34,718 bases of DNA, from NCBI RefSeq assembly GCF_016469035.1, contig NZ_JAEHJZ010000003.1, positions 105,162-139,879 on the forward strand, read 5' to 3'. Origin of the DNA: Gelidibacter salicanalis. Its GTDB lineage: Bacteria; Bacteroidota; Bacteroidia; Flavobacteriales; Flavobacteriaceae. Position numbers and translations under genes: made by a program. Positions 1 through 34,718 of the stretch are shown here, piece after piece (within the stretch, counting starts at the first letter, position 1; each line of letters opens with the position of its first letter). The notes beneath the pieces are model-generated. The model worked only from the letters and a program-made list of their open reading frames with translations. It was not told where the DNA came from and searched no databases.

Positions 1-268
1 AAACAAGGTGTCATTTTTAAGTTTTTGAACCAGATCATACTTTAAGGGGGTTTGCAAACTTTTCGCCTGTTTTACCGGACACTGATGATTGGAAATTAGT
101 AATTCAGAAATTGTCTTACTAAGACCTCCAATGAAGTGACAGAGCTACACACAAAATATTGATATCATCATTAGTAACAGCGTTCAAAAAAAGCAATTGA
201 TAAAGTTGCACCAAGAAATTTTCCAAAATGAATTATAGCTTTATATTTGTGTAAATTAAAATTTAGAT
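1..268. other. Gene-free leader before dapD; possible divergent gene start at the edge
   Basis: I see no complete gene here. On the minus strand an ATG at 38-36 opens a reading frame (MIWFKNLKMTPC) that runs off the window after 12 codons. It is too short to identify, and a divergent gene is only a possibility. On the plus strand the first 45 bases are an open frame ending in TAA, which could equally be the tail of an upstream gene. The right end carries the dapD promoter, listed separately. Confidence 0.35.
242..249 (+). promoter_or_regulatory. Bacteroidota -7 box for dapD
   Basis: TATATTTG matches the flavobacterial -7 consensus TAnnTTTG and lies 19 bases before the dapD ATG at 269. I do not see a convincing -33 TTTG/TTG at the usual spacing. 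Confidence 0.55.
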
Positions 269-1084
269 ATGGAACAACTACAACAAAATATAGAGAATGC
301 TTGGGAAAATCGCGAATTACTTTCGGATAAAGTCACCATAGAAAGTATTAGAAGCGTTATTGATTTACTCGATGAAGGCACCCTGAGAGTGGCTGAACCT
401 ACCACTGATGGTTGGCAGGTAAATGAATGGGTGAAAAAAGCAGTAGTACTGTATTTCCCGATTCAAAAAATGGAAACCTTTGAAGTAGGTATTTTTGAAT
501 ATCACGACAAAATCCCTTTAAAACGTGGGTATGCAGATAAAGGCATCCGTGTGGTACCTCATGCTGTTGCGAGACATGGTGCCTATATTAGTAGAGGCAC
601 GATTTTGATGCCCAGTTATGTAAACATTGGTGCTTATGTAGATGAAGGTACGATGGTGGATACTTGGGCAACGGTGGGCAGTTGTGCGCAGATTGGAAAA
701 AACGTGCATTTATCAGGTGGTGTTGGCATTGGTGGGGTTTTAGAGCCTTTACAAGCCGCTCCGGTAATCATAGAAGACAATGCCTTTATTGGCAGCAGAT
801 GCATTGTAGTGGAAGGTGTAAGAGTGGAAAGAGAAGCGGTTTTAGGTGCAAATGTATGTTTAACGGCCTCTACAAAAATTATTGATGTAACCGGTGATCA
901 ACCTGTAGAAATGAAGGGTATTGTACCAGCACGCTCCGTAGTGATTCCGGGAAGTTATGCAAAAGAATTTCCAGCAGGAACCTACAATGTGCCTTGCGCA
1001 TTGATTATCGGAAAACGCAAAGAAAGCACCAACAAAAAAACGTCTTTAAATGATGCGTTGCGGGAATATAATGTGGCTGTTTAA
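269..1084 (+). CDS. dapD: 2,3,4,5-tetrahydropyridine-2,6-dicarboxylate N-succinyltransferase
   Basis: This cytosolic enzyme transfers succinyl from succinyl-CoA to tetrahydrodipicolinate in the succinylase branch of the meso-diaminopimelate/lysine pathway. The 271 residues match the usual family length (about 270-275). The N-terminal third is helical. From about residue 95 to 240 the sequence shows imperfect hexapeptide repeats of a left-handed beta helix, including the DapD signature SGGVGIGGVLEPLQA near residue 150. The start at 269 follows a good -7 box at 242. Its TAA overlaps the ATG of the next gene by one base (TAATG), so the glycosyltransferase block downstream is probably read from the dapD promoter. 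A second gene of the same pathway, lysA, is at 30860. Confidence 0.97.
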   Translation: MEQLQQNIENAWENRELLSDKVTIESIRSVIDLLDEGTLRVAEPTTDGWQVNEWVKKAVVLYFPIQKMETFEVGIFEYHDKIPLKRGYADKGIRVVPHAVARHGAYISRGTILMPSYVNIGAYVDEGTMVDTWATVGSCAQIGKNVHLSGGVGIGGVLEPLQAAPVIIEDNAFIGSRCIVVEGVRVEREAVLGANVCLTASTKIIDVTGDQPVEMKGIVPARSVVIPGSYAKEFPAGTYNVPCALIIGKRKESTNKKTSLNDALREYNVAV

Positions 1085-2145
1085 TGAAAGTTTTAATCAT
1101 ACAAAAGAAAATGATTGGCGATGTGTTAGCAAGCAGTATTCTGTTTGAAGCATTGAAAGCAAAATATCCTGATGCAGTTTTGCATTATGTTATAAATTCG
1201 CATACATTTCCTGTTGTTGAGCACAACCCTTATATTGACAAACTTGTTTTCTTTACTCCAGAAATGAAACACAATAAAGGGCCTTTATGGCATTTTATAA
1301 AATCAATTCGCAAGGAACAATATGACGTAGTTGTTGATGTTTATTCTAAACCCTTAAGCATTCTTATGACACTATTTTCTGGCGCAAAAACCAGAATATC
1401 TAAATACAAGTATTATACGTACTTCATCTATAACCATCCAATTATATACGCAAATAAGGCTAGAACCAATGCTAGTTTAGCAATAGAAAATCGTTTGAAG
1501 TTACTTGAACCATTAGGAATTGAGGGTACCATTATCAAGCCGAAAATATATTTGACGCAAGAAGAAATTGAAGTTTCAAATGCATTTTTAAAACAGTATC
1601 ATTTAAATCTTTCTAAACCCCTATTTATGATTAGTGTTTTAGGGAGTGATCCTAATAAAACCTATCCTTTTCCATACATGGCGGAAGTAATTGATACGAT
1701 TGTTGCCCAAACCCAAGGTCAGGTCTTATTCAATTATATACCAAAGCAAATTAACGAAGCAAAAGCAATTTATGACCTCTGTAAGAAAGAGACTCAAAAT
1801 CAAATTTATTTTGATGTGTATGGAGAGAATTTGAGAATGTTTTTGGCCATTACAAAACATTGCACTGCGCTAATAGGCAATGAAGGCGGCGCCGTAAACA
1901 TGGCTAAAGCATTGGATATCCCCACATTTACTATTTTCTCCCCTGGGCTCAGTAAAGAAAATTGGAACATGTTTGAAGATGGAAAAAACCACGTTTCGGT
2001 ACATCTCCAGGATTATATCAACTATTCTAAAAACACCTTAGATGATGCTAAAAAAAATCCACAACCGTATTATTTAAAATTCAAGCCTGAATACATCATT
2101 CCAACATTAACTGTTTTTCTAAAAGCATTTCCCAATGGCTTATAA
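1084..2145 (+). CDS. Glycosyltransferase family 9 (heptosyltransferase-like)
   Basis: 353 residues with the two-domain GT-B layout of ADP-heptose:LPS heptosyltransferases (WaaC/WaaF/WaaQ). The N-terminal Rossmann start reads KVLIIQKKMIGDVLASS, like the family's IGDVLxxTP element. The donor-site motif IGNEGGAVNMAKAL near residue 265 is followed by IPTFTIFSP. GT9 enzymes add heptose or a related sugar to the inner core of lipopolysaccharide on the cytoplasmic face of the inner membrane. The acceptor and exact sugar cannot be told from sequence. It starts on the last base of the dapD stop codon and overlaps the next gene by 11 bases, so it is translationally coupled on both sides. Confidence 0.9.
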   Translation: MKVLIIQKKMIGDVLASSILFEALKAKYPDAVLHYVINSHTFPVVEHNPYIDKLVFFTPEMKHNKGPLWHFIKSIRKEQYDVVVDVYSKPLSILMTLFSGAKTRISKYKYYTYFIYNHPIIYANKARTNASLAIENRLKLLEPLGIEGTIIKPKIYLTQEEIEVSNAFLKQYHLNLSKPLFMISVLGSDPNKTYPFPYMAEVIDTIVAQTQGQVLFNYIPKQINEAKAIYDLCKKETQNQIYFDVYGENLRMFLAITKHCTALIGNEGGAVNMAKALDIPTFTIFSPGLSKENWNMFEDGKNHVSVHLQDYINYSKNTLDDAKKNPQPYYLKFKPEYIIPTLTVFLKAFPNGL

Positions 2146-3244
2146 ATTTCTCATATACATATCTTACAGTTATGCAGTGCCCGTCGGAATTCCGTTGGAG
2201 GAAGAGATCATCAATCGTGGCCATACCATCAAGTGGTTTAGTGATTTAGAAAACGGGAAACAGAGTCTCAAAGGTAAAAGCAACCTATTAAATACAATTG
2301 AAGATGTTGTTGCCTATAAACCTGAGATAGTTCTCGGGGCTACTGACGATGTACCTGATTTTATTACGGGATTAAAAGTTCAAATATTTCATGGATTTTT
2401 TGCAAAAAAAAGACCATTAAAAAACGGTGAATTCTATCATTTTAGAATCCGTGGATTTTTCGACCTTTATTGTACACAGGGCCCGAGCACTACAAATGTA
2501 TTCACCAAGCTTTCAAAAGAACTTAAATATTTTGAAGTCATTGAAACAGGATGGAGCAAGGCAGACCCTATGTTTCCTCTAGAAAAAAGTAGTGATTCAA
2601 CACCCTCTAAAACAGACCAACGCCCTACTATAATGATTGCTTCAACCTTTACCGAACGTTTAAGCTTGGCATACAACGATGCCGTTTTCAACGAAATTAA
2701 ACGACTTTCTAATTCCAACACCTATAAGTTTATCATGGTGTTACATCCCAAATTACCATTGCATATCATAGAAAAGTGGCAATTTTTAACCAATGCCAAT
2801 TTTAATTTTTTTAATACGACTGATTTAATCCCCTTGTTTTTAAAAGCTGATATTCTTTTTGCCGACACCACCTCAGCAATTCAAGAATTTGTGCTTCAAA
2901 AAAAACCTGTTGTTACCTTTAAACATAGAGTACACGAAGATTTTTTAATAGATATTGATGATCCCCAAGAAATTGAAACGGCCTTTTCAACAGCTTTAAA
3001 TCCGTCAGAAGACTTACTTGAAAGAATAGACACCTATATTGAAAACCTGCATCCTTATGTTGATGGAAAATCAAGTAAACGTGTCATTGATGCTTGTATA
3101 TCGTTTTTGCACAAAGACAGAAGTTACCTTAATAACAAACCGTTCAATTTAATTCGCAAATATAAAATAAGAAAACGTTTGGCGTATTTTACGCTAAAAA
3201 GTTATAATGAACAATACGCCATTGAAAGGCAAGAACATGAATAA
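2135..3244 (+). CDS. CDP-glycerol glycerophosphotransferase-like GT-B protein
   Basis: 369 residues resembling the CDP-glycerol:glycerophosphotransferase (TagB/TagF-like) C-terminal fold. Support is the HPKLP motif near residue 203, then DTTSAIQEF near 243 followed by KKPVVTF, which together look like the nucleotide-binding half of that family. In Gram-negative bacteria such proteins sit in LPS or capsule loci and are thought to transfer a phosphopolyol or sugar to a surface glycan. The N-terminal half (IYISYSYAVPVGIPLEEEI) is less conserved in my memory of the family. The ATG at 2135 lies inside the upstream GT9 gene (11-base overlap). The basic C-terminus (about residues 335-355) could help membrane attachment. 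The family call is fair, the reaction unknown. Confidence 0.7.
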   Translation: MAYKFLIYISYSYAVPVGIPLEEEIINRGHTIKWFSDLENGKQSLKGKSNLLNTIEDVVAYKPEIVLGATDDVPDFITGLKVQIFHGFFAKKRPLKNGEFYHFRIRGFFDLYCTQGPSTTNVFTKLSKELKYFEVIETGWSKADPMFPLEKSSDSTPSKTDQRPTIMIASTFTERLSLAYNDAVFNEIKRLSNSNTYKFIMVLHPKLPLHIIEKWQFLTNANFNFFNTTDLIPLFLKADILFADTTSAIQEFVLQKKPVVTFKHRVHEDFLIDIDDPQEIETAFSTALNPSEDLLERIDTYIENLHPYVDGKSSKRVIDACISFLHKDRSYLNNKPFNLIRKYKIRKRLAYFTLKSYNEQYAIERQEHE

Positions 3245-3992
3245 ACTTTCTGTAATAATTCCCACTGGAAATGAATCTTATAACATTGCAGAGGTCATTG
3301 CTTCTGTTAATTTTGCAGATGAAATTTTAGTAGTTGACAGCTTTAGTACTGATGGAACTTATGAAAAAGCTTTAAAGCTGGCCACTAAGGTTATTCGAAG
3401 AGACTACATTTATTCTGCTTCTCAAAAAAACTGGGCCATTCCACAAGCTAAGCACGAATGGATTTTATTAGTTGATGCTGATGAACGTGTAACTCCGGAG
3501 TTGCAAAAGGAAATCATTGAAACACTGGAAAATCCAAAACCGGATGTTGTCGCATATTGGATTGGAAGAAACAACCATTTTATGGGAGAACGTGTTCATT
3601 ATAGTGGCTGGAGAAATGACAAAGTAATTCGATTATTTAAACGAGATTTCTGTACATATGAAGATAAACATGTTCATGCAGAAATCATTGCCAATGGAAC
3701 TGTAAGTAGTTTACATCACAAACTTTATCACAACACTTACACAACATTCGACAACTATGTAGAAAAAATTAATCGCTATGCAAATTGGCAAGCTGAGGAT
3801 TACAACAAAAAAACCGGCAAACTCACAGCCTATCACTTTGTTATCAAACCTTTTTATGGGTTTTTTAAACATTACATTTTACAAAGCGGGTTTAGAGATG
3901 GGTTTGTTGGCTTAACTATTGGGTATATTCAAGGTTATACCGTCTTTATGCGCTATGTAAAATTATGGTTACTTAGAAAAGGTAGAAAATAA
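3237..3992 (+). CDS. Glycosyltransferase family 2, WaaE/KdtX-like LPS core transferase
   Basis: I place the start at the ATG at 3237 (251 residues, MNKLSVIIPTGNES), not at an in-frame ATG 30 bases upstream, because the family begins directly with the SVIIPT strand. This start overlaps the upstream gene by 8 bases. GT-A features: IIPT near residue 10, DSFSTDGT near 40, SASQKNWAI near 64 and the nucleotide-sugar-binding LVDADERVTPEL near 79. This series is typical of WaaE/KdtX enzymes, which add glucose to the LPS inner core. The third residue of the usual PTxNE motif is Gly (PTGNE). The gene ends one base from the stop of the convergent Kdo-kinase-like gene. It is the last gene of the run starting at dapD. 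Confidence 0.88.
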   Translation: MNKLSVIIPTGNESYNIAEVIASVNFADEILVVDSFSTDGTYEKALKLATKVIRRDYIYSASQKNWAIPQAKHEWILLVDADERVTPELQKEIIETLENPKPDVVAYWIGRNNHFMGERVHYSGWRNDKVIRLFKRDFCTYEDKHVHAEIIANGTVSSLHHKLYHNTYTTFDNYVEKINRYANWQAEDYNKKTGKLTAYHFVIKPFYGFFKHYILQSGFRDGFVGLTIGYIQGYTVFMRYVKLWLLRKGRK

Positions 3993-3993
3993 A

Positions 3994-4749
3994 TTATATC
4001 TTCAGCTTTTGTTTCAATCGTTTCTTCCTGTGATATTTTTCCTGAAAAGCCTCAGTCTCACGCCACATTGCATTAAAAACCGTATCATAAGGTTTACCAA
4101 TGCATTTTGCGTATTCGTCGCTCATCACCTCTACCATAGATTTATGCTTTGTTAACCGTGCGAAGTTTTTTATTCTGGTCTCAAAATCCAAACTTCCAAA
4201 TTGCATCCGATTTAAATCTACCAAATAAAAATCATAATCCTCACCGTTTTTATTAATAAGGGTGTTCCCAGGAGAATGGTCCAAAAACTTGACCCCCTTT
4301 TCGTGCAGTTGGTATGTAAATCTCGTAAAGGCGCGTAGAATGGTTTCGTAATTGGGATAATCAAAATCTGTTGTAAGTTCCCTATAGGTCAAATCGCAAT
4401 CCAACTGTTCACTTATATAGTAACTTTTCTTAAATAGAAATAGTGTATGAAATTCGTAATATGCTATGGGTTGCGGTGTACGAATTCCTAATGTGAGCAA
4501 TTTATTAGCATACTCATAAGAGCGTTGTGCTTTACTTTTTCTAAAAAATCGATACGCAATTTGATTAACAAGATTGGGTACACGAAAGGACTTCACATTA
4601 ATGGTAAAATCATTTAGCATAAATAATTTTAAGGTATTTCGTTTTTGATTCCCGTAGTCTTCGCCTTTGGTTGCAAAATCATGAATGATGTCGTCAAAAA
4701 AATCTGTTTCTAATATATGAGCGCTATGTACTGACCTCTTTCTTTTCAT
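3994..4749 (-). CDS. Kdo/WaaP-family LPS kinase-like protein
   Basis: 251 residues with a small eukaryotic-like kinase fold of the lipopolysaccharide kinase (Kdo kinase/WaaP) type. Visible elements: an N-lobe with INVKSFRVPN and a basic RKSKAQRSYEYANKL helix, a hinge-like YISEQLD, the catalytic loop FLDHSPGNTLI near residue 155 (equivalent to HxDxxPxN), and the metal-binding segment YLVDLNRMQFG near 177, where DFG is replaced by DLN as is common in this family. These enzymes phosphorylate Kdo or core heptose of LPS, which fits the surrounding glycosyltransferases. It is convergent with the WaaE-like gene. The IS copy starts about 110 bases upstream of its ATG and may have altered its promoter; I see no clear -7 box there. 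Confidence 0.82.
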   Translation of the reverse strand: MKRKRSVHSAHILETDFFDDIIHDFATKGEDYGNQKRNTLKLFMLNDFTINVKSFRVPNLVNQIAYRFFRKSKAQRSYEYANKLLTLGIRTPQPIAYYEFHTLFLFKKSYYISEQLDCDLTYRELTTDFDYPNYETILRAFTRFTYQLHEKGVKFLDHSPGNTLINKNGEDYDFYLVDLNRMQFGSLDFETRIKNFARLTKHKSMVEVMSDEYAKCIGKPYDTVFNAMWRETEAFQEKYHRKKRLKQKLKI

Positions 4750-4852
4750 ACTTTTTTCACCTTAAATACTGCCTTAATTTTCAATTATTTATGATTAAAC
4801 ACTAGGATAATATCAGTTCTGTTTATTTTTTAGAACATGCTTCAAAAATATA

Positions 4853-4862
4853 AAATTATAAC
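4853..4862. repeat. Target site duplication, left of IS1595-family element
   Basis: AAATTATAAC directly precedes the element's left terminus and is repeated exactly at 5851-5860 directly after its right terminus. Confidence 0.8.
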
Positions 4863-5850
4863 TGTATATCCGTTTTTACTCATAACCACGTAATATTGGC
4901 AATTACAAGCCTATCGAAGATCTTCTCCCCAAAATATCTTCGATTGAGCTTGTAAACAAACTCGTTCAGATATAACTGTAGGTATTTCCTCTTTATCTTG
5001 TGATGATTGCCCACAACATTGCGCTTGGCATTGCTGATTGTTATGTGGACCCACCTCAAGGTCCCCTTTGTTGTTTCTCCGCTCGATCTCTCGCTGATGT
5101 GCAGTTCCACGTAATCGGCAATGTTGACATATGATGTGCTCTGGTCGGTAAAGACAATGGTCTGTTCTTGGGCAATCGAATCGCGTTCTGGAGTGTTCGG
5201 TCTGTACCATCCGCTTTATGGTCCTCCAACACTTTGGCCTTGAAATAACGGCATGGCGCTCAACCTTTCCAGTGTCCAGATCTTCAAGGACCGCGCTCTC
5301 TGCCATCACGATCACATTGGATTTTGTCTTGCTTCCCCGTCCCGGTTTTTGTGTCCTGTGCTCATTTTCGGAAGCTTCTATGGTGAAATAGCCCTCATCC
5401 ATTTCGATCATTCCCTCCAAGGCATATCTGTCATCTCTCTTTCCCATTGCCCTGCGCAGTTTATAGACCATCGCCCAAACAGGCTCGTAACGTTTTAGGC
5501 CCAACTGGCGCTGGATCTCCTTGGAGGAAAAGCCCTTTTTGGTGGCCGTCAGCAGGAACATGGCCTTGTACCAGGTCAGAAAGGACAGGTTTGAACTCTG
5601 CATGATCGTGCCGCTGCGCAAAGAAGTCCTGCTCCGGCATTTTTTACATTCGTAGCTCCACTAGCTCTTTATCCAATAATGCTCCGTATGCGAGCACTTC
5701 TTGCAGGCGACTCCTATCTCGTTCTTCCTTAAAATGCGTGCGGCATGCCTTTTCACTGCTGAATTCGGCCGAAAAACTAAAAATATTCATACCTTTATTT
5801 TTTGTCTAAAATACTCAAAATTTGCGATTATTCGTGATTGGGGATATACA
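4863..5850 (-). mobile_element. IS1595-family (ISXO2-like) insertion sequence, inactive
   Basis: A 988-bp element. Its ends are the inverted repeat TGTATATCC (4863-4871; complement at 5842-5850), and the similarity continues imperfectly for about 20 further bases. It is bounded by an exact 10-bp direct repeat, AAATTATAAC. A single transposase reading frame fills it on the minus strand but is broken (see the pseudogene entry). It sits in the intergenic region between the Kdo-kinase-like gene and the GT2 at 5926, so it separates two parts of what was probably one glycan locus. The family's usual target duplication is 8 bp as I recall; here 10 bp match, which may be chance extension. Confidence 0.85.
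4880..5790 (-). pseudogene. IS1595-family transposase, degenerate
   Basis: Reading on the minus strand from the ATG at 5790 gives MNIFSFSAEFSSEKACR, then a frameshift near 5720. The next frame encodes a zinc ribbon (ACKKC and ECKKC) interrupted by an amber TAG at 5663-5661. The same frame continues from 5621 through SSNLSFLTWYKAMFLL and the catalytic IEMDEGYF. There are further frameshifts near 5241 and 5185. The last frame has VFTDQST (second catalytic Asp) and YLNEFVYKLNRRYFG (Glu), ending at 4880 within 20 bases of the IS end. At least three frameshifts and one stop mean no active transposase can be made, although every domain is still recognisable, so decay is fairly recent. Confidence 0.9.
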
Positions 5851-5860
5851 AAATTATAAC
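5851..5860. repeat. Target site duplication, right of IS1595-family element
   Basis: AAATTATAAC, identical to 4853-4862. Confidence 0.8.
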
Positions 5861-5925
5861 TTGTTTTTTTGTAATATGATCCTGCATCTAAAAAAAAACA
5901 TAAATTTACCTTTCAAAATATCAAT

Positions 5926-6735
5926 ATGTCGACTTATCCTACGTGCTCTCTTGTTACTCCTACTTATAATTGGCCTGAAGCTCTAGAACTTTTGCTTTTA
6001 AGCGTGAAAGAACAATCACATTTACCAAATGAAGTTATTATTGCAGACGATGGTTCCAGAAAAGAAACTCAGGAATTGATCAAAAAAATTCAGCAAGATT
6101 TCCCTGTTCCTTTGATTCATGTTTGGCATGAGGACAACAAAAACCAAAAGCCGGCCATTATGAATAAAGCTATTGCCAAATCAAAATATGATTATATCAT
6201 TGAAATTGATGGTGACATTATAATGCACAAGGATTTTGTAAAAGATCATCTGGAAATGTCACAAAAAAATATGTTTTTGTATGGCAGTAGGGTAAACATT
6301 CAAAAAGGTTTTTTAGATGATTTATTTAGCGAAAAACAGATTTCATTTCATTTTCTTTCAAAAGGAATAAAAAAAAGAGGTAGAACACTCCGTATTCCCT
6401 TCTTATCCAATATTTATACTGAAGAGACAGAAAGATCTTCAAAACTAAGAGGCTGCAATATGTCCTTTTGGAAAAATGATTTTATTAAAATTAACGGTTT
6501 TAATGAAGACCTTGTTGGCTGGGGTATTGATGATAGTGAAATGATTCAGAGACTTTTAAATATTGGTGTGAAAGGCAAACGTTTAAAGTTTAGAGGTATT
6601 GTCTACCATATCTATCATAAAGAACAAAATAAAAGCCATATTAATATTAACAAAATTATTGAAGAAGAAACCACTAATAAAAAGATAACTTTTATTATAA
6701 ATGGGATTAATCAATACTTAACTAAGAAACTTTGA
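5926..6735 (+). CDS. Glycosyltransferase family 2 with galactosyltransferase-like C-terminal segment
   Basis: 269 residues, GT-A fold. SLVTPTYNWPEAL near residue 8, IIADDGSRKET near 39, a DxD-type EIDGDIIMH near 94, then a C-terminal block RGCNMSFWKNDF / GFNEDLVGWGIDDSEM near 185-205. The last block matches the glycosyltransferase-7 C-terminal (galactosyltransferase-like) extension that many Bacteroidota GT2 proteins carry. It probably adds a hexose to LPS core or another surface glycan. It stands alone between the IS remnant and the convergent GT4 and is unusually AT-rich (many AAA/AAT/ATT codons), which hints at a different history from dapD-side genes. A weak -7-like TAAATTTA lies about 20 bases upstream. 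Confidence 0.88.
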   Translation: MSTYPTCSLVTPTYNWPEALELLLLSVKEQSHLPNEVIIADDGSRKETQELIKKIQQDFPVPLIHVWHEDNKNQKPAIMNKAIAKSKYDYIIEIDGDIIMHKDFVKDHLEMSQKNMFLYGSRVNIQKGFLDDLFSEKQISFHFLSKGIKKRGRTLRIPFLSNIYTEETERSSKLRGCNMSFWKNDFIKINGFNEDLVGWGIDDSEMIQRLLNIGVKGKRLKFRGIVYHIYHKEQNKSHININKIIEEETTNKKITFIINGINQYLTKKL

Positions 6736-6842
6736 TACTTCAATAATTATTAACTGATTATAATGCTGCGCAGTACCCCATCAATTTTATCGCTCCTTTT
6801 CATTAATAAGTAACTATTATTGACGTGATTTTTCATACGGAA

Positions 6843-7943
6843 TTAAGAAATGCTCCTGTAATTTTCTAAAGTTTGTTCTGCTAATTGTTTGGTTGTAAAC
6901 TTTTGAAACAACAATTCATAAGACTTCTCTGCAAAAACTTTTTGCAATTCCTTGTCTTCAGACAAATATTTTAAATTTTCAGCTAATTTCTTGTAGTCTT
7001 TAACATCCGCTAAAAGTCCATTCTCATTATGCTTTATAGCCTCCGTTGTTACGCCAATTTTAGTCGTAACTACAGGCACTTTTCTATACATAGAATCCAA
7101 TATAGAGGTAGGGCCACCTTCGCGTTCGGAGGTTATTATAAAAATGTCCATTTGAGGAAGTAAATCCATAGCATACTCCTGAAAACCAGTCGTAACAAAA
7201 TAGGGTTCAAGACCATACTCTTTAATTAAAGGCATAAAATCGGCAGTATGCTTTCCTTCCTTGCCTATTTGAATAAAGCACACATTCTTAACATTCAACT
7301 CATGGACTAATTCATTAGCGGTTTTAACTAAAGTAACTAAATCCTTTGCTTTTGCATGATTAGCGATGTTACCTATTATAATACTGGAGTCTGGAATAGA
7401 AAATTCCTTTCGCAAACTTACTGTACTCCTTTTCTCTGAACGTTCCACTTTTATGCCATCGTAAACCACACATAATTTATGATGATTTTTTGGTTTTAGT
7501 ACTTTTTTAAAAGCGACTTCAACAGCCTTCGATACACAAATAATTTTTTTTATGCCTCTGTAATTATATTTCAGAAAACTTAAAAAGCTAACACTTCCGC
7601 TAATCCCTTTTTTAGAAAAAACAGTCGGTATTTTCAATCCAAATAAAACATCAGAAATGACATAAGCTGTTACCGAATTGCTTGTGTGTAAATGTAAAAT
7701 ATCCGGCTGATGCTCTTTCACGTAATTCCTTAAAGACTTCGCATAATTTAATGAAAGTGCTTTTGCCTTTGGCATACTTAGGTATGGAATTGTATTTTGA
7801 ATTGCTCTTTCTTCAATTGCCGAATTTTCAAAACAAAATATGACGTTTTCAATATGTAATTTATTTAACCCATAAATCAAATCGAACAATTGTTGCTCAT
7901 TTCCACCCCAAACACTTGCGCCCGAAACATGTAAAATTTTCAT
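6843..7943 (-). CDS. Glycosyltransferase family 4 (GT-B)
   Basis: 366 residues beginning MKILHVSGASVWGGNEQQ, the typical GT4 opening with a GG(N/A)E acceptor-loop. Later: LHLHTSNSVTAY near residue 104, KIICVSKAVEVAF near 156 (the usual 'VS' segment before the C-terminal domain), an IGNIANHAKAKD strand near 190, and the nucleotide-sugar-binding ITSEREGGPTSILDSMYRKVPVVTT near 275-300 containing the E(x7)E-type region. Substrate unknown; the neighbourhood suggests LPS core or O-chain. It is read from a good promoter just upstream at 7960-7967 and is convergent with the GT2 at 5926. Confidence 0.9.
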   Translation of the reverse strand: MKILHVSGASVWGGNEQQLFDLIYGLNKLHIENVIFCFENSAIEERAIQNTIPYLSMPKAKALSLNYAKSLRNYVKEHQPDILHLHTSNSVTAYVISDVLFGLKIPTVFSKKGISGSVSFLSFLKYNYRGIKKIICVSKAVEVAFKKVLKPKNHHKLCVVYDGIKVERSEKRSTVSLRKEFSIPDSSIIIGNIANHAKAKDLVTLVKTANELVHELNVKNVCFIQIGKEGKHTADFMPLIKEYGLEPYFVTTGFQEYAMDLLPQMDIFIITSEREGGPTSILDSMYRKVPVVTTKIGVTTEAIKHNENGLLADVKDYKKLAENLKYLSEDKELQKVFAEKSYELLFQKFTTKQLAEQTLENYRSIS

Positions 7944-7959
7944 ATATAAAATTTAGACA

Positions 7960-7967
7960 CAAATATA
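7960..7967 (-). promoter_or_regulatory. -7 box for the GT4 gene
   Basis: The complement reads TATATTTG, an exact TAnnTTTG match 16 bases upstream of the ATG at 7943. Confidence 0.55.
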
Positions 7968-8025
7968 TAAGAAATATTCTTTCAAGATATTTAAGACCGA
8001 AATAATGAATTAGATTACTTTATTC

Positions 8026-8033
8026 TACTTTTG
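8026..8033 (+). promoter_or_regulatory. -7 box for the Sua5/YrdC-family gene
   Basis: TACTTTTG matches TAnnTTTG and ends 22 bases before the ATG at 8056. Confidence 0.55.
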
Positions 8034-8055
8034 CAAAACCATTCATTACTACGTC

Positions 8056-8613
8056 ATGCATAAAGAAATTTCAAACGCCTTGCAGGTTTTAAAAGAAGGC
8101 GGTCTTATCCTCTACCCTACGGACACGGTTTGGGGAATAGGCTGTGATGCCACCAACCCGGAAGCCGTTAAAAAAGTATTCGAACTAAAAGAGCGCCAAG
8201 ATAGTAAAGCTCTAATTTGTTTGGTAGCCGATGACAGGATGTTGGGAAGGTATGTAAAGGAAATTCCGAAAGTAGCCTATGATTTATTTGATGTATCCGA
8301 AGACCCCATTACCATTATTTATGACGATGCTCAAAATTTAGCTGCTAACTTAATAGCTGAAGACAATTCCATTGCAATTAGAATTCCTGACGACGATTTT
8401 TGCTTTCAGCTCATCAGACGCTTCGGCAAACCTATAGTTTCAACCTCAGCGAATCTAAGCAGTCAGCCCACTCCAAAATCATTTAAAGAAATAGCACCTC
8501 TAATTTTAAAAGGTGTAGACTATGTCGTAAATTTGAATCGCGAAAAAATTTGTACCAAACCCTCGTCTATTATTAAGTTGAGCGCTAATGGGAAAGTGAA
8601 AATTATCAGATAA
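8056..8613 (+). CDS. tsaC: L-threonylcarbamoyladenylate synthase (Sua5/YrdC family)
   Basis: 185 residues, one YrdC domain and no C-terminal Sua5 extension, so the short TsaC form. It makes threonylcarbamoyl-AMP from threonine, bicarbonate and ATP, the first step of the t6A37 modification of ANN-decoding tRNAs. Motifs: GGLILYPTDTVWGIGCDA near residue 15-32, ERQDSKALI near 51 with the conserved Lys, SIAIRIPD near 110 and the ATP-site STSANLSS near 129. It has its own promoter. The left arm of the inverted repeat around the next gene starts only 8 bases after its stop. Confidence 0.94.
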   Translation: MHKEISNALQVLKEGGLILYPTDTVWGIGCDATNPEAVKKVFELKERQDSKALICLVADDRMLGRYVKEIPKVAYDLFDVSEDPITIIYDDAQNLAANLIAEDNSIAIRIPDDDFCFQLIRRFGKPIVSTSANLSSQPTPKSFKEIAPLILKGVDYVVNLNREKICTKPSSIIKLSANGKVKIIR

Positions 8614-8620
8614 TAACATA

Positions 8621-8645
8621 ACCGCAAATTCGCAAATTATTTTTT
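8621..8645. repeat. Left arm of perfect 25-bp inverted repeat around nuclease-like gene
   Basis: Begins ACCGCAAATTCGCAAATT and ends in a T run. The exact reverse complement is at 9033-9057. The arm lies 6 bases before the ATG of the GxxExxY gene, and the right arm contains that gene's stop codon, so the repeat encloses the reading frame almost exactly. Confidence 0.9.
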
Positions 8646-8651
8646 GTTAAA

Positions 8652-9041
8652 ATGGAAGAGGACTATATATTTAAGAAAGAAAATTATCAAATAGTTGGTA
8701 TTCTTTTTGAGGTCCATAAAAATCTCGGTAAAGGTTTTTCAGAAATTGTATACAAGGATGCATTAGAGTATGAATTCAACAACAATAATATTCCATTTAT
8801 ACGCGAAAAAGAATTTAAAGTAAAGTATAAAGACACTTTTCTAAAACACAAATTTTATGCGGACTTTGTTGTATATAATAATATCATATTGGAAATAAAA
8901 ACAGTTGAGTGCTTTAATGCAAGCCATTATAATCAATGTATTAATTATTTGAAAATATCTGGTTATAAACTAGCAATCTTAGCCAATTTCAACTTAATTT
9001 CCTTGGAGTACAAACGCATTATAGATTCAAAGAAAAAATAA
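8652..9041 (+). CDS. GxxExxY family protein (PD-(D/E)XK nuclease-like)
   Basis: 129 residues. The name-giving motif is G28-F-S-E31-I-V-Y34. A nuclease-like core follows: KFYADFVVYNN around residues 68-77 with a conserved Asp, then E81-I-K83, giving the D...ExK pattern of the PD-(D/E)XK superfamily. The biological role of the family is not established. Its stop codon (9039-9041) lies inside the right inverted-repeat arm, and the last 160 bases are the first unit of a four-unit tandem array. The gene is AT-rich and has no recognisable promoter of its own; it may be read through from tsaC 38 bases upstream. The compact, repeat-bounded arrangement suggests a mobile or selfish unit; that is inference. 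Confidence 0.85.
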   Translation: MEEDYIFKKENYQIVGILFEVHKNLGKGFSEIVYKDALEYEFNNNNIPFIREKEFKVKYKDTFLKHKFYADFVVYNNIILEIKTVECFNASHYNQCINYLKISGYKLAILANFNLISLEYKRIIDSKKK

Positions 9042-9057
9042 TTTGCGAATTTGCGGT
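9033..9057. repeat. Right arm of perfect 25-bp inverted repeat
   Basis: Reverse complement of 8621-8645. The same sequence closes each of the three partial copies downstream, so there are four right arms and one left arm. Confidence 0.9.
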
Positions 9058-9062
9058 AAAAA

Positions 9063-9606
9063 ATATCATATTGGAAATAGAAACAGTTGAGTGCTTTAAT
9101 GCAAGCCACTATAATCAATGTATTAATTATTTGAAAATATCTGGTTATAAACTAGCAGTCTTAGCCAATTTCAACTTAATTTCCTTGGAGTACAAACGCA
9201 TTATAGATTCAAAGAAAAAATAATTTGCGAATTTGCGGTAAAAAATATCATATTGGAAATAGAAACAGTTGAGTGCTTTAATGCAAGCCACTGTAATCAA
9301 TGTATTAATTATTTGAAAATATCTGGTTATAAACTAGCAGTCTTAGCCAATTTCAACTTAATTTCCTTGGAGTACAAACGCATTATAGATTCAAAGAAAA
9401 AATAATTTGCGAATTTGCGGTAAAAAATATCATATTGGAAATAAAACAGTTGAGTGCTTTAATGCAAGCCATTATAATCAATGTATTAATTATTTGAAAA
9501 TATCTGGTTATAAACTAGCAGTCTTAGCCAATTTCAACTTAATTTCCTTGGAGTACAAACGCATTATAGATTCAAAGAAAAAATAATTTGCGAATTTGCG
9601 GTAAAA
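9063..9606 (+). pseudogene. Three 5'-truncated copies of the GxxExxY gene
   Basis: Each copy carries roughly the last 54 codons and stop of the intact gene with no start codon and no GxxExxY motif. The first two copies keep the frame, but the codon for Lys83 of the EIK motif is changed from AAA to GAA (EIE), which would remove the catalytic lysine. The third copy has lost one A in the same place and is frameshifted. The second copy also has a TAT-to-TGT change. No translation is expected. Confidence 0.85.
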
Positions 9607-9609
9607 AAC

Positions 9610-11031
9610 ATGAATAACAATAACGCCTTAAAACACCCAATCTTCAAAATCATCTCCCAATCGGCAGCCGAGCTAAAAATTGACGCCTATGTTATTGGTG
9701 GCTTTGTTAGGGATTATATTTTAGAACGCGGACAGCATAAAGATATTGATATTGTTGCGATTGGTAGCGGAATCGCCTTGGCCAAACAAGTGGCTAAAAA
9801 TATTCCCAATCATCCTAAAGTTCAAGTCTTCAAAACCTATGGTACTGCAATGCTAAAATACGAAGACATAGAAATTGAATTTGTGGGCGCCCGTAAGGAA
9901 TCCTATACCGAAGAAAGTAGGAACCCCATAGTAGAAAATGGGACGCTGGAGGATGACCAAAACAGACGGGATTTCACCATAAACGCCATGGCTTTGGATT
10001 TAAGCGCTTCCAATTTTGGAACCTTGCTAGATCCGTTTGAGGGCATTAAAGATTTGGATGCCAAAATCATCAGAACACCTTTAGATCCTGACATCACGTA
10101 CAGCGATGACCCCTTGCGAATGATGCGTGCCATCCGTTTTGCAACCCAGCTCAATTTTACTATAGAACCAACCTCACTTGAAGCGATTTTAAAAAATAAA
10201 GAACGGATCAACATCATTACCAAAGAACGGATTGTTGTAGAACTTCATAAAATTCTTGAAAGCGACGTCCCTTCCGTGGGGTTTATATTGTTAGAACAAA
10301 CTGGTTTGTTAGAGTATATTCTTCCAGAATTGACAGCCTTGAAAGGCATTGATGAAAAAGAAGGACAACGCCACAAAGATAATTTCTATCACACCTTGGA
10401 AGTGGTTGACAATATAGCACAAAACACTAACGATTTATGGTTGCGTTGGGCTGCCCTATTGCACGATATAGGAAAAGCGCCAACCAAGAAATTCAGCAAA
10501 AAAGTAGGTTGGACCTTCCACGCCCATGAGCTGGAAGGCTCAAAAATGGTCTATCGGTTATTTAAGCGTTTAAAAATGCCTTTAAATGACAAGATGAAGT
10601 TTGTGCAAAAAATGGTGTTTATGAGTTCCAGACCTATAGCTTTGGCACAAGATGTGACCGATTCTGCCGTAAGACGTTTGGTATTTGATGCCGGCGAATA
10701 TGTGGATGATTTGATGGTGCTGTGTGAAGCAGACATTACGACCAAAAATCCTAAGAAATTTAAAAAATACCATAACAATTTTAAGCTTGTTAGGGATAAG
10801 ATTGTTGAAGTGGAAGAGCGTGATCAAATTCGCAATTTTCAACCACCGGTTTCTGGCGAGGAAATCATGGAAGCTTTTGGTTTAAAACCGTCCCGAGAAA
10901 TTGGAACCATCAAAGAGACCATTAAAGAAGCCATCTTGGAAGGGAAAATACCCAATGAGCACCAAGCTGCCTACGACTTGATGTTAGAAGAGGGGAAGCG
11001 ATTGGGATTGACGGCAATAGGTAGTAGGTAG
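9610..11031 (+). CDS. cca: CCA tRNA nucleotidyltransferase (HD-domain type)
   Basis: 473 residues. Adds or repairs the 3' CCA of tRNAs using CTP and ATP. Class II nucleotidyltransferase head: VIGGFVRDYIL near residue 27 (the G-G-x-V-R-D signature), the metal-binding KDIDIVAIGSG near 43, RRDFTINAMALD near 119, and DPLRMMRAIRFATQL near 165, which recognises the base. An HD hydrolase domain follows (LLHDIGKAP near 283, HAHELEGSKM near 300). PcnB-type poly(A) polymerases share the head, but this architecture is typical of CCA enzymes in Bacteroidota. The last three residues (GSR) and the stop codon are encoded by a GGTAGTA heptamer array, so the C-terminus has been altered by repeat growth. Confidence 0.93.
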   Translation: MNNNNALKHPIFKIISQSAAELKIDAYVIGGFVRDYILERGQHKDIDIVAIGSGIALAKQVAKNIPNHPKVQVFKTYGTAMLKYEDIEIEFVGARKESYTEESRNPIVENGTLEDDQNRRDFTINAMALDLSASNFGTLLDPFEGIKDLDAKIIRTPLDPDITYSDDPLRMMRAIRFATQLNFTIEPTSLEAILKNKERINIITKERIVVELHKILESDVPSVGFILLEQTGLLEYILPELTALKGIDEKEGQRHKDNFYHTLEVVDNIAQNTNDLWLRWAALLHDIGKAPTKKFSKKVGWTFHAHELEGSKMVYRLFKRLKMPLNDKMKFVQKMVFMSSRPIALAQDVTDSAVRRLVFDAGEYVDDLMVLCEADITTKNPKKFKKYHNNFKLVRDKIVEVEERDQIRNFQPPVSGEEIMEAFGLKPSREIGTIKETIKEAILEGKIPNEHQAAYDLMLEEGKRLGLTAIGSR

Positions 11032-11047
11032 TAGGTAGTAGGTAGTA
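11020..11047. repeat. Heptamer tandem repeat GGTAGTA x4 over the cca stop codon
   Basis: Four perfect copies of GGTAGTA. The cca TAG (11029-11031) lies in the second copy. Confidence 0.95.
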
Positions 11048-11066
11048 GGGATGAGTTAAAAAATAA

Positions 11067-11109
11067 TTTGAAATTGAACTTGAAGTTGAATTTCAACTTC
11101 AATTTCAAA
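11067..11109. repeat. Hexamer-built palindrome upstream of heme A synthase
   Basis: Four TTGAAN hexamers (11068-11091) followed by three TTCAAN hexamers (11092-11109). The whole can fold as a long hairpin with outer arms TTTGAAATTGAA / TTCAATTTCAAA. It has no T tract on the cca strand, so a classical terminator is doubtful. Confidence 0.85.
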
Positions 11110-11120
11110 TACATGTTTCA

Positions 11121-12140
11121 ATGGCAAAACAAAAAGATAATAAGACCGTCATTTATTGGCTGCTAACAGGTTGTGTACTCCTCTTTATTATGGTCTTGGT
11201 TGGCGGTATTACGCGGCTAACAGATTCTGGACTATCCATGTCTGAATACAAATTGATTACAGGTACCATCCCCCCGTTAAATGAAGCAGAATGGCTGGAA
11301 GCCTTTGCCGTTTACCAACAGTATCCGGAATTTCAAAAACTACATTCGCATTTCACTTTATCCGATTTTAAATCGATTTATTTCTGGGAGTGGTTGCATC
11401 GCGTTATTGGTAGAGTGATTGGATTGGTTTTCGTCCTTCCGTTTATCTATTTTATTGCCACAAAACAACTCACTGCCAAAACCATAAAAAAATCATTGGT
11501 ATTACTTTTTCTGGGTGGATTTCAAGGCTTTTTAGGTTGGTATATGGTAAAAAGCGGTTTGGTGGATATGCCAGACGTAAGCCATTACCGATTAGCGGCA
11601 CATCTAACCACAGCCTTTTTAACGTTTGCCGCTACACTTTGGGTGGCCTTAGATTTAATTTATCCGAAAGAGAAACCCATCGACAAAACTTTTAGAAACC
11701 TGATTGGTGCGGGCTACGTGATCCTCATCTTACAAATTATTTACGGCGGATTCGTAGCGGGGTTGAAAGCTGGGTTATTACACAACCATTGGCCATTTAT
11801 GAATGAGGGTAAATTTATCCATGAATCTGCCTATGTCATTGAACCGTTCTATTTAAACCTCATTGAAAACCCGAGTGGTATTCAATTTGTCCACCGCACC
11901 TTTGCTTACGTGGTGGTAATTTTCGTTGCGATTATCTGGTATCGCGCTAAACAAATGACATTGACTAACATACAATCTAATGGGGTCAACAGCCTTTTGA
12001 TATTGGTTGGGGTTCAATTCTTGCTTGGCGTTTTGACCATCATTTACGGCGTACCATTGTGGCTTGGCGTAGCACATCAAATAGGGGCATTTTTCTTACT
12101 CTCAGCAATGACATTTACCCTGCATCGTTTTAGCAAATAA
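11121..12140 (+). CDS. ctaA: Heme A synthase (COX15/CtaA family)
   Basis: 339 residues, integral inner-membrane protein with about eight hydrophobic segments. It oxidises the C8 methyl group of heme O to give heme A for aa3-type cytochrome oxidases. Family motifs are clear: GGITRLTDSGLSM near residue 27, EWLHRVIGRVIG near 90 (haem-ligand His and Glu), SHYRLAAHLTTA near 154, LLHNHWPFMNEG near 218, VHRTFAYV near 257 and VAHQIGAFF near 315. The long form without the CxxxC pair of Bacillus CtaA agrees with the eukaryote-like COX15 type. No oxidase genes are adjacent. Start chosen at the ATG at 11121, which gives a short basic N-terminus (MAKQKDNK) before the first membrane segment. Confidence 0.95.
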   Translation: MAKQKDNKTVIYWLLTGCVLLFIMVLVGGITRLTDSGLSMSEYKLITGTIPPLNEAEWLEAFAVYQQYPEFQKLHSHFTLSDFKSIYFWEWLHRVIGRVIGLVFVLPFIYFIATKQLTAKTIKKSLVLLFLGGFQGFLGWYMVKSGLVDMPDVSHYRLAAHLTTAFLTFAATLWVALDLIYPKEKPIDKTFRNLIGAGYVILILQIIYGGFVAGLKAGLLHNHWPFMNEGKFIHESAYVIEPFYLNLIENPSGIQFVHRTFAYVVVIFVAIIWYRAKQMTLTNIQSNGVNSLLILVGVQFLLGVLTIIYGVPLWLGVAHQIGAFFLLSAMTFTLHRFSK

Positions 12141-12152
12141 TAGAAAAAGCTT

Positions 12153-12160
12153 TATCTTTG
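12153..12160 (+). promoter_or_regulatory. -7 box for the pRiA4b-ORF3-like gene
   Basis: TATCTTTG is an exact TAnnTTTG match 17 bases before the ATG at 12178. Confidence 0.55.
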
Positions 12161-12177
12161 CCAATTAAATTTTACTC

Positions 12178-12696
12178 ATGGTTTACAGATTCAGAATTAT
12201 TCTTGACAACGACACCGACGATGATGTTTTTAGAGATATAGAAATCCGAGAAACAGACACTCTTGAAGACCTGCACAACAGTATTACGCAAGCTTTTGGG
12301 TTTGATGGTATTGAAATGGCCTCTTTTTATGTCAGTGACGACGACTGGAATCAAGGTGAGGAAATTTCAATGTTTGACACTAGTGAAGGTTATGATGAAA
12401 TTAGACTTATGGCAGACACCACGATCAATGCCGTGGTTGATGAAATGCAAACCAAATTGATTTATGTGTATGATTTTTTTAGCATGTGGACCTTTCTTGT
12501 AGAGTTGGCAGAAATAGTTGAAGAAGCTGAAGGTACTGATTATCCAAATTTAATGTTCGTGCATGGTCAAATCCCTACCGAAGCACCACAAAAAACCTTT
12601 GAAGCTGACAATGAATTTGATGACTATAATGAGTTTGATGATGATTTGGATGTGGATGACTATGAGGACTTAGATTTTGATGAAAACTGGAATTAA
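12178..12696 (+). CDS. pRiA4b ORF-3-like (IS1096 passenger TnpR-like) acidic protein
   Basis: 172 residues. The opening VYRFRIILDNDT, a DTLEDLHNSITQAFGF helix near residue 29, a following SFYVSDDDWNQGEEI strand-turn, and YVYDFFSMWTFLVEL near 98 match the plasmid pRiA4b ORF-3 / IS1096 passenger fold (PF07929). The role of this family is unknown, and despite the name there is no transposon here. The final 30 residues are almost entirely Asp/Glu, Tyr, Phe and Asn (EFDDDLDVDDYEDLDFDE), an acidic tail that could bind metal or mimic nucleic acid; that is speculation. Its stop is followed after 10 bases by the first heptamer tract of the large repeat array. Confidence 0.8.
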   Translation: MVYRFRIILDNDTDDDVFRDIEIRETDTLEDLHNSITQAFGFDGIEMASFYVSDDDWNQGEEISMFDTSEGYDEIRLMADTTINAVVDEMQTKLIYVYDFFSMWTFLVELAEIVEEAEGTDYPNLMFVHGQIPTEAPQKTFEADNEFDDYNEFDDDLDVDDYEDLDFDENWN

Positions 12697-12706
12697 CCAC
12701 CCTTAT

Positions 12707-14125
12707 TTCTCTATTCTCTATTCTCTTTTCTTTATTCTCTATTCAACATTCGTTATCCAATAACAATCAAGATAAAAACCACCTCGTCTTCAGCTTCTCT
12801 TCGGAAGCAGAATCCACTCCTCCTTTACCAGGAGGAGAATTTAAGATTGTTATAAAATATTAAAATATAACAAACAAAATAATGGCCAATGTGACCCTGC
12901 TCCACTATTCAACCTTTGGTATTGGTGAATCAGGATTCAGGACTTGTTGTTGGATATTCGAGATTTTTCTCTACTCTCTACTCTCTTTTCTTTTTTCTTT
13001 TTTCTTTTTTCTCCATTCAACATTCGTTATCCAATAATAATCAAGATAAAAACCACCTCGTCTTCAGCTTCTCTTCGGAAGCAGAATCCACTCCTCCTTT
13101 ACCAGGAGGAGAATTTAAGATTGTGATATAATATTAAAATATAGCAAACAAAATAATGGCCAATGTGACCCTGCTGCACTATTCAACCTTTGGTATTGGT
13201 GAATCAGGATTCGGGATTTGTTGTTGGACGTACAAGTTTCTCTACTCTCTACTCTCTTTTCTCTTTTCTCTACTCTCTATTCTCCATTCAACATTCGTTA
13301 TCCAATAATAATCAGATAAAAACCACCTCGTCTTCAGCTTCTCTTCGGAAGCAGAATCCACTCCTCCTTTACGAGGAGGAGAATTTAAGATTGTGATAAA
13401 CTATTAAAATATAGCAAACAAAATAATGGCCAATGTGACCCTGCTCCACTATTCAACCTTTGGTATTGGTGAATCAGGATTCGGGATTTGTTGTTGGACG
13501 TACAAGTTTCTCTACTCTCTACTCTCTTTTCTTTTTTCTCTACTCTCTATTCTCCATTCAACATTCATTACCCAATAATAATCAGATAAAAACCACCTCG
13601 TCTTCTACTTCTCTTCGGAAGCAGAATCCACTCCTCCTTTACCAGGAGGAGAATTTAAGATTGTGATATAATATTAAAATATAGCAAACAAAATAATGGC
13701 CAATGTGACCCTGCTCCACTATTCAACCTTTGGTATTGGTGAATCAGGATTCAGGATTTGTTGTTGGATATTCGAGATTTTTCTCTACTCTCTACTCTCT
13801 ATTCTCTTTTCTTTTTTCTTTATTCAACATTCGTTACCCAATAATAATCAGATAAAAACCACCTCGTCTTCAGCTTCTCTTCGGAAGCAGAATCCACTCC
13901 TCCTTTACCAGGAGGAGAATTTAAGATTGTGATATAATATTAAAATATAGCAAACAAAATAATGGCCAATGTGACCCTGCTGCACTATTCAACCTTTGGT
14001 ATTGGTGAATCAGGATTCGGGATTTGTTGTTGGACGTACAAGTTTCTCTACTCTCTACTCTCTTTTCTCTTTTCTCTACTCTCTACTCTCTACTCTCTAT
14101 TCTCTTTTCTCCAGTCTAGTTTCTC
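12707..14125. repeat. Composite tandem array, ~270-bp unit, five full cassettes
   Basis: Repeat starts (AATGGCCAATG) at 12881, 13155, 13425, 13695 and 13961 give spacings of 274, 270, 270 and 266. Each unit has: (A) about 80 bp from AATGGCC to GTTGTTGG; (B) a pyrimidine tract made of degenerate heptamers such as CTCTACT/CTCTATT ending in CATTCAACATTC; (C) about 110 bp from AACCACCTCGTC containing two small hairpins, GCTTC...GAAGC and CTCCTCC...GGAGGAG. The array starts (12707) and ends (about 14125) in a B tract, giving six B tracts and five C-A cassettes. Small open frames across it are not consistent between copies and are not called as genes. It fills the convergent gap between the genes ending at 12696 and 14139. 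Confidence 0.95.
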
Positions 14126-14138
14126 TAGTCTCAAACAC

Positions 14139-15197
14139 TCACAACATTCTAGTATTCACATTCTCGTAATTGCGCTGCACAAAATCTAGCGCGTTTTTGA
14201 CGATCTCTCCCATATTCTTGCTGCGTTTAAATTTCAAATCTTGTGTATAATCAAAGATTTTCATCTTTAGGAGCTTAATGTGCTCTGGCGTGGACAGGGT
14301 ATCATTAATCATACAGTCCAGAAGTTCCTTAATTCGTTCATGATAACTGATTAAACGTTTAGCAACAATAGAGCGCTCTTCCAATTTATATTGGTCAATG
14401 GATTCCTGCTGAAATTTTTCCTGAACCAATTCTACCATCGCTAAATTCTCCTTAAAAAATTGTGGTCGGTACACATTAAACTTGCCTTCATAACTTTGCT
14501 GATCAAAATCTATGGGTCTAATTTTATAAACTACATGATCAAAGTCGTGCGTAGGCACAATGACATAATTATAGGAACGCATATCTCCCAAAAGACGGAT
14601 CATACAACGCTCATTAAACTTTACGAACTCTTTGGCAATCTGCGATCTTTCTGAAGGAGTACATTTTGGCAACATGTTTTTGATAAATTCATCTCCAGGT
14701 ACACCAGCAATATGCTCTTCTATCAACGTATTCTCAAACACCAAAAAATTAAGATTATATGGCGAAAGCATGTGCTCCAATTCCAAGCCATAAATCCGCG
14801 AAGCATCGGCTTTTTTTATATAAAAATAGGTGTAATTATCATTCAGGATATTTCTGACTTTGATTCGGAATGGTTTTGAATTACCAAAAGTGCAGTAATC
14901 AATAGCATCCACATTTAAAAATGGAATAGTGCGTTCATTACCATCAGAATGCAATATGGTATAGACTTTTTTTAAACTCAAATCTATTTCCTGCCGTTCA
15001 AATTCGTTAAAATACACGCGAACCCAAAGCGTATCTACATCATCTTTATCATACAAAACTACAGCCCCTTGAAAGCGTAGCAAATCGTCATAAAAAATTG
15101 GCAACCTAATATTTCTGTTGTATTCAGAAAGATAGTTATGCAACCTTTCAGTAATGGGGTATGAAGGTTTACGTAATGATATTTTAAGATCTTGCAT
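14139..15197 (-). CDS. Unknown conserved-looking protein with kinase-like catalytic loop
   Basis: 352 residues, soluble, not recognised as a named family. About residues 110-160 (FRIKVRNILNDNYTYFYIKK, then GLELEHMLSPYNLNF) look like a kinase N-lobe with a candidate beta-3 Lys and helix-C Glu. LIEEHIAGVPGDEF near 155 resembles a hinge. GDMRSYNYVIV near 205 followed by IRPIDFDQQSYEG near 228 resembles the HGDxxxxN ... DFD catalytic and metal-binding segments of aminoglycoside-phosphotransferase/HipA-like kinases. The C-terminal 100 residues are helical and charged. If the fold is right it would phosphorylate a small molecule or protein, but the substrate is unknown. It ends within about 20 bases of the repeat array. 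Confidence 0.6.
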   Translation of the reverse strand: MQDLKISLRKPSYPITERLHNYLSEYNRNIRLPIFYDDLLRFQGAVVLYDKDDVDTLWVRVYFNEFERQEIDLSLKKVYTILHSDGNERTIPFLNVDAIDYCTFGNSKPFRIKVRNILNDNYTYFYIKKADASRIYGLELEHMLSPYNLNFLVFENTLIEEHIAGVPGDEFIKNMLPKCTPSERSQIAKEFVKFNERCMIRLLGDMRSYNYVIVPTHDFDHVVYKIRPIDFDQQSYEGKFNVYRPQFFKENLAMVELVQEKFQQESIDQYKLEERSIVAKRLISYHERIKELLDCMINDTLSTPEHIKLLKMKIFDYTQDLKFKRSKNMGEIVKNALDFVQRNYENVNTRML

Positions 15198-15294
15198 TGC
15201 TATTAAGTTATCTCAAATGTAAGTTTTTATATTTACAGATGTAACAAATGTAACCATCACTCGTCATACGTGTAACTAATCAATCAGAAATATT

Positions 15295-16191
15295 TTGGAA
15301 ACCATTCTCACCATCACCAATCTCACCAAAAAATTTGGCTATCTCACTGCCGTTAAAGATTTATCATTTACGATCCATAAAGGGAATGTGTATGGCATTT
15401 TGGGTCCCAACGGTAGTGGTAAATCGACCACTCTAGGCATAGTTCTCAACGTGGTCAACAAAACTTCAGGAGATTTTAGCTGGTTTGAAGGACAAACAAC
15501 CACCCATGACGCTCTTAAAAAAGTAGGTGCCATTATAGAAAACCCGAATTTCTATCCGTATATGACGGCTTATGAAAATTTAAAGTTGGTCTGTAAAATT
15601 AAAGGTGTAGACTATAGTAAGATTGATGAGAAATTAGAAATTGTCGGACTTTTAGATAGAAAGAACAGCAAGTTCAACAACTTTTCTTTGGGAATGAAAC
15701 AGCGTCTGGCTATTGCCTCTGCTCTTTTAAATGATCCCGAAATATTGATTCTAGATGAACCTACCAACGGCTTGGACCCGCAAGGCATTCATCAGATCAG
15801 AAGCTTGATCAAACAGATTGCCAGCGAAGGCACCACTATTTTATTGGCGTCCCATCTTTTAGACGAAGTCGAAAAAGTATGTTCCCATGTTGTGGTGCTT
15901 CGTAAAGGGGAAAAACTTTACTCAGGACGTGTAGATGAAATGATTTCCAGTCACGGATTTTTTGAGTTGAAATCTATACAGCACGACACTTTGTTGTCTT
16001 ACCTCCAAAACAACCCTGATTTTTTAAGTGTTAAAGTAGAAGGCGAACTCATCACCGCTTTTCTAAACCAGCCCATGGATGCTTCTACATTCAACACCTT
16101 AATGTTCGAAAAAGATATTACGCTCTCCCATCTAGTGAAACGCAAGGAAAGTTTAGAAGAACAATTCCTGAAATTAACTGACAACAACTAA
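15295..16191 (+). CDS. ABC transporter ATP-binding protein (ABC-2 exporter type)
   Basis: 298 residues starting at TTG 15295 (METILTITNLTKKFG). Nucleotide-binding domain complete: Walker A GPNGSGKST near residue 38, Q-loop region IIENPNFYPYMTAYENL near 80, signature FSLGMKQR near 129, Walker B ILILDEPTNGLD near 148, and H-loop LLASHLLDEVE near 182. A roughly 80-residue C-terminal accessory domain follows, typical of BcrA/NatA-like drug or peptide exporters. Paired with the permease 18 bases downstream. The start codon is inferred; there is no in-frame ATG that would keep the first beta strand. Confidence 0.92.
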   Translation: METILTITNLTKKFGYLTAVKDLSFTIHKGNVYGILGPNGSGKSTTLGIVLNVVNKTSGDFSWFEGQTTTHDALKKVGAIIENPNFYPYMTAYENLKLVCKIKGVDYSKIDEKLEIVGLLDRKNSKFNNFSLGMKQRLAIASALLNDPEILILDEPTNGLDPQGIHQIRSLIKQIASEGTTILLASHLLDEVEKVCSHVVVLRKGEKLYSGRVDEMISSHGFFELKSIQHDTLLSYLQNNPDFLSVKVEGELITAFLNQPMDASTFNTLMFEKDITLSHLVKRKESLEEQFLKLTDNN

Positions 16192-16209
16192 GCAATCAAA
16201 ACCAACATT

Positions 16210-17034
16210 ATGTTACGACTAGTCAATTTAGAATTACAAAAATTATTGCTAAATAGAACGAGTAAAATATTGATATTTATCTCCTTTATTCTGCCTTTTA
16301 CGGTTTTGATTCTCTCTTCCATAAAAATAAATTTCTTCGGATTTTTCACCTTAGAATTGGGTGAACTTGGTATTTTCAATTTCCCGATCATTTGGCATAT
16401 CACTACATTTTTCGCTTCCTATTTTAAACTCTTTTTCGCTATTGTAGTGGTCAGCATGATCGGTAACGAATATAGCAACAAGACCATTAAACAAAATTTA
16501 ATTGATGGACTGAGCAAGAAAGAATTTATACTCTCTAAGTTTTATACCATTGTTCTCTTCTCATTATTTGCAACGGTTTTAATAGGGGTGGCGTCCTTTT
16601 TAATTGGTCTGTATTACTCGAGTTATACGGAAGCCTCCATCATTTTCAGGGAAACAGAATTTTTGCTGGCGTATTTTGTAAAACTTGTTGGCTTTTTTAG
16701 TTTGTGTTTGTTCTTCGGGATGTTGGTAAAGCGTTCGGCATTTGCGCTCGCCTTCCTGTTTTTACTGTATATATTTGAATGGATTGTTTTTGGAGTTGCT
16801 ACTAAAACGTTCAATTTGGAAACGGCATGGAAAATTAAAAACTTTCTACCCTTAGAGTCTATGTACAATTTGATCAACCAACCTTTTCAACGTGTTGTGA
16901 TGACCAAATATCCTGAAAATATTGATATAGCCTATGATTACGGAGTGTATTGGTATGAACTACTAATTGTTTTAGGTTGGACGGCCATCTTTATCTTTTT
17001 ATCGTATAGATTATTAAAACAGCGCGATTTATAA
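16210..17034 (+). CDS. ABC transporter permease (ABC-2 family)
   Basis: 274 residues with about six hydrophobic segments (around residues 15-35, 58-80, 105-130, 150-175, 180-198 and 250-268). MLRLVNLELQKLLLNRTSK at the N-terminus and FAIVVVSMIGNEYSNKTIKQNL after the second segment are typical of ABC-2 permeases, where the NEY..KT loop couples to the ATPase. It forms the membrane part of the exporter with the gene ending 18 bases upstream. Substrate unknown; neighbours give no hint because the next genes are separate T9SS cargo proteins. Confidence 0.88.
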   Translation: MLRLVNLELQKLLLNRTSKILIFISFILPFTVLILSSIKINFFGFFTLELGELGIFNFPIIWHITTFFASYFKLFFAIVVVSMIGNEYSNKTIKQNLIDGLSKKEFILSKFYTIVLFSLFATVLIGVASFLIGLYYSSYTEASIIFRETEFLLAYFVKLVGFFSLCLFFGMLVKRSAFALAFLFLLYIFEWIVFGVATKTFNLETAWKIKNFLPLESMYNLINQPFQRVVMTKYPENIDIAYDYGVYWYELLIVLGWTAIFIFLSYRLLKQRDL

Positions 17035-17072
17035 TATATTTGAGAGCATCTGCCATCTCAAAATAACATCTG

Positions 17073-19505
17073 TTGAAAAGACTTCTTGAAATCCATCTGG
17101 TCAGCTTCCTGCTGTTCATCACCTCAAGTGTCTATGCTCAATACCCAACGGACTGTGTGGACTCTGTTATTATTTGCGGAAACGCAAGCAGCAATTTAAA
17201 TGTGAGTGGTGTTGGAATTCAAGAACTTAATAATTCTAACAGTTGTAGTAGTCAAGAAAACAATAGTATTTGGCTTAAGGTGAGTCTTGTTACTAACGGA
17301 ACTCTGGGGTTTACGTTAAAGCCCAACAGCAGGGCCATCCAAGAAGATTATGATTTTTTTGTATTTGGCCCAAATGTGCCATGTAATGCCCTCGGACAAG
17401 CCATTAGGTGCTCAACCACCAATCCTGCCGCCGCTGGACAGAGCAACAACCATACAGGAATGCATTCTAACTCCACCGACACCTCTGAAGGCCCTGGACC
17501 TGATGGTGATAGCTTTGTGAAATCACTAAGCGTTTCTGCCGGGGACTCCTATTTTATAGTAATTGATAGACCAATTGGCAATAGTGGTTTTACATTGGAA
17601 TGGACTGGAACTGCAGAATTTTCATCGCCTCCTGTCAATGCAGCCAATCCTGTAACAACCCCTCTTGATTTGGATAAATGTGATACTGATTTTACAAGTT
17701 TTGACTTAGACGTCAATACCAAAAGAATTAAGGGAACGCAAGATGTTAAGGTTACTTATCACCTCAATGAGACTGATGCTACCAGCGCTATAAATCCACT
17801 TTCAAGTCCTTACACCAATATCTCCAATCCACAAAAAATTGTCGCCCGAATTACCAACCCCATTACAGGCTGCTTTGAATTGGCAGATTTTTCTTTAAAC
17901 GTTAATTTAGGCCCTAATTTTCAAACTCCTAGCCCCTTATCGGAATGTGATACCAATGCTGATGGCAATAGTAAGAATGGGCGCACATATTTTAATTTAG
18001 AATCCAAAAATTCAGAAATTCTCAACGGCCAAGACCCTTTGTCCATTACTATAAGCTATCATGAATCTATGGCTTCCGCCACTAATGATTCAGATGCGGG
18101 CCTGAACCAGATTTCATATTACAATGCGGTTCCTAATCAACAGAAACTCTTTGTCAGGATAGAAGACGCCTCAAATAAAAACTGTAAAACCATCACTACT
18201 CTAGATCTAGTGGTCAACGCCCTTCCAGAGGCTTACAATACTAGTCTTAAGCAATGTGACGAAGATGGCTTAAAGGACGGTCTTACCATTTTCAACTTAA
18301 ACCAGATCACAGAAACTATTGCTGGAAACATACCTGAAAGAAGCGTCTCGTATTATTTAACTGAACCCGAGGCACAATCTGGTAATGTGAGCACTATAGA
18401 TGATGGTACCTTTGAAAACACTAAAAATCCTCAGTTGCTATACGCTAAAGTCACCAATGATGTAACCGGATGTTACAGCATTGCGGAATTGCGCTTGGAG
18501 GTCAGTACTACCGCAGCCTATGATGCACAATTAAACCATTGTGATGACGATGGTCAAGAAGACGGTTATTATGCCTTTACGCTTACTGACGCTGATGTTG
18601 ATGTTTTAAACGGTTTGCCTAATGGCTTGGAACTCTTTTATTATGAAACCTACACTGATGCGCTCTTGGAAACGAACCCGCTCCCTAGCCTATTTAAAAA
18701 TACAACCGCCTTTTCTCAGATCATATACGCAAGGGTTGAAAATAGCAATGCTTGTTATGGTATCAGTGAAGTGACGCTTAACGTATGGGAGTTACCCAAC
18801 GTTGAAATAGCAAGTGAAGAAATTTACTGTCTTAATTCCTTTCCTGAAACGATAACACTTTATGCGGATGCTATGGGTACTCCTGTAGAAATTTATAATT
18901 ACAGCTGGTCTACAGGAGAAACAACTTCTGAAATCAGTGTAAACGCATCGGGTATCTATACCGTTAGAATAACTAATGGTAATGGTTGTTTTAAAGACAG
19001 AACAATTCATGTATTGCCATCAAACAGTGCCACTATTACTGACATTATAATTACTGATGCTTCTCAAAACAACACGGTAACCGTAATCGTTACTGGAGAA
19101 GGCTCCTACGAATATGCACTAAACACCCCCCAAGGATCCTATCAGACAGATACAACATTCGAGAATGTGGCCCCGGGATTCTACACGGTTTATATCAAAG
19201 ACACAAATGGTTGTGGCATTACTAGCAGACAAATTTCCGTTGTGGGCTTTCCAAAATATTTTACACCAAATAATGATGGTATCAATGACTATTGGCAGGT
19301 AACGGGTATTAGCGCACAATTTCAGTCCAAAACTACCATTTACATTTTTAATAGAATGGGCAAACTGCTAAAGCAATTGAATCCGCTAAGCAGTGGATGG
19401 GACGGCACTTATATCGGACAGCCACTGGCACCCGACGATTATTGGTATTCAATTAGGTTACAAGACGGTAGGACTTATAAAGGTCATTTCACGTTAAAAC
19501 GCTAG
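17073..19505 (+). CDS. T9SS type B sorting domain protein with four ~90-residue repeats
   Basis: 810 residues, start TTG 17073 giving a signal peptide (LLEIHLVSFLLFITSSVYAQ). Residues about 28-195 form a Cys-containing beta-rich head (VIICGNASSNLNVSG ... FTLEWTGTA). Four repeats start near residues 201, 290, 393 and 488. Each opens with C-D-x-D and has FxL, an ILNG-like segment, xYYxxxxxA, and IYARVxNxxTGC. An Ig-like stretch (YSWSTGETTSEISVNASG) lies near 610. The C-terminal domain from about 725 (YFTPNNDGINDYW ... GWDGTYIGQPLAPDDYWY ... GHFTLKR) is the gliding-motility-associated type-B T9SS signal. The protein should be exported by Sec then T9SS and held at or released from the cell surface, probably as an adhesin or matrix component. 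Confidence 0.9.
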   Translation: MKRLLEIHLVSFLLFITSSVYAQYPTDCVDSVIICGNASSNLNVSGVGIQELNNSNSCSSQENNSIWLKVSLVTNGTLGFTLKPNSRAIQEDYDFFVFGPNVPCNALGQAIRCSTTNPAAAGQSNNHTGMHSNSTDTSEGPGPDGDSFVKSLSVSAGDSYFIVIDRPIGNSGFTLEWTGTAEFSSPPVNAANPVTTPLDLDKCDTDFTSFDLDVNTKRIKGTQDVKVTYHLNETDATSAINPLSSPYTNISNPQKIVARITNPITGCFELADFSLNVNLGPNFQTPSPLSECDTNADGNSKNGRTYFNLESKNSEILNGQDPLSITISYHESMASATNDSDAGLNQISYYNAVPNQQKLFVRIEDASNKNCKTITTLDLVVNALPEAYNTSLKQCDEDGLKDGLTIFNLNQITETIAGNIPERSVSYYLTEPEAQSGNVSTIDDGTFENTKNPQLLYAKVTNDVTGCYSIAELRLEVSTTAAYDAQLNHCDDDGQEDGYYAFTLTDADVDVLNGLPNGLELFYYETYTDALLETNPLPSLFKNTTAFSQIIYARVENSNACYGISEVTLNVWELPNVEIASEEIYCLNSFPETITLYADAMGTPVEIYNYSWSTGETTSEISVNASGIYTVRITNGNGCFKDRTIHVLPSNSATITDIIITDASQNNTVTVIVTGEGSYEYALNTPQGSYQTDTTFENVAPGFYTVYIKDTNGCGITSRQISVVGFPKYFTPNNDGINDYWQVTGISAQFQSKTTIYIFNRMGKLLKQLNPLSSGWDGTYIGQPLAPDDYWYSIRLQDGRTYKGHFTLKR

Positions 19506-19836
19506 ACCATTAATTTTAGCTTGGTGCACGTTACCCTTAATAAACTCGTTTTTCAAGGTGCTTCATCGCCGTTATACAAGGTGTTATAAATTCAGTTTGG
19601 CTTGAATTCTTAATCTCCTCATAGGCCTCTTGTTAACACTATAAGTCTTACGCTTGATATACCTATTGTTTAGGTGCAATCCAATAATATCCTTAACAGT
19701 TAAATTTTAATGTATTTCGTCGTATTATTTTGCATTTCGTCTAATAATTAACTACTTTTCCACTTTAATTGATTAATCGCAGCACACTCATCTTCTTTGC
19801 ATTGGGTGTCTTCAGACTAAATGTAACCAAAAAAGA
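19506..19836. other. 331-bp intergenic region between the two T9SS cargo genes
   Basis: AT-rich with no open frame of note, no tandem repeat and no strong hairpin. TCTTCTTTG, about 45 bases before the next ATG, is a possible imperfect -7 box. The length suggests the second cargo gene has its own promoter. Confidence 0.5.
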
Positions 19837-22800
19837 ATGAAATCGTTCCAAATTTCCCTCCTTGTTCTGACATGTATTTTGTGTAGCAGAGGATTCAGTC
19901 AGCAAATAAAGGTAGACGGTTCAACAACACCTAAAGACCTGATTGAAAACCATTTAATTCAAGGTTGTGTAGAAACTTCTAGTATCTCATCGCCCATAAA
20001 TGGAACCAAAAATGGATTTTCAAGTTTTGGATATTTTGAACGTGGAAGTTCTAATTTTCCTTTTGAAAACGGGATTGTGTTGACCACAGGAAAAGCAACT
20101 GCCGGTGGAAATGTTGTTAATTCAGACCAATTAAGTGATGGCAATGAGAGTTGGGGATCAGATCCTGATCTTGAAACGGCTTTAGGAATCACCAATACAC
20201 TGAATGCCACCGCTATAGAATTTGAATTTGCATCAACATCAAACCTAATTCAATTCAATTATATCTTAGCCTCCGAAGAATATTACGGAAATAATCCGTG
20301 TAACTATTCTGACGGTTTTGCATTTCTTATTAAACGCGCAGACAGCAATGAGCCCTATAAAAACATTGCGTTAATTCCAGGGACTAATACACCGGTAAAT
20401 ACCCAAACCATTCGCAACGGGGTTGCAGGCAAGTGTGGCCCATCTAATGCTCAATATTTTGATGGCTATAACCTAGGAGACACCAATTATAATGGTAGGA
20501 CAAAAGTGATGACCGCTACAGCTGGTATCTCACCAAATGTAAAATACCTCATAAAAATGGTCATTGCTGACCAAACTGATGCAACATATGACTCGGCTGT
20601 TTTTATTGAGGGGAATAGCTTCAATGCGACAGTCAATTTAGGAGAAGACATCACAACATGCGCTAGTAGTCTAACTTTAAATGGTAATATTCAAAATCCA
20701 CAGGCGACGTATTCCTGGTATTTTAATAATGCCCCAATTGCAGATCAAACACAATCAACTTTGGTAGTTGACCAGACAGGAACTTACACCATTAAAGTGG
20801 AAATTCCGCTATCAGATTCCTTTTGTACTATTGAAGACAGTATTGATATCCAATTGAGTTCCACACAAACAGCCGAGCCCATAACTGATTTTGAACTTTG
20901 TGATGATACTTCTGCCAATGGCACTGAACAATTCAACTTGCGTTTAAAGGATCCTGAAATTTTAAAAGGGGTTCCTAACGGCTCTTACAGCATTTCTTAT
21001 CATCACACTCAAGAGGAGGCATTTTCAAATAACAATGCCATCACATCTCCAATTCCCGGCACCACCAATCCCAAAGCAATATTTGTAAGAATTGAAGATA
21101 CAGTTAACGGGTGTTTAGCCTATTCATCTTTCAATATTGTTGTAAATGCTTCACCTGTATTACCACCAATGGTTACTGTTTGTAACGACAATAGCAAGGA
21201 TGGATTTACAACAATAGACTTACAAACAGATCTTGACATTACTAAAGGTGATCCTGATTTGGCCGTGTTCTATTTTCACAACCAATCTGAGGCCGTCTCT
21301 AATGATAATGCCATACTTGAACCCTACAGGATTTCTAAAACAGCACAATTATATGTGCGTGTGGAAAACCTTATAACGGGCTGTATCAACGAGGGCAATC
21401 TAACTATCACGGTGTTGGAAAGCCCAGTTATCAATACTGAAGATCGTCATTATATTGATGCCTGTGACACTGATCACGATGGTTTTGCCACTTTCGATTT
21501 AACCAGCGTGGTTGATAATGTCTTAAATGGATCTACTGGTATGACCACCCGGTTTTTTGAAATGGATGATGAGGGCGTTGAAGGAAATGAAATTTTGAAC
21601 CCAAGCAATTATAGCAACACCAAGGCTAACCAGCAAGATGTCTATATAAAAGTAACCAATGCCACAGGATGTTCTTCAAAAGCAATTATAGAACTGCATA
21701 CGAATGCGCTGTTAACGGGTACAAAAATTCAAGAATTTTCAATTTGTGATGATCAGAATGGAGAGAAGTCTTTTGATCTCTTCAATATAGAACAGACGAT
21801 CGCCAATGAATTACTTAACATTTCTGTACATTTTTATGAATCAACTGATGATCGAAGTAACAACAATTCTATAGACAAAACCTTACCATATACACCACCA
21901 TCATTTCCTCATAAGTTATATATTACCATAGACAATACTGTTTGTAAAGAAATTGCAGAAATTGACCTGATCCTTAATCCTATTGTCGATTTCCCATCCA
22001 TAGGCGATGCTACCTATTGTGACACGGATCAAGATGGTATTACTCCTATTGATTTTAGCGTATTCGATAATGCTGTTACAAGCGGTCAAACGGGGTATTC
22101 AGTGAAGTATTATTTAACTGAAGAAGATTTAAAATCAAATAATCCACTTTCCAATTTAGACAGCAATACGAGTAATCCGCAAATAATCTACACAAAAACG
22201 ACTTCAGACAAAACAGGTTGTTCCGATATTAAAAGTTTCACACTAACCATTTTACCCGCTCCAGAGACCAATAAAGCTTCAGATATTATTATATGTGACG
22301 ATGGTGAAACTGAGTTTGTCATTAATCTCAATGACAAAATAGACGAAATTGTTGAAGACATGTCCGATAGAGCCATCACATTTTATAAAACGGAAGAAAA
22401 TGCGATAAGTAAAATGGATTCCATTTCCAACCCTAGCAATTTTGATAAAAAAACCCAAACGGTTTATGCCCGTGTTGACAACACCATTACAGGATGTCAC
22501 ACTATAGAACCTATAAATATAATCGTTAACACCTTACCCGTTATTCCTGCCATAAGTGTTTATAAATATTGCGAGGACGACAGTGACGGTATGGGGCTAT
22601 TTACCTTCTCTACAAAAGATGCCGAAATTTTAAATGGTCAAAGTGGAAAGCGCGTATTCTACTATTTGGATCCAATAGATGCGGAACAACGAAATAACAA
22701 GAAAGCTATTGACAAAAAGAAACCACAATCCCTCACTTCCCGAACAATATATGTTAGAGTAGAAAATATAACGGATGTTACGTGTTATGCTACAGGTTCT

Positions 22801-24087
22801 TTCTTAACTGAAGTAGGATCAAACCCTAAATTCAACATCCCTAGTGATAAGTTTCCTTGTGATTTTAATAATGATGGTGTTGAAAGTTTCGATCTTAATG
22901 AAATAATCCTCGAAATTAAGAAAGGCTTTTCTGACGATTTACAAGTGTCATTCTATAAGGATTTAAGCGATGCTGAGAGGGGCTGGAATCCATTGCCGTT
23001 AAACGAAAATCTTTCCAACCCAAAGGGTAATACACAACTCATTTATGCTCGCATCACTAATAATAGTCTTTGCACACCAGTTGTTAGCTTTAACATTGGA
23101 ATAATTAAACCTCCGCAAATCAAAGCCCCAGCCCAGCCCTTAATAAAATGTGACACCTATGATAATGCTCTTGGTGTTAAGGTTGATGGTATTGTTGAAT
23201 TCAACTTACAAGACGCAAAAGTGGATATCATTGATAATAGAAATGTAGTATTAAACTATTATGAGGATGAATACGGACAACTCCCTATTCTAAAACCAAC
23301 TGCATATGCCTCAGGATCAAAAACGGTCTATCTTTGGATCACAAATACCGATACGGGTTGTCATTTGGAGGTCCCAATTGAATTGATAGTGAGTTTACCA
23401 GAAACTAAAAGTTACGAAACGGCATTGTGTAAAAATATGGGATCGATTATTATTGGTCCAGAAACGAATAATGAGGACGATAGTTATGTTTGGTCTACTG
23501 CTCAAACCACGAGACAAATCGAAATTGATAAAATAGGCATTTATTCGTTGCGCGTGACTACTACATCTGGTTGTAGCACAACCCACGTCTATAATGTGAT
23601 AGAATCAGAACCTGCAACCATTGACTTTACCGATCATGTAGATTTTTCTGACCCAAATAATATTACGGTGACCATTAGTGGTATTGGTAATTATATGTAC
23701 CAATTAAACAACAAGGAACCTCAAGAGTCTAATGTTTTTGAGAATGTACCTATTGGAGCAAATTTGGTGACGGTTATCGATTTAAATGGCTGTGGCACAA
23801 CAACCAAAGAAATTATTGTACTGGACACTCCTAAATTTATGACACCAAATGATGACGGGTACTTTGATACTTGGCACATTACCGGAGTAAAAACCCTACC
23901 AGGTACAATTGTGCTGATCTACGACCGCTATGGCAAACAATTAGCACAACTCACCTCCACATCGCCAGGTTGGGATGGTACTTTTAATGGTCATAAAATG
24001 CCCTCTACTGATTATTGGTTTGTGGCTGATGTGAAGAAAGACGGTACTACTTTTCAACTTACAGGTCACTTTGCCTTAAAGCGATAG
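19837..24087 (+). CDS. Large T9SS type B protein with choice-of-anchor L domain and nine ~90-residue repeats
   Basis: 1416 residues. Signal peptide about 1-21 (LLVLTCILCSRGFSQQ). A choice-of-anchor L domain at about 45-265 shows FPFENGIVLTTGKA, FEFASTSNLIQFNYILASEEY and SDGFAFLIK. An Ig-like segment lies at about 272-345. Nine repeats start near residues 353, 447, 541, 636, 726, 818, 910, 1006 and 1103, with the same module as the upstream protein (C-D-x-D-x-D-G, FDL, YY, IYARVxNxxTGC). A second Ig-like segment is near 1196. The type-B T9SS domain runs from about 1333 (FMTPNDDGYFDTWHITG ... GWDGTFNGHKMPSTDYWF ... GHFALKR). This is a paralogue of the 17073 gene with a different head. Expected outside the cell or on the surface. 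The Asp-rich starts of the modules may bind calcium. A terminator follows at 24138. Confidence 0.93.
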   Translation: MKSFQISLLVLTCILCSRGFSQQIKVDGSTTPKDLIENHLIQGCVETSSISSPINGTKNGFSSFGYFERGSSNFPFENGIVLTTGKATAGGNVVNSDQLSDGNESWGSDPDLETALGITNTLNATAIEFEFASTSNLIQFNYILASEEYYGNNPCNYSDGFAFLIKRADSNEPYKNIALIPGTNTPVNTQTIRNGVAGKCGPSNAQYFDGYNLGDTNYNGRTKVMTATAGISPNVKYLIKMVIADQTDATYDSAVFIEGNSFNATVNLGEDITTCASSLTLNGNIQNPQATYSWYFNNAPIADQTQSTLVVDQTGTYTIKVEIPLSDSFCTIEDSIDIQLSSTQTAEPITDFELCDDTSANGTEQFNLRLKDPEILKGVPNGSYSISYHHTQEEAFSNNNAITSPIPGTTNPKAIFVRIEDTVNGCLAYSSFNIVVNASPVLPPMVTVCNDNSKDGFTTIDLQTDLDITKGDPDLAVFYFHNQSEAVSNDNAILEPYRISKTAQLYVRVENLITGCINEGNLTITVLESPVINTEDRHYIDACDTDHDGFATFDLTSVVDNVLNGSTGMTTRFFEMDDEGVEGNEILNPSNYSNTKANQQDVYIKVTNATGCSSKAIIELHTNALLTGTKIQEFSICDDQNGEKSFDLFNIEQTIANELLNISVHFYESTDDRSNNNSIDKTLPYTPPSFPHKLYITIDNTVCKEIAEIDLILNPIVDFPSIGDATYCDTDQDGITPIDFSVFDNAVTSGQTGYSVKYYLTEEDLKSNNPLSNLDSNTSNPQIIYTKTTSDKTGCSDIKSFTLTILPAPETNKASDIIICDDGETEFVINLNDKIDEIVEDMSDRAITFYKTEENAISKMDSISNPSNFDKKTQTVYARVDNTITGCHTIEPINIIVNTLPVIPAISVYKYCEDDSDGMGLFTFSTKDAEILNGQSGKRVFYYLDPIDAEQRNNKKAIDKKKPQSLTSRTIYVRVENITDVTCYATGSFLTEVGSNPKFNIPSDKFPCDFNNDGVESFDLNEIILEIKKGFSDDLQVSFYKDLSDAERGWNPLPLNENLSNPKGNTQLIYARITNNSLCTPVVSFNIGIIKPPQIKAPAQPLIKCDTYDNALGVKVDGIVEFNLQDAKVDIIDNRNVVLNYYEDEYGQLPILKPTAYASGSKTVYLWITNTDTGCHLEVPIELIVSLPETKSYETALCKNMGSIIIGPETNNEDDSYVWSTAQTTRQIEIDKIGIYSLRVTTTSGCSTTHVYNVIESEPATIDFTDHVDFSDPNNITVTISGIGNYMYQLNNKEPQESNVFENVPIGANLVTVIDLNGCGTTTKEIIVLDTPKFMTPNDDGYFDTWHITGVKTLPGTIVLIYDRYGKQLAQLTSTSPGWDGTFNGHKMPSTDYWFVADVKKDGTTFQLTGHFALKR

Positions 24088-24137
24088 TATAATAAACCAA
24101 AAAAAAATAAAGCGTTTCCTTAAATTATAGCAACATT

Positions 24138-24167
24138 AAAAATCCTCAATTTCGAGGATTTTTTTTT
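24138..24167 (+). terminator. Rho-independent terminator of the large T9SS gene
   Basis: A perfect 10-bp stem (AAAAATCCTC / GAGGATTTTT) with a 6-base loop, followed by an uninterrupted T run. It lies 50 bases after the stop at 24087. Confidence 0.92.
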
Positions 24168-24240
24168 GAGAAATTTGTCAGAATGCTTATTGCAACAGTT
24201 TAATATTTCTAGAGAACGGTTACTTTTCGTCTAAACAAAA

Positions 24241-24271
24241 AACGTCCATGATAAAACTTATCACGGACGTT
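24241..24271 (-). terminator. Rho-independent terminator of the SYLF-domain gene
   Basis: Stem AACGTCC + TGATAA pairing with TTATCA + GGACGTT, one internal mismatch and a 3-base loop. Read on the minus strand it is followed by a T-rich run (complement of the A run ending at 24242). Confidence 0.85.
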
Positions 24272-24311
24272 GTTTGAAAAAGGATCTCTTGAAGATCGCA
24301 AAAGAGTCTTA

Positions 24312-24842
24312 TTAAAATGATTTAAAGCTAAACTTTTGCCCTCCCACAGAGGCATCTGCCATGAGTCCTGCTTTTGGTAAGGCAAAGGTCACAACTCCGT
24401 TGTTATAATCTGCACTTACAGCAACACCAGATTCTACAGCAACTGCTGAAGCTTCCGCAGAAAACTCAAAATTACCTTCTTTAAAATCGGCTAAATCTGC
24501 TTCGGTTTCAAAAAATATAACTTCAATGATTGCTTGACCTCCGGCTTGCAAGCCGATATCTAATTTTTTAAGATTAGCCATTCCAATAGCAACGCCATTT
24601 TCATAAACCACGCCGTTACCAGATGCGCCGCCTATTATAAAGCCACCTTCACCAACGTTGGGAAACAAAACGTACCCCGCAGCGTCCTCAAAGTAATCGT
24701 TTAGGGTTTCGTCTGCCTCAATAAGTTGCATTTTAGCATGCTCGGCATCAGACATGATCTTATGATCTTTGTCATTTTGGGCTACTGCGCCAAGAGTAAT
24801 TAGCATACAGATAGCAAAAGTAAATTTTTTTAAAGTTTTCAT
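24312..24842 (-). CDS. Secreted SYLF (Ysc84-like) lipid-binding domain protein
   Basis: I choose the ATG at 24842, giving 176 residues that begin with a clean signal peptide (MKTLKKFTFAICMLITLGAVAQ); a frame start 12 bases upstream would add MIER before it. The mature part matches the SYLF/Ysc84 domain: YVLFPNVGEGGFIIGGASGNGVVYENG near residue 55-80, IGLQAGGQAIIEVIFFE near 95, and a C-terminal alternating Gly/Ala-Ser region (EASAVAVESGVAVSADYNNGVVTF). In eukaryotes the domain binds phosphoinositides; the bacterial role is unknown. Probably periplasmic. It is a single gene with its own terminator. Confidence 0.88.
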   Translation of the reverse strand: MKTLKKFTFAICMLITLGAVAQNDKDHKIMSDAEHAKMQLIEADETLNDYFEDAAGYVLFPNVGEGGFIIGGASGNGVVYENGVAIGMANLKKLDIGLQAGGQAIIEVIFFETEADLADFKEGNFEFSAEASAVAVESGVAVSADYNNGVVTFALPKAGLMADASVGGQKFSFKSF

Positions 24843-25052
24843 ACGTTCTATCAATTTAAGATTTGTTAATGTTCATCTCAATATCAATAGTTCAGTTAGA
24901 GAAATAAGTAAGGTCTCGTAAAAATAATCAGATTATAAAATCTACATTAACCTTAATACGTAATTTATTAATCCAAAAGAATCTCAAATCGGAGCTCAAT
25001 CTCTTGGTAACATGTAATTTGAAATAGCTTTTATTCTTCAATAAACTTTGGT

Positions 25053-25060
25053 TAAATTTG
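25053..25060 (+). promoter_or_regulatory. -7 box directly in front of uvrB
   Basis: TAAATTTG, an exact TAnnTTTG match, ends only 4 bases before the ATG at 25065. Transcription would start at or very near the start codon. Confidence 0.6.
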
Positions 25061-25064
25061 CAAA

Positions 25065-27068
25065 ATGAAATTCAAAATCAAATCAGAATTTAAACCTACT
25101 GGAGATCAGCCTCAGGCCATAAAACAGCTTTCCAATGGTATTGAGAATAAGGATAAATACCAAACCCTATTAGGCGTAACGGGATCTGGTAAAACTTTTA
25201 CCGTGGCCAATGTTATTGAAGAGGTCCAACGGCCAACTTTAGTTTTAGCCCATAACAAAACCTTAGCCGCGCAATTATATTCTGAATTCAAGCAATTCTT
25301 CCCAGATAATGCTGTAGAATATTTTGTTTCCTATTACGATTACTATCAACCTGAGGCCTACATTCCTGCTTCTGGTGTTTATATAGAAAAGGATCTCTCC
25401 ATCAACGAAGAAATTGAGAAGATGCGACTGAGCACTACTTCTTCCCTACTCTCTGCCAGACGGGATGTTATTGTAGTGGCATCTGTATCGTGTTTATATG
25501 GTATTGGAAATCCTGTGGAATTTCAAAAGAATGTCATCACGATTAAAAGAGATGAAGTGATTTCTCGAACAAAACTGCTTCATAAATTGGTGCAAAGCCT
25601 CTATTCTCGGACGGAAGCCGATTTTAATCATGGGAATTTCAGAATTAAAGGCGACACGGTGGATATTTTTCCAGGATATGCGGATTATGGCGTGCGTGTT
25701 CACTTTTTTGGTGATGAAATTGAAGAAATCGAAGCTTTTAATATCCAAACCAATACCGTCATTGAAACCTATGACCGGATTAATATTTTTCCTGCAAACA
25801 TGTTTGTAACCTCTCCGGAAGTCCTTCAAGGTGCCATTAAAGAAATTCAGGATGACTTGGTAAAACAACATGATTACTTTCAAAATATTGGCAAGCATTT
25901 AGAAGCAAAACGACTGAAAGAACGTACGGAGTTTGATCTTGAAATGATTCGTGAATTGGGCTATTGCTCTGGCATCGAGAATTATTCGCGGTATTTGGAC
26001 GGTCGTTTGCCAGGCACACGCCCATTTTGTTTGCTGGACTATTTTCCTGATGATTATTTGATGGTGGTTGATGAAAGTCACGTAACCATCTCCCAAGTGC
26101 ACGCGATGTACGGCGGCGATAGAAGTCGTAAAGAAAACTTGGTAGATTATGGTTTCAGACTTCCTGCAGCTATGGACAACCGACCATTGAAGTTTGAAGA
26201 ATTTGAAGCCCTACAAAATCAAGTGATTTATGTGAGTGCTACCCCCGCCGATTATGAGCTTGAAAAAAGTGACGGTATATTCGTGGAACAATTGATTCGT
26301 CCAACGGGATTATTGGATCCAGTTATTGAAGTGCGACCAAGTTTGAATCAAATTGACGATTTGATCGAAGAAATCCATCAACGGGTAGAAAAGGATGAAC
26401 GTATTTTGGTTACCACATTAACCAAACGTATGGCGGAAGAATTGACCAAATATCTGGATAGAATTCAGATCAGGGTGCGTTATATACATAGTGACGTTGA
26501 TACATTAGAGCGTGTAGAGATTATGCAAGATTTACGTAAAGGCCTGTTTGATGTTTTGGTAGGGGTCAACTTACTGCGTGAAGGCTTGGATTTACCAGAA
26601 GTATCTTTAGTAGCCATTTTGGATGCTGACAAAGAAGGCTTTTTAAGGTCTAACAGATCGTTAACACAGACCGTAGGAAGAGCTGCAAGACATTTAAATG
26701 GAAAGGCCATCATGTATGCGGATAAAATTACCAATAGCATGAGGCAGACCATTGACGATACTAATTACCGTCGTGAAAAACAAATTGCCTATAATACCAA
26801 GCATGGTCAAATACCAACCGCACTAAATAAAAGCTTGGATAATATATTGGCCAAAAACTCAGTGAGTACGTATAGTTACGAAATTGAGGCCGCAAAAGCT
26901 GCCGAACCTGAAAGTCAATATTTAACCAAAGATCAGTTGGAAAAAAGAATTCGGGAGAAACGAAAACTCATGGAGCAAGCTGCAAAAGCTTTGGACTTTA
27001 TCATTGCTGCACAGCTAAGAGATGATATCAAAGCGTATCAGGGTAAATTGGAAGAATTGAAGGCGTAA
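25065..27068 (+). CDS. uvrB: Excinuclease ABC subunit B
   Basis: 667 residues, full length. DNA-damage-verifying helicase-like subunit of nucleotide excision repair, working with UvrA and UvrC in the cytosol. Walker A GVTGSGKTFTV near residue 38, the damage-probing beta hairpin with YYDYYQPEAYIP near 92, motif II VVDESHVTISQ near 336, motif V LLREGLDLPEVSLVAILDADKEGF near 505, motif VI QTVGRAAR near 540, and the UvrC-binding UVR helix pair (KRIREKRKLMEQAAKALDF) at about 630-665. A GAG-heptamer array starts at the base right after its TAA. Gene order with a convergent TerB-like gene 397 bases downstream. Confidence 0.98.
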   Translation: MKFKIKSEFKPTGDQPQAIKQLSNGIENKDKYQTLLGVTGSGKTFTVANVIEEVQRPTLVLAHNKTLAAQLYSEFKQFFPDNAVEYFVSYYDYYQPEAYIPASGVYIEKDLSINEEIEKMRLSTTSSLLSARRDVIVVASVSCLYGIGNPVEFQKNVITIKRDEVISRTKLLHKLVQSLYSRTEADFNHGNFRIKGDTVDIFPGYADYGVRVHFFGDEIEEIEAFNIQTNTVIETYDRINIFPANMFVTSPEVLQGAIKEIQDDLVKQHDYFQNIGKHLEAKRLKERTEFDLEMIRELGYCSGIENYSRYLDGRLPGTRPFCLLDYFPDDYLMVVDESHVTISQVHAMYGGDRSRKENLVDYGFRLPAAMDNRPLKFEEFEALQNQVIYVSATPADYELEKSDGIFVEQLIRPTGLLDPVIEVRPSLNQIDDLIEEIHQRVEKDERILVTTLTKRMAEELTKYLDRIQIRVRYIHSDVDTLERVEIMQDLRKGLFDVLVGVNLLREGLDLPEVSLVAILDADKEGFLRSNRSLTQTVGRAARHLNGKAIMYADKITNSMRQTIDDTNYRREKQIAYNTKHGQIPTALNKSLDNILAKNSVSTYSYEIEAAKAAEPESQYLTKDQLEKRIREKRKLMEQAAKALDFIIAAQLRDDIKAYQGKLEELKA

Positions 27069-27131
27069 GAGAGTTGAGGACTGAGGTTTGAGGTTTGAGG
27101 TATGAGGTGTGAGGTGTGAGGTTTGAGAAAA
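27069..27131. repeat. Heptamer tandem repeat GAGGTTT-type, nine copies, directly after uvrB
   Basis: Nine consecutive 7-base units all starting GAG (GAGGTTT, GAGGTAT, GAGGTGT and variants). The first begins at the base following the uvrB stop codon. Confidence 0.95.
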
Positions 27132-27320
27132 TTTAGGTATAAAGTGAGAGAAACTCAAATTGCTTAAACATTTTCCAATCAAAAGCCGAACTATCAGCTA
27201 AAGACTGCCAACTAAAGAAGTTATTACACAGAGTTTCACAGAGGAGCACAAAGTTCCACAGAGAAAAGCAAGCTAATTGTATCTGACAGTTTTAAACTTA
27301 AATCGTACGCTCTGGATACT
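27132..27320. other. Gene-free spacer with a decamer repeat
   Basis: No gene seen. At 27227-27266 there are four degenerate 10-base units, CACAGAGTTT, CACAGAGGAG, CACAAAGTTC and CACAGAGAAA, a repeat style often met in intergenic DNA of environmental bacteria. The rest shows nothing I recognise. Confidence 0.6.
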
Positions 27321-27460
27321 GACAACTGAAGATTGACAACAGACAACAGACAACTGACAACTGACAACAGACAACAGACAACTGACAACAGACAACAGAC
27401 AACAGACAACAGACAACAGACAACAGACAACAGACAACAGACAACTGCCAACTGCCAACT
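27321..27460. repeat. Heptamer tandem repeat GACAACA/GACAACT, 20 copies
   Basis: Twenty 7-base units, mostly GACAACA and GACAACT, with one diverged unit (GAAGATT) near the left end and two GCCAACT at the right end. It stops 5 bases short of the stop codon of the minus-strand TerB-like gene. Long open frames across it on both strands are by-products of the repeat. Confidence 0.97.
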
Positions 27461-27465
27461 GCCCT

Positions 27466-27867
27466 CTAATTATACTGCACCTTAAAGATATCAATCAAGA
27501 AATCAGGGGGGACGATTTTATTAGGGAAACTTTCCATGAGATCTAATACGCGATTAATGGATTCATGGCCTAACCCCATCCGTAATCCAAAATTGTGCAG
27601 TTTAACCAATTCCTTAGTGGAGATGTCCTGATCGAGATTCATGAGCAAAACTAGCCTATGAAATTGAACTATACGTTCACTGTGCGATTTTAAATGGACA
27701 TAATTTACGGGACACTCGAACAAATAGTCAAAGTCGTCTTGGGAAATTTCCAACTGTTTTGCAACACCTAAAAGAAATTTATATTCTATGGATTTGATGG
27801 ACGCGTCAATTTGCGCAAATGCAATCATCTCTGACAGGAGACTCAATTTTTCTATACGGTTTATCAT
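27466..27867 (-). CDS. TerB-like small helical protein
   Basis: 133 residues, all-helical by composition. LLSEMIAFAQIDASIKSIEYKFLLGVAKQLEIS at the N-terminus follows the TerB pattern (a helix, then an acidic/polar turn like 'A..DG.I...E..FL..IA..L'), which suggests a tellurite-resistance TerB fold. The second half (LDQDISTKELVKLHNFGLRMGL) has the same helix-turn-helix rhythm. Function unknown; it has no ter operon partners here. Homologues near uvrB could easily be mislabelled as an excinuclease subunit; nothing in the sequence supports that. Convergent with uvrB; its stop abuts the GACAAC array. Confidence 0.65.
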   Translation of the reverse strand: MINRIEKLSLLSEMIAFAQIDASIKSIEYKFLLGVAKQLEISQDDFDYLFECPVNYVHLKSHSERIVQFHRLVLLMNLDQDISTKELVKLHNFGLRMGLGHESINRVLDLMESFPNKIVPPDFLIDIFKVQYN

Positions 27868-28100
27868 AACAGAGGGAATCTAATTTTACCTCTATAAAGT
27901 TAGCGAGAATTATATTTTGTTAATCGTTGATAGTTAGTAACTTATCGAATAATTTAGAGCGATTCATCGTTATTTTATTGATTTCATAACGTTATCTGAC
28001 ACAATTAATTGACAATCAAATAGTTACATGTTGATGGCTTTTTACCGTGTTTTGCACTGCCTAATCGTCAATTTTAAGCTTCGTAATGACTGTTTATTCT

Positions 28101-28108
28101 TAAATTTG
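28101..28108 (+). promoter_or_regulatory. -7 box for the esterase gene
   Basis: TAAATTTG, exact TAnnTTTG match, 25 bases before the ATG at 28134. Confidence 0.5.
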
Positions 28109-28133
28109 TATTCTAATATTCTTGGCGCTATTA

Positions 28134-28946
28134 ATGAAATTTAGACATCTTCTATTTACATTTATACTTAGTTTTGGATGTACCGCTTTGGGTCATACAC
28201 AATCTACAGCCTCTGCGCAAGTCTCTACTTTTTCTATAGAAGCGCCACAACTGCAAACCATCAAGACGATTTGGGTCTATCTGCCAAAAACGTATTCAGA
28301 CAGTACAAATAGCTATCCTGTCTTTTATATGCATGACGCCCAGAATCTATTTGATACAGCGTCTTCATTTGCCGGCGAATGGCAGATAGATGAGTATCTT
28401 GACTCAATTGCTGAGAGCCATTCGATTATCATAGGTATAGAACATGGAAACGACCAACGCATGCACGAATTAACACCTTATTCAAATGAAAAATATGGTG
28501 GAGGGAACGCAGATGCATACTTGGATTTTATCATCAAAACCTTAAAACCACATATCGACACAACATATAGAACTCTTAAAGATTCAAAATATACAACTAT
28601 TTTTGGCTCGTCCTTAGGTGGTCTTTTATCTTTCTATGCCGTGATAAAACATCCTGAGACTTTCAATAATGCAGGTGTTTTTTCACCTTCGTTCTGGTTC
28701 AGTAAGGACATCTTTGATTTGGTTTCTGGATCTCATGTTTCGGCAGATTCAAGATTCTATTTTCTTGCAGGTTCTCAAGAAAGCGAAACGATGGTTCCGG
28801 ATCAACAAAAAATGGTGGCTCTATTGTTGAAAAAAGGAGTTTCCAGAGATCAGCTCCAAAACATTATTATTGAAGGAGGTCAACACAATGAAGCCCTGTG
28901 GCGTGAAAATTCCCCAAAAGCCTATCAATGGTTGCATAAGAATTGA
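28134..28946 (+). CDS. Secreted alpha/beta hydrolase of the esterase D / Fes-like family
   Basis: Start at ATG 28134 (270 residues) instead of a TTG 12 bases upstream, because it opens a signal peptide (KFRHLLFTFILSFGCTALGHTQ). Putative esterase (PF00756) core: IWVYLPKTYSDS near residue 46, YPVFYMHDAQNLFD near 63, the IIIGIEHGNDQRMHELTPY strand near 100, the nucleophile elbow FGSSLGGLLSFY near 156, and the catalytic-His region EGGQHNEALWRE near 246. It cleaves an ester outside the cytoplasm; relatives act on enterobactin-type siderophores, S-formylglutathione or feruloyl sugars, and nothing here decides between them. Cys in the signal peptide is not in a convincing lipobox. Confidence 0.88.
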   Translation: MKFRHLLFTFILSFGCTALGHTQSTASAQVSTFSIEAPQLQTIKTIWVYLPKTYSDSTNSYPVFYMHDAQNLFDTASSFAGEWQIDEYLDSIAESHSIIIGIEHGNDQRMHELTPYSNEKYGGGNADAYLDFIIKTLKPHIDTTYRTLKDSKYTTIFGSSLGGLLSFYAVIKHPETFNNAGVFSPSFWFSKDIFDLVSGSHVSADSRFYFLAGSQESETMVPDQQKMVALLLKKGVSRDQLQNIIIEGGQHNEALWRENSPKAYQWLHKN

Positions 28947-28988
28947 GAAAATTAAAGATTCAGGCCTAACCAAATCACCGAGAAGACT

Positions 28989-28996
28989 TAAATTTG
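28989..28996 (+). promoter_or_regulatory. -7 box for the DUF1456 gene
   Basis: TAAATTTG, exact TAnnTTTG match, 21 bases before the ATG at 29018. Confidence 0.5.
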
Positions 28997-29017
28997 CACT
29001 AACAAAATACCATTATA

Positions 29018-29275
29018 ATGACTAATAACGATATTTTTAAAAAACTACGCGTCGCACTTCAACTGAGGGACGACGAAATTGTTAAAATTCTAGAGCTGGT
29101 AGATTTCAGAATCACAAGAAGCGAATTAGGTGCCTTTTTCAGAAAAGAAGACCATCCTAATTATGTGGAGTGTGGCGATCAGATTTTGCGCAATTTTTTA
29201 AATGGGTTGGTGATTCATTTACGCGGACCGAAGCCAGAAAAAGGCGCAAAAACAATTCCTAAAAAGAAAGCGTAG
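29018..29275 (+). CDS. DUF1456 (YehS-like) protein, single-repeat form
   Basis: 85 residues. NNDIFKKLRVALQLRDDEIVKILEL and RKEDHPNYVECGDQILRNFLNGL match one DUF1456 unit. As I recall, E. coli YehS (about 156 residues) has two such units in tandem; this protein has one, closest to the second, followed by a basic tail (PKPEKGAKTIPKKKA). Function unknown. No frameshift or remnant of a second unit follows, so it looks like a natural half-length version, not a broken gene. It has its own -7 box. Confidence 0.85.
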   Translation: MTNNDIFKKLRVALQLRDDEIVKILELVDFRITRSELGAFFRKEDHPNYVECGDQILRNFLNGLVIHLRGPKPEKGAKTIPKKKA

Positions 29276-29374
29276 CACACCACTCTGTTTTTTCTAAAAT
29301 CTCCCAACGCGCTGCATTGGTTCTTTCCAACTAGTTTATAAAGCGCATATCATTCAAACAACTTCAATAAAAAA

Positions 29375-29406
29375 AGACCTCACCAGTTCTAACAACTGTG
29401 AGGTCT
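29375..29406 (-). terminator. Rho-independent terminator of sucC
   Basis: Stem AGACCTCA/TGAGGTCT continuing as CAGTT/AACTG with one bulged base and a 5-base loop. On the minus strand it is followed by a T run (complement of the A run at 29369-29374). It lies 26 bases past the sucC stop. Confidence 0.9.
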
Positions 29407-29431
29407 AAAATTATATAGGGTTAGGGCTTGA

Positions 29432-30622
29432 TTAAGCTAAAACCGACTGTACTTTATCAGCAGCTTCCTGAAATTCAGTAGCACTCATAACATCCAGTCC
29501 TGAATCGTCAATTAATTTCTTAGCGATATCAGCGTTTGTTCCTTGTAGACGTACAATGATTGGCACATCAATATTACCCATGTTTTTATAGGCATCGATC
29601 ACACCTTGCGCAACTCTGTCACAACGGACAATACCACCAAAAATATTGATCAAGATAGCTTTAACAGCTGGATCTTTTAAAATAATTCTGAATGCTGCTT
29701 CAACACGGGCCGCATCTGCAGTACCACCAACGTCTAAAAAGTTTGCCGGCTCACCACCTGCTTGCTTAATCAAATCCATAGTAGCCATTGCCAGTCCAGC
29801 ACCGTTAACCATACAGCCAACGTTACCTTCCAAATCCACATAGTTTAAACCTAAGGCACCTGCTTCAACTTCAATAGCACTTTCTTCGCGTAAATCACGT
29901 AAATCTAAATAATCTTTATGTCTGAACAATGAGTTGTCATCAATAGTTACCTTTGCGTCAACCGCCATAATCTTGTCATCACTTGTTTTCAATACAGGAT
30001 TGATTTCAAATAAAGACGCATCAGATTTTACATAAGCCGTATAAAGATTGGTCACAAATTTGGTCATTTCCTTAAAGGCAGTGCCTTCTAAACCTAAATT
30101 AAAAGCAATACGTCGTGCCTGGAAAGGCAAAATACCTGTAGCAGGATCAATTTCTTCAGTAAAGATTAAATGTGGAGTTTCTTCAGCAACTGTTTCAATG
30201 TCCATCCCACCTTCAGTAGAATACATGATCATGTTACGACCTGTACCTCTATTTAAAAGTACAGACACATAAAATTCTTTGGTCTCACTTGCACCAGGAT
30301 AGTACACATCTTCAGCTACCAATACTTGATGTACTTTTTTCCCTTCTGCAGAAGTTTGAGGTGTAATCAATTGCATCCCGATAATCTGTCCTGCAATTTC
30401 TTCAACTTCCTTAAGGTTTTTAGCCAACTTAACACCGCCACCTTTACCACGTCCACCTGCATGAACTTGTGCCTTGATCACATGCCATCCGGTTCCGGTT
30501 TCAGCGGTCAACTGTTTTGCTGCAGCAACAGCTTCATTAGCATTTTTTGCGACATAACCACGCTGGATACGTACTCCAAAACTGCTTAAAATATCTTTTC
30601 CTTGATACTCGTGTAAATTCAT
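29432..30622 (-). CDS. sucC: Succinate-CoA ligase (ADP-forming) beta subunit
   Basis: 396 residues, standard length. With the alpha subunit SucD it converts succinyl-CoA, ADP and Pi to succinate, CoA and ATP in the citric acid cycle. ATP-grasp N-terminal half: MNLHEYQGKDIL start, KAQVHAGGRGKGGGVKLAKN near residue 45, LFEINPVL near 200 with metal ligands. C-terminal CoA-ligase half: GCMVNGAGLAMATMD near 263, FLDVGGTADAARV near 293 and INIFGGIVRCDRVAQGVI near 322. sucD is not next to it; separate sucC and sucD is usual in this lineage. It has a full promoter upstream and its own terminator. Confidence 0.98.
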   Translation of the reverse strand: MNLHEYQGKDILSSFGVRIQRGYVAKNANEAVAAAKQLTAETGTGWHVIKAQVHAGGRGKGGGVKLAKNLKEVEEIAGQIIGMQLITPQTSAEGKKVHQVLVAEDVYYPGASETKEFYVSVLLNRGTGRNMIMYSTEGGMDIETVAEETPHLIFTEEIDPATGILPFQARRIAFNLGLEGTAFKEMTKFVTNLYTAYVKSDASLFEINPVLKTSDDKIMAVDAKVTIDDNSLFRHKDYLDLRDLREESAIEVEAGALGLNYVDLEGNVGCMVNGAGLAMATMDLIKQAGGEPANFLDVGGTADAARVEAAFRIILKDPAVKAILINIFGGIVRCDRVAQGVIDAYKNMGNIDVPIIVRLQGTNADIAKKLIDDSGLDVMSATEFQEAADKVQSVLA

Positions 30623-30702
30623 ATTGATCAGTATATAATTGTTCCGTTATAAGTTTCTGAAAAAGCTTCAGGCAAAGCGGAAATCTCTATTTTTATGCAG
30701 CA

Positions 30703-30733
30703 CAAAAGTAATCAACATAAATGTTTTAACCAA
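30703..30733 (-). promoter_or_regulatory. sucC promoter, -33 and -7 boxes
   Basis: On the minus strand TTGG (30733-30730), 19 bases, then TACTTTTG (30710-30703). Both boxes and spacing fit the Bacteroidota housekeeping promoter (TTTG/TTG ... TAnnTTTG). It leaves a leader of about 75 bases before the ATG at 30622. Confidence 0.7.
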
Positions 30734-30859
30734 TAATTTTAAGTATTGTTTGCTATGTTCAAAGACATTATATAAAAGATGTACTATTTTTAGGATTTTC
30801 TTTATGCTTGAATAAAAAAAAGGATTTAGATTTACCGCTATTAAAATTCAACTTTAAAA

Positions 30860-32071
30860 ATGGAAAACAAAACCTTACTTCAAATCGCTAAAGACTTCGA
30901 AAGTCCAGTTTATGTCTATGATTCAGAAAAAATTGGCGCACAATACAAACGCTTAACATCCGCATTTAGTAAGGTTAAGACCTTAAAAATCAACTATGCT
31001 GTAAAGGCCCTGTCCAATATTTCGGTACTAAAATTATTTAAAACCCTTGGTTCTGGGTTAGATACCGTGTCTATTCAGGAAGTTAAATTAGGCTTGAAGG
31101 CAGGGTTTCCTCCAGAGCAAATTATATACACCCCCAACGGCGTATCTCTTGAAGAAATTGAGATGGCCGCTAAGCTAGGCGTTCAAATTAACATTGACAA
31201 TCTTTCAATCTTAGAACAATTTGGTACGCGCCACCCTAAAACCCCCGTGTGTATCAGAATCAATCCGCATGTCATGGCAGGTGGGAATACCAATATTTCT
31301 GTAGGACATATTGATAGTAAATTTGGGATATCTATTCACCAAATCCCTCACTTACTCCGTATTATTGAAAACACCAAAATGAACATTAACGGTATCCACA
31401 TGCATACTGGTAGTGACATTCTTGATATTGATGTGTTTTTGTACGCCAGTGAAATTTTGTTTGATACCGCATTACATTTTAAAGATTTAGAATTCATCGA
31501 TTTTGGATCTGGTTTTAAAGTACCTTATAAAGAAGGCGACATCGAAACCAATATTGAAGAGTTAGGCGAAAAGCTTACTTTACGATTCAATAATTTTTGT
31601 AAAAAATACGGGCGAGAATTGACCTTGGCTTTTGAGCCTGGAAAATTTTTGGTGAGTGAAGCTGGAGTTTTTCTAACTAAAGTAAATGTTATTAAACAAA
31701 CAACCTCTACGGTTTTTGCTCAGATTGATTCTGGATTTAACCATTTGATCAGACCTATGTTTTATGGGTCGCAGCACGAGATTATAAACATCTCCAATCC
31801 TAAGGGTCGGGAGCGTTTTTATTCTGTAGTAGGATATATTTGTGAAACAGATACCTTCGCTAACAATAGACGTATTAATGAAATCAGTGAAGGTGACATC
31901 TTGTGTTTCCAAAATGCTGGTGCCTATTGTTTCAGTATGGCCAGCAATTACAACTCGCGTTTTAGACCTGCTGAAGTATTATGGCATAATAAAAAAGCGC
32001 ATTTAATTAGAAAACGTGAGACTTTTGATGACATCATCCAAAACCAAGTTGAAATTGATTTGGGTGCATAA
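30860..32071 (+). CDS. lysA: Diaminopimelate decarboxylase
   Basis: 403 residues, PLP-dependent fold-type III. It decarboxylates meso-diaminopimelate to lysine, the last step of the pathway that dapD (269) enters earlier. PLP Lys in INYAVKALSN near residue 49, HMHTGSDI near 179, the phosphate-binding FGSGFKVPY near 216, EPGKFLVSEAG near 257, and the active-site Cys and Tyr segment GYICETDTF near 328 and NAGAYCFSMASNYNSR near 352. Slightly shorter than the E. coli enzyme but typical for Bacteroidota. Preceded by an AT-rich leader with a weak box (TAGATTTA). Confidence 0.96.
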   Translation: MENKTLLQIAKDFESPVYVYDSEKIGAQYKRLTSAFSKVKTLKINYAVKALSNISVLKLFKTLGSGLDTVSIQEVKLGLKAGFPPEQIIYTPNGVSLEEIEMAAKLGVQINIDNLSILEQFGTRHPKTPVCIRINPHVMAGGNTNISVGHIDSKFGISIHQIPHLLRIIENTKMNINGIHMHTGSDILDIDVFLYASEILFDTALHFKDLEFIDFGSGFKVPYKEGDIETNIEELGEKLTLRFNNFCKKYGRELTLAFEPGKFLVSEAGVFLTKVNVIKQTTSTVFAQIDSGFNHLIRPMFYGSQHEIINISNPKGRERFYSVVGYICETDTFANNRRINEISEGDILCFQNAGAYCFSMASNYNSRFRPAEVLWHNKKAHLIRKRETFDDIIQNQVEIDLGA

Positions 32072-32173
32072 TAATTTATATGCGTTATTTTTATAATATA
32101 AAATTCAAGAAACTTACAGTACCTTTAATTTTTAAAAATGAAGTTTTCAATAATGAAATCATAACATTTCTTG

Positions 32174-33211
32174 ATGAATCAGATATCACCTAAATTAATA
32201 CGGCAAATCTTCGTCATCCTTCTTATATTGTTTATGGGAAGTTTAATATTTAAAGAATTGCTTCCATACCTCACTGGTGTTCTTGGTGCAATAACCATTT
32301 ATATCCTATTTAGAAAATGGATGGCAACCTTGGTCAAAAAGAAAAAATGGAATCCTTCTTTAGCGGCATTATTAATCATGCTCATTTCCTTTGTTGGCAT
32401 TCTCATTCCACTTGCTGGAATTGTATGGATGCTAAGCAATAAAATAGGAAGAGCAGTTAATAATAGTGAACAAGTAGTAACTGCCTTTAAGGGCCAATTG
32501 AGTAGTGTACAACACTATTTAGGGTTTGACATAGGCTCTAATATTGATACTGGAGCCATTACAGGATGGGTTTCAGAGAACTTACAGAATCTTGTAGGAG
32601 GTACATTTAACGCTTTTATAGCGATAGGTCTGATGTACTTTATGCTGTACTATATGCTCACAAACCGTAGAGAGTTACGGGAGTCCTTAACCGAATACAT
32701 TCCCATTGATGGTGATAATTTAGAAGAGATAGGTTTGGAAGTGCAAGCCATGGTCCGTTCTAATGCCATAGGCATCCCTTTGGTAGCCGTAGCCCAAGGG
32801 ATTATAGCACTTATTGGATTTTTGATTTTTGGCATTGACGAACCTTTCTTTTGGTTTGTAATTGTAACTATTGGTTCTATGATTCCCTTTGTAGGCACCC
32901 TTATTGGAATTTTACCGGTGTTTTTAATAAGTCTGTCATCTGGAGATGCGTTTCAAGCCTGGGGCATTTTAATCTACGGTTTTGTGGTAGTCGGATCTAC
33001 AGATAATATTATTCGTCTTTATGTACTAAAAAAACTAGATGATGTACACCCCCTCATCACCTTAATAGGTGTTATAGTGGGCGTCCCTATTTTTGGATTT
33101 ATCGGATTGATTTTTGGACCTTTGTTGATCAGCCTTTTTCTAGCCTTGGTGAATATTTATAAAAACGAATATGGAAAACAGGAATCTACTACCGGAAAGG
33201 AAGTTCTTTAA
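32174..33211 (+). CDS. AI-2E family transporter (membrane permease)
   Basis: 345 residues from the ATG at 32174 (a TTG directly before it is an alternative). Membrane segments at about 10-45, 60-85, 145-165 and a cluster from about 200 to the C-terminus. Typical family parts: NPSLAALLIMLISFVGILIPL near 57, a central soluble helical stretch (GRAVNNSEQVVTAFKGQL), GLMYFMLYYMLTNRR near 155, VAVAQGIIALIGF near 205, GSMIPFVGTLIGILPV near 235 and HPLITLIGVIVGVPIFGFIGLIFGPLL near 293. The family name comes from a reported autoinducer-2 exporter (TqsA); other members move Na+ or Li+, so the substrate is open. Confidence 0.92.
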   Translation: MNQISPKLIRQIFVILLILFMGSLIFKELLPYLTGVLGAITIYILFRKWMATLVKKKKWNPSLAALLIMLISFVGILIPLAGIVWMLSNKIGRAVNNSEQVVTAFKGQLSSVQHYLGFDIGSNIDTGAITGWVSENLQNLVGGTFNAFIAIGLMYFMLYYMLTNRRELRESLTEYIPIDGDNLEEIGLEVQAMVRSNAIGIPLVAVAQGIIALIGFLIFGIDEPFFWFVIVTIGSMIPFVGTLIGILPVFLISLSSGDAFQAWGILIYGFVVVGSTDNIIRLYVLKKLDDVHPLITLIGVIVGVPIFGFIGLIFGPLLISLFLALVNIYKNEYGKQESTTGKEVL

Positions 33212-33300
33212 TTTTCCATTAATCAGCAAACTACATTTTGACCCCGAAAGTCTGGAATCACAACGACACAATTACAAGCTAATTGTACGCCCACGAGCGC

Positions 33301-34416
33301 TCATTTTTGCAGCAGCGATTGGTTTATAAAACCTTCCAAAGAATCTGCCACCCTTACATGGTACCATTGGTGCGTCTTTCCTAAAACTGCAACTTCCTGA
33401 TGTCTTGGCAAATTAGTCAACTCCATGTATCTGATATCTGGCCCAGTACGCAATTGGTTACTTTTAAGTTTGGTAAGTGCTTTATCAAAAGACACCTTAT
33501 GTTTGGAAACAGGCACATCCTGTTTTTCCACAAATGGTAGAGGATTAATGGCACCCAAACGGGTGTAGATTCCGAAATGCAAATGAGGACGCGTGGTTCT
33601 CGCATTGCCCGTGTTGCCCACCAAGCCCAAAGTATCACCTTTCTTTACCCGTGCACCTTTTGATACAATAATACTATCCAAATGAGCATAATATAGAGAT
33701 TGTCCCCAAAGCCCGTTTTTAAGCCACACCTGTTTTCCTCCAAGTCCCTTGTTTCCTGTAAATGAAATAAATCCATCAGTTGCTGCTATGGCAGGACTCC
33801 CTCGCTTTGCAAAGATATCGATACCTTCATGAGACCTTTTCCCGCCGTCTCTTGCCATACCCCAAAAACTACCAATAGCAGCATTCCCTTTACCACTTAC
33901 CGGAAATGTAAATGAGGGTTGGGTGTACATTTTAGCGGTGAACATTAAAGAATCTCTCAACTCTGGTTGGATAACCACTTTATAAGCTCCAGAACGTTCT
34001 ACAGTATAGCTTATGGAATCTGTTTTCCAATCATTTGAAACTAAGGGCTTTTTTAAAAGTGTTGAATCTGTATCCAATTCAAAGAAATCAATAAAGACTA
34101 AGCCAGAATCAATGTTTTTCTCCACAATCAATTTAAATATTGATCCTTTTTCCAAGGTAATATTATAGGCTAAGGCTATCGCTTTATCCTTAAAGGATTG
34201 CGATGCAATCACAAAAGGGATGGGAACTTGTAACTGGTTAGCTTTTGCATCCTGAAATGCATCATTCCAAAGCGTTTCGGAAACACCAGCCGTGTCCAAG
34301 GTTCGCGTATAAAGTTCTCTTGCCGACGGTTTTGTTATAAAATCTGTTGCGCGTTGCACTTGTGAGCATCCATATAAACAAATTCCTATAGTAAACAGAA
34401 AGAAGTAATTTTTCAT
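33301..34416 (-). CDS. M23 (LytM) peptidase lipoprotein with C-terminal SH3-like domain
   Basis: I start at the ATG at 34416 (371 residues), which opens a lipoprotein signal (KNYFFLFTIGICLYGCSQ) with a lipobox Cys about residue 16; an upstream in-frame ATG would bury it behind 13 residues. An N-terminal all-beta region (FKLIVEKNIDSGLVF) is followed by the M23 domain at about 180-285: RSHEGIDIFAKRGSP with the His/Asp zinc ligands, LYYAHLDSIIV, VKKGDTLGLVGNTG and PHLHFGIY. The catalytic set HxxxD/HLH looks intact. The last 60 residues (LPRHQEVAVLGKTHQWYHVRV) resemble an SH3 domain that binds cell wall. It is expected to cut peptidoglycan peptide bridges in the periplasm, anchored by lipid. Confidence 0.92.
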   Translation of the reverse strand: MKNYFFLFTIGICLYGCSQVQRATDFITKPSARELYTRTLDTAGVSETLWNDAFQDAKANQLQVPIPFVIASQSFKDKAIALAYNITLEKGSIFKLIVEKNIDSGLVFIDFFELDTDSTLLKKPLVSNDWKTDSISYTVERSGAYKVVIQPELRDSLMFTAKMYTQPSFTFPVSGKGNAAIGSFWGMARDGGKRSHEGIDIFAKRGSPAIAATDGFISFTGNKGLGGKQVWLKNGLWGQSLYYAHLDSIIVSKGARVKKGDTLGLVGNTGNARTTRPHLHFGIYTRLGAINPLPFVEKQDVPVSKHKVSFDKALTKLKSNQLRTGPDIRYMELTNLPRHQEVAVLGKTHQWYHVRVADSLEGFINQSLLQK

Positions 34417-34580
34417 CAGCTTAGATGTGACAGAAACCGTACCAAAAGACACCATTTTGCTAGGCTTTAAACAAATTTTAACTTTATGGAATGCTGCATA
34501 AACTATCTCAGGGTATTTTTAAAGATAGAATTCGTAAATTTCACCATATTCGTCCACTACAAACAGTCTTATAATGAACA

Positions 34581-34693
34581 ACCTCGACCCAAGGGTACGA
34601 GGTATCAAGTAGAAGTTCCTTTTTTATTTCGACGCAGAGCGTCGGGGAATAAAACCCAAGGATCCCGCTAAAAAGCGGGATTAGTTCAACTAA
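34581..34693. repeat. Cluster of four small palindromes (REP-like intergenic element)
   Basis: Four hairpins in about 115 bases: ACCTCG+ACCC / GGGT+CGAGGT (34581-34603, one bulge), CGACGC-AGA-GCGTCG (34630-34644), ATCCCGCT-AAAA-AGCGGGAT (34662-34681) and TTAGTTCAACTAA (34681-34693). GC content jumps in the stems compared with the AT-rich surroundings. It lies upstream of the M23 lipoprotein gene and runs close to the window edge, so the right boundary is unknown. The remaining stretch 34417-34580 shows no gene. Confidence 0.7.
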
Positions 34694-34718
34694 CAATTTT
34701 TAATTCATTGCTTCGCAA

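Follow-up and report, generated by a model that had tools for sequence, protein, structure and literature searches.

A GxxExxY nuclease-like gene with inverted arms at tsaC-cca of Gelidibacter salicanalis: a candidate gene-plus-repeat unit found in many phyla

In the flavobacterium Gelidibacter salicanalis a small nuclease-like gene lies between tsaC and cca, flanked by a perfect inverted repeat and followed by three additional copies of its own 3' end. This arrangement raises the question of whether gene and repeats belong together, and whether the repeated ends reflect a process of self-copying. An earlier reading of the window, by which we mean the whole 34,718-nt stretch of DNA analysed, had suggested from its letters alone that the gene and its arms might constitute a small mobile or self-copying unit. 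Here we compare the locus with GxxExxY loci of the same genome, genus and family and of other phyla.

The gene at tsaC-cca, its arms and its repeated 3' end

The product of the gene is a full-length member of the GxxExxY family (TIGR04256, E 3.5e-37, 127.3 bits against a cut-off of 35) and also matches PF13366 (PDDEXK_3; E 4.5e-34, 117.7 bits, cut-off 22), which confirms the GxxExxY / PD-(D/E)XK-like identity proposed for it from the sequence. These two families were the sole matches of the unit at E <= 0.001, and no Y1/HUH, DDE or other known transposase was found at that threshold. The PADLOC defence library, searched at E up to 1, gave no match for the protein, and no Rfam family matched positions 8000-9700 of the window at E up to 0.1. 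The unit is located between tsaC and cca and not within a 23S rRNA gene. Elsewhere in the window, at 4911-5621, there is an IS1595-type transposase reading frame whose match to the family profile stops after its first half and which is apparently degenerate.

The two 25-nt arms are, as had been described, perfectly complementary, and in a wider inverted-repeat comparison the match extends to 33 nt at 91% (Table 1). The left arm starts at the eighth nucleotide past the tsaC stop codon. The final 9 nt of the gene, among them its stop codon, fall within the right arm, and the gene, which the earlier statement placed almost exactly between its arms, is thus flanked by them without being strictly enclosed. 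Each arm consists of C-R-C-N-R-A-K units in an array, and pairing arises only between both arms together. A 17-nt core of the arm matched five times in the window (up to 3 mismatches allowed, all five exact) against 0.26 expected, and a search of the whole genome with up to 2 mismatches recovered these five plus one place elsewhere with 2 mismatches. That the exact 25-nt arm is an interspersed repeat of this genome was rejected, since its core occurs only once elsewhere.

Downstream of the gene a 182-nt segment, which joins the terminal ~165 nt of the gene to the right arm and a few nucleotides of flank, is present in four head-to-tail copies (spacing 182, 182 and 181 nt; TRF 8880-9608, period 182, 4.0 copies, 98% matches). 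Right arms therefore end at 9057, 9239, 9421 and 9602 while the left arm is single, in agreement with the count of four 3' ends to one 5' end made in the sequence-only reading. The Lys-to-Glu change of E-I-K that it reported for the two in-frame copies is also real, the open reading frames of copies 2 and 3 (9071-9223 and 9253-9405) reading EIET; the frameshift of the fourth copy is a 1-nt deletion, the loss of one A. By eye, a substitution absent from copy 1 is common to copies 2-4 and the three junctions are alike, and a single duplication that was later amplified is for these reasons a simpler account than copying on three separate occasions. The additional 3' ends look like a secondary, ordinary 182-nt tandem duplication. 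Incomplete self-copying primed at the right arm, as had been proposed, is not upheld, since head-to-tail duplication suffices and partial 3' copies are rare elsewhere.

Of 167 loci checked, among which the window is listed twice (as L005 and L219), five had partial 3' copies downstream: the window itself, L044, L004, L126 and L228, those at L126 and L228 being of 32 and 54 nt only. On this count, 3'-end copies as a general habit of GxxExxY elements were dropped from consideration. The clearest counterpart belongs to the same genus, where a different GxxExxY locus (L044 2000-2600, G013:C18) carries the 3' end plus right arm twice more with a period of 245, and weaker 3' remnants occur at L004, L205 and L207. 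The same 167 loci include 5' partial copies upstream of the gene at L004 and L212 and a whole-gene tandem at L210.

Table 1. Positions in the window of the GxxExxY gene, its arms, its repeated ends, its neighbours and a gene-less array
Feature	Position	Strand	Remarks
tsaC (threonylcarbamoyl-AMP synthase)	8056..8613	+	left neighbour; genus-native, 93% aa to congener G013
left arm	8621..8645	+	two CGCAAAT units (C-R-C-N-R-A-T), T-run besides
GxxExxY nuclease-like gene	8652..9041	+	129 aa; sole intact copy at the tsaC-cca site of the window
right arm	9033..9057	-	left arm inverted
second 182-nt copy	9059..9239	+	right arm 9215-9239; K to E in E-I-K; boundaries approximate
third 182-nt copy	9241..9421	+	right arm 9397-9421; K to E in E-I-K; boundaries approximate
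fourth 182-nt copy	9422..9602	+	right arm 9578-9602; frameshift at E-I-K codons; boundaries approximate
cca tRNA nucleotidyltransferase	9610..11031	+	right neighbour; genus-native, 91% aa to congener G013
gene-less array	27227..27263	+	four C-R-C-N-R-A-G units, CACAGAG type

Inverted arrays at GxxExxY loci and their link to the protein

Loci for comparison were drawn for the family from 149 and 397 genomes and for the genus from 10 genomes; a further 80 loci of many phyla are the best 80 of at least 477 confirmed relatives found with a Flavobacteriaceae-type query and are not a random sample. A GxxExxY gene was present in 32 of the 149 drawn family genomes and in 10/10 genomes of the genus, and the genome of the window itself has five such genes plus fragments. 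Among its other loci, inverted repeats of other sequence and similar style were scored at L003 and L004, the inverted repeat seen by eye at L001 has a score of 23, within background, and inverted arms are absent from L002.

Matched inverted flanks recur well beyond this genome. When each flank was scored against its own reverse-complemented opposite flank, a comparison that presumes no motif, the median was 33 at 123 loci as against 18 in 1230 mismatched pairs, and a score of at least 30 was reached at 74 of the 123 loci as against 38 of the 1230 pairs (the 123 loci, with scores held by locus name, come from 126 full-length genes, 2 of them with a short flank). Scores of at least 30 were also obtained in direct orientation at 35/123 loci. 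The arms themselves repeat a unit of 7 nt, C-R-C-N-R-A-G or C-R-C-N-R-A-T, at a spacing of 8-11 nt; units that break this consensus exist, such as CACATAG at L274. Arrays of at least two units in the expected orientation stand to the left of the gene at 95 of 143 loci, to the right at 94 and on both sides at 77, the set of 143 being what was left of 148 loci after exclusion of truncated or frameshifted genes (<90 profile columns), duplicate domains and flanks <150 nt. At a distance of 700 nt the corresponding numbers were 1/142 on the left and 3/138 on the right, and shuffled sequences gave on average 0.5 in 286. Arrays of opposite orientation were seen on the left of 33 and on the right of 25 of the 143 genes (2 and 4 at 700 nt); these, like the direct-orientation flank scores, are not rare, since a good number of arms form hairpins of their own or are embedded in repeats. 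An array on one side only was found at 35/143 loci and some other inverted repeat instead of arrays at 12/143, and 19/143 had neither an array nor an inverted repeat scoring 30. The array-bearing loci represent at least nine phyla. The expectation of the sequence-only reading that GxxExxY genes elsewhere might be bounded by matched arms is thus borne out, both by the flank scores (74/123) and by the double arrays (77/143): GxxExxY genes and inverted arms are associated, and the arms are oriented with respect to the gene.

The sequence of the unit varies between loci in a manner that points to a connection with the protein. At the 77 two-arm loci the majority bases of the left and right arm agree at position 7 in 76, at position 2 in 70 and at position 5 in 73; the fourth base, judged by eye at the tsaC-cca loci, agrees poorly. 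When the seventh base was mapped on a tree of 143 proteins (112 labelled), it required 3 changes, where the minimum in 1000 shuffles was 29. Positions 2 and 5 required 17 and 21 changes (shuffle minima 27 and 24) and the spacing 19 (minimum 44). This label test uses one quick tree with a simple model and takes no account of arms shared by descent at orthologous loci. An arm is closer to its partner than to the arms of relatives at 128 of 143 loci when those relatives have 40-55% protein identity and at 111 of 135 at 55-70%, falling to 61 of 99 at 70-85% and 17 of 37 at 85% and above, a fading attributable to close relatives still having common arms. As judged from these comparisons, the unit sequence differs by element and is common to both arms of an element, and the class of unit is linked to the protein clade. 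Taken over the tree, the same data show that arms persist and change alongside the gene over long times, which by itself does not prove binding.

Replacement, relocation and gene-less arrays

The order tsaC-GxxExxY-cca recurs in 25 of the 45 loci compared for neighbours, in the same genus, in Flavobacterium and in other Flavobacteriaceae genera, and 21 of these 25 carry, by reading, a two-unit array on both sides. The unit is an old, long-term resident of this site. Inspection by eye of tsaC-cca in the ten genomes of the genus revealed an intact gene in three (that of the window, G013 and G156), remnants in two (G154 and G155) and none in five. The gene-free sites of these five congeners (L185, L187, L190, L191 and L193) bear, by eye, a short hairpin of another style, TTCAAATTCCAAATTCCA ... 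TTTGG.ATTTGGTACTTGAAATTTGAA, and such other-style hairpins were likewise seen by eye at or beside the insertion place in the Flavobacterium loci L270 and L275. Empty sites in the sense of the sequence-only reading, tsaC-cca without the unit, therefore exist, within the genus and also in F. urocaniciphilum.

The gene of the window does not share the history of its neighbours. It is 79% identical to the Flavobacterium gene at L064, and 65% and 62% identical to the same-site genes of its congeners, and it is nested among Flavobacterium genes with support of 99/95; an AU test, for which the group was chosen with identities and tree already in view, rejects a clade of the window gene with its congeners (p 0.00036). 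The flanking tsaC and cca are by comparison only 61% and 72% identical to those of L064, the nearest Flavobacterium locus, and 93% and 91% identical to those of G013. In the alignment the allegiance of the sequence switches, by eye, at the arms, and two CGCAAAT units make up the arms of L064 just as they do the arms of the window. Alignment and tree together show that gene and arms were exchanged, the boundary falling at the arms, and the simplest reading is that the resident copy of the window was swapped, in one piece, for a gene with arms of the Flavobacterium lineage.

A second case concerns a change of place. F. bernardetii (L068) and F. urocaniciphilum (L070) have in common a 448-nt block of 86.8% identity at unrelated sites, the former at tsaC-cca and the latter between a GTPase gene and a FAD-linked oxidase gene (named from their translations). 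The block runs from 6 nt outside the left arm to 40 nt past the stop codon and stops short of the right arm. At L070 the left arm is decayed, and an extra arm pair forming a hairpin lies behind the gene. The place in F. bernardetii that corresponds to L070 (L250) is occupied by a gene-less hairpin with the same kind of arms, which folds as DNA with -14 kcal/mol (z -5.6), and in F. urocaniciphilum 488 nt including the gene replace 22 nt of this L250-type hairpin. F. urocaniciphilum has no GxxExxY gene at tsaC-cca, and the direction of the movement is fixed only where tsaC-cca is the ancestral place. An all-against-all relocation search of 172 loci returned 241 pairs, and among the pairs listed L068/L070 is the only one of high identity at unrelated sites that reaches an arm. 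The exchange at tsaC-cca and this relocation together support the earlier suggestion that gene and arms form a unit.

The same two species differ more generally. F. bernardetii has nine PF13366 matches and F. urocaniciphilum four, at three places; of the nine F. bernardetii places, compared with F. urocaniciphilum over ~1.72 of 2.8 Mb, five are without the gene there, two are common and two are not comparable, so that the gene differs at 5 of the 7 comparable sites. Gene presence and absence thus vary at several sites between two close species, and deletion accounts for part of this pattern. No target-site duplication was evident by eye in five pairs of filled and empty sites, in which flanks of 79-88% identity and other sequence in the empty sites mean that short duplications could escape notice. 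Spread by plasmids or phages is little in evidence in searches with the window protein alone (tblastn, E <= 1e-5), which found matches in 7 of 72,556 plasmid records and in 0 of 50,697 phage records.

Arrays also occur without a gene. A three-unit pattern matched 42 times in the genome of the window (34 non-overlapping matches by manual count; reversed control 0), in every case more than 5 kb from the GxxExxY genes, and one such array lies in the window itself (Table 1). In the intergenic stretch around the latter (27074-27459), arrays of other heptamers, TTGAGGT and GACAACA, were observed on either side of it. Across the family the three-unit pattern was present in 24 of the 32 genomes with a GxxExxY gene and in 13 of the 117 without (Fisher 4.8e-12), an association that is partly built in since the pattern matches gene-side arms too. 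Summed matches were 339 in genomes with and 36 in genomes without the gene, and at least five matches were found in 12/32 and 2/117, respectively; 8 of the 32 gene-bearing genomes had no three-unit match. The reversed control gave 27 matches in 14 of the 149 family genomes, 4 of these with the gene. Among the places listed, the share lying over 1 kb from any PF13366 match was, by eye, 26/26 in G013, 10/10 in G127, 15/17 in G125, 20/26 in G027 and 6/12 in G116, so gene-less arrays are dispersed through many gene-bearing genomes. One family genome of 99% completeness (G023) has 15 matches to C-R-C-N-R-A-T arrays and no PF13366 gene; its arrays may be orphans or be served by a distant enzyme. The possibility raised at the outset that the arms are an ordinary interspersed repeat accordingly fails for the exact arm and holds in another form, in that a family of unit arrays recurs whose sequence varies per element.

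The enzyme, comparable systems and competing explanations

In the family alignment G28, E31, Y34, D71, E81 and K83 are invariant or nearly so. A profile search of the PDB gave weak matches to T7 endonuclease I (E 0.55 and 0.63), and PHROG_945, the family of T7 gene 3, matched weakly as well (E 0.016). A single targeted comparison with T7 gene 3 by hhalign had a probability of 72% over 58 columns, with the D and E-x-K residues aligned and an E-value of 3.3e-5 that applies to one comparison alone; the GxxE glutamate lies opposite no acidic residue of T7 gene 3. By these profile comparisons the GxxExxY nuclease weakly resembles T7 endonuclease I, which is the Holliday-junction resolving enzyme of the phage, a domain-swapped dimer that cleaves four-way junctions. 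A junction-cutting enzyme would suit inverted arms that are able to extrude. The searches made found no function for GxxExxY; titles and abstract openings, with subscription journals and preprints outside their range, yielded no published account of GxxExxY genes with arms, and those passages of the literature that name the family contain nothing on arms or repeats.

The closest parallel is provided by REP/BIME elements (REPINs) and their RAYT genes. In two accounts (PMC2817692, PMC8049555), a small RAYT gene is described between two inverted repeats, with gene-less copies of the repeat dispersed in the genome; REPs are commoner in genomes that possess the gene, which stays at one place for long and is nearly absent from plasmids. 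GxxExxY units likewise display inverted flanking repeats, dispersed gene-less copies and co-occurrence of gene and repeat; they too reside long at one site, tsaC-cca, and are nearly absent from plasmids. However, RAYTs are IS200/IS605-related tyrosine transposases, whereas GxxExxY proteins are PD-(D/E)XK-type nucleases; REPs are palindromic and carry a GT(A/G)G head, whereas the arms studied here are arrays of 7-nt direct units; and RAYTs are described as single-copy and vertically inherited, whereas GxxExxY genes reach 9 and 14 PF13366 matches per genome and change place. Since enzyme and repeat structure differ and multiple copies are possible, GxxExxY units are not members of the REP/RAYT group. 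With MITEs and insertion sequences they share inverted ends and the occurrence of gene-bearing and gene-less forms at one site, but they have no known transposase. The arm-bounded replacement at tsaC-cca would also be compatible with the behaviour of a homing endonuclease, which cuts the gene-less allele and is copied in.

Gene and arms look like an old unit that moves occasionally. We consider it somewhat more probable than its negation that the locus represents a widespread two-part unit, in which a PD-(D/E)XK-type nuclease gene and its cognate inverted arms form a REP/RAYT-like system around an unrelated enzyme. That the nuclease itself drives exchange and movement is a putative step, and the best-supported one. 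The GxxExxY protein would recognise its arm units and, if it is a junction- or hairpin-cutting enzyme, might cut where the arms extrude; repair or replication may then copy gene-bearing or gene-less units between places, by analogy with RAYT transposases and REPs. A bolder form of the proposal, that this is a multi-phylum class of self-maintaining repeats in which the nuclease recognises clade-specific 7-nt arrays, homes into gene-less hairpins and spreads both itself and arm-only copies, is held tentatively, its chances lying appreciably below even.

The arms could instead be a REP- or MITE-like repeat that is moved by some other enzyme, with the GxxExxY genes as caught passengers. This would accommodate the 42 array matches of the window's genome, all away from its GxxExxY genes, the arrays of G023 without a gene, and the PF05635 genes of the same genome, which are flanked by inverted short-repeat arms that differ in sequence; it is nevertheless unlikely, given that the seventh unit base tracks the GxxExxY protein tree, that the unit sequence is matched between both arms of an element and that arrays cluster at GxxExxY genes across nine or more phyla. 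An action of the arms in RNA, as a long-range stem of the transcript that protects, silences or processes the message, would explain why they are inverted and matched, and the inverted ends that bound insertions of 23S rRNA genes resemble GxxExxY arms. Yet at 115 loci the arm mismatches on the coding strand comprised 199 that are G.U-compatible and 236 of A.C type, with no excess of the former and hence no sign of RNA-level pairing in the direction of mismatch, arms are found without a gene between them, and the Rfam search was negative; we regard this explanation as distinctly improbable.

Residence at tsaC-cca in 25 of 45 loci and in many genera is what would be expected if GxxExxY were a resident host gene, encoding for example a nuclease of repair or defence, with the arms serving as operators for its own regulation. 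Operators, though, would require no matched array downstream of the gene and no multitude of gene-less copies in other intergenic regions, and with gene and arms exchanged and relocated and no match in the PADLOC library, this account has very little probability. That an old gene has merely undergone local tandem repetition in the window, and has its inverted arms by coincidence, is hardly tenable: this view draws on the 3' copies, a plain 182-nt tandem duplication that is rare elsewhere, but leaves unexplained the arms, which are inverted and matched at most of the GxxExxY loci examined.

On the preferred reading, that of a nuclease gene with cognate arms, a candidate for the cognate DNA target of the GxxExxY family can be put forward, the architecture of its loci becomes clear, and filled as well as gene-less sites are available for direct tests of function. 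Should the nuclease drive its repeats, repeat-plus-enzyme systems comparable to REP/RAYT would have arisen with an unrelated enzyme too, and an explanation would be at hand for intergenic repeats in the style of CTCTGTG, CTTTGCG or ATTCGTG, which occur in many environmental genomes.

Two further repeat arrangements were observed in the same genome. Genes of PF05635, the 23S rRNA intervening-sequence protein with a four-helix bundle, resemble GxxExxY genes in lying between inverted arms of short repeats and differ from them in protein family and repeat units. At these loci (L174 and L176-L183) the arm units are TCTCTTC, GAAGTTTA, ACAGATGA and TTGAAAA, and the inverted-repeat scores were 25-43 in 9 loci as against a mean of 21 and a maximum of 50 for mismatched pairs; they are possibly a second gene-plus-repeat family. 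In the window itself, the intergenic stretch at 12708-14090 consists of a 270-nt unit repeated five times in tandem, with heptamers of the TTCTCTA type.
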